From contig OY282385.1 in assembly GCA_958295935.1 (NCBI GenBank), positions 1,178,001 through 1,242,000 of the forward strand: 64,000 nucleotides of DNA, written 5' to 3'. This document shows, in pieces, positions 1 to 64,000 of the stretch. The notes beneath the pieces were generated by a model. That model saw only the letters and a list, made by a program, of their open reading frames with translations. It was not told the origin of the DNA and did not search any database. Position numbers and translations under genes: made by a program. Within the stretch, counting starts at the first letter, position 1. The number at the start of each line of letters is the position of its first letter. The stretch comes from an uncultured Dehalococcoidia bacterium. GTDB lineage: Bacteria > Chloroflexota > Dehalococcoidia > Lucifugimonadales > Lucifugimonadaceae.

Positions 1-1
1 C

Positions 2-1012
2 CTCGCAGAAATCCTCTCCAAAAATGGAAAAGCATGGCTCGCCCTACAGGCCGCAGTAGCGCTAGCCGCCGGAGGACTCTTCGCCGCAATACTCGCCGGA
101 TACGCCACCGCGGCAATCGCTCTTATAGCCGCCCTCATCGTAGGCGCAACCGCCGCCGCAACCGCACTCACCTTCAGACCGGAAGGAAGATACATATTCT
201 TCGCCGGAGCCATGGCCGCATTCGCCCTACTACTCACAAGCGGAGTCGACCTACTCACCGTACAAGGAGACATCGGCCGACTGAACACCGTCTTCAAGTT
301 CTACTTGCAAGCATGGGTCCTCATGGCATTGGCATCGGCATACTTCCTGTGGCTCCTGGCGTCCAGCGGGTGGTTCTCACTCGAGAAATTGAACCCCGCC
401 CGATCCCTATGGATCGCAGCATTTGCAATACTCGCCGTCAGTGTCATGATCTACCCCGTCCTCGGAACACGGGCGCGGCTCAGCGACCGATTCAACCACA
501 TAGGTCCCGGAATCGACGGCGCAGCATACGCAAACCAGGCCCGCTTCACGGACAAGACCGGAGGAATCGACCTGCGAACAGACATGCCCGCCATAAGACA
601 CATGCAGACACAGGTCAAAGGCTCCCCGGTCATCATAGAAGGGCTTACAGACCTATACCGATGGGGCAACCGATTCTCCGTATACACCGGACTGCCCGCC
701 GTGGTCGGATGGGACTGGCACCAGCGCCAGCAACGCGTCGAATACGCCTCCTCCGTGACCAAACGAAGAGACGAAGTTGAACGCTTCTACAGCGCCACAG
801 ACCCCGAAACCGCCCTGCAAACACTCGAAAAGTACAACGTGAAATACGTCATCGTAGGCCAACTCGAAAGGAACATATACCCACAAATAGGACTCGCAAA
901 ATTCGACCGCATGGAAAACTCAGGGCTGACCCCCTTCTTCAGGGACGAACACGTCACCATCTACCAATACCAGCCACCCGACATGGCTCAAACAACCGCC
1001 GACTCCCCGTAG
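2..1012 (+). CDS. DUF2298 (chlor_Arch_YYY) polytopic membrane protein, C-terminal part
   Basis: The reading frame is open from the window edge, so the true start lies upstream; 336 residues are visible. The first ~65 residues are Ala/Leu/Ile-rich membrane segments. Next comes the stretch GDIGRLNTVFKFYLQAW (after the Met at 212), which I recognise as the hallmark of the chlor_Arch_YYY family of large multi-pass proteins found in Chloroflexota and archaea. Two more hydrophobic segments follow, then a soluble tail of about 190 residues. That tail holds DGAAYANQ, an IEGLTDLYRWGNRFSVYTGLP segment (written here in part) and a C-terminal YVIVGQLE strand, resembling the extracytoplasmic end of glycosyltransferase-like membrane proteins. 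The family's function is unknown; a role in polysaccharide or lipid-linked sugar handling is only inferred from its resemblance to PMT-like proteins. Codons ending in A or C are very frequent, as in the following genes. Confidence 0.8.
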   Translation, partial: LAEILSKNGKAWLALQAAVALAAGGLFAAILAGYATAAIALIAALIVGATAAATALTFRPEGRYIFFAGAMAAFALLLTSGVDLLTVQGDIGRLNTVFKFYLQAWVLMALASAYFLWLLASSGWFSLEKLNPARSLWIAAFAILAVSVMIYPVLGTRARLSDRFNHIGPGIDGAAYANQARFTDKTGGIDLRTDMPAIRHMQTQVKGSPVIIEGLTDLYRWGNRFSVYTGLPAVVGWDWHQRQQRVEYASSVTKRRDEVERFYSATDPETALQTLEKYNVKYVIVGQLERNIYPQIGLAKFDRMENSGLTPFFRDEHVTIYQYQPPDMAQTTADSP

Positions 1013-1040
1013 ACAGGGCCAAGCGCGGAAACCAAAACAT

Positions 1041-1607
1041 ATGTCCACTGCCGACCAGCGCCAAACAATGGGAAGACGCATCTGCGTAGTCGGAAGCGCA
1101 GGCAAGACGTCACTCGCACGATCCATAAGCCGAAAGACCGGTCTGCCATGGATAGAGTTAGACGCCCTGCACTGGCTGCCAGGATGGAAAGAATCCTCAC
1201 CCCGACAAATACAGGAAAAGGTCGCCAAAGCAATCGAGGACGCACCCAATGGGTGGATATGCGACGGAAACTACATCAGCAAGATCGGAGGACTAGCCAT
1301 CGGCCAGGCTGACACCGTGCTATGGGTGAACATGCCGTGGCCAGTCGTCATATGGCGCATATTTCTCAGATCCGTACAACGCGCAATCGACAAAAAGCCC
1401 ATATGCGGCAACAACTACGAATCTTGGCGGAATCTCATAAGCCCGGATTCACTCATCCTATGGCACCTACGCAACCCGCGCAGAAGCCGACTCATGAGAA
1501 AAAAGATATCCGCGTTCGCTCACCCTGACGCCTTGGTGATAGAAATCGGCTCGCCCAGAGAACTGAACCGTTTCTACGAAGACCAAGAGCTTGTCAGAGA
1601 AACCTAA
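1041..1607 (+). CDS. Small P-loop NTPase of the adenylate-kinase-like / topology modulation family
   Basis: A 188-aa protein. The family pattern is clear: a P-loop strand at the N-terminus, LDALHW about 20 residues later, the PGW element, WICDGNY, then ADTVLWVNMPWPVVIWR followed by a basic helix. These proteins resemble shikimate or adenylate kinases (FlaR/topology modulation group), but substrates are mostly unknown. The oddity is the P-loop, which reads VVGSAGKTSL. Relatives usually have a GSGGAGKST-type loop, so two glycine-side residues seem to be missing, and binding may be impaired. The codons are unambiguous in the window (GGA AGC GCA GGC AAG ACG). An ATG at 1068 would start right at the conserved core (MGRRICVV) and is a good alternative. 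The gene converges on hpf with a 4-bp stop-to-stop overlap. Confidence 0.7.
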   Translation: MSTADQRQTMGRRICVVGSAGKTSLARSISRKTGLPWIELDALHWLPGWKESSPRQIQEKVAKAIEDAPNGWICDGNYISKIGGLAIGQADTVLWVNMPWPVVIWRIFLRSVQRAIDKKPICGNNYESWRNLISPDSLILWHLRNPRRSRLMRKKISAFAHPDALVIEIGSPRELNRFYEDQELVRET

Positions 1608-2188
1608 CCGGCAACCGACTCCCCGGGAACGATAAGCCCGTAATTGTTGTCCCGACGCCGGTAAACCACGTTGTGAGAACCCGTCTCGCTGTTGAGAAAC
1701 AAGAAGAAACTGTGCCCAAGCAACTCCATGCGGGCCGCTGCCTCCTCGACGCCCATCGATTCGACAACGTGGGACTTCGTCCGAACCAGCGCGCCCCCAG
1801 ACAACTCCACCACGTCCCCATCCGGCTCATGCCCCTGATCGACAAGCTCCCCGCCAATCCCGGCCTCCAACTTCATAGCGCTCCGACGACGACGGGAAAG
1901 CCTCGTCTTGTAGCGGCGAATCTTGCGGTCGATGTTCTCCTCGACCGCGTCGATAGCCACACGAGGCGTCGCACCGCGCTCCTCACCACGGATCACGCCG
2001 CGGCGAAGGCGGATAGTCACCTCAGCAATGTAACGATCATCCTCGCGCTTGGTATCCTCATGCCTGATCAACAGATTGACCGGCACCGACTCGCGGAACC
2101 GCCTATCCAGTTTTCCCAGACGCTTCACAGCGTAACTCTTCATATCCTCCGTCAGAGTGACGTGACGAGAGTTGATTTTCAGTTCCAC
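1604..2188 (-). CDS. hpf: Ribosome hibernation promoting factor, long form
   Basis: A 194-aa protein. Residues 1-100 form the YfiA/RaiA fold that binds the 30S decoding region: MELKINSRHVTLTEDMKSY, then a beta-alpha core ending in a DAVEENIDRKIRRYKTRL helix. A variable linker follows, and residues ~135-190 are the dimerisation domain of long HPF (GVEEAAARMELLGHSFFLFLN, the VVYRRRDNNYGLI strand). Long HPF dimerises 70S ribosomes into inactive 100S particles in stationary phase. The start is GTG, preceded by a strong purine-rich ribosome binding site (GGGGGAGAGG). The gene is divergent from comF, and the shared intergenic region holds an AT-rich promoter-like box. Confidence 0.93.
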   Translation of the reverse strand: MELKINSRHVTLTEDMKSYAVKRLGKLDRRFRESVPVNLLIRHEDTKREDDRYIAEVTIRLRRGVIRGEERGATPRVAIDAVEENIDRKIRRYKTRLSRRRRSAMKLEAGIGGELVDQGHEPDGDVVELSGGALVRTKSHVVESMGVEEAAARMELLGHSFFLFLNSETGSHNVVYRRRDNNYGLIVPGESVAG

Positions 2189-2262
2189 AGACCTCTCCCC
2201 CTCATATACGGTTGCACACGCGCCGCGAGAACCTCAGCACAGGAACTCGAGCCCAATCCCAT

Positions 2263-2303
2263 CAGTATATTTTAACTACTGCACCGCGAAAGGTAAGTGC
2301 AGT
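2263..2303. promoter_or_regulatory. Divergent hpf/comF control region with AT-rich box and 7-bp inverted repeat
   Basis: On the minus strand, toward hpf, TTACCT and TAAAAT are separated by 16 bp, with an alternative TATACT just beside it. On the plus strand the same AT-rich block reads TATATTTTAAC. Directly next to it ACTGCAC (2278-2284) is mirrored by GTGCAGT (2297-2303) with a 12-nt spacer. This could be an operator or a short hairpin in the comF leader. Assignment is by motif only. Confidence 0.4.
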
Positions 2304-2316
2304 ACCAGGGAACAGC

Positions 2317-3021
2317 ATGAATCTCACAACGGCCATCCAATCGGCGGTCCGACTGGCCGCAGACTTGGTATTCCCCCAAACATGCGTCCACTGCCGAACC
2401 GAAGGCAAACTGCTCTGCGACCCCTGCCTCGCCGAAGCCCCAAGAGTGGGACCGTACCCATGCAGCAAGTGCGCCATGCCCCTCGCCGCAGCCGGATACT
2501 GCGCCAGATGCGCACAAGCACAGCCGCCCCTTGCACAACTCAGAGCCGTATTCCGAATGGAAGGCGCAATAAAGGACGCCGTACACGCTCTCAAGTACGA
2601 TGACCTACGAGCCATTGCCCCCATACTCGGAACCCAAATGGCAAACGCTGCCAGACGCAGCACGGCAAGCATCGATCTCGTCGCACCGGTACCGCTACAT
2701 CACAAAAGACTCCGAGACAGGGGATACAACCAGGCCGAACTGCTCGCCATACCCGTCGCACGCCAGCGAGGCGCACCCCTCGATAAAGACCTGCTCGCTA
2801 GAATCGAAAATACCCCGCCCCAGGCAAGAGCCGCCAACGAGGCCCAAAGGAAAGAGCGCGTTCTGCACGCATTCACGGCAGCCGAAAGGGCGAGAGGCAA
2901 GCGCGTTCTCCTCGTAGACGACGTCGCAACCACTTGCAGCACTCTCAACGCATGCGCCAGAGAACTCTATCGAGCCGGCGCGAAAAACGTCAGGGCCATC
3001 GTACTAGCAAGGGAAATATAG
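2317..3021 (+). CDS. comF: ComF family protein (phosphoribosyltransferase-like competence protein)
   Basis: A 234-aa protein from the ATG at 2317, preceded by AGGGAACAGC. The N-terminal ~60 residues contain two CxxC-type zinc knuckles (CVHCRTEGKLLCDPC, CSKCAMP, YCARC), and the rest is a type I phosphoribosyltransferase fold. It shows DLVAPVPLHHKRLRDRGYNQ and the PRPP-binding loop VLLVDDVATTCSTL. This is the canonical ComF layout and length. In naturally competent bacteria ComF acts with ComFA in DNA uptake; in many others, as perhaps here, it stands alone and its role is unclear. The HAD hydrolase gene begins 3 nt after its stop, so the two are probably co-transcribed. An upstream in-frame ATG at 2212 would add a basic, non-conserved extension and is rejected as the start. 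Confidence 0.9.
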   Translation: MNLTTAIQSAVRLAADLVFPQTCVHCRTEGKLLCDPCLAEAPRVGPYPCSKCAMPLAAAGYCARCAQAQPPLAQLRAVFRMEGAIKDAVHALKYDDLRAIAPILGTQMANAARRSTASIDLVAPVPLHHKRLRDRGYNQAELLAIPVARQRGAPLDKDLLARIENTPPQARAANEAQRKERVLHAFTAAERARGKRVLLVDDVATTCSTLNACARELYRAGAKNVRAIVLAREI

Positions 3022-3023
3022 CC

Positions 3024-3764
3024 GTGAAACCAACGAAAGCGCCCCACACGAACCCCAAAGCAGTCTTCTTCGATCTATATGGAACCCTGGCCGAGTTCTA
3101 TCCCCCCAGGCACGTCATCCAGGCAAGAGCCGCAAATCACCTCGGCATGAAACTCACCCCCGAAGGCGTCGACCGGGGATACCGATTCGCCGATCAATAC
3201 ATGACGTGGCAAAACGCCAACGCACCCGTCAGAAACATGCGGCCCGGCGAACAGGCAGCCTTCTTCGCACGCTTCGAACAACTGGTACTGCAGGGAGCAG
3301 GACATGAGGTTGACCTGACCACGGCAGCCGAAGTCTGGAAGAAAGTCCGCGCACAGAAGTACTCACTGCGACTGTTCGACGACGTAAACCCCGCACTGGA
3401 CCGCATCAGAAACGCCGGAATCACCGTCGGACTCATCTCGAACGTCAATTCCTCCGGAAAGATACTCGCACAAAACATCGGACTGACCGGACACGTAGAC
3501 TTCGCCGTCACCTCCGGAGACACCGGCGCCGAAAAGCCACATCCACCCATCTTTCACAACGCTCTACGAAAGGCCGCCGCAAAACCCCGCCAGGCCATAC
3601 ACGTCGGAGATCAAATAGAGTCCGACCTGAACGGCGCAATTGCTGTAGGAATCGCTCCGGTGCTCATGGACAGGTACGGCAGCTACCCGAACTACACCGA
3701 ACACCCACGAGTAACCTGCATGGCCGAAATCGAACGACTGCTCCACGCTCTGAGCAATGCATAA
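3024..3764 (+). CDS. HAD-superfamily hydrolase (haloacid dehalogenase-like phosphatase)
   Basis: A 246-aa protein from a GTG at 3024, two bases after the comF stop. All four HAD motifs are visible. Motif I is FFDLYGTLAEF with the nucleophilic Asp in a DxYGT context, as in 2-haloacid dehalogenases, rather than DxDGT. Motif II is LISNVNSSG, motif III is the Lys in GAEKPHPPIF, and motif IV is HVGDQIESDLNGA. A helical cap domain lies between motifs I and II. Tyr at the second motif-I position means the usual phosphatase acid/base Asp is missing. A dehalogenase-like or other non-phosphatase reaction is therefore possible, but the substrate cannot be read from sequence. Translational coupling with comF is likely. 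Confidence 0.83.
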   Translation: MKPTKAPHTNPKAVFFDLYGTLAEFYPPRHVIQARAANHLGMKLTPEGVDRGYRFADQYMTWQNANAPVRNMRPGEQAAFFARFEQLVLQGAGHEVDLTTAAEVWKKVRAQKYSLRLFDDVNPALDRIRNAGITVGLISNVNSSGKILAQNIGLTGHVDFAVTSGDTGAEKPHPPIFHNALRKAAAKPRQAIHVGDQIESDLNGAIAVGIAPVLMDRYGSYPNYTEHPRVTCMAEIERLLHALSNA

Positions 3765-3824
3765 CGTCCGCACGCCAACACAGGCTCATCGACCGACAGA
3801 ACTCATCACCACAGGAGCCGAAAC

Positions 3825-4952
3825 GTGAAAATCGAAAAAGTCGAGTCCCTGCTCATCGGAAGCAACCACGTCGTGCGCATACATACCGAACGGGGCATCA
3901 GCGGAGTGGGGCAGTCCGCATGTTGGGGATACCCCGAAGCCACCGACCGGATCGTAAGAGTCTTCGCACAATACCTCACCGGCAAAGACCCCCTGCGCAT
4001 CGAGCACCACTGGCAATACCTCTACCGAATGGCCCCCTTCAGGGGATCCGCACTATCCGGAGCCCTCAGCGCCGTCGATATCGCCCTATGGGACATAAAG
4101 GGAAAACTATTCCAGGCGCCCGCATGGCAACTCCTCGGAGGAATGTGCAGAGACCGCATACGCCTGCACCTCCTCATGGGCGGAGAAGGACCCCAAGACG
4201 TCCTCGAAAAGGCCAGGGAAGCAGCCCAAGAGGGCTTCACCGCCGTGAAATTCGACCCCATACCCAGCGGGTACCAGGACATGACACACGCAAGACTCAT
4301 AAACGAAGTGCGAGAACAGGTCGCAGCCGCACGAGAAGGCGCCGGTATCGACGTCGACCTAATACTCGAAATACACCGCAAACTCACACCCACGGCCGCT
4401 ATACCCCTCGCAGAGGCCGTCCAAGAATTTCACCCACTCTTCTACGAAGACCCAGTGCAGATAGACAGCATCGTCTCGCAAGCAGAAGTCGCAAGGAGAA
4501 TCTCAATACCAGTCGCTAACGGAGAGAGAATGCACAACATATGGGAGTTCAGGGAACTACTCGCAGCCGGCGGCAGCCAGCACGTCAGGCCGGACCTCGG
4601 CCTGGCAGGCGGACTAACGCAGTGCAAGAAGATCGCAGCCCTCGCAGAGTCCTACCACGCAGCCATCATCACCCACAACTTCCTAGGACCAATACTCACC
4701 GCAGCAGCCATACAACTCGACGCCGCCGTACCAAACTTCATCGTCCAGGAATACTCCAAGGCAGACGAGGGAGACCACAACCGGGTCTTCCGATCCGCCA
4801 TGAAGCGAGAAGGAGGCTACGTCACCGTGCCGGACGCACCAGGCATAGGAGTCGAATTGGACGACCAACTCCTGGCTGAAGCGAACTTCGAACCCCGGGA
4901 TCTGGCAAACATACCGCTAAGAAACGACGGCTCCGTCGCCTACGCGGTCTGA
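3825..4952 (+). CDS. Enolase-superfamily dehydratase (mandelate racemase / galactonate dehydratase-like), paralogue 1
   Basis: A 375-aa protein with the N-terminal capping domain (residues 1-125, ending in ALWDIKGKLFQAPAWQLLGG) and a TIM-barrel C-domain. The metal and catalytic positions of the galactonate/mannonate dehydratase branch can be placed: LEIH (E182, H184), YEDP (E208), NGERM (E234) and THN (H284). Usual relatives have Asp-x-His at the first site, so Glu182 is a conservative swap. LRPDLGLAGG-type and HNFLGP elements resemble D-galactonate dehydratase. The likely reaction is syn- or anti-elimination of water from a sugar acid; the exact acid is unknown. It stands alone between a HAD gene and glnII and ends just before a GC-rich hairpin. 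It is one of three enolase-superfamily genes in the window. Confidence 0.85.
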   Translation: MKIEKVESLLIGSNHVVRIHTERGISGVGQSACWGYPEATDRIVRVFAQYLTGKDPLRIEHHWQYLYRMAPFRGSALSGALSAVDIALWDIKGKLFQAPAWQLLGGMCRDRIRLHLLMGGEGPQDVLEKAREAAQEGFTAVKFDPIPSGYQDMTHARLINEVREQVAAAREGAGIDVDLILEIHRKLTPTAAIPLAEAVQEFHPLFYEDPVQIDSIVSQAEVARRISIPVANGERMHNIWEFRELLAAGGSQHVRPDLGLAGGLTQCKKIAALAESYHAAIITHNFLGPILTAAAIQLDAAVPNFIVQEYSKADEGDHNRVFRSAMKREGGYVTVPDAPGIGVELDDQLLAEANFEPRDLANIPLRNDGSVAYAV

Positions 4953-5003
4953 TACCGCCCACCAGGCGAACGCGACGGGCAGACTTCAGAAACCCGCGCC
5001 AAA

Positions 5004-5033
5004 GGCCGACCCCCCGTTATGACGGGGCCGGCC
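5004..5033. terminator. GC-rich hairpin between convergent dehydratase and glnII genes
   Basis: GGCCG (5004-5008) pairs with CGGCC (5029-5033), and CCCCG (5012-5016) with CGGGG (5023-5027), giving a nearly continuous stem with a 6-nt TTATGA loop. A run of A follows on the plus strand and TTT on the minus strand. Its place between two converging stops suggests a bidirectional transcription stop, although no long U-tract is present. Confidence 0.5.
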
Positions 5034-5051
5034 AAAAATCGCCCCGCCAGC

Positions 5052-6083
5052 CTAGCCGGCAGAACCGCAAACAGTCTCCAGAATCAGACCGGTAACCACG
5101 TAAGGGTCGCAGTTGGCGTTCGGACGACGATCCTCGATGTAACCCCGGCCTTCCTTCTCCACCTGCCAGGGAATGCGCACCGAAGCCCCTCGGTCTGAAG
5201 CACCGTAGGAAAACTGCTTGTAACTCGCCGTCTCGTGATGACCCGTAAGCCTTCGCTCGATGCCGTGCCCGTAGTTCTCAATGTGAAGGTCGTGATTGAC
5301 CTTCAGAGCCTCCGCAGCCGCAATGCAAGCCTCGTAAGACTCACGCATCTCGTTCGTCGAGAAATTGGTGTGAGCCCCCGCCCCGTTCCAGTCGCCCTCC
5401 ATGGGCTTCGGGTTGAGCGTCGCGGAAATGTTCTTGATCCCTGAAGGACCCTCGTGGTCTTCTGCAATCCGGTACAGAAGCCAGCGGCTAAGCCAAAGCT
5501 CGTCCGCAACCTGAGGAGCGACCATAGGACCCACCTGAAACTCCCATTGGGAAGGCATCACCTCAGCGTTGATACCCCCGATGAGGATTCCCGCGTCGAT
5601 CAGAGCCTGCATGTGCTCGTTCACGATGGGACGGCCGAATATCTCGTCCGAACCCACGCCGCAGTAGTAACCGCCCTGAGGCGCCGGAAAACCATTGTCA
5701 GGCCAACCCAGAGGCTTGATGCCCTCGAAGAAGGTGTACTCCTGCTCGATCCCAAACCACATGTCGAAAGACGAGTACTTCTCCGCAGCCGCAGCGCACG
5801 CAGCGCGGGTGTTGCTAGGATGCGGGCTGAGGTCCGGAAGCAACGTCTCACACATCACCAAGACGTTCCGACCGCCGTTAGTATCCGGCTTCAGAGGGTC
5901 GTTGATCACGTGAACCGGCCTCAGAACCACGTCCGACTGATCCCCAGGCGCCTGATTCGTACTGGAACCGTCAAAACCCCAGAGACCCAGATCCTCGTCA
6001 TCCTGGTAAACCCGGGTCTTGGACCTCAGCTTGGCCGTCGGCTTGGAACCGTCAACCCAAATATATTCGGCCTGATATGGCAT
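5052..6083 (-). CDS. glnII: Glutamine synthetase, type II (eukaryotic-like GSII)
   Basis: A 343-aa protein, far shorter than the ~450-470 aa of ordinary bacterial GSI. The sequence fits GSII: WGFDGSSTNQAPGDQSDVVL, FGIEQEYTFF, the YYCGVGSDEIFGRPIVNEHM segment (given in part), INAEVMPSQWEFQVGP, WNGAGAHTNFST and HGIERRLTGHHET. It condenses glutamate and ammonia with ATP hydrolysis in the cytoplasm and forms decamers in known relatives. GSII is known from eukaryotes, rhizobia and actinomycetes and is less usual in other bacteria. No glnB or glnD-type regulator is nearby. GSII lacks the adenylylation site of GSI, so control is probably transcriptional; a promoter-like pair lies upstream. The gene is monocistronic, with a hairpin downstream. 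Confidence 0.94.
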   Translation of the reverse strand: MPYQAEYIWVDGSKPTAKLRSKTRVYQDDEDLGLWGFDGSSTNQAPGDQSDVVLRPVHVINDPLKPDTNGGRNVLVMCETLLPDLSPHPSNTRAACAAAAEKYSSFDMWFGIEQEYTFFEGIKPLGWPDNGFPAPQGGYYCGVGSDEIFGRPIVNEHMQALIDAGILIGGINAEVMPSQWEFQVGPMVAPQVADELWLSRWLLYRIAEDHEGPSGIKNISATLNPKPMEGDWNGAGAHTNFSTNEMRESYEACIAAAEALKVNHDLHIENYGHGIERRLTGHHETASYKQFSYGASDRGASVRIPWQVEKEGRGYIEDRRPNANCDPYVVTGLILETVCGSAG

Positions 6084-6121
6084 TTCGCACCCCCGAACTG
6101 CAAGAACTTACACTACCCAAC

Positions 6122-6151
6122 ATAATACATCGCCCGGCGCCAACCCTCCAA
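6122..6151 (-). promoter_or_regulatory. Candidate promoter of glnII
   Basis: On the minus strand TTGGAG (6151-6146) and TATTAT (6127-6122) are 18 bp apart, about 38 bp upstream of the glnII start. Both boxes resemble sigma-70-type elements. Assignment is by consensus and position only. Confidence 0.45.
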
Positions 6152-6304
6152 CCCAAACCCGATACCACGCGGACACACGCCGGACGAACAACTATCCTGA
6201 AAATACCTCATCCCAAGGTACTTCATCCGCACTCCAAATCGAGCCGCAAAAGAAAACGCCCCGCGTGATAGAGATACTCAGGACGACTTTCGGCGGAAAA
6301 TCAA

Positions 6305-6712
6305 ATGGAACCAGACCACCTCGAACTTCTGCGAATGGGCGCAGCATCGCTCGACCACTGGCGCACCGAAAACCCCGCAACCCGCCTCGACCTGCGGAAA
6401 GCCTGCCTCCAAGGACGTAACTTCGCCGGATGGAACCTGTCCAGATCACTACTCGACCATGCAGACCTGTCAAACGCAGACCTCAGCGGCGCAGACCTGT
6501 CAATGGCAAGCTTGAAGTGGGCCAACCTGCGAGGCGCAAACCTCCGAAACGCATCCCTATACCGAGCTTCTATGGTCGGCGCAGACCTGCGAGGCGCATA
6601 TCTCTACCGCGCAGCCATGTACCGGGTCAGCCTGAAGAACGCACGGATTGAAAGCGAAACCCTCAGACGAGCCGCCCTGCAAAAAGTGATCATGCCAGAC
6701 AGCGGAAACTAA
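6305..6712 (+). CDS. Pentapeptide-repeat protein
   Basis: A 135-aa protein. After a ~40-residue N-terminal segment come about 14 pentapeptide repeats of the A(D/N)Lxx type: LDHADLSNADLSGADL, then ANLRGANLRNASL and GADLRGAYLYRAAM. Such repeats fold into a right-handed square beta-helix. Known members include DNA-mimicking gyrase protectors of the Qnr/MfpA type, but this protein is shorter than those and lacks their strong acidic pattern, so no function is assigned. It is a single-gene unit between glnII and the Gfo/Idh gene. A GGCGG element 10 nt before the ATG may serve as ribosome binding site. Confidence 0.85.
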   Translation: MEPDHLELLRMGAASLDHWRTENPATRLDLRKACLQGRNFAGWNLSRSLLDHADLSNADLSGADLSMASLKWANLRGANLRNASLYRASMVGADLRGAYLYRAAMYRVSLKNARIESETLRRAALQKVIMPDSGN

Positions 6713-6900
6713 CCCACACTATTTTCGCGCGGCGCCGGCGCCCCCTTCTTCAAACCCTCCCCGCGCATGACGCAACGCCCTACACGTCCCCTCGAAACAC
6801 ACCCGAAAAACCTTGAATACCCCAAAATCTTGGGAAAGCAACCGAATGAGGCTTGGAAAACACCGAAAAGCCCCAATCGGCTCCCCAGCCCCATCTTCTC

Positions 6901-7896
6901 CTACTCAGAAGCCGCTCCGACGCAGCGCAATATCGTCTCCTGCACCACCAACTCGTGATCCAGCGAACGATCAGGCCCCTTCTCACCACGTATAGCCCGG
7001 ACGAAAGACGACAAACTATCCACGTAACGAGGCCGGTTCTCGACCTCCACCATCGTGACTCCCGACGAATAGCCCAGCGAAGACTCCTCCAGACAAAGCC
7101 GTATCGGCCCGGCAGGCTCGAACGGCTCCATGATCGCCGAACCCCCGGAACCGTACACCTCGAAACGACGAGCCATGGGCCGGGACTCCGTAGCCGCAAT
7201 GTCGATGAACGCCATCGCAGAGTCGAACTCCAACACCCCCAGCGTGTTATCCACAAAACCCGCCGTAGAAGTAGCGTCGAGCCGCAAGAACGTCGTAACT
7301 CTCTCCGGCCTACCCAGAATCCACACAATCTGATCAATCATGTGACCGGATAGGTCATAGAAGATGCCGCCGCGGTGACGGGCTATCGCTTCCTGAGCAG
7401 GCGCCGCCAGGTGTGTGGACATGTGAGCACGAACGGAAAACACCTTCCCAAGCAGCCCCGAACGAACCCAGTCGCAGATACGCATGAAGCCTCGGTGATA
7501 GCGAAACATGTAACCCATCTGCACGAGAAGGCCGGACGAACGGGCCTCTTCCACTATCCCCTCGAAGAGGCCAAAATCCTCCCCGGCAGGCTTGTCATAG
7601 AAAACGTGCTTGCCAGCGCCCACGATCGCCTCAGTCTGGGAAAGGCTCTCCCAGTTGGCGCCCTCCGAAGCCACCGCCGCAATAGAGCGGTCGTCCAGAA
7701 ACTCAGACGGCAGACCGTACCAACAGACCCGCGACCAAGGCTCCCGACCGCAAGATTCCAACTCACGACGACGGCCGCCGTCAGGCTCATATACGCCGGT
7801 CACCTCAACGTCCGGACTGGCAAGCATGACCGCCAGCACGCCCTCCGCATGTGCGTGTTTCGTACCGTACTGGGCCATTCTGACGCTGGGCTGCAT
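6901..7896 (-). CDS. Gfo/Idh/MocA family NAD(P)-dependent oxidoreductase
   Basis: A 331-aa protein with an N-terminal Rossmann domain (RMAQYGTKHAHAEGV, then VTGVYEPD at the second beta strand) and the family lysine in KHVFYDKPAG, the counterpart of the usual EKP motif. The C-terminal alpha/beta domain has the conserved GGIFYDLSGHMIDQIVWILG segment, where Asp and His lie in the active site. The dinucleotide loop reads YGTKHAH rather than GxGxxG, as in some distant members. These enzymes oxidise or reduce sugars, inositols or related polyols. The neighbouring dehydratase and GMC genes make a sugar-acid or polyol pathway plausible, but the substrate is unknown. It is divergent from the GMC gene, with about 250 bp between starts. 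Confidence 0.85.
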   Translation of the reverse strand: MQPSVRMAQYGTKHAHAEGVLAVMLASPDVEVTGVYEPDGGRRRELESCGREPWSRVCWYGLPSEFLDDRSIAAVASEGANWESLSQTEAIVGAGKHVFYDKPAGEDFGLFEGIVEEARSSGLLVQMGYMFRYHRGFMRICDWVRSGLLGKVFSVRAHMSTHLAAPAQEAIARHRGGIFYDLSGHMIDQIVWILGRPERVTTFLRLDATSTAGFVDNTLGVLEFDSAMAFIDIAATESRPMARRFEVYGSGGSAIMEPFEPAGPIRLCLEESSLGYSSGVTMVEVENRPRYVDSLSSFVRAIRGEKGPDRSLDHELVVQETILRCVGAASE

Positions 7897-8146
7897 GTGG
7901 GTACTCCGCTCTTCGGGCTAAGGCACCCGGCGGGAACCGGAGAGGACGAAAGGAGTCTCAACCACCTCCGATCCACCAAGCCACCTCACGATGGCCAATG
8001 AACGACCGACGACGGCGCGTATCATATGCGACAAACTCATCTATCATCCCAATAGCAAACAGCGGTACGGTAACTGGGACAAGCGCAAGGCGCTATCTTG
8101 ACCCTTGCCTTCCTGAAAGGCTGGGACAGACCGCCTGACGTTCGAT

Positions 8147-9766
8147 ATGACAGCCGAACAAGAAAACCAACCCAAAGACGTACTCGTGATCGGGGCCGGC
8201 GCATCAGGCGCCGCTGTCGCCTGGCGCCTCGCAAAAAGCGGATTCAAAGTGGTTTGCCTTGAACAAGGACCATGGAGACCGCCCGAAGACTACCCCACCA
8301 CGCGCGACGACTGGCAACTCAGGCTCAGAACCGACTGGAGTCTAGACCCAAACGTTCGGAACTTGCCGGAAGACTACCCCGTAAACGATAGCCAGTCCGA
8401 CATCTCGCCGCTCATGTTCAACGCCGTAGGCGGCAGTACCATCCACTGGACCGCACACACGCCGCGCTTCCATCCATCCGACTTCAGGGTGAAATCGCTC
8501 GACGGCGTCGCAGACGATTGGCCCCTCGATTACTACGAACTCGAACCCTGGTACGACCTCAACGACCGCATGATGGGATGCGCCGGCATAGCAGGAGACC
8601 CAGCCAATCCCCCGCGTGCCGAGCGGCCCATGCCCCCCCTGCCACTGGGACCCGACGGAGAGGCCGTCGCAAGAGCTTTCGACTCACTCGACTGGCACTG
8701 GTGGCCATCCGATAGCTACATCAACTCCGTCGAGTACGACGGACGGCAGCCGTGCAACAACTGCGGACCAAACAACCTCGGCTGTACAAGGAAGGCAAAA
8801 GCCTCCGCAGACGTGACGTACCTCCCAAAGGCCATCCAACTCGGCGCGGAAGTACGCGCAGGATGCAGGGTCGCGGAGATAACCATCGGCCCCGATGGAC
8901 AGCCAAACGGCGCCACGTACATAGACCGCAAAGGCAACCGGGCACACCAGACAGCCAACGCCGTCGTCATGGCCGCAAACGGCATTGGAACACCGAGATT
9001 GCTGCTCCTGTCCAGGTCCGACCAACACCCGAACGGACTCGCAAACTCCAGCGGACTCGTGGGAAAGAACCTCATGTTCCACCCATACTCCATAGTCGCA
9101 GGCTTCCTGCCCAATGACCTGCAGAACTATCGGGGACCCCTCGGAAACATGATCATGAGCCAGGAATTCTACGAGACCGACCCCCAGCGAGACTTCGTAC
9201 GCGGATACACCTACCAGGTAGTAAGAAGCACCGGCCCAGCCATAACAGCCATCGGATTCATGGCCCCAAAGGTCAGATGGGGAGAATCACACCACGAGGA
9301 ATTCGCCCTGCGCTTCGGAAAAGGCATAATCATGGCGATCATCTCCGAGGACCTACCCGAACTCCACAACCAGGTGACGCTCGACGAATCCCTCCAAGAC
9401 TCCGACGGAATACCTGCCCCGCGCATCCACTACAAGACCAGCCAAAACACCCGCAAACTCCTCGACCACGGCATCCGAAACGCTGTACGAGTCCTCGATC
9501 GCGCCGGCTCTACCGATACAAGAATCACCCCCCTGTTGAAACCCTCAGGCTGGCACCTCATGGGCACCGCCAGAATGGGCGAAGACCCCGCCGAATCCGT
9601 GGTCGACCGCTGGGGGCAGGCCCATGACGCAGACAACCTATTCATCGTCGACGGAAGCGTCTTCGTCACCTCCGCCGCAGTCAACCCAACGCCCACCATA
9701 CAGGCCCTCGCCCTCCGAACCGCAGACTACATTTGCAACCAGCGCTCAGACCTGAAGAAAACATAA
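8147..9766 (+). CDS. GMC-family FAD-dependent oxidoreductase
   Basis: A 539-aa protein. The ADP-binding loop is VIGAGASGAAVAW (GxGxxG at residues 16-21). The second flavin element is FNAVGGSTIHWTAHTPRF, and the C-terminal GMC domain carries HLMGT (His470) and VNPTPT (Asn513), the usual catalytic pair that removes a proton from an alcohol. The overall type matches the large flavin subunit of gluconate or sorbitol dehydrogenases and 2-keto-acid-producing enzymes. The downstream gene encodes a gluconate-2-dehydrogenase subunit-3-like protein, which supports a two-subunit dehydrogenase. Unlike many periplasmic relatives, no signal peptide or twin-arginine motif precedes the FAD loop, so a cytoplasmic location is likely. 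No cytochrome c subunit is present nearby, so the electron acceptor is unclear. Confidence 0.9.
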   Translation: MTAEQENQPKDVLVIGAGASGAAVAWRLAKSGFKVVCLEQGPWRPPEDYPTTRDDWQLRLRTDWSLDPNVRNLPEDYPVNDSQSDISPLMFNAVGGSTIHWTAHTPRFHPSDFRVKSLDGVADDWPLDYYELEPWYDLNDRMMGCAGIAGDPANPPRAERPMPPLPLGPDGEAVARAFDSLDWHWWPSDSYINSVEYDGRQPCNNCGPNNLGCTRKAKASADVTYLPKAIQLGAEVRAGCRVAEITIGPDGQPNGATYIDRKGNRAHQTANAVVMAANGIGTPRLLLLSRSDQHPNGLANSSGLVGKNLMFHPYSIVAGFLPNDLQNYRGPLGNMIMSQEFYETDPQRDFVRGYTYQVVRSTGPAITAIGFMAPKVRWGESHHEEFALRFGKGIIMAIISEDLPELHNQVTLDESLQDSDGIPAPRIHYKTSQNTRKLLDHGIRNAVRVLDRAGSTDTRITPLLKPSGWHLMGTARMGEDPAESVVDRWGQAHDADNLFIVDGSVFVTSAAVNPTPTIQALALRTADYICNQRSDLKKT

Positions 9767-9828
9767 GCAGGCCACACCGCGAAACGCCAGCCCGGCCGCC
9801 GCGCAGGATTCCAACAGAGCAAAGAAAG

Positions 9829-10296
9829 ATGGCGAACAGCCCAACCTCAGACGATTCCCGCCGTGTAATCCTGCGCGCCGTCATGGATCGCCTCATACCC
9901 GCAGTAGACGACCTGCCGCCTGCCGGAGAGATGGGCTTGGCCGACCAGGTACGGAAGATCGCCGACAGCGTTCCCCGCTACGACGCAGCCCTGTCCACCG
10001 TCCTGGACGCCTTCGCCCTCGACCCCTCGGCAAGAGTTGCCGGCGGTTTCCGCGCCCTCGACGGCGAAACACAGGACAACGCCATACGAGTTATAGAGAA
10101 CTCCCTCCCCGCGCAATTCAGCGTCCTGCTGGAAATCGTATACCTCGCATACTACTCAAGCCCGGACGTACACCAACGCATCGGATGGGCCGGCCGGCCG
10201 CCGCAACCCGAAGGCTTTGAACTGCCGCCCTTCGACGAATCCATCCTCGAAAAGGTCCGCAAACGAAAACCCCTCTGGCGAAAAACAGACCACTAG
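9829..10296 (+). CDS. Gluconate 2-dehydrogenase subunit 3-like protein
   Basis: A 155-aa protein from the ATG at 9829, preceded by AAAGAAAG. The pattern ILRAVMDRLIPAVDD followed by GMEMGLADQV-like sequence (here AGEMGLADQV), and the later AYYSSPDVHQRIGW with a C-terminal PPFDESIL, match the small (gamma) subunit family that pairs with GMC flavoproteins. Known partners carry a Tat signal and pass folded GMC subunits to the periplasm; this one begins directly with the mature-like helix and has no RR-containing hydrophobic leader. It lies 62 nt after the GMC stop and is almost certainly its partner. An earlier in-frame ATG would give a basic leader without membrane character and is rejected. Confidence 0.8.
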   Translation: MANSPTSDDSRRVILRAVMDRLIPAVDDLPPAGEMGLADQVRKIADSVPRYDAALSTVLDAFALDPSARVAGGFRALDGETQDNAIRVIENSLPAQFSVLLEIVYLAYYSSPDVHQRIGWAGRPPQPEGFELPPFDESILEKVRKRKPLWRKTDH

Positions 10297-10448
10297 CCGA
10301 CAGGCCCACTCACAACCCCCGAGGTGGAATCCAGTAAAGAGGCCCCTCGCCAAGCTCCGCGTTCCCGGCGAAGTAGCGCGCTGGCAGACCAAACGGGTAA
10401 CGCCTCAGCAACCAAATCGCCCTGCTGCGCCGCAATGAAATGCAAGGG

Positions 10449-10523
10449 TGGAGCGGGAGAGGGGATTCGAACCCCCGGCCTTCTGCTTGGGAAGCAGATA
10501 CTCTACCACTGAGTTACTCCCGC
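10449..10523 (-). tRNA. tRNA-Gly (anticodon CCC)
   Basis: A full cloverleaf can be drawn on the minus strand. The acceptor is GCGGGAG/CTCCCGC, the D-arm ACTC-AGTGGTA-GAGT and the anticodon stem TCTGC/GCAGA around loop TTCCCAA. The T-arm contains GTTCGAATC. Discriminator base T73 fits glycine, and CCA is encoded in the DNA (tgg at 10449-10451 on the plus strand). The anticodon CCC reads GGG codons. Confidence 0.95.
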
Positions 10524-10676
10524 CCGTCCACAAACCGGAAGCGCAAGCCCCGGCCAACAGCCTCGCAGCCGCCACAAGCCTAACACGCCCCCGCAAGTGT
10601 CACGCGGCGCAGCAGCCAGTCGTTCCCCCTAACCCCTGTTGGCCCCGATGACCGGACGCCGCGGCCGAATCCTCAA

Positions 10677-11741
10677 TTAGTCGATCACCGGATCGCGGCG
10701 GGGAGCATCCACCTGATCCGGTCGCAGAGCGATAACCCGCTTCTGATACACCTGAACCCTGAACCGGCCCGAGTCGATCAGATAAACCCGGTCATCAGCC
10801 CCCACCCCCACCGAGGTCGGCTTCTTCAACCTCTTCTCAGGCTCGATGCTAGGCACGTTATCGCGCATCCGCAGCATATCCGGGTTCGCCATCAGCCGAT
10901 CCACCCCGCGCTTGTTGATCGTCGCATCACCCCGAAAAGACTCCACGAACCTACCACGGCTGTTGAACAACTGCACCCGGTTGTTACCCTGGTCGGCAAC
11001 GTAGATGTCCCCGTAGTGATCCACCGTAACCCCGCTCGGGTGGCGAAACTCCCCGTCCCCAGAACCCAAACCGCCGATTACCTGCACAAGCTCCCCTGAG
11101 CGCGTAAAGCGCTGCACCCGGTCGTTACGCCAGTCCGCAACCAACACGTCCCCGCTGAAAGGATCCAGGCTCAGCCCCCACGGGTGATCGAGTTGGCCCG
11201 GCTCACTGCCGAACTCACCCCAGCCGCCCAGGTATTCACCCTCCCTGGTGAACTGCTGCACGCGATGATTCGACGAGTCCACTATCCAAAGGTTCTCATC
11301 CTCATCCAACCTGATGCCGGCCGGCCCGGCGAACTGGCCCGGCCCCTCACCCTTCTCGCCCCATCGCCCGACTCGCTTGCCGTCCATGTCGTAGACGCAC
11401 ACGTTGTCCGCCCAGTCGTCCGTTATGTAGAAGAGCCCCTGGCTATCGAGAGCGATGCCAACCGCCCAAGGCTGCTCGTCCTCACGATAGTTGAACTCGC
11501 CCTGGTACTCGTCGTCCTGCGGAAGACACTTCGTCACCCGCCAGAAATCAAACGGCGTCGTAGCACGATTCAGCACGTACAACATCCCATCCGGCCCTAT
11601 CGCCATGTCCAGCGGCCCGTAGAAGCCCGTCGGCGACATGATCGCCCCCAACGTCCGCTCGTACACGTGACCGATGCGCAACAGCACCGGCGGCTCCGTC
11701 CCCCTGATCACACGCTGATGAGTTTCCTGCTCAGTGGCCAT
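10677..11741 (-). CDS. NHL-repeat beta-propeller protein
   Basis: A 354-aa protein made almost entirely of NHL-type blades. The repeated signature is GPAGIRLDEDENLWIVDSSN followed by HRVQQF, then HPWGLSLDPFSGDVLVADWR with RVQRF, then HPSGVTVDHYGDIYVADQGN with RVQLF, and two or three degenerate blades. It would fold as a six-bladed propeller used for protein, RNA or ligand binding; some relatives are peptidyl-alpha-hydroxyglycine lyases. There is no signal peptide. It begins MATEQ, as does the ankyrin protein just upstream, and their 5' flanks are nearly identical. The cluster order is DUF1800, DUF1501, ankyrin, NHL, all on the minus strand. Confidence 0.88.
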   Translation of the reverse strand: MATEQETHQRVIRGTEPPVLLRIGHVYERTLGAIMSPTGFYGPLDMAIGPDGMLYVLNRATTPFDFWRVTKCLPQDDEYQGEFNYREDEQPWAVGIALDSQGLFYITDDWADNVCVYDMDGKRVGRWGEKGEGPGQFAGPAGIRLDEDENLWIVDSSNHRVQQFTREGEYLGGWGEFGSEPGQLDHPWGLSLDPFSGDVLVADWRNDRVQRFTRSGELVQVIGGLGSGDGEFRHPSGVTVDHYGDIYVADQGNNRVQLFNSRGRFVESFRGDATINKRGVDRLMANPDMLRMRDNVPSIEPEKRLKKPTSVGVGADDRVYLIDSGRFRVQVYQKRVIALRPDQVDAPRRDPVID

Positions 11742-11783
11742 CGCTTCTACCTCCGCAATGAGTCTGATGGCGGGATCTTTCCG

Positions 11784-13742
11784 TCATGATGTACCTAGAT
11801 TTTCAGCAACCTTGCCGATGGCGCGAGCCGTCTCTTCATGGCCGCGTACCGCCGCCCATTCCACAGGTCTGGCGCCATTGTTGGCCCTTGCATTAGGATC
11901 AGCGCCCCCTGAGATGAGCGCAAGAGCCGTTTCAGTGTGGCCCTCACCACCCGCCATGTGCAGAGGCGTGGCGCCATCCTCGGCCCTCCTTACGCTAGGG
12001 TCTGAGCCCTCCGCGACGAGCGCAAGAGCCGTTTCGGTTTGACCTTCCGCAGCCGCAAAGTGCAGAGGCGTAGCTCCCTCGTTGGCCCTTGCGTTGGGGT
12101 CTGAGCCCTTCCCAATGAGCGCAAGTGCCGTTTCGGTATGGCCGCCTGCACCAACCGCCCAGTGCAGAGGCGTAAAGCCCCCCTCATCTCTTACGTTAGG
12201 GCCTGAGCCATTCGCTACGAGCGCAAGCGCCGTTTCGGTTTGACCTTTCATAGCCGCCATGTGCAAAGGCGTAGCGCCATAGTTATCACTCGCGTTGGGG
12301 TCAGATCCCTCTGAGATGAGCGCAAGTGCGGTTTCGGTATCGCCCTCACCAACCGCCAGGTGCAGAGGAGTAACTCCCCCGTCGGCCATTGCGTTGGGAT
12401 CTGAGCCCGCTGCGACGAGTGCAAGCGCCGTTTCGGCTTGACCTCTCATAGCCGCCAAGTGCAGAGGAGTAACTCCCCTGTCGGCCATTGCGTTGGGGTC
12501 AGCCCGCCTACGCCAAAGCCTACGGATACCCCTAGGCCCGTCGGCCATTGCGTTGGGGTCAGCCCCTGCTGAGATGAGTGCAAGCGCCGTTTCGGTCTCG
12601 CCCTCACTAGCCGCCACGTGTAGAGGCGTAAAGCCATCGTCGGCCCCTGCATTGGAATCAGCGCCCTCTGCAATGAGCGCAAGCGCGGTTTCAGTATGGC
12701 CTCTAATAGCCGCCAAGTGCAGAGGCGTAGCGCCATCGTCGGCCATTGCATTGAAATCTGCGCCATCTGAGATGAGCGCAAGCGCAGTTTCGATTTGACT
12801 TTCCATATCCGCCCATTCCAAAAGCGTAAGGCTATCGTCGTCTATTGCGTTGGGGTCTGCGCCCGCTGAGATGAGCGCAAGAACGGTTTCAGTATGGCCT
12901 CCCATAGCCGCCCGGTGCAGAGGCGTATAACCATTCTCATTTCTTACATTGGGGTCCGCGCACTTCGCGATGAGCGCAAGAGCGGTTGCGGTATGGCCGT
13001 TATTAGCCGCCTCGTGCAGAGACGTCGTGCCACCGTCGCGCCTTGCGTTGGGGTCTGCTCCTTTCGCGATGAGCGCAAGAGCTGTTTCAGTATGGCCCCC
13101 CACAGCCACCCAGTGCAGAGGCGTAGAGCCATCGTCGGCCCGTGCATTGGAATCAGCACCCGCTGCGACGAGCGCAAGAGCTGTTTCAGTATGGCCCCCC
13201 ACAGCCGCCCGGTGCAGAGGCGTAACGCCATCGTCGGCCGTTGCGTTCGGGTCTGAGCCTCCTGAGATAAGCGCAAGCGCGGTCGCAGTATGGCCTTTCC
13301 AAGCCGCCACGTGCAGAGGCGTAGCACCATCGTCGGCTCTTGCGTTGGGGCCCGCGCTCTTCGCGATGAGCGCAAGCGCGGTCGCAGTATGGCCCTTATT
13401 AGCCGCCTCGTGCAGAGGCGTAAAGCCACTGTCGGCCCGTGCGTTGGGGCTCGCGCCCTTCGCGATGAGCGCAAGAGCCATTTCGGTATGGCCCGACATA
13501 GCCATCACATGCAGAGGCGTAAAGCCGCCGTCGGCCCGTGCATTGGAATCAGCGCCCCCTGAGATGAGCGCAAGAACGGTTTCCGTGTGGCCTCTACCAG
13601 CCGCCCAGTGCAGAGGCGTAAAGCTTTTGTCGGCCCTTGCGTTGGGGTCTGCTCCTTTCGCGATAAGCGCAAGAACGGTTTCGGTTTGACCGTTCGCAGC
13701 CGCCAAGTGCAGTTGTCCGCTAGCTTTCTGCTCAGTGGCCAT
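11784..13742 (-). CDS. Ankyrin-repeat protein, about 19 tandem repeats
   Basis: A 652-aa protein. After MATEQKASG the whole chain is ankyrin repeats of 33 residues, each with TPLH, GHTETALALI and GADPNARAD blocks. I count 19, the first and last being capping half-repeats, and repeats 16 and 17 each have one extra residue. Repeat 12 carries a 20-residue in-frame insertion (GPRGIRRLWRRRADPNAMAD) caused by a 60-bp duplication-like event. The DNA repeats are about 99 bp and very similar, so the array probably expands and contracts. There is no signal peptide, membrane segment or catalytic domain. Long ankyrin proteins are common in sponge- and host-associated bacteria, where some act on host cells; that role here is only a possibility. 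The NHL gene follows 42 nt downstream. Confidence 0.92.
   Translation of the reverse strand: MATEQKASGQLHLAAANGQTETVLALIAKGADPNARADKSFTPLHWAAGRGHTETVLALISGGADSNARADGGFTPLHVMAMSGHTEMALALIAKGASPNARADSGFTPLHEAANKGHTATALALIAKSAGPNARADDGATPLHVAAWKGHTATALALISGGSDPNATADDGVTPLHRAAVGGHTETALALVAAGADSNARADDGSTPLHWVAVGGHTETALALIAKGADPNARRDGGTTSLHEAANNGHTATALALIAKCADPNVRNENGYTPLHRAAMGGHTETVLALISAGADPNAIDDDSLTLLEWADMESQIETALALISDGADFNAMADDGATPLHLAAIRGHTETALALIAEGADSNAGADDGFTPLHVAASEGETETALALISAGADPNAMADGPRGIRRLWRRRADPNAMADRGVTPLHLAAMRGQAETALALVAAGSDPNAMADGGVTPLHLAVGEGDTETALALISEGSDPNASDNYGATPLHMAAMKGQTETALALVANGSGPNVRDEGGFTPLHWAVGAGGHTETALALIGKGSDPNARANEGATPLHFAAAEGQTETALALVAEGSDPSVRRAEDGATPLHMAGGEGHTETALALISGGADPNARANNGARPVEWAAVRGHEETARAIGKVAENLGTS
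12480..12565. repeat. 60-bp direct duplication within the ankyrin array
   Basis: A 26-bp sequence at 12480-12505 is repeated exactly at 12540-12565, with a 34-bp unrelated stretch between the copies. The 60-bp offset is a multiple of 3 but not of the 99-bp ankyrin unit. It therefore inserts 20 residues, including the basic RRLWRRR, without breaking the frame. Confidence 0.85.
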
Positions 13743-13778
13743 GGCTTCTGCCTCCGCGACCCCCTGCCCGCCCGTGCT

Positions 13779-14975
13779 TCACGCCGCTGCCGGCCGATCG
13801 AGCATCCCCTCGAACTGCTCGAACGTTCCGTTCACTATCGGCGCAGGGCTAATGTTCATCCACTGGTCGAGAATCGAGGAGTAGAGAGAACGAAAGTCGT
13901 TGTTGAAGCGCAAGTCCCCGTCCAGCTGCTCATCCGGGTCCAGCGAAGGATATTGGCCGTACAGCCCCCCTCTCACGCGCTCGCCGATGAGCAAGGCTCC
14001 GCCCCCCGATCCGTGGTCCGTGCCGCCCCCGTTGTCCCTGATCCGCCGCCCGAATTCCGAGAACACCATCATCGTCACGTTGTCCGCCGCCCCGTGCTCG
14101 CGCAGGTCGGCAAAGAAATCCGTAACCGCACGAGACACCTTCCGCCACAGATCAGGCTGAACCTTGTTCTCCAGCGCGTGAACGTCGAACCCCCCGATGT
14201 TGGCGTAGAAGATACGCGTCCCCAGCCCAGCCAGGTGCACCTGCGCTATACCTCGCAGGCTCTGAGCAAGCTGCTCGTCCGCGTACTCAACCGACGACGT
14301 ATAGCCCTCCGGCGCCGACCGCAGCAGAGCAGCCCCTTCCAGCGCATACTGGCCGGTCTGACCCAGGTGGTTCAGGATCATGCTCGCCTCCGACGTCTCC
14401 TCCGGAGCGTACATACGCTCGAATGTCGCGACCGCCTTGCGCTGACGATTGCCCGGCAGGGTAGTCAATAGCCCGTAGCCCTCCAGCTGCGCAACCGCGA
14501 CAACCGGAGTACCCGGCGCAACCATCGCCCTGGGAAGCCCCTGCCCGAACGATACCCCGGTAACCACGTTACGCCTGTCCGGGTCGATCTCCCGGATCGT
14601 GCGGCCCAGCCATCCCTCGCTGGAAAATTTGGTCGGCTCGGCCGTGTGCCAAATGTCCATCGAGCGAAAGTGAGACCGGTCAGGGTTGGGGTACCCGATG
14701 CCCTGCACGATGGCGACCTTCCCGTCATCGTACATATCCTTGATCGGAGCCATCGCCGGATGAAGCCCGATAGCGTTATCGATCTCCAGCAATCGATCCT
14801 CCGCTATACCGGTGTTGGGCCGGTTATCGTAGTAACGCCCGTCCCCGTATGGGATGACCGTGTTCATGAAGTCATTGCCGCCGGATAACTGAAGTACCAC
14901 CAGAGCCGGTTCCCTGGCAGCGCCCCGCCCGTGGCCGTTAGTCGGTTTCATTTCGGTACTCACCTGAGCCTCCAC
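13779..14975 (-). CDS. DUF1501 family protein
   Basis: A 398-aa protein with the DUF1501 landmarks: LVVLQLSGGNDFMNTVIPY (in place of the usual GGxDGLNT), YYDNRPNTGIAEDRLLEID, GIGYPNPDRSHFRSMDIWHT, and the C-terminal VFSEFGRRIRDNGGGTDHG (SEFGR...TDHG). The family is related to alkaline phosphatase/sulfatase folds and is typically encoded next to DUF1800 genes, as here. Its function is not established. Most members start with a Tat signal; this one starts MEAQVSTEMKPTNGHGRG and goes straight into the core, so export is not evident. The annotated start is GTG; an ATG eight codons later (at 14951) is equally possible. Confidence 0.88.
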   Translation of the reverse strand: MEAQVSTEMKPTNGHGRGAAREPALVVLQLSGGNDFMNTVIPYGDGRYYDNRPNTGIAEDRLLEIDNAIGLHPAMAPIKDMYDDGKVAIVQGIGYPNPDRSHFRSMDIWHTAEPTKFSSEGWLGRTIREIDPDRRNVVTGVSFGQGLPRAMVAPGTPVVAVAQLEGYGLLTTLPGNRQRKAVATFERMYAPEETSEASMILNHLGQTGQYALEGAALLRSAPEGYTSSVEYADEQLAQSLRGIAQVHLAGLGTRIFYANIGGFDVHALENKVQPDLWRKVSRAVTDFFADLREHGAADNVTMMVFSEFGRRIRDNGGGTDHGSGGGALLIGERVRGGLYGQYPSLDPDEQLDGDLRFNNDFRSLYSSILDQWMNISPAPIVNGTFEQFEGMLDRPAAA

Positions 14976-15005
14976 TTCTGCTTGCGCAGTCTGGTCGGTT
15001 GTCTA

Positions 15006-15048
15006 TCATTCCCGCGCCCCTATGGATTCCGGCCCCGCGCCTGAATGA
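15006..15048. repeat. Palindromic intergenic repeat between DUF1800 and DUF1501 genes
   Basis: TCATTC (15006-15011) and GAATGA (15043-15048) form the ends, with inner GCGC/GCGC pairs. The core has GGATTCCGG, similar to the repeat near 21958. It resembles the dispersed GGATTCCGGC...GGAATGA palindromes common in bacterial intergenic regions, and lies in the 98-bp gap of a minus-strand cluster. Confidence 0.5.
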
Positions 15049-15073
15049 CGGGCGGAATCGAGGGAAGGGATTC

Positions 15074-16453
15074 TTACTGAAGCTGGAACTCCCGCGATGC
15101 GCCGATCAGGCCGATTACGTCCGACGCAGCCTCACCGAACCTCTCTCGCGCATCGTCGTCATCAAGGCGGAACGTAATATCGCCCCCGAGGTGATCGCGC
15201 AACGCATCAAACGTCCGATCCTCGAGATCCACCCCGCCCACCTCATACGCGCAGGACTCCAGCAACGCGTTCGTCGTCACCTCGGCCCTGTCCGCCGAGA
15301 TCCTCTGCACCATCTGCGCCACGCCCGGATTACGGAGGTCGCCCAGTTTCTCCGCAATGAAATTGACCCGCTCGACCAAACCCGCTGTGTCGATCCACTC
15401 GCCCCCGGTGTGCCAGCCCTCCACCGTAGGAGGATTGAGGAGTGTCTGACCCATCCCCTCCGACGCGCCAGGCAACTTCATCAACCCGTACTCACGGGGC
15501 GTGCGGAACAGCCCGGCAAGCTTGATGGTCGTCGCCACCGTCTCCGAAGGGCTGCGCACCTTCTTGAATCGAGCCTCCTTGAACCAATCGGCGTGGAAAA
15601 GGTGCCGCAAAACACCGCGGATCTCGTAATTCGAGTCAAAGTACGCCTGCGACAGCTCCGCCTCAGCCGACTCGTCCGACGTATCCGACACGAAGAAGTT
15701 GTACAGCTTGCGGCCGATGAACCGGCCGGTTGCCGGGTGGCGAACGATAACGTCGATCACGTCCTCCCCGTCCATAGCCCCATGCTTCCCCAGAAACCTC
15801 TTCACCGATTCGTCGTGATCGTCCTGACGGTACACGAAGTCGGTCTCGTAGAACCCATAAGGATACCGGGGGAGCATCTGCTTGATCGTCCAGCCGGTAA
15901 AAGCGCGGGCGCACTCCTTGACGTCGTCCTCCGTGTAGTTCCCTACGCCCATGCTGAACAACTCCAGCAATTCGCGCCCGTAGTTCTCGTTCGGCGCGTC
16001 CGCGTGGTTCGTATGGTTGTCCAACCAGTAGATCATCGCCGGATCACGGGACAGGTTCACCAGAAGATCCCGAAAATTCCCCAGCCCATAGTCGCGGAAC
16101 ATGTCGATCTGGGACGCCATCCAGGTGTTGATCGTCACCTTCGCACTGCCCGTGGCGAAGATGCCGTGCCACATCAGCGCCGCCTTCTCCTCCAGCGGTC
16201 TGAGGCTGTTGACCATGCGGTAGAACCACCGGGCCGCGGTCATTTCCCCGCTGCGGAAATGCACCATGTCGAAGTGGTACCGCTCGAACAGGTCCTCGAC
16301 AGGACGCTCGAAACGTTCGGGATGCAGCAGGTCGTCCACCACCGCCTCATACCCGCGCTTGGCCAGAGCCTCCAGCTCCGCAGCAGATGCGCCAAACGCA
16401 GCTCGGCGCATGAGATGACCCATAAGGGCAACGTCGTCAGACATGGCGCACAC
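15074..16453 (-). CDS. DUF1800 family protein
   Basis: A 459-aa protein. The N-terminus has MGHLMRRAAFGASAAELEAL, matching the usual HLLRRAGFG opening of DUF1800. Further marks are FYRMVNSLRPLEEKAALMWH, MASQIDMFRDYGLGNFRDLL, WLDNHTNHADAPNENYGREL followed by LELFSMGVGNYTEDDVKECA, and a C-terminal GQTLLNPPTVEGWHTGGEWI. DUF1800 proteins co-occur with DUF1501 proteins across environmental bacteria and may form a complex; no activity is known. No signal peptide precedes the first conserved helix. Met4 (MSDDVAL) is an alternative start. It is the promoter-proximal gene of the minus-strand cluster, and the upstream 455-bp gap holds a perfect palindrome. Confidence 0.9.
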   Translation of the reverse strand: MCAMSDDVALMGHLMRRAAFGASAAELEALAKRGYEAVVDDLLHPERFERPVEDLFERYHFDMVHFRSGEMTAARWFYRMVNSLRPLEEKAALMWHGIFATGSAKVTINTWMASQIDMFRDYGLGNFRDLLVNLSRDPAMIYWLDNHTNHADAPNENYGRELLELFSMGVGNYTEDDVKECARAFTGWTIKQMLPRYPYGFYETDFVYRQDDHDESVKRFLGKHGAMDGEDVIDVIVRHPATGRFIGRKLYNFFVSDTSDESAEAELSQAYFDSNYEIRGVLRHLFHADWFKEARFKKVRSPSETVATTIKLAGLFRTPREYGLMKLPGASEGMGQTLLNPPTVEGWHTGGEWIDTAGLVERVNFIAEKLGDLRNPGVAQMVQRISADRAEVTTNALLESCAYEVGGVDLEDRTFDALRDHLGGDITFRLDDDDARERFGEAASDVIGLIGASREFQLQ

Positions 16454-16908
16454 TCCCTACGCTGATGTTCCACCGAACCGAAGCCGGAAGGCAGCCCGAT
16501 AGAGCCTCCTACGCAAAACCTGACGCCACTCGGCCATCCGGTCAAAGACTAGGGGCGGTTCCCCCTGCCTTGGCGATTCAACTCCGTACCAGCGTCATTA
16601 CACATAAGTGTAATGCAAAAAGGGACGGCATCTCCATTCGGCCAGCGCTGAGGCCCTGCGCCCGCCGCGACATCTTCGCAGCAAGGGGTTCCGCCCGCAC
16701 AGTCTGAATACAGGTCGGAAAATTCCGTCGTTCACCCAAATTCATCCGAAAGTTGAGAAGGCAATCCTTCCCATTGAAGTTATCCTCTACCATCGACGCA
16801 GAAGTTTGCCGATAACGCTTTCGGAAAACCGCAGCCGCAGGTAAGAGCCTTCCCAACAGCGCTCGAACCCCGCCGACCGCAGCGGGCGCAACAGCAAAAG
16901 GGCCTCAT
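16454..16908. other. 455-bp intergenic region between divergent DUF1800 and dehydratase genes
   Basis: I see no convincing coding sequence. The one clear element is a perfect 8+4+8 palindrome at 16596-16615. The segment 16700-16800 is more AT-rich and may hold promoters for either direction, but no clean -35/-10 pair stands out. Confidence 0.5.
16596..16615. promoter_or_regulatory. Perfect palindrome, operator-like
   Basis: CATTACAC (16596-16603) and GTGTAATG (16608-16615) are exact reverse complements around ATAA, followed by CAAAAAGG. The size and symmetry suit a dimeric helix-turn-helix repressor. As a hairpin it would have only a short A-run behind it, so a terminator is less likely on the plus strand. 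It sits in the shared upstream region of the DUF1800 cluster and the second dehydratase. Confidence 0.5.
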
Positions 16909-17997
16909 ATGAAAATCACGGACATCACAAGCCATCTGCTCAACACCGGCAGAATGCTCATTCGGATCTACACCGACGCCGGCATCGTCGGCCTTGCAGA
17001 GGCCAACGGCAGAAACCCGGGCGTCGTGCAGGCCTACGTCGACGAGTCGATCAAGCCCGCGCTCCTCGGCAAGGACCCCAGGCCCGTGGAACGTCACTGG
17101 GAGTCCCTCGTTCTCAGCGCCGGGGACAGCGTTAACCGCGTGCCCACGTTCATCGCCGCGTCTATCGACATAGCCCTTTGGGACATAACGGGCAAGGCGG
17201 CCGGCAGACCCCTGTATGAGCTCCTGGGCGGCGCTTCCAGAACCGCTATTCCCATGTACTGGAGCAGCGGAAACGGGTGGAACAAGACGCCGGAGCAGAT
17301 GCTGGACCGAGTAAAACAAGGCTGGGAGGAGGGCTTCCGCGCCTTCAAGATACGCATGGACTGGCGTTCCACCCGCCAGGACGCCGATCCCGAGAAGGAC
17401 TTCCGGATGTTCAGGCTGTGCAGAGAGTTTCTCCCGCCGGAGATACCGCTGGGCTTCGACGCCAACAACGGATACTCGGTCAGTACCGCCATCACTCAGG
17501 GCCGAAAATTCGAAGACCTCGGCATCGCCCACTTCGAAGAGCCTCTGCCGCAGTATGATTTGCCCGGTCTAAGGCAGGTGGTAGACGCCCTCGACGTAGC
17601 AGTCTCAACCGGAGAGCAAGAGCAGACCCGATGGCGCTTCCGTGACCTTATCGACCTGGCCAACCCGGACATCCTTCAGCCCGACGTCCTCATCGCCGGA
17701 GGAGTCTCCGAAATACGAAAGATCTACGAACTAGCGATTGCCCACAACAAGGTCGTGATGCCGCACAGCCCCACCGCGGGACTCAACAGCATGGCCAGCC
17801 TGCACGTATACTCCACCGTGACCAACGCGGTACGCCCCCACGAATACTCGAACGAGTTCTCGGGAGACCCCCAGCAGGTGCAAGACCTATTCAACGAACC
17901 CGTGCTGCCGGTGGATGGCGTAATGCATCTCTCCAAAGCTCCGGGCCTTGGCCTGACACTCGATGAAAAGGCCGTTCGAAAAGCCATCCTCCACTAA
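16909..17997 (+). CDS. Enolase-superfamily enzyme (mandelate racemase/muconate lactonizing type), paralogue 2
   Basis: A 362-aa protein. The capping domain ends in ALWDITGKAAGRPLYELLGG. In the barrel the catalytic Lys sits in FKIRM (K147-x-R149), and the metal ligands are GFDANN (D184), HFEEP (E210) and STGEQ (E236). MPHSPT (His286) is the general acid/base. This Lys/His, Asp-Glu-Glu layout belongs to the mandelate racemase subgroup, unlike paralogue 1, which has Glu-x-His. Reactions in this subgroup include racemisation and dehydration of hydroxy acids and sugar acids; the substrate is unknown. It is followed about 200 bp later by two VOC genes that may share its pathway. The upstream region holds an operator-like palindrome. 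Confidence 0.87.
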   Translation: MKITDITSHLLNTGRMLIRIYTDAGIVGLAEANGRNPGVVQAYVDESIKPALLGKDPRPVERHWESLVLSAGDSVNRVPTFIAASIDIALWDITGKAAGRPLYELLGGASRTAIPMYWSSGNGWNKTPEQMLDRVKQGWEEGFRAFKIRMDWRSTRQDADPEKDFRMFRLCREFLPPEIPLGFDANNGYSVSTAITQGRKFEDLGIAHFEEPLPQYDLPGLRQVVDALDVAVSTGEQEQTRWRFRDLIDLANPDILQPDVLIAGGVSEIRKIYELAIAHNKVVMPHSPTAGLNSMASLHVYSTVTNAVRPHEYSNEFSGDPQQVQDLFNEPVLPVDGVMHLSKAPGLGLTLDEKAVRKAILH

Positions 17998-18204
17998 CGA
18001 ACCCCGCACAATCCCGGAACTCGTCCACCCTGGCCAGGAAAATGAGAACCAACCGCTCGCCATACCTCGGAGGCGGCTGCGAAACCCCTGCGACATACTC
18101 TTGGAGGAACAGCCCTTTCGATCCAGCCGGTTGACGAAGCGCCGGTCTGCTTCTACTCTCACTTCCTACCGCAAAGCCGCTTCGCTATCGCAACTGGAGG
18201 CGAC

Positions 18205-18600
18205 ATGACGTTTCGCATAAACCACATCCACCTCAAATCGCCGGACCCAAAGGCGCTCGCTGACTGGTTCGTAGAGGCGTTCAACCTCAAGATAGACAGC
18301 GACACGGTCCGCGTATTCGGAGACCGATTCATTGCCTGCTACTCAGAAGACCGGGCCATGCAGGTCAACGTATCAGGCGCACGCACCGGAGAGCAGATGG
18401 GTGTTGGAGACGCCGACACCCACTACGGCCTGGAACATTTCGGATTTGACGTCCAAGACATGGATGCCGAACTCAAGCGGCTGCAGGCGCTGGGCGCAGT
18501 TCTCGCAGAAGGCCCGACCGCCACCGACGACGGGCGCAAGATCGCGTTCATCAAGGTTCCCGACAACATCCGCATCGAACTGATACAGCAGAAAGCATAA
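18205..18600 (+). CDS. VOC (glyoxalase/dioxygenase) family protein 1
   Basis: A 131-aa protein with two beta-alpha-beta-beta-beta units of the vicinal oxygen chelate fold. Candidate metal ligands are a His in NHIHLKSPDP, a His in GLEHFGFDV and the Glu in IRIELIQ, the standard first, second and last positions. Single-domain VOC proteins include glyoxalase I, dioxygenases and epimerases, so the reaction cannot be assigned. It is followed 15 nt later by a clear paralogue; the pair could work as a heterodimer or reflect a recent duplication. A GGAGG sequence lies 6 nt before the ATG. Confidence 0.85.
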   Translation: MTFRINHIHLKSPDPKALADWFVEAFNLKIDSDTVRVFGDRFIACYSEDRAMQVNVSGARTGEQMGVGDADTHYGLEHFGFDVQDMDAELKRLQALGAVLAEGPTATDDGRKIAFIKVPDNIRIELIQQKA

Positions 18601-18615
18601 CCCGGAACCCCAGCT

Positions 18616-19008
18616 ATGCCATACAACCTGAACCACGTGCACGTAAAGTCGCTCGACCCTGAAAAGACGGTCCAGTGGTGGATCGAGGCGTTCAATTTCC
18701 AGATCATCGACGACCGGACACGACACACCGGAGACCGCTTCATCAAGTGCCGCGCCGAAAACGGCGTACCGGTCAACATCTCCGGCCCATTGACCGACCA
18801 GCAACTGCCGCCCAGCGAGTCACACGTCAAGCTCGGTCTGGAACACTTTGGATTTGACGTCGAGGACATCGACGCAGAGATAGAGCGCCTGGCAGGCCTC
18901 GGCGCCCCTCTGCTGGACGGGCCTAACGAACTGCCCGACGGCACCCGCTTCTGCTGGGTCGAGGCGCCCGATCACGTTCGAGTGGAGCTCATCCAATGGC
19001 CTAAGTGA
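18616..19008 (+). CDS. VOC (glyoxalase/dioxygenase) family protein 2
   Basis: A 130-aa paralogue of the preceding gene: NHVHVKSLDPEKTVQWWIEA against NHIHLKSPDPKALADWFVEA, LEHFGFDV in both, and VRVELIQ against IRIELIQ. The three presumed metal-binding positions (His, His, Glu) are kept, so both look active. The 15-nt spacing implies one transcript with VOC 1. The gene converges on the YceI gene; between them GCGCGCAG (19009-19016) and CTGCGCGC (19068-19075) could base-pair. Confidence 0.85.
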   Translation: MPYNLNHVHVKSLDPEKTVQWWIEAFNFQIIDDRTRHTGDRFIKCRAENGVPVNISGPLTDQQLPPSESHVKLGLEHFGFDVEDIDAEIERLAGLGAPLLDGPNELPDGTRFCWVEAPDHVRVELIQWPK

Positions 19009-19125
19009 GCGCGCAGAGACAAGTTTTTCAAAACCCTCGCTGCACCTGGAAACGCCCGGAGACGCTCCTGCGCGCCCCTTACGTCATTGCATTATCCCGC
19101 GAGGCCGGACCCGCTTGGCCCTGCC

Positions 19126-19674
19126 TCACTTATCGAGTTGAGCCTGTATCAGGATCTCCGCCTCCACTTCGTCTTCAACCGTGTAGAAGCCGCTGGCAGG
19201 CGCCGTCATCCCGAAGTCCGCCCAGGTGAAATTCCCCTTGCCCAGCGCCACCAGGCGCTCACCGCCGTCGATGCGCGCGGTGATCTCGAACTGCACCTCG
19301 GCGTCGGAACCATTCACGTTCACGGTAGCAGGCAAAGACGCCTCCAATTCCTCGCCGCTCGTGAAAAACGACTCCGGTATCTCCCCCAACGAGTCGAACC
19401 TCACGGTGGCTAATGGCTGTGACGCAAACAGTCGCTCCCGAACGAAACGATCGCGCCGGGGTTGATCGCTCACGAGAGTGTGAAGGTCGATCGTGATATC
19501 CGCGGTTCCTGCGTCCAGGTCAACCGACCCGGAAAGGTCGTCAGTCTCTAGGGCGACGACAACATCCAGCCCCCTCAGTATCTCGTCCACTTTGAAAAGG
19601 CCCTGCGAGCCTGCGCCGATGGTGAACGCCATGGCCGCATCAGGCTCGGAAGCCAGGGTCGCCTCCTTATTCAC
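19126..19674 (-). CDS. YceI-family lipid-binding domain, apparently cut off from its lipoprotein leader
   Basis: An ORF of 182 aa from a GTG. Its core FTIGAGSQGLFKVDEILRG, SGSVDLDAGTADITIDLHTL, RDRFVRERLFASQPLATVRF and the final VEAEILIQAQL match the YceI beta-barrel that carries isoprenoid-like lipids in the periplasm. It has no signal peptide of its own. The ORF immediately upstream, overlapping by 8 bp in another frame, ends a lipoprotein leader and linker. At the junction GTGAATT and GTGAATA stand in tandem. Removing one 7-bp copy fuses the two into a single lipoprotein reading ...TQQSVNKEATLASEP. The simplest view is a recent frameshift; translational coupling of two separate ORFs is the alternative. 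Confidence 0.75.
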   Translation of the reverse strand: MNKEATLASEPDAAMAFTIGAGSQGLFKVDEILRGLDVVVALETDDLSGSVDLDAGTADITIDLHTLVSDQPRRDRFVRERLFASQPLATVRFDSLGEIPESFFTSGEELEASLPATVNVNGSDAEVQFEITARIDGGERLVALGKGNFTWADFGMTAPASGFYTVEDEVEAEILIQAQLDK

Positions 19675-19990
19675 AATTCACACTCTGTTGAGTGGGAGTC
19701 GGTTGGGCTGTCGCAGTCGGCAGCGAGGGCCTTGGCGTCGGAGTAGCCGCGACTATGGCCGTGGGTTGCGCGGTCGGAGGTTCCGGCGCTCTCTCCGCTG
19801 CGGCAGTCGGAGAGGATGGCGTGGAAGCCGTGGACGGCCCCCCATTTGAGCCGCAGGACAGGGCGGTCAACGCGAGCGCCGTCCCAATGCACAGCCCCAG
19901 GAGAGAGAGCAGCCGCGTCGACCCGGTCCAGCCGGTATTTATCGGAGACGCATCAAGGGCGTGACCGCCGGCCCCGTTTTGCAATTTCAT
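19667..19990 (-). CDS. Lipoprotein leader with Pro/Thr/Ala linker (5' part of the split YceI gene)
   Basis: A 107-aa ORF starting at ATG 19990, 8 nt after AAAGGCGG. It has a hydrophobic segment LLGLCIGTALALTALSC, whose LTALSC end is a lipobox, then a low-complexity linker rich in Thr, Pro and Ala (TPTPRPSLPTATAQPTPTQQ) and a stop. No folded domain follows in this frame; the YceI domain continues in the next frame. In Chloroflexota, leader-linker-domain lipoproteins of this sort are usual, so this is most likely the N-terminal part of one gene. If it is expressed alone, the product would be a membrane-anchored tail with no known activity. Confidence 0.65.
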   Translation of the reverse strand: MKLQNGAGGHALDASPINTGWTGSTRLLSLLGLCIGTALALTALSCGSNGGPSTASTPSSPTAAAERAPEPPTAQPTAIVAATPTPRPSLPTATAQPTPTQQSVNCE

Positions 19991-20132
19991 AAAGAGTCCG
20001 CCTTTCTGTGGTCCGGACCTGGAATTCACTTGAGAGCAGGCCAGGAACGCTTGAGACGCGGCGAGACGACCGTAGTCATGCCGACCCGCGCGAATTTTCA
20101 ACGAAAGGTCTGAGATTCACTATCGGCCGTCA

Positions 20133-20639
20133 TCATGGCGGAGGCGGCAGTGAAAGACTTGGCGGTTCCGTGAATCCCACTCTGTAAACCGCCAACGTCA
20201 CGCCAGTAACGAGAACCGCCGCCAGCAAGGAAACCCCAATCCATACGCCGACTGTCCCTCCAAACATCCTGCCAACCAACGGCGTGAGTAGCGCGGTCGC
20301 AACGCACACTATGGCAGCCAAGGGAACTACGTAAGATACGACATTAGCCAATCCCCCCACAGACTCCGCCAGCAACGCCGCAACCACCGTAAGAGCGAAC
20401 AGCGCGAGGCAAACCCGGGAATAGGCCCTTGCTCGTTGGGACGTATCCCCCGGCAACGCGGCCCATATCCAACCAAGTATCAGCGCGGCCATCACCGATA
20501 CCGCGGCCACGCTGCCCGTATTCCCGAGCCGGTCATCGGGCGACGTGAGAGGTATGTCCACAAACAGAGCGACCGCGCCGCCGGCCAAAGTCGATGAGAA
20601 GGCCGGCATACCGCGCTGCACGCGGCCCGCTCCGCTCAT
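20133..20639 (-). CDS. Small integral membrane protein of unknown function, coupled to ccdA
   Basis: A 168-aa protein. The start ATG overlaps the ccdA stop in an ATGA, so it is translated with ccdA. It has four or five hydrophobic segments (around SVAAVSVMAALILGWIWAAL, VCLALFALTVVAALLAE, VVSYVVPLAAIVCVATALL and VWIGVSLLAAVLVTGVTLA) and a proline-rich C-terminus. I do not recognise a family. Its coupling to ccdA hints at a role in the membrane side of thiol transfer or cytochrome c maturation, but this is inference. A start 13 codons upstream is possible but would overlap ccdA further. Confidence 0.65.
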   Translation of the reverse strand: MSGAGRVQRGMPAFSSTLAGGAVALFVDIPLTSPDDRLGNTGSVAAVSVMAALILGWIWAALPGDTSQRARAYSRVCLALFALTVVAALLAESVGGLANVVSYVVPLAAIVCVATALLTPLVGRMFGGTVGVWIGVSLLAAVLVTGVTLAVYRVGFTEPPSLSLPPPP

Positions 20640-21538
20640 AGCCCGAAACTCTTGGCCAGATCGCCCTCCGTTAGCCAATAGAACACCAGATAACCACCCA
20701 CGACGATCAATACACCGGCAGAAATGGGGTTTACGTAGGGCATAGCCCTACGCAGCCGGTTGACCAGAGCTCCCTTGAAAACTCCTATCGCAATGGTCAG
20801 GAGAGTGACCACGAACGACATGCCGAGGGCATACGCGAGGAACTGACCCATAGCTGATAGGAAACCGCCTGATGACAGAGAACTCGAAATCAGACCGAGG
20901 AATATAGGCAGCGTGCAACTGAGCGAAGCGATTGCGTAGCTTATTCCAAACAGGAAATAGCCCTTCAGTGACGAGTCTCGGGGATCGCCTATCCGACTTG
21001 CCAGTTGGGATGCCCCACCGGTGTAGACCTTCCCGCCGGCGAGAAGGTATGCGCCCAGCCCTGCCAGCAAGAAGCCGAGAATAAACCCGATCCAGGGAAA
21101 TATCCGGGACACCTGCGACGCGCCCGCGGACACGGCCACCCCAACCACCCCGAACAGCAGCACGAAACCCAGACCCAGCGCAGCGCTCACGTACAGGCTC
21201 TTCGCAACCCGCCTGCCAAGGGTCGCGCTCAACGTGGTGTCCTGATCGGAAACGTACAACCCGAGGTATGCCGGAAGCATCACAAACCCGCACGGGTTGA
21301 CCGTGGCGACCATACCGGCGGCAAAGGCGAATCCCAGAGGCAGCCAGTCGCCTATGTTGGACACCAGGCTCGTGGATCGGGACGAAAAGTCCAGCACCTG
21401 CGCAACGGCGTTGTTCGCGCCGGAGCCCATCGCGAACCCACCCGCCAATGCCGCAGCCAACGCCGCAGAAGCAGCGGCAGCAGGCAGCGCCAATGAGCGC
21501 AAAGTTACCGGAGTTTCGTTCTCACCCTGTCCTATCAC
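20636..21538 (-). CDS. ccdA: Cytochrome c biogenesis protein CcdA (thiol-disulfide transmembrane transporter)
   Basis: A 300-aa protein. After a ~50-residue N-terminal extension with one hydrophobic segment come six transmembrane helices of the DsbD/CcdA core. The two redox cysteines are in VNPCGFVMLPAYLGL (helix 1) and IASLSCTLPIFLGL (helix 4), the canonical NPC and SCT contexts. CcdA carries electrons from cytoplasmic thioredoxin to periplasmic acceptors that keep apocytochromes or other thiols reduced. No thioredoxin-like resA/dsbE gene lies beside it; the coupled downstream gene encodes an unknown membrane protein. The N-terminal extension is longer than in compact CcdA proteins, and a later start cannot be ruled out. 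Confidence 0.92.
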   Translation of the reverse strand: MIGQGENETPVTLRSLALPAAAASAALAAALAGGFAMGSGANNAVAQVLDFSSRSTSLVSNIGDWLPLGFAFAAGMVATVNPCGFVMLPAYLGLYVSDQDTTLSATLGRRVAKSLYVSAALGLGFVLLFGVVGVAVSAGASQVSRIFPWIGFILGFLLAGLGAYLLAGGKVYTGGASQLASRIGDPRDSSLKGYFLFGISYAIASLSCTLPIFLGLISSSLSSGGFLSAMGQFLAYALGMSFVVTLLTIAIGVFKGALVNRLRRAMPYVNPISAGVLIVVGGYLVFYWLTEGDLAKSFGL

Positions 21539-21957
21539 GTCGCCGATACCTCGGCGTAAACATGCATGTACATCCGCTGCTTCGCCTCCCTTTCGCCAGG
21601 AAGCCCTTACAAGGCCTCATCCCGGTTTGACCCAGCGCGCACGGATTGCGCGTTCTCCATTTTCCCTCGTCCTTGCCTGCCCAGGGACAGAGGCCGTGTC
21701 AGGGATCCCGCACGGGGAGCGAGGAAGCGTAACAAGTGCATTTGTCCCTTCTGGGAAATCAGATGCCGGCCCTCCGTTAAGGATGCCGTCATTATGCGGT
21801 GCGTCAAGGCTTTGTAAAACTCGCACCGGATGCGCTTTGACCTGCATAACCGCTTCTCAATAGCATGGAAGACCAACCGCTAGGCCCGCGCCCCAAGAGG
21901 CGCAAAACATTTCCCAGAGTAAGAGATCCTTGCCTGACAAGCCCCTCCTCCGACTGG

Positions 21958-21977
21958 ATTCCGGCTTTCGCCGGAAT
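21958..21977. repeat. REP-like palindrome
   Basis: ATTCCGGC and GCCGGAAT are perfect reverse complements around a TTTC loop, in the context CTGG...GATGGG. This is a very common bacterial intergenic palindrome type, and the element at 15006-15048 shares its GATTCCGG core. Confidence 0.7.
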
Positions 21978-22072
21978 GATGGGCAGTGGGCCGCGCCCAC
22001 CTACTCACACCTCTTCTTCCCCTGCTCTTGTAGTAGCGGCGGGCCGTAACCTTCTCCCGGCCAGGAAGAGGG

Positions 22073-22091
22073 GATTTATTGGATACCCTCC
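22073..22091 (+). repeat. 19-bp dispersed motif, copy 1
   Basis: The sequence GATTTATTGGATACCCTCC is found here, 3 bp before the LuxR-type start codon, and again identically at 28433-28451, 26 bp before the uppS start. Flanking sequence differs. It may be the conserved end of a non-coding mobile or regulatory element. Confidence 0.6.
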
Positions 22092-22094
22092 AAG

Positions 22095-22823
22095 ATGACT
22101 ATGCTGAAGCCCGCAGGTACGGACACCCAGCTAACCTTGTTCAACAAAGTCGGCTCCAAGCCCGACGGGCCCGTTCGCGTGCACGTCGCCGTCGAGGACC
22201 CGACCCTTTTGCGGACTATCGTTACGGCTCTATCCGGAAATCCTGAGTTGTCCGTGGCTCCGGGCGCATATGGGTACAGCGCCGAGACGGACGTACGGGT
22301 GATCGACGACTTCCAGGCGAGTAACGGCTCCACGGAAGAGAACGACGGCCAAAACGTGCCCAGCGTGCTCGTAGGCCGGGTGAACTGCGAAGACCTACTC
22401 CTGGATGCCTTTTGCCGAGGCGTATGGGCCTACGTTCCGGCAGCCCACACTTTCACCGAACTCAGCCCCACTCTGATACGAGTGGCCGAAGGCGAATGTC
22501 TCCTCCTCAACGACATCGCCTCCCGTAGAACGTCTGTAGAAAAGCTGATGGCGAAGATACACGGAAACGGGGATATCCTCGCGCCCGATGCGGACGACGA
22601 GGAGCGGCCATCCAATCCCTTCACGGAAAGGGAGAAGCAGATAATCGACGGAATCGCCAAGGGCCTTTCTAGCCCCGTCATCGCCGACCGCCTGGGTCTA
22701 AGCTTGCAGACGGTAAAGAACTACGTCACCGGCATCCTCACCAAGACGGACACGCGCAAGCGGGCCCACGCCGTTGCGGTGGCCGCTTCCAAGGGCTGGC
22801 TGGACGATTGCAACGGGCTTTGA
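22095..22823 (+). CDS. LuxR/NarL-type transcriptional regulator with degenerate receiver-like domain
   Basis: A 242-aa protein. The C-terminal HTH is clear: PFTEREKQIIDGIAKGLSSP, VIADRLGLSLQTVKNYVTGI and LTKTDTRKRAHAV. The first ~120 residues have alternating strands and helices like a response-regulator receiver (VRVHVAVEDPTLLRTIVTAL at strand 1 and helix 1, VPSVLVGRV, GVWAYVPA). The acidic pocket and phospho-acceptor Asp in the expected VLxxD place are absent, so it is probably an atypical, phosphorylation-independent receiver. No histidine kinase lies nearby. It is immediately upstream of the rpsB operon on the same strand, but with its own intergenic gap; a regulatory link is untested. 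The start is either the first ATG or the one two codons later. Confidence 0.82.
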   Translation: MTMLKPAGTDTQLTLFNKVGSKPDGPVRVHVAVEDPTLLRTIVTALSGNPELSVAPGAYGYSAETDVRVIDDFQASNGSTEENDGQNVPSVLVGRVNCEDLLLDAFCRGVWAYVPAAHTFTELSPTLIRVAEGECLLLNDIASRRTSVEKLMAKIHGNGDILAPDADDEERPSNPFTEREKQIIDGIAKGLSSPVIADRLGLSLQTVKNYVTGILTKTDTRKRAHAVAVAASKGWLDDCNGL

Positions 22824-22831
22824 AAGGGCCG

Positions 22832-22856
22832 TTTACAAGCGGCCCTATGCTATACT
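22832..22856 (+). promoter_or_regulatory. Candidate extended -10 promoter of the rpsB operon
   Basis: TGC-TATACT at 22848-22856 is an extended -10 element. The nearest -35-like box, TTTACA (22832-22837), is only 13 bp away, so the TGn extension may compensate. The region overlaps a small inverted repeat (GGGCCG...CGGCCC) after the upstream stop codon. The predicted transcript has a ~120-nt leader before rpsB, a place where S2 autoregulatory RNA is found in other bacteria. Confidence 0.45.
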
Positions 22857-22982
22857 CGGCGCGGTGTTTGCGCTGACACTGGCGGCGCCGGCGTGTTCCC
22901 GCGCCCGTTTTCGCAAAGCGTCGCAGCATAGAATCGGCCACACGCCCCGGCAATTATCGCAACGCACGCCGCGGAGGGACCG

Positions 22983-23936
22983 TTGACAACCGCTCCGGAG
23001 ACAACCGAAACCGCCGCACCAGATCATCCGGTGACCGTACTCCCGGACGTCTACGGCCCCGTAACCCTGCGGACCCTGTTCACCGCCAGCGTGCATTTTG
23101 GGCACCCCGCCAAACGCTGGCACCCTCGAATGGCCCCATACATCTTCACGAAGCGCAACGGGGCGCACATCATCGATCTGTCCAAGACTCTGGAACAGTT
23201 GGAGAAGGCCAGGGAGTTTCTGGGCGGCATAGCCGGAACCGGCGGCGAAGTGCTCATGGTGGGCACGAAGAAGCAGGCACAGGCTGCCGTTGCAGAAGAG
23301 GCGACACGCGTCGGCGCCATGTACATAAATCAGCGCTGGCTGGGCGGAATGCTCACCAACTTCCAGACCATCCAAGCCCGCATAGAGAGATTGGTGCATC
23401 TGCAAGAGGCAATAGCCAAAAACGAACTTCCCACCCAAACCAAGCGAGAGACCCTGCGCGTTGAGAACGAAGTCGCAAGGCTCAACAAGTTCTTCGGCGG
23501 GATTCGGGAAATGACGAAAGTGCCCGATGCCATCTATGTGGTGGACATAATGAAAGAGCGCATCGCCGTCTCCGAGGCCAATCGGCTGGGCATCCCGGTC
23601 GTCGCCATAGTCGATACCAATTGCGACCCGGAACAAGTGCAGTACCCCATACCCGGGAACGACGACGCAGTACGCTCTGTACGACTGCTGACCGCGCAGC
23701 TGGCATCCGCGATCGCAGAGGGGCGTGAACTAGCCCGCAAAACCGCCGAGGAACAACTGGCGCAAGAGGCTGAACTGGAAGCCCAGGAGGAAGCTGCCCG
23801 GGCTCACGCCCAAGCCCAGGCCGCTGCACGCGCAGCCGCCGCGACGGCCTTGCCGCAGCCGGAGGTCGCACAGACAACCCCCGGATCTACAGCCCCCGGC
23901 CCATCCGGGCAAGCGCAGGCGAGCCCCGATTCATAG
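22983..23936 (+). CDS. rpsB: 30S ribosomal protein S2
   Basis: A 317-aa protein with a TTG start, GGAGGGACCG just upstream. The S2 core is complete: [84 protein letters not shown], and [21 protein letters not shown]2 typically ends near residue 250; here about 65 more residues follow, rich in Ala, Glu and Gln and then Pro/Gly/Ser. The first ~20 residues (rich in Thr, Glu, Pro) are also extra. Such low-complexity tails are seen in some Chloroflexota and actinobacterial S2 proteins and are probably disordered. It is first gene of the rpsB-tsf-pyrH-frr operon. Confidence 0.97.
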
Positions 23937-24034
23937 AACGGTTAGGAGCGGGCGGGCTTCGAAGAGATTCTACCGGGCCGCTGCTTCAACCAGACCACCT
24001 GCCTGAACCGGGCAGATCGAACCAAGAGGAAAAG

Positions 24035-24538
24035 TTGCAAATCACTACTGCAATGGTCAAGGCGCTACGGGACAAGGCCGGCTCCGGGATCATGGACGCT
24101 AAAAAGGCCCTCGAAGAGGCCGGCGGAGACATGCAGGCCGCGGAAAAGGCGCTGGCCGAAAAAGGGCTTGCCACCGCACTCGAAAAGGGCGGCAGGGAGA
24201 CCGCGGAGGGCGTCATAGAATCCTATGTCCACACCGGCAACCGCATCGGGGCCATGGTGGAGTTGAACTGCGAGACGGACTTCGTGGCGCGTACGCCGGA
24301 CTTTAGGGAGCTTGCCCGTGACCTTGCCATGCAGGTCGCCGCAATGTCCCCCGCCTATATCGCCAGAGACCAAGTACCCGAAGACGCCTCGGAACCGCCG
24401 AGCGAAAAGATCCTGGCCGAGCAGCAGTTCATCAAGGATCCGGCAAGGACAGTGGGAGAGCTTGTAACCGGGATGATCGCAAGGGTCGGAGAAAACGTGC
24501 GTATACGACGCATAGCGCGCTTTGAACTGGGCGATTAG
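24035..24538 (+). CDS. tsf: Translation elongation factor Ts (short form)
   Basis: A 167-aa protein from a TTG start, with AAGAGGAAAAG upstream. The N-terminal UBA-like domain (MVKALRDKAGSGIMDAKKAL) and the core TDFVARTPDFRELARDLAMQ with the preceding VELNCETDF are textbook EF-Ts. It catalyses GDP release from EF-Tu. The protein is much shorter than the ~280-aa enterobacterial form because it has a single core repeat and no coiled-coil module, as in Dehalococcoidia and Thermus-type EF-Ts. It lies between rpsB and pyrH in the conserved operon; pyrH starts 10 nt after its stop. Confidence 0.96.
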   Translation: MQITTAMVKALRDKAGSGIMDAKKALEEAGGDMQAAEKALAEKGLATALEKGGRETAEGVIESYVHTGNRIGAMVELNCETDFVARTPDFRELARDLAMQVAAMSPAYIARDQVPEDASEPPSEKILAEQQFIKDPARTVGELVTGMIARVGENVRIRRIARFELGD

Positions 24539-24548
24539 GTAATGCACG

Positions 24549-25307
24549 GTGGAGAGATCCGTCTACTCCCGAATCATCCTGAAGCTCAGCGGGGAGTCGC
24601 TCAAGGGAGCACGCGAGTTCGGCATCGACCCCGGCACCGTGTCCTACGTAGCCTCTGAGGTCGCCGAAATTAGTAAATCCGGCGTTCAGACCGGCATCGT
24701 AGTCGGCGGCGGCAACATATGGCGTGGAGCAGAGTACGAGGCCGCAGGGATGGACCGCTCCACGGCCGACTCCGCCGGAATGCTGGCCACCATCATCAAC
24801 GCCCTCGCGCTACAGGACGCTCTTGAGGGCGCCGACCTCGAGGTGCGCACCCAATCCGCCATTTCTATGCCCTCCGTTGCAGAGCCGTACATCCGCCGGC
24901 GGGCCATACGCCACATGGAAAAGGGACGCATCGTCATCTTCGCGGGCGGCACCGGAAATCCCTACATGTCCACGGATACCGCGGCCGCGCTGCGAGCCTT
25001 GGAAGTCGGCGCGGCCGCGCTGCTCATGGCAAAGAACAAAGTTGACGGAATCTACAACGCGGACCCCAACAAATACCCCGATGCCGTGAAATTCGACCAC
25101 CTCACGCACCACGAGGCCCTTAGCCTGAGGCTGCGCGCGCTGGACAGCACCGCCCTATCCCTCTGCATGGACAACTCACTGCCGATAGTCGCGTTCAACC
25201 TGTTTCACAATGGCAGTCTGATCAACATACTATCCGGACGCCGAGTGGGTACCATGATTTCCGATTCCGGCGCCCAACTTGCAGCCGCGCCGGCCGCGTC
25301 GGGCTAA
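24549..25307 (+). CDS. pyrH: UMP kinase
   Basis: A 252-aa protein with a GTG start, 10 nt behind tsf. Amino-acid-kinase fold motifs are [77 protein letters not shown] and [17 protein letters not shown]. It converts UMP to UDP with ATP and is hexameric and allosterically controlled in known bacteria. The order tsf-pyrH-frr is conserved across bacteria. The length and start agree with the family. Confidence 0.97.
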
Positions 25308-25367
25308 CGGCCCGGCTTCACGCCATCGGCAGCGTTCGCAGGCCGAGCCAATTCAGGAGCGATTGAA

Positions 25368-25925
25368 ATGACCCTGGAATCACTGGAAGACGCCCGGAAG
25401 AGGATGGGCAGAGCCATCAACGCTTTCGAACGTGACATGGTGTCTGTACGTACCGGACGGGCCAGCGTAGGCCTCGTCGAAAACGTTCGGGTGGATTACC
25501 ACGGCACCCCCATGCCGCTCAGTCAGATAGCTCAGGTAAACGTCGGAGACGCTCGGCTGCTCGTCATACAGCCATGGGACCGCACGGCCGTTCGGTCGGT
25601 CGTCAAGGCCATACAGATCGCGGACATCGGCCTCCAGCCCAGCGTGGACGGAGACATCATCCGCATTGCCGTGCCTCCCCTCACCGAGGAACGCCGTCGA
25701 GACATCGTGAAGATGGTCAAAAGGCGGACTGAGGAGGCCAAGGTTGCGGTCAGGAACGTTCGCAGGGACGTGGTGGATCGCATCCGCAAGATGGAGCGAA
25801 GCGGAGAGATCTCTCAGGACGAAGGACGAAGGGGCCAGAATGACCTTCAGAAGATCACGGATGAGGCCGTGAAGTCCGTAGATGCCGCGTCCGAAAGCAA
25901 GGAAGCGGAGATAATGCAGGTATAG
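25368..25925 (+). CDS. frr: Ribosome recycling factor
   Basis: A 185-aa protein of typical length. It shows RTGRASVGLVENVRVDYHGT, PMPLSQIAQVNVGDARLLVI, QPWD, LTEERRRDIVKMVKRRTEEA and the C-terminal long helix of the L-shaped fold. With EF-G it splits post-termination ribosomes. It is the fourth gene of the rpsB operon. In most bacteria uppS comes next; here a 2.5-kb segment with two MBL genes lies in between. Confidence 0.97.
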   Translation: MTLESLEDARKRMGRAINAFERDMVSVRTGRASVGLVENVRVDYHGTPMPLSQIAQVNVGDARLLVIQPWDRTAVRSVVKAIQIADIGLQPSVDGDIIRIAVPPLTEERRRDIVKMVKRRTEEAKVAVRNVRRDVVDRIRKMERSGEISQDEGRRGQNDLQKITDEAVKSVDAASESKEAEIMQV

Positions 25926-26175
25926 GAGAGAGGCAGCGGCGCGCGCCGTAAGGCGCTGGCGGCCCCTTCCGACGGACTCCTGTCAGGCGCCCCGAAGGTG
26001 TTCCAGGCGGGGAGAAGGGGACAGGTGGGGTGGGATGGCGGACACCTGCCGATCTTGGTTTGGGACAAGATCATGAACCGGGTACTCACTATCTCGTGAC
26101 GGGGATATACTCGCGCAAGGTTGCAATACTGGCAGTCGATGAGGCGACGTCCGATTGACGTATGGAGGCAGCGAA
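25926..26175. other. frr-to-MBL intergenic region: hairpin and promoter-like box
   Basis: GATCTTG (26051-26057) and CAAGATC (26066-26072) are perfect inverted copies around an 8-nt loop. Further on, TATACT at 26106-26111 is a good -10 box, with only a weak -35 (TACTCA, 26083-26088) 17 bp before it. The hairpin could end the frr transcript, and the promoter could start the MBL pair. A GGAGG ribosome binding site stands 8 nt before the ATG at 26176. Confidence 0.45.
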
Positions 26176-27072
26176 ATGAAAGGGAAGATGAAGGTGGCGC
26201 TGCTAGTGTGCTGCGCTGCGGTATTTTCGATGTCGCTCGTGGCTTACAACTACCAGCAGATACCGCCGCCAACCGTGACCATGCTCGCCGACGGCGTCTA
26301 TCACTACTTCGGATTTTTCACCAGCAGCTTGGTAGTAATCTCCGACGAAGAGGTGTTGATCACCGATCCCTCCAACCCGCTCAGAGCGCAGTCCCTCAAG
26401 GAAGAGATCGCCAAGCTGACAGACTCCCCGGTCACCACTATCGCCCTAACCCACGAACATTACGACCACGTGGGCGGCACAGGCGTATTCGAAAACGCGA
26501 CCGTCGTCTGTCATAGGAACTGCCAAACTGTGTTCGACCTGGACTCGCTTGGGGACGTTCCGCAGGTGGATGAAACGTTCGACGAATTCAAGGAAATCCG
26601 CGTGGGCGACAAGGTAGTCCAACTGCACTACCTCGGCCCCGGCGACGGCGACGCTACGACCATCGTATACATGCCGACCGAGCGGATCGTCGCCACCGCA
26701 GACCTGTACGAGCCGCGCGCCCTCACACACAAGAACTGGGTTGACGACAAGAACTTCACCGGCGTGCGTCACATCCTCAACACCATCAGCAATTGGGACG
26801 TCGATCACGCCATCAACGCCCATTCGCCGGGAACCGACCCGGTCGACCTCCAAGAGAACGTCGAGTACTACAACGACCTGTACGACGCAGTGAAAGCCGC
26901 GGTCGAAGAGGCCGTCGCGCAGGCCGGCGGATCGTCATTCGCCGCGTACGGGCTGTTCGACACTCTCCCGCAGACGATGGAGTTGGAAAAGTACAGTGAC
27001 TGGGGACAGTACGATTCTTCGTTACCGAGACACGTGGAGAGGATGCTCCTGGCGATCTACCACGGGGACTAG
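26176..27072 (+). CDS. Exported metallo-beta-lactamase-fold hydrolase 1
   Basis: A 298-aa protein. The start at 26176 is chosen for the GGAGG 8 nt upstream. Residues 6-23 are a hydrophobic signal-like segment without a proper lipobox. The MBL core follows: LTHEHYDHVGGTG (H93, H95, D97, H98), ATADLYEP (D176) and NAHSPG (H216). The middle ligand usually found as GHTxGD is not obvious; the aligned stretch is HYLGPGDGDATTI, leaving His151 as a candidate. The substrate is unknown. It is a close paralogue of the next gene, whose signal and linker are longer; this copy seems to have lost the lipobox Cys and the linker. The location between frr and uppS is unusual. Confidence 0.82.
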   Translation: MKGKMKVALLVCCAAVFSMSLVAYNYQQIPPPTVTMLADGVYHYFGFFTSSLVVISDEEVLITDPSNPLRAQSLKEEIAKLTDSPVTTIALTHEHYDHVGGTGVFENATVVCHRNCQTVFDLDSLGDVPQVDETFDEFKEIRVGDKVVQLHYLGPGDGDATTIVYMPTERIVATADLYEPRALTHKNWVDDKNFTGVRHILNTISNWDVDHAINAHSPGTDPVDLQENVEYYNDLYDAVKAAVEEAVAQAGGSSFAAYGLFDTLPQTMELEKYSDWGQYDSSLPRHVERMLLAIYHGD

Positions 27073-27113
27073 AGGCGGACTTGCGAATTGAGCGCCCCGA
27101 GGAGGGTAATGGA

Positions 27114-28217
27114 ATGAGCGAGAGGCTGAAGCCGGCGCTGGCAGTGTGCTGCGCTGCGATACTTTCCCTGCTACTGCTGGCGGCCTGCAGATCAGAGGCC
27201 CCTGCGCCCACGGCAACCTCCGCGCCCGCCCCTACGGCGACTTCCGCGCCCGCGCCCACGGCGACCTCAGCGCCCGCCCCTACGGCAACCTCCGCGCCTG
27301 CCCCTACGGCGACTTCCGCGCCCGCGCCCACGGCGACCTCCGCGCCTGCGCCCACGGCAACGACGGAAGCTCCGCCGGACGAAGGACCCTCATTCCAGAT
27401 CCCCCCGCCAACCATGACCATGCTCGCCGACGGCGTCTATCACTACTTCGGATTTTTTACCAGCAGCCTGGTAGTAATCTCCGGAGGAGAGGTACTCATC
27501 ACCGATACTGCCAACCCGCTCAGGGCGCAGTCCCTCAAGGAAGAAATCGCCAAACTGACAGACTCCCCGGTCACCACTATCGCTCTAACCCACGAGCATT
27601 ACGACCACGTGGGCGGCACAGGACTGTTCGAAGACGCCACTATCATCTGTCAATGGAACTGCCAGTTCGCTTTCGACCTCAGCCAGAGCCCCTTTGCCGA
27701 CGTCCCGACTGAGTACGAGACGTTCGACGACTTCAGGGAAATACGCGTAGGAGACAAGATCGTCCAACTGCACTACCTCGGCCCCGGCGACGGCGACGCT
27801 ACGGCGATCATCTACATGCCGGCCGAGAGGATAATCGTAACCGCGGACATGTACGAGCCGCGAGCCCTCACACACAAGAACTGGGTTGACGACAAGAACT
27901 TTGCGGGCACCCGCCGCATCCTCAACATCATCAGCGGATGGAACATCGATCACGCCATCAACGCCCATTCGCCGGGGACCAACCCGCTGGACCTCCTGGA
28001 GAACGTCGAGTACTACAACGACCTCTACGACGCAGTGAAAGCCGCGGTCGACGAGGCCATCGCGCAGGCCGGCGGCTCGACATTCGCCGCATACGGGCTG
28101 TTCGACACTCTCCCGCAGACGATGGAGTTGGAAAAGTACCGTGACTGGGCAGAGTACGACTCTTCGTTCCCGCGGCACGTGGAAAGGATGCTCCTGGCGG
28201 TCTATCACGGGGACTAG
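27114..28217 (+). CDS. Metallo-beta-lactamase-fold lipoprotein 2
   Basis: A 367-aa protein from the ATG at 27114, preceded by GGAGGG. The signal peptide ends in LLLLAAC (Cys25), so it should be a lipoprotein. Then come seven 8-residue units (APAPTATS) forming an extended linker, and the MBL domain, nearly identical in layout to the previous gene: LTHEHYDHVGGTG, HYLGPGDGDATAI, VTADMYEP and NAHSPG. Long stretches of DNA, notably the last ~150 bp, are almost the same in the two genes, indicating recent duplication or gene conversion. Known exported MBL proteins hydrolyse esters, sulfates, lactones or thioesters; nothing in the neighbourhood narrows this. Confidence 0.83.
   Translation: MSERLKPALAVCCAAILSLLLLAACRSEAPAPTATSAPAPTATSAPAPTATSAPAPTATSAPAPTATSAPAPTATSAPAPTATTEAPPDEGPSFQIPPPTMTMLADGVYHYFGFFTSSLVVISGGEVLITDTANPLRAQSLKEEIAKLTDSPVTTIALTHEHYDHVGGTGLFEDATIICQWNCQFAFDLSQSPFADVPTEYETFDDFREIRVGDKIVQLHYLGPGDGDATAIIYMPAERIIVTADMYEPRALTHKNWVDDKNFAGTRRILNIISGWNIDHAINAHSPGTNPLDLLENVEYYNDLYDAVKAAVDEAIAQAGGSTFAAYGLFDTLPQTMELEKYRDWAEYDSSFPRHVERMLLAVYHGD
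27198..27365 (+). repeat. Seven tandem 24-bp units encoding the APAPTATS linker
   Basis: Each unit encodes Ala-Pro-Ala-Pro-Thr-Ala-Thr-Ser (the last ends in Thr). Units differ mainly at third codon positions, alternating between GCGCCCACGGCAACC-like and GCCCCTACGGCGACT-like versions. This suggests expansion of a two-unit module. Copy number probably varies between strains. Confidence 0.9.
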
Positions 28218-28477
28218 AGACGGGCTGCTAAGTTCCCGACTCCATCCGCCGCCCACTCCCTGCCAAAACAGGGACAGGCTGGAGCCGCGGAAGCCAGGCA
28301 AAAGCAAAAGCGGTTGTCCCCCTGCCCTCTGCGAAGGTAGGGGGATCCAACGCGGGCTGAAATCCACAACTCCGCTCACCCCTATTCCATGCCAAGAAAC
28401 AGGGGCAGGCTGTACCCTTACCGTACCGTTGAGATTTATTGGATACCCTCCCAGGCTGTCCCGGACCTTCCCAAACC
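28218..28477. other. Hairpin-rich intergenic region before uppS
   Basis: The segment TGCCAA(G)AAACAGGG..CAGGCTG occurs twice, near 28260 and near 28391, each inside a small inverted repeat (TCCCTG..CAGGGA in the first, CCCCT..AGGGG in the second). Between them CCCCCT near 28319 and AGGGGG near 28340 form a third stem. It ends with the 19-bp motif shared with 22073-22091. No ORF here looks real. Confidence 0.5.
28433..28451 (+). repeat. 19-bp dispersed motif, copy 2
   Basis: Identical to 22073-22091. Again it lies directly upstream of a gene, here uppS. Confidence 0.6.
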
Positions 28478-29239
28478 ATGACCTCGCCCAGCACGAACAA
28501 CGCCACGCGCCCCAGTCCTGCGGCCATCGCCTCGTCGAAGGCTCACCACCGCACTGCTCCCCACCACATGGCCATCATCATGGACGGAAACGGGAGGTGG
28601 GCGGAAGAACGCGGCCTTCCCCGCTCAGAGGGCCACCGCGCGGGGTACGAGAACATACGCGGAGTAGTGGAGCAGCTTGGAAGAGCCGGGGTCCGATACG
28701 TCACCCTATTCGCCTTTTCCACGGAAAACTGGGACCGCCCAAGCGAGGAGGTGAGCAGCATACTCGCGCTTGCGAGCGAGGTGATAAAGGTGGAGACCAA
28801 GGAGCTGCACCGGAAGAACGTGCGCATCCTGCACGTCGGCAGAAGCGACCGCCTCCCGGCGGAGTTGCAAAGCGAGATCGTACAGGCGATGGAGTTGACC
28901 CGTGAAAACACCGGCCTGACTCTGTGCGTTGCGTTCGACTACGGCGGGCGTACGGAGATCGTGCAGGCCGTGAGGTCCATAGTGGAGGAGGGCCTGCCTT
29001 CCGAAGAGGTCACGGAGGAATCCTTTGCAAGCCGCCTCCTGACACGAGAAATACCAGACCCGGATCTGATCATCCGCACCGGCGGCGAGTTCAGGATAAG
29101 CAACTTCCTTCTATGGCAGTCGGCGTACGCGGAGTTCTACTCTGCGCCTGTAAACTGGCCGGACTTCAAGGATTCTCGCATTGATTGTGCGCTCGATGAA
29201 TACGGCAGACGAGAACGCCGCTTCGGCCGGGTCAGGTAG
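28478..29239 (+). CDS. uppS: Undecaprenyl diphosphate synthase (cis-prenyltransferase)
   Basis: A 253-aa protein from the ATG at 28478. It has the UPP synthase signatures: MAIIMDGNGRWAEERGLPRS with the catalytic Asp, GYENIRGVVEQ, TLFAFSTENWDRP, LCVAFDYGGRTEIV, and the C-terminal DLIIRTGGEFRISNFLLWQ, AYAEFY. It condenses eight isopentenyl units onto farnesyl diphosphate to make the C55 carrier lipid for cell-wall and polysaccharide synthesis. About 25 extra residues precede the conserved core. The cdsA reading frame starts inside its 3' end, showing tight coupling. It resumes the conserved frr-uppS-cdsA-dxr-rseP order. Confidence 0.95.
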   Translation: MTSPSTNNATRPSPAAIASSKAHHRTAPHHMAIIMDGNGRWAEERGLPRSEGHRAGYENIRGVVEQLGRAGVRYVTLFAFSTENWDRPSEEVSSILALASEVIKVETKELHRKNVRILHVGRSDRLPAELQSEIVQAMELTRENTGLTLCVAFDYGGRTEIVQAVRSIVEEGLPSEEVTEESFASRLLTREIPDPDLIIRTGGEFRISNFLLWQSAYAEFYSAPVNWPDFKDSRIDCALDEYGRRERRFGRVR

Positions 29240-30356
29240 AGCGGAAGGGCAAGAGAGGGGCTATCGGGACGGCCTTTCGACCGGCTCGTCCAATCTGCGC
29301 CGTCGTCTGCTCACCGCGGCCGTGGGAATACCCATCGTCCTGCTCACTATCATTTTTGGCGGCGTTACCGGCGTGAGCGCGCTCGCCATGGCAGCAGCGT
29401 TGATGGCCGGGTATGAACTGTCGCGAATGGCCAAACTGCGCGGCCCGCGGCGCATCGCTCTCACGGCGGTCCCCGTACTTCTGACGGCTGTAGGGGCCGT
29501 GATCGCCGCGTCAGGGTCTTGGGTCGGAGACGGCCGCCCCATCGATCCAACAGGGTACGAGTCGTGGTTATGGTGGGCGATGCGACTGTCCGACTGGAGC
29601 CTCCTCGCAGGAATAATCGCTCTGGCGCTATCAGCGTTGTTGTTGGCAACTGCCGCGGTAGCCCGAGATTCCTCCCGCGGACCCCGCTTGATGGCTTGTG
29701 CCGCGATCTGGTTCGGCCTGCTTCTGGCACACGCTCCACTTGCCGTGAGAGCAGATCACTTGTGGGTGCGTGGAGTCACTGCGGATACTTTGCCTCCCAT
29801 TCATTCTGCACTAGCCCACTACGGCGGCGGGAGTGCGCTAATCCTCATCGCCGTGCTTGGCGTTTTCGCATCCGACACAGGGGCCTACGCTGTCGGGCGT
29901 ATCATCGGACGGCATAAGTTGGCGCCGGGCATTAGCCCTGGCAAGACCGTCGAGGGACTTATAGGCGGCGTAGCTCTCTGTGCCGTGGCAGTAACCGCTC
30001 TGGGACTGCTCCTCGACCCACTTCAAAACTACGGTGACGGCCTTCTACTACCTGACCTGCGTCCCCTTCGTCAGGATATTCAGATAATCGACCTCTGGGT
30101 ATGGACCCTGCTCGGAGTTACTATGGGCCTCATAGCCGCGGGCGGCGACCTCGCGGTCTCCTGGCTGAAGAGGCGAGCGGAGGTTAAAGATTCAGGACGG
30201 GCGTTGCCGGGGCACGGGGGGATTCTCGACCGCATCGACTCTCTCGCGCCTAGCCTCGCACTGGTCTTCTGGGCAGGTATATTGATATCAAGCTGGTACT
30301 GGCCTACCGGCGGCCTCAGCTTCCGAGAGCCATACCCAATGCCTGTCATACCATGA
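29196..30356 (+). CDS. cdsA: Phosphatidate cytidylyltransferase
   Basis: A 386-aa protein; the start ATG at 29196 lies inside uppS, overlapping by 44 nt, and a TTG at 29181 is an alternative. After a ~40-residue hydrophilic N-terminus come about eight membrane helices (AVGIPIVLLTIIFGGVTGV, LIAVLGVFASDTGAYAVGR). The C-terminal region keeps the family signature: GRHKLAPGISPGKTVEGLIG and GDLAVSWLKRRAEVKDSGRA followed by LPGHGGILDRIDSL. It makes CDP-diacylglycerol from phosphatidic acid and CTP in the membrane. The protein is ~100 residues longer than typical CdsA (about 280 aa), because of the N-terminus and an enlarged loop between early helices. Confidence 0.93.
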   Translation: MNTADENAASAGSGRAEGQERGYRDGLSTGSSNLRRRLLTAAVGIPIVLLTIIFGGVTGVSALAMAAALMAGYELSRMAKLRGPRRIALTAVPVLLTAVGAVIAASGSWVGDGRPIDPTGYESWLWWAMRLSDWSLLAGIIALALSALLLATAAVARDSSRGPRLMACAAIWFGLLLAHAPLAVRADHLWVRGVTADTLPPIHSALAHYGGGSALILIAVLGVFASDTGAYAVGRIIGRHKLAPGISPGKTVEGLIGGVALCAVAVTALGLLLDPLQNYGDGLLLPDLRPLRQDIQIIDLWVWTLLGVTMGLIAAGGDLAVSWLKRRAEVKDSGRALPGHGGILDRIDSLAPSLALVFWAGILISSWYWPTGGLSFREPYPMPVIP

Positions 30357-30378
30357 AACGCCTGTACCGGTAACCGCG

Positions 30379-31518
30379 ATGAAAGACAACCCGACCAGAC
30401 TGGTCATCCTGGGCTCCACAGGATCGGTTGGACGCCAAACCCTCGACGTGGTGAGGAATTTCCGGGGTGAGTTCGAGGTACTCGGTCTTTGCGCGGGCAA
30501 CAACACTCAGTTGCTTCAGACGCAGATCGACGAGTTTCGCCCTCGCTTCTACCACGCCGTGAACAACGGGACGGTCTGCAACGGGGCGCAACTTGCCGAG
30601 CCTTCGGAGATTGCCTCCCTTCCCGAAGCCGACCTCGTCGTGGGCGCAACCGCGGGCTGCGCGGGTATGATGCCCGCGCTTGCCGCTCTCCAGGCGGGCA
30701 AACCCCTCGCCCTTGCCAACAAGGAGCCGATCGTGATGGCCGGCGAGTTGCTCTTTCAGGCGGCCAGGAAACATGGAGGGGAGATACGCCCGGTGGACAG
30801 CGAACCCTCCGCAATATGGCAGTGCATACGGGGCGAGCCGTCAGCCGTGAGGAAGCTATTCATAACCGCGTCGGGAGGGGCTTTCAGGGACCGCAGTTGG
30901 GACTCCCTGGCAGCGGTCACGCCCGAGGAGGCCCTCAAGCATCCGACCTGGCAGATGGGCCCCAAGATCACGATTGACTCTGCAACGTTGATGAACAAAG
31001 CCTTCGAGGTGATCGAGGCTCGGTGGCTGTTCGACATTCCCTTCGAGAACATCGAGGCGGTGATACACCGTCAGAGCATTGTGCACTCGATGGTGGAGTT
31101 CGAGGACGGCAGCGTCAAGGCGCAGTTGGGAGCGCCCGACATGCGTCTGCCAATTCAGTACGCCATGTTCTACCCAAAGCGCAAGGCCAACCCGGACCTG
31201 CCGCGCTACGATCCGGTGCGAGGGGGCCCGCTTACCTTCGAAGCGATGGATCCGACCCGTTACCCTTGCTACGAGCTCGCCATCGAGTACGGCAGCAGGG
31301 GCGGCGACTGGCCCGCGGCCTTGGCAGGTGCAGATGAGGCGGCCGTCTCCCTCTTCCTGGAGGGAAAGATCGGCTTCACCGACCTGCCGAACGTGGTAGC
31401 CGGAACGCTCAACGCCCATCGGCCTGTCCCGCAGCCCGACGTCGAGGACGTAATCGAAACGGCAGCCTGGGCCCAGGCCCACACACTGGGCCTTGCGAAA
31501 TCCTCGCGGCGCAGGTGA
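30379..31518 (+). CDS. dxr: 1-deoxy-D-xylulose 5-phosphate reductoisomerase
   Basis: A 379-aa protein. It shows the NADPH-binding LVILGSTGSVGRQTLDVV, LALANKEPIVMAGELL, the substrate loop PVDSEPSAIWQCI, TASGGAFRD, HPTWQMGPKITIDSATLMNK and FEVIEARWLFD. It catalyses the first committed step of the MEP isoprenoid pathway, feeding the uppS product two genes upstream. Typical length and a methionine close to the glycine-rich loop support the start. It sits 22 nt after cdsA and 52 nt before rseP. Confidence 0.96.
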   Translation: MKDNPTRLVILGSTGSVGRQTLDVVRNFRGEFEVLGLCAGNNTQLLQTQIDEFRPRFYHAVNNGTVCNGAQLAEPSEIASLPEADLVVGATAGCAGMMPALAALQAGKPLALANKEPIVMAGELLFQAARKHGGEIRPVDSEPSAIWQCIRGEPSAVRKLFITASGGAFRDRSWDSLAAVTPEEALKHPTWQMGPKITIDSATLMNKAFEVIEARWLFDIPFENIEAVIHRQSIVHSMVEFEDGSVKAQLGAPDMRLPIQYAMFYPKRKANPDLPRYDPVRGGPLTFEAMDPTRYPCYELAIEYGSRGGDWPAALAGADEAAVSLFLEGKIGFTDLPNVVAGTLNAHRPVPQPDVEDVIETAAWAQAHTLGLAKSSRRR

Positions 31519-31570
31519 TCTCTCTAATCTGCATGAGGCAAAGCGAGTCGGGAGTTCGTAAAATCATAAT

Positions 31571-33232
31571 ATGCCTCTGACCGCTCTCTACGGCATTCTG
31601 ACCTTTGCCCTCATCCTGGGCCCGCTCATCATCCTGCACGAGCTGGGCCACCTTCTCGTCGCCCGTCGAATGGGCGTGAAGGTACTGGAGTTTGGGGTCG
31701 GCTTTCCCCCCCGGGCTACCGCGCTGTGGTGGTCGGGACACACTTCGATTCGGCTGACACCGGACACGGCATACCGCTTCGAGGACGGCCGCACGCGGGT
31801 CAAACCAGGCGAGATGGTCTCGGTTCACTATCGGAGACAAGACGACGGAGAGCCGGCGGCCCACACAGTTCGGCGAATGGAAAAGTCGGACGAGGAGAGA
31901 CGCGCGGAGGGCGCGCCAGTCATCACCGGCAAGGTGAGGGAGGCATCCTCCGAGAAGTTGGTAATCGCGGACCTGATGTGGTCGTTGAACTGGCTGCCCA
32001 TCGGCGGTTTTGTGCGCATGTTGGGCGAGGAGGACCCCTCGGCTCAGGGTAGCCTCGCGTCCAAAACGCCATGGCAGCGCATCTCCGTGATGGGCGCAGG
32101 CGCGGCGGTCAACGCGATTCTTCCCTTCATCATCTTCCCGGCAGTATTGCTGATACCCCAGCAGCTGGTAACCGGCGACGTGGTAGTGACGAGCGTGATG
32201 CCCGGCTCGCCCGCAGAGGCGGCGGGCATAGAGGAGGGGGACAAGCTCGTCGGAGTGGACGGCCGGCGGATTCGTAGCGTAGGAGACCTGCAACAGGCGG
32301 TGACGATCAAACTGGGCGCGGCCAGTTCCTGGGAGATCCAGCGCGGTATCCCGGATCCGTTTCCTCAGCCCACGGAACCGGCGTACCAGTACACCGGAGA
32401 GGTGGATACGGTCGAGGTGGTGCCCAGATGGCATCCACCTCGCCGAGAGATCGTGGAAACGGTAACCCACCCGGATAGCCAGATCTCCCTTAGAGAGGCG
32501 CGACTGTACAACCCTCTCTCAGGACTGGCAGACACTCTCACGGTGGTCGGGCAGCCAACCGACCGCGCGGGCGAAATACCCTTGGCCGAGACTCGAAGAA
32601 TCCGGCTGGGCCTTGAGATCGGGGACGTGCTGCGCATCGTTCCCGTGGTGCAAGACCCTGCAACCGAGGTGTCCCTGGCCGATGCCCGGGAATACGATTT
32701 CGACCTCGGCGTCGATACCTTCATTCAGGAGGGAGCGGCCGGTGTCCAGATAGGCATGGCGAACCAGCGGGTCGAAAGCCGTTCCCTGCCGCCGTGGGAG
32801 GCGATACCGCAAGGTCTTCGGGGCGCGTTCGACGTGATCATACTTACCAAGAACGCGGTCACCGGCATCCTGATAGGCAGCAGCAATCCTCAGTTCAGCG
32901 GCCCGTCCGCGGTCGGGCCGGTCGGTATAGGGCAGGTTGGAGGAGAAATTGCCGCTTCCGACGCCAGCTTCGGTGCAAAAGTAGCGGTGCTGGCAAGCCT
33001 TGCCGGGGCCCTCAGCTTCAGCCTGGCGGTCATCAACATTCTGCCGATACCGGCCTTGGACGGCGGGCGCATATTCTTCGTAGTCATAGAACTTCTACGC
33101 GGCGGAAAGCGGATATCTCCCAAGCGAGAAGGGCTCGTACACCTCATAGGCTTCGCCCTTATCATTGGCATCATCGCGCTGGTCTCTGCACAGGACATCG
33201 CCAGAATCATCAGGGGCGAGAGTTTCTTCTAA
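31571..33232 (+). CDS. rseP: Site-2 membrane metalloprotease (RseP/RIP family) with large insertions
   Basis: A 553-aa protein, much longer than the usual 350-450. The zinc site is HELGH (His23, Glu24, His27) in the first helix, followed by VKVLEFGVGFPP; the third ligand is Asp497 in NILPIPALDGGRIFF. A PDZ domain with VMPGSPAEAAGIEEGDKLVG lies in the middle. Two insertions stand out. One is about 90 residues between GFPP and SLNWLPIGGFVRMLGE, where most homologues have about ten. The other is a ~150-residue beta-rich stretch after the PDZ core, before the last two helices. The protease cleaves membrane-bound anti-sigma factors or leftover signal peptides; no anti-sigma gene is adjacent. It ends the conserved rpsB-rseP block. 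Confidence 0.92.
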   Translation: MPLTALYGILTFALILGPLIILHELGHLLVARRMGVKVLEFGVGFPPRATALWWSGHTSIRLTPDTAYRFEDGRTRVKPGEMVSVHYRRQDDGEPAAHTVRRMEKSDEERRAEGAPVITGKVREASSEKLVIADLMWSLNWLPIGGFVRMLGEEDPSAQGSLASKTPWQRISVMGAGAAVNAILPFIIFPAVLLIPQQLVTGDVVVTSVMPGSPAEAAGIEEGDKLVGVDGRRIRSVGDLQQAVTIKLGAASSWEIQRGIPDPFPQPTEPAYQYTGEVDTVEVVPRWHPPRREIVETVTHPDSQISLREARLYNPLSGLADTLTVVGQPTDRAGEIPLAETRRIRLGLEIGDVLRIVPVVQDPATEVSLADAREYDFDLGVDTFIQEGAAGVQIGMANQRVESRSLPPWEAIPQGLRGAFDVIILTKNAVTGILIGSSNPQFSGPSAVGPVGIGQVGGEIAASDASFGAKVAVLASLAGALSFSLAVINILPIPALDGGRIFFVVIELLRGGKRISPKREGLVHLIGFALIIGIIALVSAQDIARIIRGESFF

Positions 33233-33289
33233 CGTCTGGGGCGCCGCCCGGCCAAGAGGGTGCGGTGAATCGGGGAGTTGGATGCAGAA

Positions 33290-33430
33290 ATGAGTAGTCC
33301 GAGCGGGAGTCAACTGGACAGAGACCACCGTCGCGCCTTGCACACCGCTCGAGAGTATATGTACGCCGGCCTTCCCTTGGAGGACGTCTACAAGAAGCTG
33401 AGCGCTATCGGCCTCGCGTGGAAAGCATAA
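33290..33430 (+). CDS. Small hypothetical protein, 46 aa
   Basis: The ORF starts with ATG at 33290, 13 nt after GGGGAG, and encodes a charged helical peptide with MYAGLPLEDVYKKLSAIGLA near its C-terminus. It has a plausible amphipathic pattern and no competing ORF on the same stretch with better features. I do not recognise a family. It lies 57 bp after rseP and before the amidohydrolase gene, so it might be the last member of the rseP transcript. Confidence 0.5.
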   Translation: MSSPSGSQLDRDHRRALHTAREYMYAGLPLEDVYKKLSAIGLAWKA

Positions 33431-33546
33431 GGACATGAGGAGTCGACGGCTGGCTTGCGCGTGACGTACTCCTGGGTGAAAGTTGACCGCGGCCGCGCAG
33501 GCTGACCCAGCACAGACGTCCATTCACCAGTTCCGGAGCCATAGCC

Positions 33547-34977
33547 ATGCCCAGATACGATTTGCTCATAGTCGGCGGGACGGTTCTCGATCCTGCCAAT
33601 TCAATCGAAGCCGTAGCGGACGTAGCCGTCTCAGGCGGCCGGGTGGAACGGGTCGAGGCTGAGATCGACCGCTCTATGGCCGCTGAGGTGGTGGACGTGA
33701 GGGGCTGCTGGGTCATTCCCGGCATGATCGACGGGCACGTCCACGTGGGCGGGGAGCGGGCCACGTGGGATCCGGCCCTCGGCTTCCGAATGCTGGCGCT
33801 GGCCGGCGTGACGACCGGCATCGACTTCGGCAGTACCCCGGAGACGCTCTTCGACGGGATGAGGCGGCTCGGCTCGGGTATCAACGTGGGTGGGCTCATG
33901 GTACTGCGCCCTGGATCGACGATTCCCCGTGACGACCCGCCCCCGCCCGAAGTCCGGGACATTGTGGCCAACGCGCTGAGGCGAGGCGCTCTGGGCGTCA
34001 AGATCATAGGGGGATACGACCCATTTACGCCGGAGGTCACTGCCGACGTCATCGCAGCATGCAACGAACAGCGCGCCTACGTGGGCTACCACGTAGGAAC
34101 GAAGGAAACGGGCAGCCGCATGGACGGGATGAGGGAGGTTCCGGGGCTGGTCGGCAATGGCCGGCTGCACGTTGCCCACGTAAACGCCTATACGCGCGGC
34201 TCTATCGCGGACCCGCTGGAGGAATGTGCGGAAGCGCTGGACATCCTCACCGCAAAGAAGGGGCAGTACAACTCGGAGGTGCACCAGGCCATTCCCAACG
34301 GCACGTCCGGCAGATGCGACGATGACGGGCGGGTCATGGCCGACGTGGCGAGGAACTGCCTGCGGCTGAGAGATTATTCCACCGACGTGGAGGGTATACG
34401 GCAGGCCATACGGGACGGCTACGCCTCGGTGATTCGGGAGAAGTACGGCACTATCGGGTACGTGAAATACGGGGAAGCAATGGCGATATTCGACGAGCTA
34501 AACACGGATTGCCCGCTCAGCTTTCCGGTGAATCTGCCGGCTTCTGCGTTCCTGCTGACGACCGGCAGGGACTCCGACGGGGACTTTGTGATAGACGCGG
34601 TGGCGTCGGACGGGGGATCGCACCCGCGCAACATAAACATCGAAAGCGCCATGGCCCTGGTACGGTTCGGGGCTCTTTCGCCGATGGATATGGCCGTCAA
34701 GTTGTCTTACAACCCGTCGAGGATGTTCGGTTTGACGAACAAGGGGCATTTTTCGCCGGGGGCGGACGCCGACGTTACGGTGATCGACCCGGCCGCCGGC
34801 AAGGCGGTGAGTACTTTCGTCGCCGGCAAGGCGGTTTTGGTGAACAGGGAAGTGGCGCAGAGCGGGGGAACGATTCTTACGACTGCGAGGGGAGAAGCCT
34901 CCGCCCGGAACTCCGGCCTTCCGTACGAGGTCGTAGACCTTTCAGAGAGCAAGCTCTACGCGGGGTTTGCCGGGTGA
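33547..34977 (+). CDS. Dihydroorotase-like metal-dependent amidohydrolase
   Basis: A 476-aa protein with the amidohydrolase architecture: an N-terminal beta sandwich (LLIVGGTVLDPANSIEAVAD), the metal motif GMIDGHVHVGG, ALGVKIIGGY (the position of the bridging Lys), YVGYHVGTKETG, HVAHVNAYTRG, the late catalytic Asp in VIDAVASDGGSHP, and the closing NPSRMFGLTNKGHFSPGADA, DVTVIDP. Such enzymes cleave cyclic or linear amides (dihydroorotase, hydantoinase, D-aminoacylase). The protein lacks the pyrimidine cluster around it, so catabolism of an amide or N-acyl compound is more likely than pyrimidine synthesis. It stands alone between a 46-aa ORF and the convergent clpS. Confidence 0.85.
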   Translation: MPRYDLLIVGGTVLDPANSIEAVADVAVSGGRVERVEAEIDRSMAAEVVDVRGCWVIPGMIDGHVHVGGERATWDPALGFRMLALAGVTTGIDFGSTPETLFDGMRRLGSGINVGGLMVLRPGSTIPRDDPPPPEVRDIVANALRRGALGVKIIGGYDPFTPEVTADVIAACNEQRAYVGYHVGTKETGSRMDGMREVPGLVGNGRLHVAHVNAYTRGSIADPLEECAEALDILTAKKGQYNSEVHQAIPNGTSGRCDDDGRVMADVARNCLRLRDYSTDVEGIRQAIRDGYASVIREKYGTIGYVKYGEAMAIFDELNTDCPLSFPVNLPASAFLLTTGRDSDGDFVIDAVASDGGSHPRNINIESAMALVRFGALSPMDMAVKLSYNPSRMFGLTNKGHFSPGADADVTVIDPAAGKAVSTFVAGKAVLVNREVAQSGGTILTTARGEASARNSGLPYEVVDLSESKLYAGFAG

Positions 34978-35088
34978 GGAACTCGCCGTTGTCCCGGCGC
35001 GGCGCAGGTACGCTTTGCCCCGAACGCGCTCATAACGCGCAGCGCGTGTTGTGCAAAGGTCTTGCGGGAGTCCCTCAGCGCCGACTAC

Positions 35089-35373
35089 TCACGCCCGCTC
35101 GATCGTGCAGCCGAGCGAGAAGGATCTGATCCTGTCCCGGTAGAGTTCTGCGCGTTCCAGCGGGCACACTATCACCACGGCCTTGCCGTTCGAGTGGGCC
35201 TCCAGCATGACGCGCACCGCGTCCTCCCGCCCCAATTCAGGTACGCTCTTGAGGAGCGCCTGCACAACGTGGAGCATGTCGTTGACGTCGTCGTTGTGGA
35301 GCATCACCGCGTACTGGGGGAGATAGCTTGTGACGCTGCGTTGCCCCTGGTGCGGCTTGGCAGTAGTAACCAT
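35089..35373 (-). CDS. clpS: ATP-dependent Clp protease adaptor ClpS
   Basis: A 94-aa protein from the ATG at 35373. The ClpS core is plain: YAVMLHNDDVNDMLHVVQAL with the NDD that contacts N-degrons, then LGREDAVRVMLEAHSNGKAV and CPLERAELYRDRIRSFSLGC. ClpS delivers N-end-rule substrates to ClpA/ClpC-ClpP. No clp protease gene is adjacent. A longer frame starting at 35436 adds 21 residues unrelated to ClpS and is rejected. The gene is divergent from the third dehydratase; the intervening region has the direct repeat GGCCAATC (35391, 35431). Confidence 0.93.
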   Translation of the reverse strand: MVTTAKPHQGQRSVTSYLPQYAVMLHNDDVNDMLHVVQALLKSVPELGREDAVRVMLEAHSNGKAVVIVCPLERAELYRDRIRSFSLGCTIERA

Positions 35374-35500
35374 GCGGAGATTGTAAGACGGACGGCCAAT
35401 CGGTATGAGACGCTTGACACATCCCGCATCGGCCAATCAACCTACGCGGAATGAGAAACGGCAACGAGGGACCGACGAACACGTCCGGGGGGCAAGACAG

Positions 35501-36658
35501 TTGAAGATATCAGACGTAAAGACCTATCCGGTCTGGGTGGGCAGGCGCAACCAGATGCTGGTGAAGGTGGAGACCGACGAGGGAATCTACGGTTGGGGCG
35601 AGTCGGGGGTCTCGTCCCGTGAACTGGCTGTCGAGAGCGCGGTCAAGCACTACAGAGAGTTCCTCGTCGGAGAGGATCCGATGAGGCGAGGCGCGCTGTG
35701 GCAGCAGATGTACCGGAGCCAGTACTTCGAGGGCGGAAGGATATTGACCGGCGCCATCTCGGCGATAGACATAGCCCTGCATGACATAGTGGGAAAGAAG
35801 CTGGGAGTGCCCGTCTATCAGCTGCTGGGAGGCAAGCATCGCAATTACGTTCCATGCTTCGCCACGGCCCCCGCGCGAACGGGCGAGGAACTGCTGGAAC
35901 AGGTGAAACTGTTGCACGGCAGAGGTTGGAAGGCGATCCGTACCACCCCGATTCACCCCGACACAGGCAAAGACGACCTGCTCTATGAGCCGCGCGAGTC
36001 GATAGCGCTGACGGCAGAATGGCTGATCAAGATACGCGAGGCGGTGGGAATGGAGCCGACGCTTGGCATTGACTACCACCACCGCCTCAGCGTGGCGGAG
36101 GCCGCATCCTTCTGCCAAATGATGCCTGCCCACACGCTCGACTTCCTCGAAGAACCTATCCGCGATGAGACGCCCGAGGCGTATGAAACGCTCAGGACCA
36201 TGACCCCCGTTCCGTTTGCCATCGGAGAGGAGTTTGCCTCGAAGTGGCAGTTCTTGCCCTACGTAGAGCGGGGCATTGCCAACTACGCACGCGTCGACGT
36301 GTGCAACGTTGGCGGTCTCACGGAGGCGATGAAGGTGGCGGGCTGGACAGAGGCTCACTACATCGACCTGATGCCACACAATCCGCTGGGGCCGATATGC
36401 GTCGCTGCCACGTGCCACCTCGCCACGGCCGTCACCAACTTCTCCTGGCTGGAGATACGGGAGTCCCCAACGGAGCGGGATGGGTTCTATGACAAGGAGG
36501 TTTTCCCGGTCCAGCCCGAATTGAGGGAGGACAAGGTGTATCTGTCGGACCGGCCAGGCCTCGGCATCGAGGTGGACGAGGCATCGCTTGGCGAGCCTTT
36601 CCGATTCTGGGAATCGCCCCACCTGCACCGACGGGACGGTTCAGTAACCAACTGGTAG
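35501..36658 (+). CDS. Enolase-superfamily dehydratase (galactonate dehydratase-like), paralogue 3
   Basis: A 385-aa protein from TTG 35501, just after GGGGGGCAAG; earlier codons in the frame show no conservation. The capping domain ends in ALHDIVGKKLGVPVYQLLGG. The barrel has IDYHHR (D191-x-H193), LEEP (E217), IGEEF (E243) and MPHNPLGP (H293), the standard set of galactonate dehydratase-type members. It differs from paralogue 1 (Glu-x-His) and paralogue 2 (Lys-x-Arg, with no Asp-x-His). C-terminal RPGLGIEVDEASLG is also typical. It most likely dehydrates a sugar acid. A perfect TTGACA lies at 35414-35419, but no good -10 follows at the usual distance. Confidence 0.87.
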   Translation: MKISDVKTYPVWVGRRNQMLVKVETDEGIYGWGESGVSSRELAVESAVKHYREFLVGEDPMRRGALWQQMYRSQYFEGGRILTGAISAIDIALHDIVGKKLGVPVYQLLGGKHRNYVPCFATAPARTGEELLEQVKLLHGRGWKAIRTTPIHPDTGKDDLLYEPRESIALTAEWLIKIREAVGMEPTLGIDYHHRLSVAEAASFCQMMPAHTLDFLEEPIRDETPEAYETLRTMTPVPFAIGEEFASKWQFLPYVERGIANYARVDVCNVGGLTEAMKVAGWTEAHYIDLMPHNPLGPICVAATCHLATAVTNFSWLEIRESPTERDGFYDKEVFPVQPELREDKVYLSDRPGLGIEVDEASLGEPFRFWESPHLHRRDGSVTNW

Positions 36659-36851
36659 CCATGAAGCACAACTGGATACTGCGGGACAGAGGCGCCGCGC
36701 CGGAGTTTCTTGGACAACCCGGCCAGGCCGGGAACGAGAATCCCCTCGACCCATGGAAGAGAGCTACACAAAGGTCTCACGGGGGGGGGATTGAAGAAGT
36801 GGAACGGCCTGCCTCGGCGCATGGTCCGACACAGAAAAGCGGAGAAAACGT
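36659..36851. other. Intergenic region with palindrome and G9 tract
   Basis: CCCGGCC (36718-36724) and GGCCGGG (36726-36732) form a palindrome around one A. A run of nine G occupies 36781-36789, a likely slippage site. An ORF at 36661-36855 overlaps fabI, has no family resemblance and is not accepted. Confidence 0.4.
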
Positions 36852-37628
36852 ATGAAGGCAATAGACCTGAAGGGAAAGACCGGCGTGGTGTTCGGTGTTG
36901 CAAACCAGCGCAGCATCGCATGGGCCATAGCCCAAGCGTTGGCAGGCGCAGGCGCGGAACTCGCCTTCACCTATCTGAACGAAAGGCTGCGCGGTCCGGT
37001 AGAAAAGACCGTTTCCGCGCTGGGCGACCCAGTCTTGATCGAGTGCGACGCAACTGACGACGAGCAGGTGGCGCAATTCTACGAGGCCGCGGCCGACAGG
37101 CTGGGCAGCGTCGACATAGTCGTGCACTCGATCGCCTACGCAGAACGGAACGACCTGGGAGGCGATTTTTCAGCCACCAGCCTTCAGGGATTCAGGACCG
37201 CGATGGAAGCGAGCGCGTACAGCCTGATGCCCATAGTGAGAAAGGCCGTTCCCCATATGGGAGAGGATGGGGGGGCGGTGGTCGCGCTGACTTTCGACGC
37301 CGCGGGCAGAGTGTATCCGGGCTACAACATCATGGGCACAGCCAAGGCCGCACTGGAAAACGAGGTGCGCCAACTGGCCAACGAGTATGGGCCGCGCAAC
37401 GTAAGGGTGAACGCTGTATCCGCGGGCCCATTGCCCACTCTGGCCGCCCGATCCATCCCAGGGTTCAACGAGATGCGCCGGGCCTACTCGAGCCGGTCTC
37501 CGATGCGGCGCAACGTCACCCATGAGGAGGTCGCAAACGCCGCCCTCTTCCTGTGCAGCGAAATGGCGTCCGGCATAACCGGCGCTATCCTCCCCGTGGA
37601 CGCGGGCTACAACGTCATGGGCATTTGA
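36852..37628 (+). CDS. fabI: Enoyl-[acyl-carrier-protein] reductase (FabI-type)
   Basis: A 258-aa short-chain dehydrogenase with FabI features: KTGVVFGVANQRSIAWAIAQ for the NADH loop, VHSIAYAE, YNIMGTAKAALE with catalytic Tyr158 and Lys165, and GPLPTLAARSIPGF. It reduces trans-2-enoyl-ACP in each cycle of fatty acid synthesis. The outer tyrosine of the Y-x9-Y-x6-K pattern is phenylalanine here (Phe148, in VALTFDAAGRVY). Tyr158 is the residue that matters most in E. coli, so activity is likely kept, perhaps with altered triclosan or substrate contacts. No other fab genes are adjacent. GCGGAGAAAACGT precedes the ATG. Confidence 0.93.
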   Translation: MKAIDLKGKTGVVFGVANQRSIAWAIAQALAGAGAELAFTYLNERLRGPVEKTVSALGDPVLIECDATDDEQVAQFYEAAADRLGSVDIVVHSIAYAERNDLGGDFSATSLQGFRTAMEASAYSLMPIVRKAVPHMGEDGGAVVALTFDAAGRVYPGYNIMGTAKAALENEVRQLANEYGPRNVRVNAVSAGPLPTLAARSIPGFNEMRRAYSSRSPMRRNVTHEEVANAALFLCSEMASGITGAILPVDAGYNVMGI

Positions 37629-37707
37629 AGCGCGGCCGAAATCAAGAAGGTCAGACCGGCCTGGGCAGATCAGGGATCAGGCAGTCTGGCCGCGCCGACG
37701 GGAGCCG

Positions 37708-37899
37708 CTACTTCCTTCGCACGATGCGAAAGAGAGTTTTTACAGGCCGCCAGACCAGCCGGGCCAATCCGCGGACCGCGTAGACCGGCGTCAAGCCCAA
37801 CTCCACCTGGTCCGCATAGTGCAATCGATGCGCCCAAGCCGACTGGTGACGATGCACCTCATGAGGGTCGCGGGGAGCGGGCGGGCCGGTATAAGACAT
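37708..37899 (-). CDS. Small basic hypothetical protein, 63 aa
   Basis: From the ATG at 37899, 10 nt after AAAGGG, the ORF encodes a basic peptide: a Pro-rich start (SYTGPPAPRDPHEVHRHQSA), then HRLHYADQVELGLTPVYAVR and a C-terminal VKTLFRIVRRK. I recognise no family. It lies downstream of the ABC permease genes on the same strand, with a 79-bp gap, and converges on fabI. A longer frame with 17 more residues is possible. Confidence 0.45.
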   Translation of the reverse strand: MSYTGPPAPRDPHEVHRHQSAWAHRLHYADQVELGLTPVYAVRGLARLVWRPVKTLFRIVRRK

Positions 37900-37978
37900 A
37901 TCACAAGGCCCTTTCATCATTCGGGAGCGACTGCCCGGCGATATTGCCAAATACGCTATCGCTTATGCCCGGCCTAGG

Positions 37979-38908
37979 CTAGTTTATCTGGCGAATCGTG
38001 GGGTCCATACGGTCTCTGAGCCAGTCGCCAAGGAAGTTTCCGGCCATCACCACCATGAAGATCGCCATACCGGGGAAGAATGCCACCCAATAGGCATCGT
38101 TGACGTAGTTCTTTCCATCTGAGGTCATGGCCCCCCATGCAGGGGTAGGGGCAGGAATCCCCGCGCCGAGGAAGCTCAGAGTGGCCTCCACGAGGATGAT
38201 GCCGCCCATCTGCAAGGAGGCCGTTACGAGTACCACGTTCCACACGCTGGGCAGGACGTGCTTGAAGAGTATCCTGGGGGTTGAGGCGCCGGCCACCTTT
38301 GCCATGGACACGTAGTCCCTCGTACGCAGGCTCAGAACTTCAGCGCGTACAAGTCTGACTGCCCCGGGCCAAGACAGCAGGGCAAGCAGGCCCACCAGCA
38401 CGCCGTAGGACTGTCCGAGAACGAGTACCACCACGAGCGCGACCATGATGAACGGCAAAGCCGCCCAAGTATCGACGATGCGCATGATCGCCTCATCGAC
38501 GTGCCGTCCGAAGTATCCTGCGGACATTCCCAGAATCGTTCCGATGGTCACCCCCACGCTGACGGCTATGGACATCACCACCGCGGACACTCTGGCGCCA
38601 TGGATGATCCGGCTCAGGATGTCCCTACCGATCTGATCCGTCCCCAAGAGGTACTTGGCCTGTCCCCCGTCGTTCCAAAAGGGTGGAACGAGACGGTCTT
38701 TGAGGGTGTTCTTGTACGGATCGTGCGGGGAGAGCCAAGGCGCAAAGAGGGCGCAAATCACGAGGGCGGCCAGAACCATCCCGGGGATCACCGGCCATCG
38801 CCTGATGATGAAGAAGGTCTTTTTGGGCCACGACGCGATGCCCGCGGCGGTACCTCGCAGCGGCGAGGTATCCGCCGAGTCGAATGCCGTGGTCTTTGAT
38901 ACCTTCAC
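37979..38908 (-). CDS. ABC transporter permease, DppC/OppC type
   Basis: A 309-aa protein. The N-terminal cytoplasmic tail is followed by the first membrane helix (VIPGMVLAALVICALFAPWL), a periplasmic loop with LLGTDQIGRDILSRIIHGAR (a hallmark of DppC/OppC) and five further helices. The EAA loop for contact with the ATPase is DYVSMAKVAGASTPRILFKH, followed by LPSVWN. FLGAGIPAPTPAWGAM is also typical. It forms the inner-membrane channel for peptides or similar solutes with the DppB-like protein encoded 3 bp upstream. No ATPase gene follows. Confidence 0.93.
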   Translation of the reverse strand: MKVSKTTAFDSADTSPLRGTAAGIASWPKKTFFIIRRWPVIPGMVLAALVICALFAPWLSPHDPYKNTLKDRLVPPFWNDGGQAKYLLGTDQIGRDILSRIIHGARVSAVVMSIAVSVGVTIGTILGMSAGYFGRHVDEAIMRIVDTWAALPFIMVALVVVLVLGQSYGVLVGLLALLSWPGAVRLVRAEVLSLRTRDYVSMAKVAGASTPRILFKHVLPSVWNVVLVTASLQMGGIILVEATLSFLGAGIPAPTPAWGAMTSDGKNYVNDAYWVAFFPGMAIFMVVMAGNFLGDWLRDRMDPTIRQIN

Positions 38909-38911
38909 CGG

Positions 38912-39844
38912 CTACGAATACCTGATTCTCGGGTCCACCACGGCGTACAAGAGGTCCAGGGAAAGGACCACCACGGCGTACAAGACGACCAGCAGCAACA
39001 TGATCGCCGAGAGTACCGGGAAGTCGTTTCCGAATACCGACGATACGGCGAGGCGGCCAAGTCCGGGCCATGCAAAGACGGTTTCGGCCACCGTCGTGCC
39101 GGTGACGAATCCCAACAGAAGCAGAGCCGAAAACGTGAGAGGTGACAACAGCGCATTCCGGAAGGTGTGCTTCCAGAGCACCTTGCTTGTGCCAACCCCT
39201 TTCGAACGTGCGAACTTGACGTACTCCGAATCCAGAACTTCCAGCATGGAAGAACGCGTCAGCCGCAGATAGCCGGCCGCAGGCAGCCAGCCGAGCACGA
39301 TCGCGGGCAGGACGAAGTGCCTAACCGCAAACCCCTCGCCCTTACCCGCGCTGGGCAGCCAGCCCAAGGTTCCCGAGAAGATGAGTATGGCCATGATCGC
39401 GACCCAGAACGAGGGCAGCGACTGTCCAAACAGCGCAAATGCCCGGGCTACGTAGTCGATGAACTGACCCCGCTTGACCGCAGAGAGCACGCCGAGCGGA
39501 ACCCCGACCAGCGTTCCGAGGGCCCAGGCGACCGCGCCCAGCTGGATGGAATTCCACAGGCGTGGATAGATCACCTCTTCAACGGGTCGCTGGGATGCGA
39601 TGCTGTCTCCGAACTCTCCCCGCATGACGTCCCACACCCAGTATCCATACTGCACGGGCACGGGATCGTCCAGGTGGAACCTTTCGCCCAGCCGATCCCA
39701 CACCTCCGCGTCGATGACGCTGTAATCGTCCATGAAGAGGACTCGCGGATCGCCGGACATGCGCGACAGTGCGAATATCACGAGCGTACCGCCTATAACC
39801 GTAAGGAAGGCGTAGAGGATGCGCCTTACGATGAATATCCTCAT
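38912..39844 (-). CDS. ABC transporter permease, DppB/OppB type
   Basis: A 310-aa protein with six membrane helices. It begins MRIFIVRRILYAFLTVIGGT like other DppB proteins and has RFHLDDPVPVQYGYWVWDVM, GEFGDSIASQRPVEEVI, and the EAA loop YVKFARSKGVGTSKVLWKHT followed by FRNALLSPLT. It pairs with the DppC-type permease 3 bp downstream. The binding-protein gene is upstream, but a strong stem-loop sits in the 185-bp gap, which would favour more binding protein than permease. Confidence 0.93.
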   Translation of the reverse strand: MRIFIVRRILYAFLTVIGGTLVIFALSRMSGDPRVLFMDDYSVIDAEVWDRLGERFHLDDPVPVQYGYWVWDVMRGEFGDSIASQRPVEEVIYPRLWNSIQLGAVAWALGTLVGVPLGVLSAVKRGQFIDYVARAFALFGQSLPSFWVAIMAILIFSGTLGWLPSAGKGEGFAVRHFVLPAIVLGWLPAAGYLRLTRSSMLEVLDSEYVKFARSKGVGTSKVLWKHTFRNALLSPLTFSALLLLGFVTGTTVAETVFAWPGLGRLAVSSVFGNDFPVLSAIMLLLVVLYAVVVLSLDLLYAVVDPRIRYS

Positions 39845-39943
39845 GTTGACAAGACTGATCCAAACGGCCTGGTCGGATGAATCCCGAGGGCCGTCGTCTC
39901 TTGGCTGCGCTATTCCTCCGGCCAGTACGCGCTTTAACGAGTT

Positions 39944-39996
39944 GCGGGCGGGCGCAGGACCCGGATAGCTGCTGCTACCGGGTCTCGCCCGCCCGC
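39944..39996 (-). promoter_or_regulatory. Strong stem-loop between binding-protein and permease genes
   Basis: GCGGGCGGGCG (39944-39954) pairs with CGCCCGCCCGC (39986-39996); inside it GACCCGG (39958-39964) pairs with CCGGGTC (39978-39984), and TAGC with GCTA. The whole forms one long hairpin 34 nt after the binding-protein stop. There is no U-tract, so partial termination or 3'-end protection of the upstream mRNA is more likely than full termination. Confidence 0.65.
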
Positions 39997-40029
39997 GTAG
40001 GCGATCTCAGAGGCTGGGGCCGTCTCTGA

Positions 40030-42030
40030 CTATTGCTCCCAGCTGATCTCCTCGACGTTTGCCCATATGGCCGCGCCCGCGAACGCCGCAAGCGGCCTGG
40101 GCCACGACTTGATCTTCTCGTCGCTGTACACGGCAAAGTTCGGAATCTCGATGACGCCCGTTTCCAGCCACCACTGCTGGGCGTAGTCGATCACCTCGAG
40201 CGCGTACCCTCGGCGAACGTCTGCTTCCTGCTCATTCGCCGCCTTTTCGTGCAGCTCGGAGAACTTCGGTATGAGGTTTCCGGCGCAGATGCTGCCCCCA
40301 AGATTCACAGTTGAAGCGTGTCCGCCTTTGGGCAGGTCCAGGGTCAAGGCGGTGTTCGTGTCCCGAGCGATGCGGAACTGCAACTGGTTCCAGGTGAACT
40401 CCACGGTCTTCGGGCGGTGCGCTGAGTACTGCGTGGCGTCCAGAGTGACGTTGAGCCCCAGCTCGTTTTGCCAGCCGGCCGCGATGGCCTCAGTGATCTC
40501 ACGCGCAGTTCCGGATCCCGGGTCTCCCCCGCCCCAGAGCTGAACGTCGAAACCGCTTGCGTAGCCGGCCTCCGTCATGAGGGTCTTGCCCTTGGCCGGC
40601 TCGTAGTTGACGGTCCACTTGTCCTGGTAGTCCGGGCTATTGACCGACACCATGGGGGTGTAGGCCGGTGATCCGAGCCCCTCCACCACGCTGTCGTTTA
40701 TGCCCACCCGGTCGATGGTTCGGGACATAGCTTCCCGCACCTTTCGGGCCTCTTCCATAGAGCCGTCGTTTCCGAATTCCCCCACCCACGGCAGGGAGGT
40801 GTCGTAGCCTGGCCGTTCGACGGGCGTGTTAGTCCCGTAGACCACGTCTTCCCAGTAGTTGCCGCCATAGAAGACGCCCTGTATCCACGCCGAGGTCGGG
40901 GCTACGATGAAGCCCTCATCCCTGAGCGCTGGAATGTCCTTGACGTCGAGTTGTGCCGCGTCCGCTTCACCTGTCCTCAGCATAGTTGCGCGGACTGTGG
41001 GTTCAGGCACTGCAAGAATCCGTACAGTGGCCATCTCCGGCGTCTTTCGCCAGTGTCCTTCGACCGCATTCAGAATGGCGTGCTCGTTTTCGACCCATGC
41101 CGCCAGCTCAAACGACCCGGTGCCAATGAACTTGTCCCTCATCCCGTCGGCCCCGAGTTCGTCGAACAGCCTCTTGCTGTGTATGCCCATGCTCTGCCAG
41201 AAGGGGCTCAACGTCCTGCGAAGCGCGCCCACCGAAAGGGTATTGACAGTCATGCGGACGGTTCCCTGGTCAAGGGCATCCATGCGCTTCATAAGCGCCT
41301 TGAAGTCCCCAGCCTGATCGTGGACGCTATCCGGGTTTATCGCCGGGTTTGCCCGGTTGAAGCTCCAGGCAACGTCTTCCGCCGTCATCACGCCCCACCC
41401 GCCGTGGAAGGCAACCCCTTCCTGCAGGGTGAAGTCCACGTAAGACAGGTCATCCGCAACCTCCCATGACGCCGCTAGTCTGGGAAGCACGTTCGCCCTG
41501 TCATCGATGAAGAGCAATGTCTCGTATGCCCCCATGGAGAACTTTTCGTTGCCGCAGCCGGGAATGCACTTCTCAGGGTCGCCTTGTGGCTTGCCCACCG
41601 TGGTCGCTGAAATAGTAAGCGTGCCGGACGGGGTCTTTGACTCTCTAGGAGCCATAACCTCGCCGCCAGGCGTCGGGGTCGCTACCAGGATCTTCTCTAT
41701 GACCACCGGCCTCTCGACCACCACCGTCTCGACCTCTACTTGAGCCACCGGCCTCTCGACCACCACCGTCTCGACCACTCTCTCGACCTGGGTCACCGGC
41801 CTCTCGACAATGACCGTCTCAACCACCCTCACCGTCTGACCCTCGACCTGCTTTTCAACAACAACGGTTTCTACGACCCGTTCGACTTGCGTGACCGGTT
41901 TCTCGATCACGACGGTATGAATAACGGGCGCGGCCGTATCGTCCCCTCCACACGCAACCGCTGCGGCCAAGGCCGCTCCGATTAGCACAGAGGCTATTCG
42001 CCAAGCCCATTTCCTGCTCGATGAAGTCAT
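40030..42030 (-). CDS. ABC transporter substrate-binding lipoprotein, family 5, with Val/Glu-rich stalk
   Basis: A 666-aa protein, longer than the ~530-600 aa of typical dipeptide-binding proteins. The signal peptide ends in LAAAVAC (Cys27), so it is a lipoprotein. Residues ~36-115 are a repetitive stalk built of VERVVETVVVE and RPVTQ units. The family 5 domain follows: YETLLFIDDRANVLPRLAAS, WEVADDLSYVDFTLQEGVAF, HGGWGVMTAEDVAWSFNR and the C-terminal lobe. It binds peptides, oligosaccharides or other large solutes outside the membrane. A GGAGG ribosome site lies 6 nt before the ATG. The downstream permeases complete the import channel. The stalk, also seen in other Chloroflexota lipoproteins, may lift the domain through the cell envelope. 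Confidence 0.92.
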   Translation of the reverse strand: MTSSSRKWAWRIASVLIGAALAAAVACGGDDTAAPVIHTVVIEKPVTQVERVVETVVVEKQVEGQTVRVVETVIVERPVTQVERVVETVVVERPVAQVEVETVVVERPVVIEKILVATPTPGGEVMAPRESKTPSGTLTISATTVGKPQGDPEKCIPGCGNEKFSMGAYETLLFIDDRANVLPRLAASWEVADDLSYVDFTLQEGVAFHGGWGVMTAEDVAWSFNRANPAINPDSVHDQAGDFKALMKRMDALDQGTVRMTVNTLSVGALRRTLSPFWQSMGIHSKRLFDELGADGMRDKFIGTGSFELAAWVENEHAILNAVEGHWRKTPEMATVRILAVPEPTVRATMLRTGEADAAQLDVKDIPALRDEGFIVAPTSAWIQGVFYGGNYWEDVVYGTNTPVERPGYDTSLPWVGEFGNDGSMEEARKVREAMSRTIDRVGINDSVVEGLGSPAYTPMVSVNSPDYQDKWTVNYEPAKGKTLMTEAGYASGFDVQLWGGGDPGSGTAREITEAIAAGWQNELGLNVTLDATQYSAHRPKTVEFTWNQLQFRIARDTNTALTLDLPKGGHASTVNLGGSICAGNLIPKFSELHEKAANEQEADVRRGYALEVIDYAQQWWLETGVIEIPNFAVYSDEKIKSWPRPLAAFAGAAIWANVEEISWEQ

Positions 42031-42150
42031 TCCATCCTCCTACTAACAAGGCGCCTGAATGCCAATCAAGAAAGCCAGACGAGCTATCAATATCCTGATG
42101 GTGGTAGAGCGCTCAGATGAGTCGGGCATATCGTGACACCCAGATCATGC

Positions 42151-42167
42151 GATGTCAACGTGACATC
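42151..42167. promoter_or_regulatory. Palindrome upstream of the ABC operon
   Basis: GATGTCA (42151-42157) and TGACATC (42161-42167) are perfect inverted copies around ACG. The position, about 120 bp upstream of the binding-protein start, suits an operator for a dimeric regulator. Confidence 0.45.
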
Positions 42168-42559
42168 ATCGCCCTTTCGCTTTTCGTTGTGTCATGCCAA
42201 TATACGACGAAAATAGTACAGGCGCTTGGCGCCGCCACTGACCGAGATCCCGCGAGAAAGCAACCGATCGGAAGTTGCCTCACTAGAGACTACGCAGGGG
42301 CGGGCGCAAGCAACCGAACCATGGGGCAGCATACAACCGGGTGCAGGGGGTGAGGCCCGGAAAGAGTGCCGCTGCTGAGGTCTTCATCCCCTGGAGTCTC
42401 CGGAAGCGGGAAACGGGAACGGCCTGGCCCTGGATCCCAACAAACAGGTGCGAACGCAAGACCCCTATAGTCGAAACCTCGCGCCTGACGATTGGCCGGC
42501 TTATGAGACGCTCGCGGGGGACGCACCGCGTCGTTCCAGGTCAGTTGCAGTTCAGCGTT

Positions 42560-42589
42560 TTGAGGATCAGGCCCGCTGCCTGCTAAGAT
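42560..42589 (+). promoter_or_regulatory. Candidate promoter of the unknown lipoprotein gene
   Basis: TTGAGG (42560-42565) and TAAGAT (42584-42589) are 18 bp apart, with a TGC just before the -10 (extended -10). The start codon at 42629 would leave a leader of about 30 nt. Confidence 0.5.
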
Positions 42590-42628
42590 AGAAGATCAAG
42601 TTGGAACATTTGGAACAGTAACGGCAAG

Positions 42629-43372
42629 ATGAATCACCTAAGAGTTCTGATACCAATTTCGGTTGTTCTGCTCTGCGCGGTTGCCTGTTCCGCTGGCGAA
42701 AGTCCGGAATCGAAGGCTCAAACTCTTCTGGATCAAATGGCCGCCAACGACAAGATCCTGAAGCAGCAACAACAGCAGAGCGCGGTACAGACTCAAACTC
42801 AGTCGAGCGAAATTACCAAAGAAACGACAACCGTCTCAGACATTCGCGGAAGCAACGATCAGAAAGCGGAAGCCATTGCGCGAATTGTCACTGAGAAGTC
42901 AGACGGCCTTCTCCTGGTGGCGTTAGGAGAGGTTCCGTTGCACGGTCAGTTGCCAAGCGGGGAAGACTATTTCGGAGGGCACTACAGGGTATTTGTAACC
43001 AAATCCGTTCATGCACTGACACCGGATGAAATGTCGCAAGTGGACGCGCATAGAGATGACATCTTCCAACTTACAACGCGACACATAATCAGTACGGACG
43101 AATCCGTCACCCACGTGGGCGTACTCACAATCTATCCAGACCTCTGGCCCGCGCCCTTTGCTCCGGGAAGCGATTTTTCGGGATTTGACCCGGCAGACCC
43201 ATCGGATCTATGCGTAGCAGATGGAAAAGATCTTTTGAATATCCAGGAGCAGCCATCCGGCAGAACCTACTTGCAAGTAGCGCAATGTGAAAAGGCCTTC
43301 GCAGTGCGAGGTACAGAAGTTCAGTATATTCTCGATCTGCTTGAACAAATTACTGAGGGAGATAACAGGTAA
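42629..43372 (+). CDS. Lipoprotein of unknown function
   Basis: A 247-aa protein with a signal peptide ending in VLLCAVAC (Cys20) and so probably a lipoprotein. A Gln-rich segment (KQQQQQSAVQTQTQ) and a Thr/Ser-rich part follow. The C-terminal ~150 residues look folded (IARIVTEKSDGLLLVALGEV, GHYRVFVTKSVHALTP, HVGVLTIYPDLWP) and contain two cysteines (in SDLCVADGK and VAQCEKAF) that could pair. I recognise no family. The gene is visibly more AT-rich than its neighbours and has large gaps on both sides, suggesting separate origin. It has its own promoter-like element. Confidence 0.7.
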   Translation: MNHLRVLIPISVVLLCAVACSAGESPESKAQTLLDQMAANDKILKQQQQQSAVQTQTQSSEITKETTTVSDIRGSNDQKAEAIARIVTEKSDGLLLVALGEVPLHGQLPSGEDYFGGHYRVFVTKSVHALTPDEMSQVDAHRDDIFQLTTRHIISTDESVTHVGVLTIYPDLWPAPFAPGSDFSGFDPADPSDLCVADGKDLLNIQEQPSGRTYLQVAQCEKAFAVRGTEVQYILDLLEQITEGDNR

Positions 43373-43460
43373 CAGGGCCCGCCCAGGACAAGCTACCGCA
43401 TAATGGAATGCCGTTGACTAATTACGCCGCTTCTATACGTTCTAGACAAAGCCCGGGCGT

Positions 43461-43490
43461 TTGACTTCCCCGTATACACTCTTGTAGATT
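43461..43490 (+). promoter_or_regulatory. Candidate promoter of uxuA
   Basis: TTGACT (43461-43466) and TAGATT (43485-43490) are 18 bp apart. A second TTGACT stands about 50 bp upstream (43414). The uxuA start at 43573 follows AAAGGAGAG. Confidence 0.45.
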
Positions 43491-43572
43491 GAGGCAGGCA
43501 GTTTCAGGATCTGAAACGCGCCAGTCAGCCGATGTCCTGCCTATCGCAGAGCATACGTTAAAGGAGAGATAT

Positions 43573-44565
43573 ATGAGACCCGCCTTTGCAACCGGCATGC
43601 CCCCCGCGACCGAATTCTTGCTTTACGCCCGCCAGTTCGGCGTGAAGGACGTGATGGTGTTCAACACAGACGGCCTGCCAGGATACGACGGCAGGTGGGC
43701 GGTGAAGGATCTGGCGATGATGAGGCTGGACGTCGAGAGCCACGGCATGAAACTCTCCGCGATCGAGAACGTCCCGATCAGATTCTACGATCACATAATG
43801 CTCAACGGGCCAAGACGGGACGAACAGATCGAAAACATGATCGCGACCATTCGCAACATGGCGAGGGCCGGTATCCCGATCTTCGGATACCACTGGATGC
43901 CCTCCCTGGTGTGGCGAACCACCCCCAAGGTGATTCGAGGCGGGGCGCTGGCAACGGCCTTCAACTATGAGGAGGCCAAGGATCTGCCGCTCACTCACGG
44001 CCGCAAATATACCGAGGAAGAAATGTGGGAAAACCTGGAGTACTGGCTGAAGATCATTACTCCCATAGCAGAGGAAGAGGACATCCGCATGGGCATCCAC
44101 CCGTGCGACCCGCCGGTGGAGGAGATCGGCGGGATACCGCAGTTGTTCCGCTCATACGACAATTACCGTCGCTACCTGGACATCTACGACTCTCCCAACA
44201 ACGCCATCGAGTTCTGTCAGGGCACGATTTCCGAGATGGCAGATTCCAGCGGGGAAAACATCTACGGGTTCATCGACGAAATGGTCCGGCGGGATCGGGT
44301 GCTGTACGTCCACTTCCGAAACGTTTCGGCTCCGAATCCGAACGACTTCCACGAGGAGTTCATAAATACCGGGCACGTGGACATGTACCGGGCGATGAAG
44401 ACCTACCACGATGCCGGATTCAAGAGCTTCTTCATCGACGACCACGTGCCTCAAACCTACAACGACACAAGGTACGGCCATCGCGCCCGTGCATTCGCCA
44501 ACGGGTACATTCAGGCGATGATCGAGGCGGTAGGCAAGCAGGCGGCTGGCAGCGGCGCCAGCTGA
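43573..44565 (+). CDS. uxuA: Mannonate dehydratase
   Basis: A 330-aa protein from the ATG at 43573, 8 nt after AAAGGAGAG; an earlier in-frame start gives an unrelated extension. The UxuA barrel is recognised from FGYHWMPSLVWRT, GIHPCDPPVEEIGGIPQLFR, SYDNYRRYLDI, IEFCQGTISEM and VLYVHFRNVS. These hold the His and Cys residues that bind the metal, followed by IDDHVPQTYNDTRYGHRARA. It dehydrates D-mannonate to 2-keto-3-deoxy-gluconate in glucuronate breakdown. No uxaC, uxuB or kdgK is visible nearby, so the rest of the pathway must be elsewhere or the enzyme acts on another acid. The chain is somewhat shorter than the E. coli enzyme (394 aa), as in many non-enteric bacteria. Confidence 0.92.
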   Translation: MRPAFATGMPPATEFLLYARQFGVKDVMVFNTDGLPGYDGRWAVKDLAMMRLDVESHGMKLSAIENVPIRFYDHIMLNGPRRDEQIENMIATIRNMARAGIPIFGYHWMPSLVWRTTPKVIRGGALATAFNYEEAKDLPLTHGRKYTEEEMWENLEYWLKIITPIAEEEDIRMGIHPCDPPVEEIGGIPQLFRSYDNYRRYLDIYDSPNNAIEFCQGTISEMADSSGENIYGFIDEMVRRDRVLYVHFRNVSAPNPNDFHEEFINTGHVDMYRAMKTYHDAGFKSFFIDDHVPQTYNDTRYGHRARAFANGYIQAMIEAVGKQAAGSGAS

Positions 44566-44650
44566 CCGCAAAGCCGGCGATACTCCGGCGGGCGTTCAGG
44601 TTTATCCAGATACCCGGAGGCGCTATCGCTTCCGGCCGCCGCCCGTATTC

Positions 44651-44691
44651 CTCTTGATAGGGGAGCGTTCCAGATCCGCCCCTATCAAGAG
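44651..44691 (+). terminator. 13-bp perfect inverted repeat downstream of uxuA
   Basis: CTCTTGATAGGGG (44651-44663) and CCCCTATCAAGAG (44679-44691) match perfectly around a 15-nt loop, about 85 bp after the uxuA stop. No T-run follows, so termination would be atypical; mRNA protection or a regulator site are alternatives. Confidence 0.55.
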
Positions 44692-45157
44692 TTCGTCGTA
44701 GCTCAAGACGCATGGCCTAAAGCCTTGGGCCAACCGGAAGGAGATGAAGGCGGGCGCGCATAATCCGCTACTCTGGGTTGCGTAGAGGCTTCAACAGAGA
44801 GCAGCGAACTACGTACTATTCGTTACCTATGTCCCCGGTTTGTACCAGTTGCGCAGCAGCGCGCTCAGCCCATAGCCGCCCCGACTCCGCGATAGCTGCG
44901 GTCTTTGAATACTCGCGCATCACCGCGATCTCCGTGCTGAGCGCAGAGTACGCCGAGCTACCGCCGCCCGCTAAGAACGCACTCCGCTGCGACAAAGCCG
45001 CATCCCTCCCTACCCGGTACCGCCCCGAGCTATCGCCGTCCGCCGTGTGCCGCCTTCTTCCGGGACGAGGACGGCATCCCCTCTCTGCCCGAAGTGTCGA
45101 GCCGGTCCCCAGGTTTCTCAAGCGCCCCTGCCGGTGTCCCGCACCGCCTGACTCCCG
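44692..45157. other. Intergenic region before the MFS gene
   Basis: Overlapping ORFs on both strands (44778-45161 plus, 44816-45121 minus) have no family resemblance and cover each other, so I treat the region as non-coding. No promoter stands out. Confidence 0.4.
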
Positions 45158-46489
45158 ATGAAGACCCGATTTCCAACTCCGAGGAGGGCATTCTACGGCT
45201 GGTGGCTGGTTGGCTCAGGTTTCGGAGTGCAGTGGTACACCTCGGCTGTGTTCTGGCGAGGGTTTCAAGCCTTCTTCCTGCCCATAGTAGGAACGTTCGG
45301 ATGGAGTCAGGCTGCCACCGCGGGCGCTATATCCCTACAGCGGGTGGAAGGCGGGATGTTTTCGCCTTTCGTGGGGGTAATCCTCGACCGCTATGGGCCG
45401 AGGTGGGCAATGCTGTTCGGCACGATCACCACCGGGGCCGCCTTCATACTGATGAGCCGTGTAAATGCCCTCTGGCAGTTCTACCTCGCTATCGCGCTTT
45501 TAACACTTGGTATGTCGCTTGGCACCTTCATCGTATTCGTAACGATGGTCAGCAATTGGTTCATCCGCAATCGGGCGCGCGCTCTCGCAATCCTGATGAC
45601 CTCCTCGGCCATAGGCGGCTTCACCCTACCGCTGCTCGTGAGGTCGATAGACGCGTTTGGATGGAGAGACGTCCTCTTTTCCGTAGGGGTCGGATTCTGG
45701 ATTGTCGGCATCCCCGCGATACTTCTCGCGCGGCGGCGGCCTGAAGACTATGGACAGTTGCCCGATGGAGACCGTCCTGAGGAGGAAGAGGAATCGGCCT
45801 CGAACCGGCGGACACGCCGTCGACCGGAAGCGGCCTTCGGTATTCGGCAAGCCCTCAGGACCCGGTTTTTCTGGCAACTTGGCATTGCAAGCAGCCTCGG
45901 CCAACTTGCAAGCTCAACCAACTTGCTGCATCTGGCCGCGTTGCAGGATTTCGGCCTGTCGCCGGGTCTGGCCGCCCTTGCAGCAGGAAGCGTGGCGTTC
46001 GGCGACCTGCTCGGCAGAGCAGGTACCGCGGTGATTGGCGACCGCTTCGACAAGCGCCGCATGCTTGCCGGATCTTTCGTCATCCAGGCTGCGGGGATCC
46101 TGAGCCTGGTGATGATCAACCTGGAAATGTTCGGCGTATCCTTTGGAATCGCCACACTTCCCATATTCGTGATCGCGTTCGGTATGGGATTTGGCGCTTC
46201 GGTCCCCATTCGCTTGGCCATAGTTGCCGACTACTTCGGGCGAAGAAACTACGGCTCCATAGTAGGACTCACCAGTTCAGTCAACGCCCTGTTCGGGGCC
46301 GCTGGACCGGCCCTCATAGGGCTAACTTTCGACCTCACGCAGAGCTACCGCATGGGCTTCGCCATCCTCTTCGTGGTACTCGCTATCGCCATGCCCCTTT
46401 CCTTGACCCTGGAAAGCCCCGGCAGAATGGCCGCGAGATCGAGAAGGTCCGACCGACTTTCGAGCCGAGCGCCTGGCCGCAAGACCTAG
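45158..46489 (+). CDS. MFS transporter (monocarboxylate / oxalate-formate antiporter-like)
   Basis: A 443-aa protein with twelve membrane helices in two halves, separated by an acidic/basic loop (PDGDRPEEEEES, RRTRRRPEA). The first-half loop DRYGPRWAMLFGTI is the MFS motif A; a second version is DRFDKRRMLAGSF. The opening YGWWLVGSGFGVQWYTSAVF and EGGMFSPFVGVILD elements resemble the OFA/monocarboxylate group. It probably carries an organic acid anion by proton coupling or exchange. With the sugar-acid dehydratases nearby, uptake of a carboxylic acid is plausible but not shown. The start overlaps unrelated ORFs; no ribosome site is clear. Confidence 0.88.
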   Translation: MKTRFPTPRRAFYGWWLVGSGFGVQWYTSAVFWRGFQAFFLPIVGTFGWSQAATAGAISLQRVEGGMFSPFVGVILDRYGPRWAMLFGTITTGAAFILMSRVNALWQFYLAIALLTLGMSLGTFIVFVTMVSNWFIRNRARALAILMTSSAIGGFTLPLLVRSIDAFGWRDVLFSVGVGFWIVGIPAILLARRRPEDYGQLPDGDRPEEEEESASNRRTRRRPEAAFGIRQALRTRFFWQLGIASSLGQLASSTNLLHLAALQDFGLSPGLAALAAGSVAFGDLLGRAGTAVIGDRFDKRRMLAGSFVIQAAGILSLVMINLEMFGVSFGIATLPIFVIAFGMGFGASVPIRLAIVADYFGRRNYGSIVGLTSSVNALFGAAGPALIGLTFDLTQSYRMGFAILFVVLAIAMPLSLTLESPGRMAARSRRSDRLSSRAPGRKT

Positions 46490-46508
46490 CCGCGCAACTC
46501 CACTCCCT

Positions 46509-46537
46509 TTTACCCGTCCTGTAGTAGGCGATATAGT
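46509..46537 (+). promoter_or_regulatory. Candidate promoter of the amino-acid-binding lipoprotein gene
   Basis: TTTACC (46509-46514) and TATAGT (46532-46537) are exactly 17 bp apart, the best-matching pair in this part of the window. A start near 46544 would give a leader of about 50 nt before the ATG at 46595. Confidence 0.55.
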
Positions 46538-46594
46538 GAGGAAAACAAGCAGGCCTCTTACACACGGGCCTCACACACCACCGCGGGCAGGAAC

Positions 46595-47644
46595 ATGAAC
46601 ATGGCCAATGCGCCCTTACGAATCTCCCTTCTCAAAACCGCGGTCATCGTTTCCTGCGCCGTGTTTTTCGTCGCAGCCTGCTCATCCGGCGATACTGCCT
46701 CGGAGTCCTGCGTCAAGGGGGATAAAACCCTCGATCTGGGCTTCTACGCCTTTTTCAAACCAGTTAGCTACAGCGCCGATGAGGACACCGCCTCAGCAGG
46801 ATTCAACTCACACCATGGATATGAGGCCGACCTGCTGACCGCGCTAGAGGCGATGGACGGGGCAGGGCTTTCGTTCTCTCGAACCGCTATACCCCTCTGG
46901 GACGACATTTGGCTCCAGTCAGCGGGGGATCTGTACGACGTGGTCGGCGGCGGAATCACTATCCTCGATTCCCGTACGCGCAACGCACAGGGGGAGGAGG
47001 CGGTAACGTTTACGGACGGCCATATTTCCTTCCGGCAGTCCCTGTTGGTGCGGGCCGAGGATGCGGAGCGGCTGGCGGAGTATGGAAACCTGAACAGCGG
47101 AGTTCGCGTCGGCGCCATTGCAGGCACCACCGGGGAGTTTCGCCTGCTGGAAATCACCGGGATCGTGGACGCCGAGGGAGTTCTGGCAGCCGGCACGCGC
47201 CTTGAGACCCCAAACGGAGAGGTCGTCGCAGACGGCAGCGGCAGCTACGTCATCACCGCAGCCATGGAATCCCCCAGCCTTGCGGGGAGGCGAAGCCTGG
47301 TTCCGCCATCGGAAAACATGCCCCAGATCATCTATCTGGGGGACACCGCGGGCGAGACCGAACTGCTGGATGCGCTCAACGCGGGCGATATAGACGCCGT
47401 GGCCCGGGGCGAGATCGGTAACCAGGACGCCTCCCACGCTTCGGGGGGAGCGCTGATTGTCACTGCCCTGGATGAACGCGTCGAACTGGGCGGGTTCACA
47501 GTGGCCAAGGCAGACGCGGATCTGGTCGCGTGCCTCGATGAGAAGATCGATTGGCTGACGGACGAAAGGCGCATCGGCTACGGCGAGTGGCGGGCAGATG
47601 CAGGGGTCTTTCTGAAGCGCGCCGAGGAATGGAACGAGAAATAG
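46595..47644 (+). CDS. Amino-acid-type (family 3) substrate-binding lipoprotein
   Basis: A 349-aa protein with a signal peptide ending in VFFVAACSSGD (Cys29). The two-lobed family 3 fold is recognisable: LDLGFYAFFKPVSY, HGYEADLLTALEAM, DVVGGGITILDSRTRNA, VTFTDGHISFRQSLLV, VRVGAIAGTTGEFRLLE, LLDALNAGDIDAVARGEIG. Close relatives include polar amino-acid binding proteins and the cyclohexadienyl dehydratases that evolved from them. The segment around residues 195-250 is unusually long. No permease or ATPase lies beside it, so it either works with a remote transporter or is an enzyme-like orphan. It has its own promoter-like pair. An ATG two codons downstream is an alternative start. Confidence 0.8.
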   Translation: MNMANAPLRISLLKTAVIVSCAVFFVAACSSGDTASESCVKGDKTLDLGFYAFFKPVSYSADEDTASAGFNSHHGYEADLLTALEAMDGAGLSFSRTAIPLWDDIWLQSAGDLYDVVGGGITILDSRTRNAQGEEAVTFTDGHISFRQSLLVRAEDAERLAEYGNLNSGVRVGAIAGTTGEFRLLEITGIVDAEGVLAAGTRLETPNGEVVADGSGSYVITAAMESPSLAGRRSLVPPSENMPQIIYLGDTAGETELLDALNAGDIDAVARGEIGNQDASHASGGALIVTALDERVELGGFTVAKADADLVACLDEKIDWLTDERRIGYGEWRADAGVFLKRAEEWNEK

Positions 47645-47825
47645 AGGGCAGGGAACAGTACCGTCCGGCCCCCGGCAGCGGCCGCAGGGACTCTCCGGCC
47701 CGATGCACCGCATCGCGCGCGTCGCCGTATATCCAGCCTCGATTATGATGCGCGGCGGCGTGATAGCGCTATAGTCGAAATGTCGCGGTTCAGGTGCCGC
47801 GACGCCCTATCGACCGACTGCCCAA

Positions 47826-50800
47826 GTGCACGCCCTGGCCGGCGCGCAGAGTGCACAGAGCCATCACCGGAGAGAAGCCCTGAACCAGTTCGTACATCTA
47901 CATAACCACTCTGAATACAGTCTGCTGGACGGATTCAGCCGCCTGGATCAAATAGCCAAACGGGCCGCAGCCCTGGAAATGCCGGCCGTCGCTCTTACCG
48001 ATCACGGGAACCTGCATGGAGTCATAGATTTCTACCGCGCGTGCAGGGAAAGCGGCGTCAAGCCAATCTTGGGCATCGAGGCGTACGTGGCCTCCGGCAG
48101 GCGTTCCGACCGCGACCCCAACGACCGCTTTCCCCACCACCTGACCGTGTTGGCGCAGAGCCAGGCCGGTTACCGCAATCTTCTCAAACTGACCACCGCC
48201 GCCCACCTTGAAGGCTTCTACTACCGTCCCCGAATGGACCGGGAACTTCTGGAACGGCACAGCCAGGGCCTGATCGTGCTGTCCGGCTGCCCGTCAGCAG
48301 AGGTTCCCCGCCTACTGTCGAGCGGCAGGGACGCGGACGCCTCCAACGTGGTCGAGTGGTACCGGGAGGTGTTCGGCGAGAACTACTACCTGGAGCTCAT
48401 GTCCCATGGGGGCGTGCCGGGATTGGACGAGATAAACCGCGGCCTGATGCGCATAGCCGCGGAAAGCGGCGCCCCGCTCGTCGCGACCAACGACTCGCAC
48501 TACGTTCACCAAGCCGATGCTCCGCTACAGGACGTGCTCACCTGCATCCAGACCAACACCAACGTCAATGACTCCAAGCGGCTGCACATGGAGGAAGACT
48601 CCTACTATCTGAAGAGCGCGGAGGAGATGGCCGAACTGTGGCGCGACACGCCGGATGCGTTGCGGAACACGCTGCGGATAGCCGAGTCATGCGAGGTCGA
48701 AATCGACTTCGGGGTCACCCTTCTGCCACATTATCCCGCGCCGGACGATATGACCTCGATGGACTACCTCCGCCATCTATGCATGGAGGGATTGAAGAAA
48801 CGCATACCCTCTCCCTCTCCGGACATAATCAGGCGGCTGGAGTACGAGCTTGAAGTGGTCGAAAAAACCGACTTTGCAGACTACTTCCTGGTGGTGTGGG
48901 ACATATTCAAGTTCGTCAACCGCAGGGGCATTCTCTCCGCGGTGAGGGGAAGCGCAGGGGCCAGCCTCGTTCTCTACTGCCTTGAGGTGACCCAGGTAAA
49001 TCCGTTGGAACATAGGCTGGTGTTCGAGCGATTCCTAAATGCCGAACGCGTAGAAATGCCAGACATCGACATGGACTTCCAGGATGACCGCCGGGAGGAA
49101 GTGATCCGATACTGCGTGGAGAGGTACGGGCGCGAACACGTGGCCCAGATCATCACGTTCGGAACTCTCGGAGCGAGAGCGGCCCTGCGAGACGTGGCCC
49201 GAGCCCTCGATCTTGGGACCGGGGCCGGTGACAAGCTGGCACGGCTAATTCCGTATCGGCTAGGCATCACTCTGAAAGACGCACTAGAGGAAAGCGCCGA
49301 ACTCGCGGAACTACGGCAAAACGACGGCGTCAGCAAGCGCGTGATAGATACCGCGCTTGAACTTGAGGGAGCCGTTCGACACGCCTCCACCCACGCCGCC
49401 GGTGTTGTGATCTCGGAGAACCCGCTAACCGATTACGTCGCCCTCCAACGCTCCACCTCCGGAGACGATGACGCACCCCCGACCACACAGTTGGCCATGG
49501 GACCGGTCGCGGACGTGGGCCTTCTCAAAATGGACTTCCTCGGCCTGACCAACCTGACCACTCTCGACCGGGTCATAAGCCTCATCGGGCAGAATCTTGG
49601 CAAGCGTATCTTGCTTGAAGAAATACCCCTGGACGACAAGGCCACGTTCGATCTGCTCTCGTCCGGAGACACCTTCGGGGTTTTTCAGCTGGAAGGCGCG
49701 GGAATGCGCCGCAACATCAAGAAGCTGAAGCCAGGTTCTGTCTCAGACGTCTCCGCCATGATCGCTCTGTACAGGCCCGGCCCCATGGAGCACATCGACA
49801 CCTTTATCGCAGCGAAGCATGGCCATGCTCCCATCAAGTACCCGCACGAAGGACTAAAGGAGATCCTCAAAGAGACCTACGGGGTCATCGTGTACCAGGA
49901 TCAGGTGCTGCTCATTGCACAGGAGTTTGGAGGATACACCCTCGGAGAGGCGGACATACTGCGGAAAGCGATGGGCAAGAAGATCCCCGAAGTGATGGCC
50001 GCAGAGAGAAACAAGTTCACGGAGGGCGCCGCTGGAAAAGGCTATACGCCTGAACTTGCAACACGCATCTTCAACCTCATCGAGCCATTCGCCGGTTATG
50101 CATTCAATAAAGCGCACAGCATCAGCTACGCCATGATCGCATACTGGACCGCGTACTTCAGGGCGAACTACCCCACTGAATACTTCGCTGCCCTGCTCAA
50201 CGCATCCACCGGAAACTCCGACAAGCTGTCCGAATGCGTCCGGGAAGCGCGGCGAAACCGAATTGAAATACTGATGCCGGACGTGAACCACTCTTCCGAG
50301 CAGTTTGGCATAGAGCGAAACGGGAACGGCGAAACGGCTATCCGGTACGGCCTCGCCGCGGTAAAGAACGTGGGCAGCGCCGCCGTGGCCCCCATCACTG
50401 AAGCCCGTGAAAAGGACGGCCCCTTCAAATCGCTTGAAGACTTTTGCCGGCGTGTCGATTTCAGCGTGCTGAACAGCCTGTCGCTGGAGAGCCTCATAAA
50501 GGTGGGCGCGCTAGATCAGCTTGGACCGCGAGGCGCCTTGTCGCAGGCGGTCGACCGCATCATGTCGGTCGGACAGCGCCAAACCCACCTCCGCAACTCG
50601 GGACAAACCAGCATGTTCGACATGTTCGGGCAGGTGGCCCCCGTTCCCATGCCGGAGATCGAACTGCCCGTGACCGAAGAAGCGGACGACGACGAGCGAA
50701 ACGTCTGGGAGCAGGAACTGCTCGGAGTCGAAATCAAGGAGAGCCCTTTCACTCGCGAAATGCATGCAGCGTCGGCCAAGTATGCGGTGTTTGCAAATGA

Positions 50801-51503
50801 GCTCACCGCCGACAAGGCCGGTGAGACCGTCGAGGCGCTGGGGCAAATCGCAGACGTGAGACAACACACTACCAGGAGGGGCAACCCATTCCTCGCTATG
50901 TCGCTGGAACTTCTGGACGGAGGAATTGAGTTGGTGGTTTGGCCGAACGTCCTGGAAACCACGGACGGCCTGTGGGAGGATGGTAGGCGAGTCTTGGTGA
51001 AGGGGGAGGTGAGAGAGTGGCAGGGGCGAACGTCGATATCCGTCGAGAACGCCAAAGAGTACGTAATGCCTGAAAGCGGCTCAGTCGAGATGCCCCTGGA
51101 GAGCGCGCAACCGGGGGATCGAACAGAGACGGAACCGGAATTTCACCATCAGAAAGACCCGCCCGTTGCCGACGCGCCCCAAGTACCTTTGGGGCCGACG
51201 AAACGCATCTCGGAAGACCCGCCCGTTGCGTACGCGCCTGCAACAACCTCCGCCCTGACGGTGCGGCTCAAGGAGAGCGGACGGCTGTCCGAGGACAGGA
51301 ACCATCTCGAAGACGTGGTGCGCCTGTTGCTCGAATACAGGGGCGCCTCTCCCGTCACGCTGGAAATCGCCACCAATGGAAAATTGGTGAAGATGGAGGC
51401 CCCGTTCGTGAAAGTGGAACCGTGCGCGGAACTGGAGTCCAGGCTCGCAGAGTTGGTGGGCGCGGGCAACGTAGAGGCGACAAGCCCGCGACAAGAAGCG
51501 TGA
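47826..51503 (+). CDS. dnaE: DNA polymerase III alpha subunit
   Basis: A 1225-aa protein from the GTG at 47826. The conserved chain really begins with FVHLHNHSEYSLLDG, and a CTG at 47880, five nt after GGAGAG, may be the true start (1207 aa). Domains in order are the PHP domain, palm/thumb with the catalytic Asp pair in MPDIDMDFQDDRR, fingers (YRPGPMEHID, ETYGVIVYQDQVLLIAQEF, AGYAFNKAHSISYAMIAYWT), helix-hairpin-helix, OB fold (VEALGQIADVRQHTTRRGNP) and a C-terminal tail that includes two imperfect copies of a DPPVA(D/Y)AP unit. It is the replicative polymerase core. The following gene encodes a small DUF2007-like protein. Confidence 0.96.
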   Translation: MHALAGAQSAQSHHRREALNQFVHLHNHSEYSLLDGFSRLDQIAKRAAALEMPAVALTDHGNLHGVIDFYRACRESGVKPILGIEAYVASGRRSDRDPNDRFPHHLTVLAQSQAGYRNLLKLTTAAHLEGFYYRPRMDRELLERHSQGLIVLSGCPSAEVPRLLSSGRDADASNVVEWYREVFGENYYLELMSHGGVPGLDEINRGLMRIAAESGAPLVATNDSHYVHQADAPLQDVLTCIQTNTNVNDSKRLHMEEDSYYLKSAEEMAELWRDTPDALRNTLRIAESCEVEIDFGVTLLPHYPAPDDMTSMDYLRHLCMEGLKKRIPSPSPDIIRRLEYELEVVEKTDFADYFLVVWDIFKFVNRRGILSAVRGSAGASLVLYCLEVTQVNPLEHRLVFERFLNAERVEMPDIDMDFQDDRREEVIRYCVERYGREHVAQIITFGTLGARAALRDVARALDLGTGAGDKLARLIPYRLGITLKDALEESAELAELRQNDGVSKRVIDTALELEGAVRHASTHAAGVVISENPLTDYVALQRSTSGDDDAPPTTQLAMGPVADVGLLKMDFLGLTNLTTLDRVISLIGQNLGKRILLEEIPLDDKATFDLLSSGDTFGVFQLEGAGMRRNIKKLKPGSVSDVSAMIALYRPGPMEHIDTFIAAKHGHAPIKYPHEGLKEILKETYGVIVYQDQVLLIAQEFGGYTLGEADILRKAMGKKIPEVMAAERNKFTEGAAGKGYTPELATRIFNLIEPFAGYAFNKAHSISYAMIAYWTAYFRANYPTEYFAALLNASTGNSDKLSECVREARRNRIEILMPDVNHSSEQFGIERNGNGETAIRYGLAAVKNVGSAAVAPITEAREKDGPFKSLEDFCRRVDFSVLNSLSLESLIKVGALDQLGPRGALSQAVDRIMSVGQRQTHLRNSGQTSMFDMFGQVAPVPMPEIELPVTEEADDDERNVWEQELLGVEIKESPFTREMHAASAKYAVFANELTADKAGETVEALGQIADVRQHTTRRGNPFLAMSLELLDGGIELVVWPNVLETTDGLWEDGRRVLVKGEVREWQGRTSISVENAKEYVMPESGSVEMPLESAQPGDRTETEPEFHHQKDPPVADAPQVPLGPTKRISEDPPVAYAPATTSALTVRLKESGRLSEDRNHLEDVVRLLLEYRGASPVTLEIATNGKLVKMEAPFVKVEPCAELESRLAELVGAGNVEATSPRQEA

Positions 51504-51528
51504 TCATGAGCAATGACGGAACCGCCCC

Positions 51529-51741
51529 ATGAAGTGGGTCGTCTTTGCAACCGCCCCAGACCAGATCATGGCGGAGATCTGGGTCCAGCTGGTGAGGGCA
51601 GAGGGCATCCGCTGCCGGCTACAGCCCGGCGATACCGCCAACTACCTCGGCGTTTCAGCCCATCCCGTAAGGCTCATGACCCTTGAGCAAGACGCTGAGC
51701 GAGCCGCGCAGGTTCTTCAGCGCGACGACGAAACCCACTAG
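51529..51741 (+). CDS. DUF2007-like small protein
   Basis: A 70-aa ORF 25 nt after dnaE. The pattern MKWVVFATAPDQIMAEIWVQ, LVRAEGIRCRLQPGD, NYLGVSAHPVRLMTLEQDAE, AAQVL agrees with the DUF2007 putative signal-transducing family: a small alpha/beta fold in which a strand, an access-type helix and an LGxxxxxVRLxV strand follow each other. The function is unknown. It probably shares a transcript with dnaE. Confidence 0.72.
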   Translation: MKWVVFATAPDQIMAEIWVQLVRAEGIRCRLQPGDTANYLGVSAHPVRLMTLEQDAERAAQVLQRDDETH

Positions 51742-51843
51742 AAACCGGGGAGCCGCCGCATACCCCGCAGGGCCCTTTTCATCGGGAGCCGCCGCGCCGA
51801 GCCGTTGAACCTCCCGGGCTCGGTAAAGTCTGGCCAGTAGACA

Positions 51844-52362
51844 TCAGGACGCGGGCTCGACTCTCGATTCCAACTCCAGCAGCCGAGCCTTCATAGAGAG
51901 TCCGCCGCCCCCGAATCCGTGCAGCCCGCCGTCGGAACCCACCACTCTGTGGCAGGGCACCAGCAGCGGCAGACGGTTTCTGGCCATGGCCTGCCCCGCG
52001 GCTCGCGCAGCTCGCGCATTCCCCGCCTGAGATGCCAACCAGGCATAGGAGCGCGTCTCCCCCGCCGGTATATTGCGGCAAGCGAGCCAGGCGTTCCTGA
52101 AGAAGACCGGAGACCCACCCAGGGCAACCGGCAGGCTCGTCAGGTCGACAGACTCGCCGGCGCAGTACCTGCGGATGAGTTCACGCTGCCGGTCGGACGC
52201 CTCCGGGTCGTACGTGGACGACTGGGTATGCGGTTCGATCGCCTCCAAGCCTGCAAGTCGGGAACCCTCCGGAAGTGTGGTACGCAGGACCTTGCCCCCC
52301 GCGGTCACGATGCCCACCCAGCCCAAGGCCGTTTCAAACACATCGTGAAATGTTTCTTGCAT
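51844..52362 (-). CDS. ogt: Methylated-DNA-[protein]-cysteine S-methyltransferase
   Basis: A 172-aa protein from the ATG at 52362. The acceptor site is LLVPCHRVVGSDGGLHGFGG with Cys137, and PAGETRSYAWLASQAGNARA is the DNA-binding helix region. It removes O6-alkyl groups from guanine in one irreversible transfer to the Cys. A longer frame reaches back to 52656, but those 98 residues are basic, lack homology and overlap the next gene's end, so it is rejected. It lies tail to head behind the moxR-DUF58-transglutaminase operon and could be read through from it. Confidence 0.93.
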   Translation of the reverse strand: MQETFHDVFETALGWVGIVTAGGKVLRTTLPEGSRLAGLEAIEPHTQSSTYDPEASDRQRELIRRYCAGESVDLTSLPVALGGSPVFFRNAWLACRNIPAGETRSYAWLASQAGNARAARAAGQAMARNRLPLLVPCHRVVGSDGGLHGFGGGGLSMKARLLELESRVEPAS

Positions 52363-52517
52363 TGCATCTCTGCCTGGAATCTGTCCGCCGCCGTCCCGCA
52401 CTGAGCGATTGCCGGAAGATCGTTCTTCTGGTTTAACAGTAACCCGCGCCGGGCTGTGGCGAAAGGACCGAAATGGATGGCAGGCGCCAATGAGTTTCGA
52501 CCATGGTCCGCTGGCCC

Positions 52518-55199
52518 CTAGCTGGGCGCGGCGTCCGACGGGAGAGCGCCGACCCTGCTCGTTGCGCTGGGCATTTCCTCGGCGGCGCTGCCCTCCCGGC
52601 GCCGGCCCGTCAGACCAATCCGGTATGCCAGCAGGCCGCGCAGCAAGCGCACCCATGCCCGCTCCAGTTCGTTCTCCTCGTCTGCACCGATCTTTCGTCT
52701 GCCGTACTGCCAGCGTTCGTAGCTGCTGGCTATGAGGCTCGCTGAATCCGCAATCGGAGGCACGACGAATCCGAGGTGCCGGGAGTACTCAGAGGGCGTG
52801 TGGTGCGCAGGTCTCCGCATCCCTATGAGCCTGCCGAAGTGAACCATACGCGCATAGGCCCGGCTCTCAGGATCCATTCCACGGTGGATCCACTTCCAGG
52901 TTGCAAAGGCCAACAGCGCCATTCCCGCTACGACTACAAGCGCGGCGTACAAGGCCGTAGGCGGTCCCGACCCATCGCCCTGTAATCCTCCAACCGGAAC
53001 GTTTTCCAGCAGCCCAAGCTCGGCCAGCAAGTCGGGGTCGATCTCCTCCAGGAACTCGCTGTCGAGGTCGAGCAGACCTTCGTCATCCAAAGCGTCAAAC
53101 CCAGCCGGCAGTTCCGGCACTTCAAAATCCTTGGGCGGATCCGCCCGCCCTGGGGTCACCTCGACGTCCACCCAGCCGTAGTTCTTGAAATAGACCTGCG
53201 TCCAGCCGTGGCGGTCCCGGTCCAACAATAGGAACTGTCTGGCCTGCGGCACGTACACCCCAGGAGCCCATCCGGCCACCATCCTGGAGGGCACTCCCGC
53301 GTACCGCAGCATCACGGTCGCCGCTGAACCAAAGTACTGGCTATACCCCTTGATTTCTGAGGGTCGGCAGTTATCCGCGGCATCCGGGCAAGGCTCGTTC
53401 AGAGACTCGAACAAGAACCAGTCCACTCCCCCTTGCCCAACTTCCGGGCCTTGAATTTCCAGCGAGTAAGACTGCGATTGCAGGAAATCCTTGATCGCTT
53501 GTACCTTCTCGAAAGGCGTTACGGCGTTTGCACGGCTCACGATGGATCTTGACAGTTCGCCGATCCTGTCCGGGAGCGACACCGGCAGCCGCAAGTAGCG
53601 GTCGGTCACCCAGTTCGGGTAGTCGGAGCCGGACAAGGCCAGTTCTTCCTCCGAAGCCCTCGATTGAAAAACCACCAGCGAGTAGGCCTGGTTTTCCACC
53701 CCCTCCTCTGCCATTCGCACGCCGGTTTGCTCCGGCGGAGTGATTCGTTCTGCGATGACGTACGTTGCGAAACCAGCGTCCGCATCTTCCAGAACTCTGG
53801 TCGTCACGTCCTCAGGGGTCAAAGGCGATAGCTCCCTCTCCACCTCCTCCACACTGAAGCGAGGCTCCGCGCCCAAGTCCCCTTCCTCACCCCCTTGCTC
53901 TTCCATCTCTGCAAGTCGGGACAGAAGATCTCGCCCCATACGCCCAATATCCTGTGGCATCAAAGAGGTGTCGAGCGAGGCATCCTCGAGCGAAATGGTG
54001 TACCGCCTGGGAGTGAGGATGTCCACGTGAGTTTCACGGGAGAGGCTGAACAGGGAGCCCACTCCAAGAACTGTTCTGGAAGGAAACAAGGGATGGATCG
54101 TCTGCTCCACCCGCTCGCGCGACAGCTCCACCGGCGGATTGGACATGGGAACGCCCGGAGTGGCCGTGAAGACGTTGTGCTCGCTCGTAAGCCAGCCCTG
54201 CGGAGTGTAGAGGTCATACACCCGGGCGGGATGTAGAGAGGCGTACTTGGAGTTCACCCACATGATGGGCTCCTCGGTCAGATTCAGAGGCCCTCTGAAT
54301 GGCAAGACCCTCTCCGGCGCGGCGAGCATACCCTCACCCCGACCCTTCACGCCTGCGAGGAGGCGCGACGCCGGGTCCCTGAGAAACTGGACAGGCGTCT
54401 TCAGTAGGTCCCAGCTTTCCTTGAGGACGCCCGACCTCGGTTCAAACAGAGGCGTCAGCCCCGCGATGAGCAGCGCGACCGCGCCCACGACCGCGGCGTT
54501 TCTCGCCCCTATCCACCGAATCGACCCCAAGTATTCCGTCCCGTCAGCCTCCCATCTTGAAATGCGCTGAACTGTGGTCACGTGGGCGAACAGCGCCATG
54601 CCGCCCAAGATGAAGAGCAGGAAGGTGTACTCGAACTGCCCCTGGCGGTAGCTTAGATTGGTCAGGATCGCCAAGCCGAGCAATATCGTGGGAGCCCACG
54701 GATTCCTCCACCGGAAGGTGATCCACGCGGTCAGGTATCCCACGATCCAACTGGCCGTCATGAACATCAGGGCGAACGGCACCGAGTCCCTGTTGATACC
54801 GCCTTCCCTCGCATCGCGCACCCAGTCGAAGAAGCGCTCCCAGGCGTCTCTGGCCCTAAAGGCCGGGTCGCCCCCGTCAGCAGGTATCGAACCCTGCCAG
54901 AAGACCACCAAGAAACCAACAGCGAACGGCGCGACCAGCTTCACCGGCCAGGGCAGCCTGCTGCGCGTGAGGACGAATCCTGTGATCAGTCCCAGCATCA
55001 CGGTCGGGATGATGGAAGGCAGGTCGCCCCATCGAGATAGCTGGACCGACCACGCAACCGATCCCAACATCCACACCAGAATGCCCAGGGTCACCCAGTC
55101 TCGTAGCTCTATGCGCCGAAGCAACGCGCCCACGTCCGGGCGTCGAATCGACGCGGGCGCCGGTTCCACGCGCGGGGCAGCCTGGACGGTCGTACTCAC
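52518..55199 (-). CDS. TgpA-like membrane protein with transglutaminase-type domain, nucleophile Cys replaced by Ser
   Basis: An 893-aa protein starting at a GTG that overlaps the DUF58 stop in GTGA. The N-terminal ~250 residues contain six or more membrane helices (DUF3488 type), followed by a ~300-residue extracytoplasmic region and then the transglutaminase core with GYSQYFGSAATVMLRYAG, RHGWTQVYFKNYGWVDVEVT. A C-terminal helix and DUF4129-like tail end the chain. In active relatives the first motif is GYCxYFA; here the Cys is Ser620 (codon AGC at 53342-53340 on the minus strand), while His664 and an acidic partner (Glu680) remain. It is therefore probably not a thiol enzyme. It forms an operon with moxR and DUF58. 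Confidence 0.9.
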   Translation of the reverse strand: MSTTVQAAPRVEPAPASIRRPDVGALLRRIELRDWVTLGILVWMLGSVAWSVQLSRWGDLPSIIPTVMLGLITGFVLTRSRLPWPVKLVAPFAVGFLVVFWQGSIPADGGDPAFRARDAWERFFDWVRDAREGGINRDSVPFALMFMTASWIVGYLTAWITFRWRNPWAPTILLGLAILTNLSYRQGQFEYTFLLFILGGMALFAHVTTVQRISRWEADGTEYLGSIRWIGARNAAVVGAVALLIAGLTPLFEPRSGVLKESWDLLKTPVQFLRDPASRLLAGVKGRGEGMLAAPERVLPFRGPLNLTEEPIMWVNSKYASLHPARVYDLYTPQGWLTSEHNVFTATPGVPMSNPPVELSRERVEQTIHPLFPSRTVLGVGSLFSLSRETHVDILTPRRYTISLEDASLDTSLMPQDIGRMGRDLLSRLAEMEEQGGEEGDLGAEPRFSVEEVERELSPLTPEDVTTRVLEDADAGFATYVIAERITPPEQTGVRMAEEGVENQAYSLVVFQSRASEEELALSGSDYPNWVTDRYLRLPVSLPDRIGELSRSIVSRANAVTPFEKVQAIKDFLQSQSYSLEIQGPEVGQGGVDWFLFESLNEPCPDAADNCRPSEIKGYSQYFGSAATVMLRYAGVPSRMVAGWAPGVYVPQARQFLLLDRDRHGWTQVYFKNYGWVDVEVTPGRADPPKDFEVPELPAGFDALDDEGLLDLDSEFLEEIDPDLLAELGLLENVPVGGLQGDGSGPPTALYAALVVVAGMALLAFATWKWIHRGMDPESRAYARMVHFGRLIGMRRPAHHTPSEYSRHLGFVVPPIADSASLIASSYERWQYGRRKIGADEENELERAWVRLLRGLLAYRIGLTGRRREGSAAEEMPSATSRVGALPSDAAPS

Positions 55200-56578
55200 A
55201 ACGCCGACTCCGCCCGGACTGCCGCGGCGTGCCCAGAGGAAGGAGCGATGACACCCGCGCCGACCCCGGCCGGCGCGACCAGCGAATCGGGAATCGAGGC
55301 CCCTGCCTGCAGAGGGAAGGTGTGCACCCCCCCATTGACCAGTTCCCGGAGCGCGTCTGCGTTGGACTCGCCGCCAAACGAGCCACGGTCCATCAGAACC
55401 ACGTTGACTCTCACCCCTCGCCGTTGGAGACCCGCAAGCGCGCCAGTCCATTCCCCTCTCCCAGAGGCGGTAATCACCACCAGAGATGAGGTCTGACTAA
55501 GCTCTCTGTCTATCTCCGCAAGAATCTCCATCAGAGGCGTCGCACCCTCCGGACGGCTTGAGGCGATATGACGCATGATCGTCTCCACCTGGTAGCCCGA
55601 CCTGTCCGGGATCATCATCATCGACTCGCTGCCGTAGGCCGAATATCCGATCGGCAGCATCGACCTTCCGTAGCGGTCGATGACCGACGCAGCCACCGTG
55701 GCACCGTACTCGTCCGTAGATTCTGGGGCGTCTCCCGCCTGCGCGTCCCGGTGCTGGTCGAAAACCACCCAGACGTGGCTCTCCGAGCCCTGGTCGAACT
55801 GCTTCACCATCAATTGATTTACACGGGCCGTCGAAGGCCAGTGGATCCTGCTCACGCTGTCACCTGCCGTGTACTCCCGCACGGATGAAACGTCTGTGCT
55901 AATGACGTTAGCGCGCTGGCGGCGAGAGCCGTCTCCCACCAGGTACAGTGCGGGAGAGGCGAAGTTAGGCACACGTACCACGCGCGGATAGACCAATATC
56001 TTGTCCACCCCTTCGAACTCTATTTCCTGCGGAAACAGGTTGAACGGATCGGACGCCCTGACTATCAGAGGCCCTATTTCGTACTCCCCCCGGCGAGTCA
56101 GTGCGCTGCTCGCCTCTATTCGATTGAAGGGCACCATCATTCCAAGGCTGCCCACCTGACGGATGACCATGCCGGGAACATTCGTCTTGTCCTCCACCTC
56201 TACCCATGCCTTCGGCGTGCTCCCCTTGTTTCGCACCACGATCGTCTCTCTGAAGGTATCCCCCACCGAAAAGGGACCAAGAGGCCGCTCTACCTCGGCG
56301 GTTATCTGACTGGCCCCCAGCTTCGCTAGGGCGTAGGTGATGATCAGAAGCGCAGCAAGCAAGTAGACGAGACGGAAGGACAGGTCGAAACCCGTGGCCA
56401 TGCCCGCCAGATACGAGACGGTCATCAGTACGAGCATCCCGTAGATGACGGGGTGCCGCCGCAAGGCGCGCACCGCGCGATTCGGCTGCGCGGCCGACGA
56501 CTCATTCCACGCACGGCCTCCCCTGCGGGATGCTCGCGGCGCGGCATCGGAAGAGGCCTTTAGGCGATTGCCAAACAT
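55196..56578 (-). CDS. DUF58 domain protein
   Basis: A 460-aa protein. Residues 36-90 hold two membrane helices (HPVIYGMLVLMTVSYLAGM and LVYLLAALLIITYALAKLG). The C-terminal half has the DUF58 signature SVREYTAGDSVSRIHWPSTA and a von Willebrand A-like domain (SHVWVVFDQHRDAQAGDAPE, SSLVVITASGRGEWTGALAG). DUF58 proteins accompany MoxR ATPases and are thought to help assembly or activation of target proteins in the envelope. The spacing is 9 bp after moxR, and the stop overlaps the next gene by 4 bp, so all three are translationally linked. Confidence 0.92.
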   Translation of the reverse strand: MFGNRLKASSDAAPRASRRGGRAWNESSAAQPNRAVRALRRHPVIYGMLVLMTVSYLAGMATGFDLSFRLVYLLAALLIITYALAKLGASQITAEVERPLGPFSVGDTFRETIVVRNKGSTPKAWVEVEDKTNVPGMVIRQVGSLGMMVPFNRIEASSALTRRGEYEIGPLIVRASDPFNLFPQEIEFEGVDKILVYPRVVRVPNFASPALYLVGDGSRRQRANVISTDVSSVREYTAGDSVSRIHWPSTARVNQLMVKQFDQGSESHVWVVFDQHRDAQAGDAPESTDEYGATVAASVIDRYGRSMLPIGYSAYGSESMMMIPDRSGYQVETIMRHIASSRPEGATPLMEILAEIDRELSQTSSLVVITASGRGEWTGALAGLQRRGVRVNVVLMDRGSFGGESNADALRELVNGGVHTFPLQAGASIPDSLVAPAGVGAGVIAPSSGHAAAVRAESAL

Positions 56579-56587
56579 CTAGGAGGT

Positions 56588-57556
56588 TCAGCCCTGGGAA
56601 CGGCCGCCTTCAGCGCCGGGCACAGGCACTGAATCGAGGACTTCCCCCACCACCGCCGACTGACGTACGCCCCTCATACGGGCGGAGGCGGTCAGCAGGA
56701 CGCGGTGAGCCATCACCGGCAGCGCGATCTCCTTCACGTCGTCGGGAACCACGTAGTCTCGCCCCCGCAGCATCGCCATGGCCTTGGATCCCTTCATCAA
56801 GTTGATCGACGCGCGAGGCGACACCCCCAAAGTCGCGTCCCCGTGATTGCGAGTGCCGTTCGAAAGATCCACTATGTACTGTTTCACAAGGCTATCCACG
56901 TATACCCGGTCGGTTATGGACTGCAACCGCAGAACCTCGGAGGGCTCGCAGGTGCTCGACAGCTCGTCGATCGGGTCAACCTGTTCCCGACGGTCCATGA
57001 TGGATACCTCCTCAGAGGGCTCCGGGTATCCAAGCGAAACTCGCATGAAGAAACGGTCCAGCTGAGCTTCCGGGAGGGGAAAGGTTCCCTCGTACTCGAT
57101 CGGGTTCTGCGTGGCCAGGACCATAAAGGGCTCCGGCAGCCGGTAAGTCACACCCTCCACTGTCACCTGCCGCTCGCCCATGGCTTCCAAAAGCGCTGAC
57201 TGGGTTTTGGGAGTCGCTCTGTTTATCTCGTCGGCCAGCACTACTTGCGAAATGATAGGCCCGGCGCGGAACTGGAACTCTTCCACCTTCTGGTTGAAGA
57301 TCGAAACGCCGGTTACGTCGGAGGGGAGCAGGTCAGGGGTGAACTGCAACCTGCGGAACTCGCATCCCGTGGTGACGGCCAGTGAGCGTGCCAGCATCGT
57401 CTTTCCGACACCCGGCACGTCTTCGATCAGCACGTGACCCTTGCTCAAGAGGCTTATCAGCAAAAGCTCGATGACATCTTGCTTGCCGACGATCACGCGC
57501 CCGATGTTTTCAGTCAGCGTCTCGACTAGGGTTTGTGGGTCTGCGGTTGTTGTCAC
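56588..57556 (-). CDS. MoxR-family AAA+ ATPase
   Basis: A 322-aa protein with Walker A GHVLIEDVPGVGKTMLARSL, the sensor/Walker B stretch VVLADEINRATPKTQSALLE, and the AMGERQVTVEGVTYRLPEPF and MVLATQNPIEYEGTFPLPEA motifs of MoxR proteins. The C-terminal lid has the usual GVSPRASINLMKGSKAMAML. MoxR ATPases act as chaperones for maturation of partner complexes; here the partners are the DUF58 and TgpA-like proteins downstream in the same operon. It is the first gene of that operon. No stress-sensor gene is adjacent. Confidence 0.95.
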   Translation of the reverse strand: MTTTADPQTLVETLTENIGRVIVGKQDVIELLLISLLSKGHVLIEDVPGVGKTMLARSLAVTTGCEFRRLQFTPDLLPSDVTGVSIFNQKVEEFQFRAGPIISQVVLADEINRATPKTQSALLEAMGERQVTVEGVTYRLPEPFMVLATQNPIEYEGTFPLPEAQLDRFFMRVSLGYPEPSEEVSIMDRREQVDPIDELSSTCEPSEVLRLQSITDRVYVDSLVKQYIVDLSNGTRNHGDATLGVSPRASINLMKGSKAMAMLRGRDYVVPDDVKEIALPVMAHRVLLTASARMRGVRQSAVVGEVLDSVPVPGAEGGRSQG

Positions 57557-57705
57557 CGGCGCCTCCCTGGCTATCTATCCGTCACGCGCCGCCGGAACCC
57601 CGCCGCCTGCACGGCCCACTGCGGCGCATATCCCGGTCTGCTAGCGCTGAGCGCAACACTTTGGAATTGGTACAAGCGCATTGTAAGCGCTAAGCCGGTC
57701 TTAGT

Positions 57706-57822
57706 GTGAAGAAACGCTCAGTTGCCGCCGCGCAGGAGGAACGCTTCACAACGCGCAAGAACGACGCCGCCTACTACACGGGCCGCAAAGTCAACTCCGG
57801 CGAGTACAAGCTAATGGGCTAA
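57706..57822 (+). CDS. Possible very small protein, 38 aa
   Basis: A GTG-started ORF with a basic, non-repetitive sequence ending in NDAAYYTGRKVNSGEYKLMG. No ribosome site or known family supports it. It lies alone in a 357-bp gap between moxR and tRNA-Asn, and may be a remnant of a longer gene. Confidence 0.25.
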   Translation: MKKRSVAAAQEERFTTRKNDAAYYTGRKVNSGEYKLMG

Positions 57823-57913
57823 TCGGCCTCGATCCCTACGCCAAGCCCGGATATACACAAACCGTCCCGGACCGCCTGATCGATTGAATTGACCTGAAAA
57901 CAGGCGCGCGGTT

Positions 57914-57988
57914 TGGCTCCCGAGACAGGATTCGAACCTGTGACTAAGCGGTTAACAGCCGCCCGCTCTACCACTGAGCTACTCGGGA
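57914..57988 (-). tRNA. tRNA-Asn (anticodon GTT)
   Basis: The minus strand folds into a standard cloverleaf. The acceptor is TCCCGAG/CTCGGGA, the D-arm GCTC-AGTGGTA-GAGC and the anticodon stem GGCGG/CCGCT (one G-T pair) around loop CTGTTAA. The T-arm is ACAGG-TTCGAAT-CCTGT. G73 is the discriminator, and CCA is encoded (tgg at 57914-57916 on the plus strand). Confidence 0.95.
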
Positions 57989-58205
57989 AAGCTCGATTCG
58001 CGAGGCTATTTCCATCGTAGCGCTAGAGTAGCGCCGCTGCGAATTTCGATGCAATCTGTAAAGTCTACCAAGTCTGCCGGGTCGATCTGCAACGGTTCTG
58101 CCGGCCCGCCCCACTTTTCTTGTCGATCTGAGAAAGCCGAGAGCCGGTTGAGCCACAGGTCTTCTGATGGATCTCATTCCTATTTGCCTCAGATAGACGG
58201 ATCGC

Positions 58206-58235
58206 TTGACCCGTTATCGGCGGCGTTGCTACGCT
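58206..58235 (+). promoter_or_regulatory. Candidate promoter of the DtxR-type gene, implying a leaderless mRNA
   Basis: TTGACC (58206-58211) and TACGCT (58230-58235) are 18 bp apart with TGC before the -10 box. The ATG at 58242 starts only 6 nt behind the -10, exactly where transcription should begin, and no ribosome binding site is present. Confidence 0.5.
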
Positions 58236-58241
58236 GCCTCG

Positions 58242-59000
58242 ATGGTAGACAACGATAACGCCCCCAAACCTCGCAAACGCCGCTCCCGAAGCCGACGACG
58301 CTCTGGAGCAGCGGGCGAGATGCGGCTGACTCAGTCGATGGAGAACTATCTGCTCTCCATCTATTTGGTGCAGGAACAGGGGTTTCGCGTCACCAATGCG
58401 AACCTGGTGGAACAGCTCCGACGGGTTCCGGCCACTGAGTACCTCGGCACCTCCCTCCCCTCGGTCTCCGGCATGCTGCGGCGCATGGAGCGAGAGGGCT
58501 TCATACAAATATCCGAGACGCGGGACATCGGGCTGACCGCGCACGGCAAGACCCTGGCGGAACAGGTGATCCGACGCCACCGGCTCGCAGCCCGCATGAT
58601 CGTCGACCTGCTAGGAGTCGAGCTTCACCGTGTAAACGCAGAGGCCCACCTGCTCGAACACGCCATATCGGACGGGCTGGAGGCTGACATTCGCGAGCGG
58701 CTCGGCAACCCAACCAGAGATCCGTTCGGGCAGCCCATACCGGGCAGCGGTTACACCACTCCCAAGAACGTAGTACCGCTGGACAGCGCACCGGTTGGAT
58801 CCACCATGGTCATCGACCGCATACCGGAAGACGACGAAGACCTGGTGACCTACCTGAACCACTGCGGAGCGTTGCCGGGGGTGGAAGTAGTAGTGGAGGA
58901 GGTGGCCCCCTATCGCGGCATAGTGATACTGAAGGTGGGTGAGGATAGAGCGGTGCTGGGATACGAAGTGGCCTCACGCATCAGGCTGCGGCCTGAATAG
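58242..59000 (+). CDS. DtxR/MntR-family metal-dependent transcriptional regulator
   Basis: A 252-aa protein from the ATG at 58242. A basic N-terminal tail (PRKRRSRSRRRSG) is followed by the winged helix (LTQSMENYLLSIYLVQEQGF, SLPSVSGMLRRMEREGFI), and the dimerisation/metal domain (VIRRHRLAARMIVDLLGVEL, HRVNAEAHLLEHAISDGLEA, RLGNPTRDPFGQPIPG). The C-terminal FeoA/SH3-like domain ends with VGEDRAVLGYEVASRIRL. Such proteins repress iron or manganese uptake genes when loaded with metal. The arginine-rich tail is unusual and could add non-specific DNA binding. No metal transporter is adjacent. The promoter-like element ends at the start codon. Confidence 0.9.
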   Translation: MVDNDNAPKPRKRRSRSRRRSGAAGEMRLTQSMENYLLSIYLVQEQGFRVTNANLVEQLRRVPATEYLGTSLPSVSGMLRRMEREGFIQISETRDIGLTAHGKTLAEQVIRRHRLAARMIVDLLGVELHRVNAEAHLLEHAISDGLEADIRERLGNPTRDPFGQPIPGSGYTTPKNVVPLDSAPVGSTMVIDRIPEDDEDLVTYLNHCGALPGVEVVVEEVAPYRGIVILKVGEDRAVLGYEVASRIRLRPE

Positions 59001-59019
59001 AGGATATTTGCATAACTGG

Positions 59020-59100
59020 CCGGGCCTTTCTTTAGGGAACGGAGCGCCTTGTTCCCTCACACCCTTGCCGAGAGAGTGAGTCTTTATACGCTAGGCCCGG
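59020..59100. terminator. Nested inverted repeats between convergent DtxR and sat genes
   Basis: CCGGGCCT (59020-59027) pairs with AGGCCCGG (59093-59100); within it AGGGAAC (59034-59040) pairs with GTTCCCT (59051-59057). CTTTCTTT follows the first arm on the plus strand. The place between two converging genes makes a shared terminator likely. Confidence 0.45.
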
Positions 59101-59140
59101 TATTGTGGAAAGGTCTAGAGGGGCGGGCAACGGAGGGCCG

Positions 59141-60301
59141 TCAGGCCCCGGCTGCCGTGATCAGGATGTCCGCCACCTCCGGACGCGTGAACTCTTCGGG
59201 AGGCCGCTCACCGCGTGCAAGCATTTCCCTAACCTTCGTCCCGCTGAGGAATACGTGGTCCTCGGGGGCATGAGGGCAGGTCTTTGACGTCGCCATGCCT
59301 CCACACCTGCGACAGTAGAATGAGTGCTCGAAGAACATGGGCCGAATGCCTAGCTCCGAAGCGTCGAACTCGCTGAATATGCGCTGTGCATCATAAGTTC
59401 CGTAGTAATTTCCGACGCCCGCATGGTCTCGTCCCACTATGAAGTGGGTGCAGCCGTAGTTCTTTCGGCAAAGTGCGTGGAATATCGCCTCCCTCGGCCC
59501 TGCGTAGCGCATAAAGGCGGGGAAGGTCCCTAGCAGCGTCCGGCCAGCCGGATAGTAGTGCGTCAGCAACTCCTGGTAGCAGCGCATACGCACCTCTGCC
59601 GCAGTGTCTCCCGCCTTGGTCTCCCCAACCAGGGGGTGGACGATAAGCCCGTCCACCATCTCCAGCGCGCACTTCATGATGTATTCGTGCGCCCGGTGTA
59701 TCGGGTTGCGGGTCTGGAACCCGACGACCGCGCTCCAGCCGTTCGACTCGAACAGGGCTCGGGTCTCAGACGGGGTATAGTCTGCTCCGGCGTACACGTC
59801 GGGCGGTGTCTGAGGCAGGGCCATCACGCTTCCCCCGATGAGGACGTCCCCCTGTGCGTACAGGCCTGCCACGCCCGGATGGGATTCGTCCGCGGTTCTA
59901 AAGACCTCTCGCGCTTCCAGCCGGGCATCGTACTGATAAACGTCTTCCACCGATATCGCCCCAAGTAGACCCCCTGACTGGTCGATCAGAGCCGCCTCTA
60001 TACCGGGTCGCAAGGCTGCCGCTTCGTCACTCTTCACGGCCAGGGTTATCGGCAGCGTCCACACCTCCCCCGTGGCGAGGCGGTTCTCTTCGACCACCGA
60101 GAGATAGTCGTCGCGCCTTAGAAAGCCTGTCAGAGGGCTGAATGCGCCTATGGATATCATCCGAAGATCGGAAGCCCCGCGCCCGTTCAGCACGATTCTG
60201 GGCATTGAGTCGGCGCGCTGGGCAAGGGCTTCTGACTCTTCTATGTTCAAGGTGCGCTGCACCAGCACGCGCCCATGCGGTTCTATCATCCGACTCTCCA
60301 T
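59141..60301 (-). CDS. sat: Sulfate adenylyltransferase (ATP sulfurylase)
   Basis: A 386-aa protein of the homooligomeric Sat type. It shows MISIGAFSPLTGFLRRDDYL, VVGFQTRNPIHRAHEYIM (the ATP-binding QTRNPxHRAHE), PLVGETKAGD, THFIVGRDHAGVGNYYGTYD and a zinc-knuckle-like CRRCGGMATSKTCPH, followed by LSGTKVREML. It makes adenosine 5'-phosphosulfate from sulfate and ATP. The APS reductase gene lies 86 bp upstream on the same strand, so the two give sulfite. No APS kinase domain is fused. The presence of the assimilatory reductase points to cysteine synthesis, not respiration. Start Met1 or Met5 are both possible. Confidence 0.95.
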   Translation of the reverse strand: MESRMIEPHGRVLVQRTLNIEESEALAQRADSMPRIVLNGRGASDLRMISIGAFSPLTGFLRRDDYLSVVEENRLATGEVWTLPITLAVKSDEAAALRPGIEAALIDQSGGLLGAISVEDVYQYDARLEAREVFRTADESHPGVAGLYAQGDVLIGGSVMALPQTPPDVYAGADYTPSETRALFESNGWSAVVGFQTRNPIHRAHEYIMKCALEMVDGLIVHPLVGETKAGDTAAEVRMRCYQELLTHYYPAGRTLLGTFPAFMRYAGPREAIFHALCRKNYGCTHFIVGRDHAGVGNYYGTYDAQRIFSEFDASELGIRPMFFEHSFYCRRCGGMATSKTCPHAPEDHVFLSGTKVREMLARGERPPEEFTRPEVADILITAAGA

Positions 60302-60387
60302 GAAAAGATAAGCCCTCTAGCGGTCATTCCGGTCTATGTACCGAAATACGAGGACTAGCGGCTGACTCCGCCAGGCGCGGGAAAAGA

Positions 60388-61128
60388 TCAAGCTGAACTT
60401 GCAGCGTTCGGCTTTGCCGAGCTCACGACGTGAAGCCCGCACTCCTTGGCGGAAGGATCGGACTCCCACCACCAGCGCCCTGCCCGCAGGTCCTCCCCGG
60501 GGTCTATAGCCCTGGTGCACGGCGCGCAGCCTATGCTCGGGTACCCCTTGTCGTGCAGCTCGTTGTACGGAACGTCGTACTCCTCCACGTAAGCGCGTAC
60601 CTGCTCGAACGTCCAGTTGGCAAGTGGGTTGACCTTGTAATTCGAGTGCTCTTCATTCCACTCGATTATATCGATCCTCCCCCGTTCCATCCCCTGATCC
60701 CTGCGCAGACCGGTGACCCAGGCGTCCACCCCGGAAAGCGCTCTGTTGAGCGGCTCGACCTTGCGCACTCCACAGCACGTCTTGCGGTTTTCCACGCTCT
60801 TGTAGAAGAGATTGAACCCGCCGGAATCGACCATCCCGATCACCGCATCCATTTGGGGATAGAACGTCTCTATTCTTGCGCCGTAGCGCAGGGCCGTCTG
60901 ATCCAACAGAGTGTACGTCTCCGTGGGTAGCCTCAGCGTGTCCAGCGTCATGACGCGCGCCTTGGGGTTCAGGCGCCAGTACATGTCGAAGAGGGCCATG
61001 TCCTCAAGCCCAAAGCTGGACAACTGCGCCGCGCGGTCTCCAAAGCGCCTATCCACCCACTCGAGTATCTCTGAGGGGTGAGCGTCCTCCATATGAAGAT
61101 TGACGTCGGAGAGTTCCGACTTCAGCAT
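60388..61128 (-). CDS. cysH: Assimilatory adenylylsulfate (APS) reductase
   Basis: A 246-aa protein from the ATG at 61128, 8 nt after GGAGG; a longer frame to 61482 overlaps the divergent aminotransferase gene and is rejected. The fold is PP-loop (LSSFGLEDMALFDMY, ARVMTLDTLRLPTETYTLLD). Two cysteine pairs mark a [4Fe-4S] cluster: KTCCGVRKVEPLNRAL (Cys118, Cys119) and GCAPCTRAIDPGEDLRAGRW (Cys201, Cys204); the C-terminal KECGLH (Cys230) is the redox nucleophile. The cluster pattern means APS rather than PAPS is the substrate. It works with sat downstream, giving sulfite; no sulfite reductase gene is in the window. Confidence 0.94.
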   Translation of the reverse strand: MLKSELSDVNLHMEDAHPSEILEWVDRRFGDRAAQLSSFGLEDMALFDMYWRLNPKARVMTLDTLRLPTETYTLLDQTALRYGARIETFYPQMDAVIGMVDSGGFNLFYKSVENRKTCCGVRKVEPLNRALSGVDAWVTGLRRDQGMERGRIDIIEWNEEHSNYKVNPLANWTFEQVRAYVEEYDVPYNELHDKGYPSIGCAPCTRAIDPGEDLRAGRWWWESDPSAKECGLHVVSSAKPNAASSA

Positions 61129-61463
61129 CAGTTCTGCCTCCAAAAGATTGTCCCGTTGTCGATCCCCTGTGATGCGAACGTCCCGCCATGCGGCGTCCGA
61201 ATACAAACGCCGGACGAGTATATCAGCGATGTACGTTCGTAAAGCGAATTGACCGGCCCCGGCGGGTTGACTTGAGCCGCGGGAGAGACCGCCCAAAAGC
61301 GCGCCCCATCCCGAAGACTTCGCATGTTTACGGCCGCATGCGCTTACAGCATCGAGTCCGCTTGGATTAGAATGACGTACAGAACGTCCACCACCGCGCA
61401 GCGCGGTATCCGCCGGCACGCGTTTCCCGCCTACGCCCCAAGCCCCCACGCCCGGAGACCCAC
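61129..61463. other. 335-bp divergent region between cysH and the aminotransferase gene
   Basis: CTTACA (61343-61348) and TAGAAT (61368-61373) could serve the aminotransferase gene but are 19 bp apart. No riboswitch or coding sequence can be recognised. Confidence 0.35.
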
Positions 61464-62837
61464 ATGAGCACCATCGAGGCATACTCAGGCGAACGTATCG
61501 AAGAGCTTCAGCAGATAGCCGGCGACCACCTTTTCATGCACGCCTCCCAGCTCAACGACTGGCGCGGAAATCTGAAAGTGTTCGTCAAGGGCGAAGGCTG
61601 CTGGGTAACCGACATTTCGGGAAACCGGTTGCTCGATGGTATGGCAGGGCTCTGGTACAAGGCTGCCGGCTACGGACGACGGGAGATCGCAGACGCTGTT
61701 TACGAACAGATGCAGGCTATCTCCTCACCGCCGGCCGGCTCTGCCGCAGTTCCTCAGATACAGCTCGCGGGAAAGGTCGCCGAGCTGTACTCCGACAATC
61801 GCGCAAGAACCTTCTTCACCTCGGGCGGCTCGGAAGCCGTCGAAACCGCTGTCAAGATGGCCAAGAAATACCAGCAGCTCAACGGCAAGCCCAGAGCATT
61901 CAAGGTCATTTCCAGGCGCTACTCCTACCACGGGGCCACCGCCATGGCGGTCAGCCTTGGGCGCAGCCCCGCGGCAGACCCCATGGGCCCGGAGATGCCC
62001 GGAGCTTTGCACGTTACCAATTGGGACTCCTACAGGCCGGCCTACGAAGGCGACCCGGTCGACGCCGCAGTGAAATGCGCCAACGAGTTCGAAACGGTCA
62101 TCCTGCACCAGGGGCCGGAAACAGTCGCAGCGATCATCGCAGAGCCGGTGTCCGCCGCCGCAGGCATTCACTTCCCGCCCGCAGAGTACTGGCAGAGACT
62201 CCGAGAAATCGCAGATCTGTACGACGTGGTCCTGATAGCGGACGAGGTGATAACCGGATTCGGGCGGCTAGGAACATGGTTCGGACCAATGAACTGGGAC
62301 GTACAACCAGACGTCACCGCAGTGGCCAAGGCCATCACTAGCGGATACGTACCCCTTGGAGCAGCCATCGCCACCAAGAAGGTCGCAGACGCCTTCACCG
62401 GGTCGGACGCGGAAACCTTCCGACACCTCATCACCTTCGGCGGACATCCCGTGTCCACCGCCGCCGCGCTCGCCAATCTCGAAATAATGGAAAGCGAAGA
62501 CCTCGTCGGAAACTCTCGCCGAATGGGCGACTACCTCTACAGCCAGCTGCAGCGGCTAAGGGAGCACGAAATCGTAGGAGACGTAAGGGGTGGCCTGGGG
62601 CTGTTGGCCGCTGTGGAGTTGGTGAAGGATAGGGACTCCAAAGAGCGCTTTCCGGCAGCCGCGGGGCTGGCCAAGCGACTGCCAAAGATACTCTACGAAC
62701 GAAACCTCGTCAGCTTCAGGGCCGGAGACGTGATTTCCATATGCCCCCCCCTGATTATCGACCGAGACGAGATCGATTTCCTCGTAGACGCGCTGGACGG
62801 GGCGCTCGAACAGATGTCAAAGGAACTCTCCGCCTAA
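61464..62837 (+). CDS. Class III (omega) pyridoxal-phosphate aminotransferase
   Basis: A 457-aa protein with the class III signatures: GCWVTDISGNRLLDGMAGLW, RTFFTSGGSEAVETAVKMAK, SRRYSYHGATAMAVSLG, the cofactor segment VVLIADEVITGFGRLGTWFG and the catalytic Lys in TAVAKAITSGYVPLGA. Downstream ITFGGHPVSTAAALANLEIM is typical. Members use pyruvate or 2-oxoglutarate with beta-alanine, taurine, putrescine or similar omega-amines; the sequence alone does not decide. The gene for a peptide-type ABC ATPase starts 168 bp later and may be linked in function. The start lies 18 nt from the upstream gene's longer, rejected frame. Confidence 0.9.
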   Translation: MSTIEAYSGERIEELQQIAGDHLFMHASQLNDWRGNLKVFVKGEGCWVTDISGNRLLDGMAGLWYKAAGYGRREIADAVYEQMQAISSPPAGSAAVPQIQLAGKVAELYSDNRARTFFTSGGSEAVETAVKMAKKYQQLNGKPRAFKVISRRYSYHGATAMAVSLGRSPAADPMGPEMPGALHVTNWDSYRPAYEGDPVDAAVKCANEFETVILHQGPETVAAIIAEPVSAAAGIHFPPAEYWQRLREIADLYDVVLIADEVITGFGRLGTWFGPMNWDVQPDVTAVAKAITSGYVPLGAAIATKKVADAFTGSDAETFRHLITFGGHPVSTAAALANLEIMESEDLVGNSRRMGDYLYSQLQRLREHEIVGDVRGGLGLLAAVELVKDRDSKERFPAAAGLAKRLPKILYERNLVSFRAGDVISICPPLIIDRDEIDFLVDALDGALEQMSKELSA

Positions 62838-63005
62838 CAATGCTATCCTTGCCCCGGATAGTGCCCGCAGATACTAGTGTGGTATAGTTCCCGCCACTTG
62901 AATAAGTGACGATAGGCGGCGGCTTTGGATCGAGCGCGCCGGAATGCCTACCTAGGTTCAGGCAAACGCAAACTGCGGTAACCAGATCAAGCGGCAGGAG
63001 CCGAC

Positions 63006-64000
63006 ATGGACCAAACTACAAGCACTCCCGAGGCCGAAGTCGAACAGGCAAACGTCTCACCGAAGACGTATGACCGATTCGGACCCGACACCGTAGGCGA
63101 AGAGGTCGTACTCGACGTCAAGGAACTACGAACCTACTTCACCACCCGTTGGGGCACCGTTAAAGCGGTCGACGGCGTTAGCTACCGGGTGCACAGAGGC
63201 GAAACCCTCGGCATAGTCGGCGAGTCCGGCTCCGGCAAGTCTGTACAGGCCCTGTCGGTCATGCGCCTGGTCCCGTCACCTCCCGGACACATCGTCGGCG
63301 GAGAGGTGCGCCTTGCCATAACGGAGGACGGTAAGACCACCGTAAAAGACGTCCTCCAAGTCTCCGAATCGGAGATGACCAAGATCAGGGGCGGAGAGAT
63401 CGCAATGATCCTCCAGGACCCCATGACAGCCCTCAACCCCGTCTTCACCATCGAAAATCAGGTGGGCGAGGCGATCACCATCCACCAGGGACTCAAGGGC
63501 AAGCCGCTCTGGGAGAAGATCATTGAGGCGCTCCGACACGTCCGCATACCCGCAGCTGAGCAGCGAGCCAAAGACTATCCCCATCAGCTATCAGGCGGAA
63601 TGCGCCAGCGCGTGGTCGGCGCCATCGGCATATCCTCTACCCCCTCGGTAATCATCGCCGACGAGCCCACAACCTCCTTGGACGTGACCATTCAGGCCGC
63701 GTATCTCAGGCTGCTAAAGCAGCTGCAGGCTGAGGACGGCGTATCTATCATCTTCATCACCCACGACTTCGGCATCGTCGCCAAGATGTGCGACCGAGTC
63801 GCAGTCATGTATGCCGGGCGCATAGTCGAGTCCGGAGACGTCCGGCAGATCTTCAACTCGCCGAGGCACCCATACACACAGGCGCTCATCGAATCCGTGC
63901 CCAAACTCGAAGTCAAGACCGGACGACTCCGGCAAATCGATGGGCAGCCCCCTTTGCTCTACAATCTCCCACCCGGTTGTCCTTTCGCCCCGCGCTGTCC
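63006..64000 (+). CDS. ABC transporter ATP-binding protein, DppD/OppD type (3' end outside window)
   Basis: The frame is open from ATG 63006 to the window edge (331 residues visible), with AGGAG 6 nt upstream. Seen are Walker A VGESGSGKSVQAL, the Q-loop in LQDPMTALNPVFTI, the signature QLSGGMRQRV, Walker B VIIADEPTTSLDV, ITHDFGI, and the start of the oligopeptide-transporter C-terminal domain with PPGCPFAPRC, which can bind a 4Fe-4S cluster. About 40 N-terminal residues before the ATPase fold are extra. It energises peptide or similar uptake; its permeases are not visible here. The importer at 38-42 kb lacks ATPase genes, so this protein could serve it, but the distance makes that only a guess. 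Confidence 0.93.
   Translation, partial: MDQTTSTPEAEVEQANVSPKTYDRFGPDTVGEEVVLDVKELRTYFTTRWGTVKAVDGVSYRVHRGETLGIVGESGSGKSVQALSVMRLVPSPPGHIVGGEVRLAITEDGKTTVKDVLQVSESEMTKIRGGEIAMILQDPMTALNPVFTIENQVGEAITIHQGLKGKPLWEKIIEALRHVRIPAAEQRAKDYPHQLSGGMRQRVVGAIGISSTPSVIIADEPTTSLDVTIQAAYLRLLKQLQAEDGVSIIFITHDFGIVAKMCDRVAVMYAGRIVESGDVRQIFNSPRHPYTQALIESVPKLEVKTGRLRQIDGQPPLLYNLPPGCPFAPRC

Follow-up and report, generated by a model that had tools for sequence, protein, structure and literature searches.

A conserved DUF1800-DUF1501-NHL gene trio without export signals in SAR202-type Chloroflexota

The genes for a DUF1800 protein, a DUF1501 protein and an NHL beta-propeller are a conserved, operon-like unit of three genes in SAR202-type Chloroflexota, which excludes the ankyrin-repeat gene found between two of them at one locus. 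On balance we favor the reading that the trio is a cytoplasmic three-protein unit with DUF1501 as a hydrolase, which would have been amplified into paralogs and joined at one locus by the ankyrin gene as a later entrant. The locus was analyzed in a window of 64,000 nucleotides from an uncultured Dehalococcoidia bacterium with a genome of 2.75 Mb in a single contig; its nearest named relatives are Dehalococcoidia/SAR202-type Chloroflexota.

All four open reading frames are present on the minus strand, in the order that an earlier note on this DNA had given, and their Pfam matches lie well above cut-off. The DUF1800 gene (15074..16453; PF08811, 3e-102, 343 bits versus a gathering cut-off of 26.1, model positions 1-419) is the first of the trio and has six copies in the genome. 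It is followed by the DUF1501 gene (13779..14975; PF07394, 3e-24, 86.3 bits versus a gathering cut-off of 27, positions 3-342), the ankyrin gene (11784..13742; Ank_2, 1.5e-125) and, as third member of the trio, the NHL gene (10677..11741; PF01436, 6e-32, 108.6 bits versus a cut-off of 20). Upstream purine-rich sites make ATG 16444 the likelier start of the DUF1800 gene and GTG 14963 that of the DUF1501 gene. The intergenic gaps measure, in gene order, about 98, 36 and 42 bp. No terminator-like site was detected between the four genes (the sole match is inside the NHL gene), and the number of such sites is below the shuffle expectation; a scan for promoters brought no informative result. Downstream lies a tRNA-Gly gene, across which the trio is faced by a GMC oxidoreductase gene and an overlapping gluconate 2-dehydrogenase subunit 3-like gene (8147-10296, plus strand). 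On the other side, a mandelate racemase/enolase-family gene (16909-17997) is divergent from the DUF1800 gene; this family is among those reported to be expanded in SAR202.

Trio copies reach about nine per genome in SAR202-type Chloroflexota. The source genome contains six DUF1800-DUF1501 pairs, each adjacent on one strand, and the pair is directly followed by an NHL gene of matching type at four of the five other loci (L013, L014, L015 and L017); at the fifth, L016, it is 4.7 kb away, past a restriction-modification-like block. Among 80 DUF1501 loci from other genomes, which were retrieved with the trio's own DUF1501 and are therefore biased toward the trio, NHL was present in 76 and DUF1800 in 75. 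The order was DUF1800-DUF1501-NHL in 57 loci and DUF1501-DUF1800-NHL in 10, while a few had other orders or extra copies; variable internal order with retained membership is the pattern expected of a functional unit. Some loci carry two or three tandem NHL genes after a single DUF1800 gene, and some carry DUF1800 and NHL without DUF1501 (L173:1526-7440 and L172:3055-6676, L172 being an example of the latter). The trio-clade DUF1501s of L052, L065, L068 and L105 have neither DUF1800 nor NHL beside them and group together in the tree.

Two genome surveys covered loci that were not chosen by their neighborhood. In 31 related genomes, a trio-type NHL gene was located within 6 kb of a trio-type DUF1501 gene in 86 of 93 cases, always on the same strand (86/86) and at a median gap of 74 bp. 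The 93 DUF1501 and 110 NHL matches fell into the same 21 genomes, and both were absent from the same 10. DUF1501 genes without a nearby NHL were accordingly few (4/80 loci and 7/93 in the relatives), and at least four of the seven reach a contig end. When 60 genomes were sampled evenly across the class, five contained trio-type DUF1800 (E <1e-160); the same five contained full-length trio-type NHL (E <1e-79), and the copy numbers of both agreed (6, 3, 2, 2 and 1). Another 15 genomes had a more distant DUF1800 and none of these had a trio-type NHL. The linkage of DUF1800, DUF1501 and NHL, which the earlier note had only inferred, is thus strongly conserved. The search for the gene order in relatives, set beforehand as a check, recovered the trio but not a four-gene unit, the ankyrin gene being absent from all relatives examined.

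Pairwise distances of the DUF1800, DUF1501 and NHL proteins correlate with each other (r 0.81-0.82, 43 trios), and every trio member falls into one clade of the DUF1501 tree (SH-aLRT 99), to which sequences from records labeled Caldilineaceae and Candidatus Entotheonella also belong. The six DUF1501 copies of the source genome are scattered through this clade, indicating that the paralogs are old. A conserved neighborhood within one clade can also stem from co-inheritance. Fusion proteins were considered as proof of a complex and rejected: no fusions among trio members were found, and the long open frames proved to be overlapping frames.

The ankyrin protein was regarded in the earlier note as a 19-repeat scaffold belonging to the same system. 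The count is correct, with 19 repeat anchors spaced mostly by 33 residues, but no other trio locus examined has the gene. It is missing from the source genome's five other trios, from the 76 NHL-bearing loci of other genomes, from the G071 loci and from the nearest orthologous loci, among them the five closest that have all three trio genes. The ankyrin gene lies outside the conserved unit and is probably a lineage-specific interloper that arrived late at this locus. Its start and that of the NHL gene share a near-identical block of 33 bp comprising the ribosome-binding site and the first codons (GCGGAGGCAGAAGCCATGGCCACTGAGCAGAAA at 13725..13757 for ankyrin and GCGGAGGTAGAAGCGATGGCCACTGAGCAGGAA at 11724..11756 for NHL, both minus strand), and with up to three mismatches this pattern occurs only at these two sites in the 2.75-Mb genome. 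The shared leaders proposed earlier are therefore real for these two of the four genes. Because the NHL proteins of relatives begin alike (MTTTQEP, MTTAEKP), the leader probably originated at the NHL gene and reached the ankyrin gene later. The ankyrin gene would have joined one trio copy through a duplicated start region of the NHL gene; the trio would not need it.

A complex of all four proteins with ankyrin as a second scaffold could be imagined from the single strand, the gaps of 36 and 42 bp and the translation start common to ankyrin and NHL; the ankyrin frame is moreover intact over 19 repeats and hence probably expressed. The absence of the gene from all other trios of the source genome and from all relatives examined makes this arrangement quite improbable, and the position it occupies evidently tolerates inserts: in the paralogous locus L016 the same gap is filled by an unrelated, type III-like restriction-modification block. 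This block (L016:12095-16684, genome 2,538,095-2,542,684) holds a DNA methylase, a ResIII-type helicase and small genes between DUF1501 and NHL. A methyltransferase-like gene is found between DUF1800 and DUF1501 in two other loci (L048:6858-7661 and L049:7155-7958).

As to where the ankyrin gene came from, a foreign origin was rejected on composition, its G+C of 0.612 being that of the neighboring genes. One further ankyrin protein was identified in the genome, an acyltransferase-3 membrane protein whose repeats lie in mid-protein (L122:2153-4006); it offers no simple source for the 19-repeat array. The similarity to Dot/Icm ankyrin effectors (AnkH and others) is one of repeats only, at 186 bits versus an equivalog cut-off of 600. 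Within the array, GPRGIRRLWRRR (12490-12560) interrupts the repeat pattern and resembles the scar of a repeat-to-repeat rearrangement.

The absence of export signals from the four-gene locus, pointed out in the earlier note, was borne out by a scan for motifs and hydrophobicity, and it turned out to be a trait of the whole trio clade instead of an oddity of the window locus. No Tat motif or hydrophobic leader was found in any of 89 trio-clade DUF1501s with every upstream start allowed, whereas DUF1501s outside the clade had a twin-arginine motif in 22 of 24 cases and a hydrophobic stretch in 18 of 24. This outside group (18 from Chloroflexota and six plasmid-borne from other phyla) served as positive control for the scan, which is not a trained predictor. 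In the source genome, a hydrophobic or twin-arginine leader upstream of the conserved domains is absent from all six DUF1501s and all six DUF1800s, again with all alternative starts allowed, and the seven NHL matches have no hydrophobic leader (0/7) and a bare RR motif in one. Across the 89 trio DUF1501s, 84 DUF1800s and 91 NHL matches, no leaders were seen other than two doubtful upstream extensions of DUF1800. Signal absence in DUF1800 alone is weak evidence, since only about half of the DUF1800s outside the clade have a visible leader.

Pairs of DUF1800 with a Tat-motif DUF1501 have been described next to bacterial chitin synthases (PMC5122149). The Tat-exported pairs of Proteobacteria, Actinomycetota, Bacteroidota and other Chloroflexota (PMC5122149) resemble the trio in their protein families, their adjacency and order, and the conserved DUF1501 residues. 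The trio differs from them in lacking the Tat leader, in its NHL gene, in forming a separate single clade and in its many copies per genome; no trio-type NHL neighbor was found beside the outside-clade pairs. We propose that the outside pairs would act beyond the membrane through Tat export of DUF1501. In the trio clade, the Tat leader would have been lost and an NHL gene is present, which suggests that the pair works on compounds already inside the cell. Alternatively, the trio might still reach the outside by another route (with a partner, by a leaderless system or by lysis) and function there like its relatives. Such a route would fit the Tat motifs of the outside-clade homologs (22/24 here; PMC5122149) and the putative DUF1501 active sites, which are kept alike in the exported and the cytoplasmic forms. 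Leaders are missing from all three proteins apart from the two doubtful extensions, however, and the trios show no recurrent neighboring secretion gene, so that we regard this route as unlikely.

A cytoplasmic unit with a catalytic DUF1501 is consistent with the predicted structure of this protein (pLDDT 87), and the data support assigning its fold to the alkaline phosphatase superfamily. The model matched 507 chains at Z of at least 5, the best being the Xac NPP (Z 19.2 over 243 residues, 3.2 A, 14% identity). Sulfatases were the top Foldseek matches, while NPP phosphodiesterases ranked first after structural realignment, closely followed by PafA. The likeness to this superfamily is one of fold; identities are about 8-15% in the alignments listed, no sequence relatives of DUF1501 were found in the PDB, and no Pfam sulfatase or phosphodiesterase family matched at E up to 5. 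Eight polar residues that would suit a metal site (D35, S101, H102, D264, H266, E307, D320 and H321) do not vary among 57 aligned trio DUF1501s and hardly vary among the 24 distant outside-clade members. Its place in the residue order and in the secondary structure, at the start of the helix that succeeds the second strand, makes S101 the likely candidate for the nucleophile. DUF1501 would accordingly be the catalytic subunit, possibly a metal-dependent phospho- or sulfo-ester hydrolase.

The model of DUF1800 (pLDDT 89.9) is mostly helical. Solved relatives were sought and rejected: comparison with the PDB by sequence and by fold (Foldseek and VIA) yielded nothing meaningful, and no match exceeded Z 5.1. 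Its only clear fold match was the model of a DUF1800 protein from a phage data set (TM 0.71), a sign that the model agrees with the rest of the family. PSD1 and PSD2 domains are neighbors of DUF1501 in Planctomycetes, and two DUF1800 relatives gave a PSD1/PSD2 match below cut-off (E 0.03-0.08). The NHL protein scored 153.7 bits against the scytonemin protein ScyF model (NF035926), short of the equivalog cut-off of 350. DUF1800 would be the dedicated partner of DUF1501 and may bring a second active site, and the NHL propeller would bind the substrate or keep the complex together. The two DUF proteins could instead have regulatory or structural roles and no enzymatic one, the propeller serving as sensor; our search of the open-access literature returned no function and no demonstrated activity for either family, and DUF1800 matches no enzyme fold. 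We consider this improbable in view of the eight DUF1501 residues and their near-invariance even in distant members.

DUF1501 clusters are also known from Planctomycetes, Verrucomicrobia and relatives, where several of the proteins have signal peptides (PMC4452313) and DUF1501 lies near WD40 genes (PMC5587647). They share with the trio a DUF1501 gene near a propeller gene; the PSD1/PSD2 match of the two DUF1800 relatives would be a further parallel but is weak and below cut-off. The clusters differ from the trio in those signal peptides and in a propeller of another family.

The genes around the trios were examined by neighbor-gene clustering and by Pfam and PADLOC scans of 124 flanking genes. 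No recurrent family emerged as a fourth conserved partner, and none that would name a substrate. A HEPN-domain gene follows the trio in one subclade (L017:8800-9141 with a neighboring frame, L080, L095, L119, L123, L151, L154 and L156), mostly together with a degenerate nucleotidyltransferase-like gene as an MNT-HEPN-like pair, and a Vsr/methylase-like cluster follows the DUF1501 of L068. Together with the restriction-modification-like block inside L016 and a GmrSD gene after the trio of L013, the HEPN pairs might be taken to mark the trio as a defense or conflict system. This reading is highly improbable to us: DUF1800, DUF1501 and NHL had no match in PADLOC-DB 2023 at E up to 0.001, the 12 defense models found among the 124 flanking genes each matched one protein only, and the flanks consist mostly of varied catabolic enzymes.

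Under the favored reading of a cytoplasmic three-protein unit, amplification would have yielded many diverged paralogs, six in the source genome, probably for different substrates. Turnover of resistant organic matter is a process with which SAR202-type bacteria have been associated, and SAR202 strains have been brought into culture (PMC10444878). One could go further and picture an intracellular SAR202-type complex in which DUF1800, a fold without solved relatives, contributes its own chemistry and, with DUF1501 and the propeller, opens resistant dissolved organic compounds, one per paralogous trio; this we put forward only as a tentative possibility that is more doubtful than the unit itself. 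The corresponding orthologous groups are COG3391 (a YncE-like beta-propeller), COG4102 (DUF1501) and COG5267 (DUF1800). The sections of Saw et al. (2020; PMC6946804) that concern these groups list them among the 50 most abundant COGs in SAR202-type bacteria and name them together as correlated, abundant and uncharacterized families. The grouping parallels the trio, but the families are treated there as separate, and those sections do not mention an operon, missing signals or a single clade. In the open-access literature we found no account of the trio as an operon or of its missing signals, in line with the earlier view of the system as possibly undescribed. Recognizing a single signal-less, co-inherited unit that includes a propeller merges three unknowns into one complex open to testing, and comparing the pair that has a Tat signal with the trio that lacks one offers a natural way toward the substrate.
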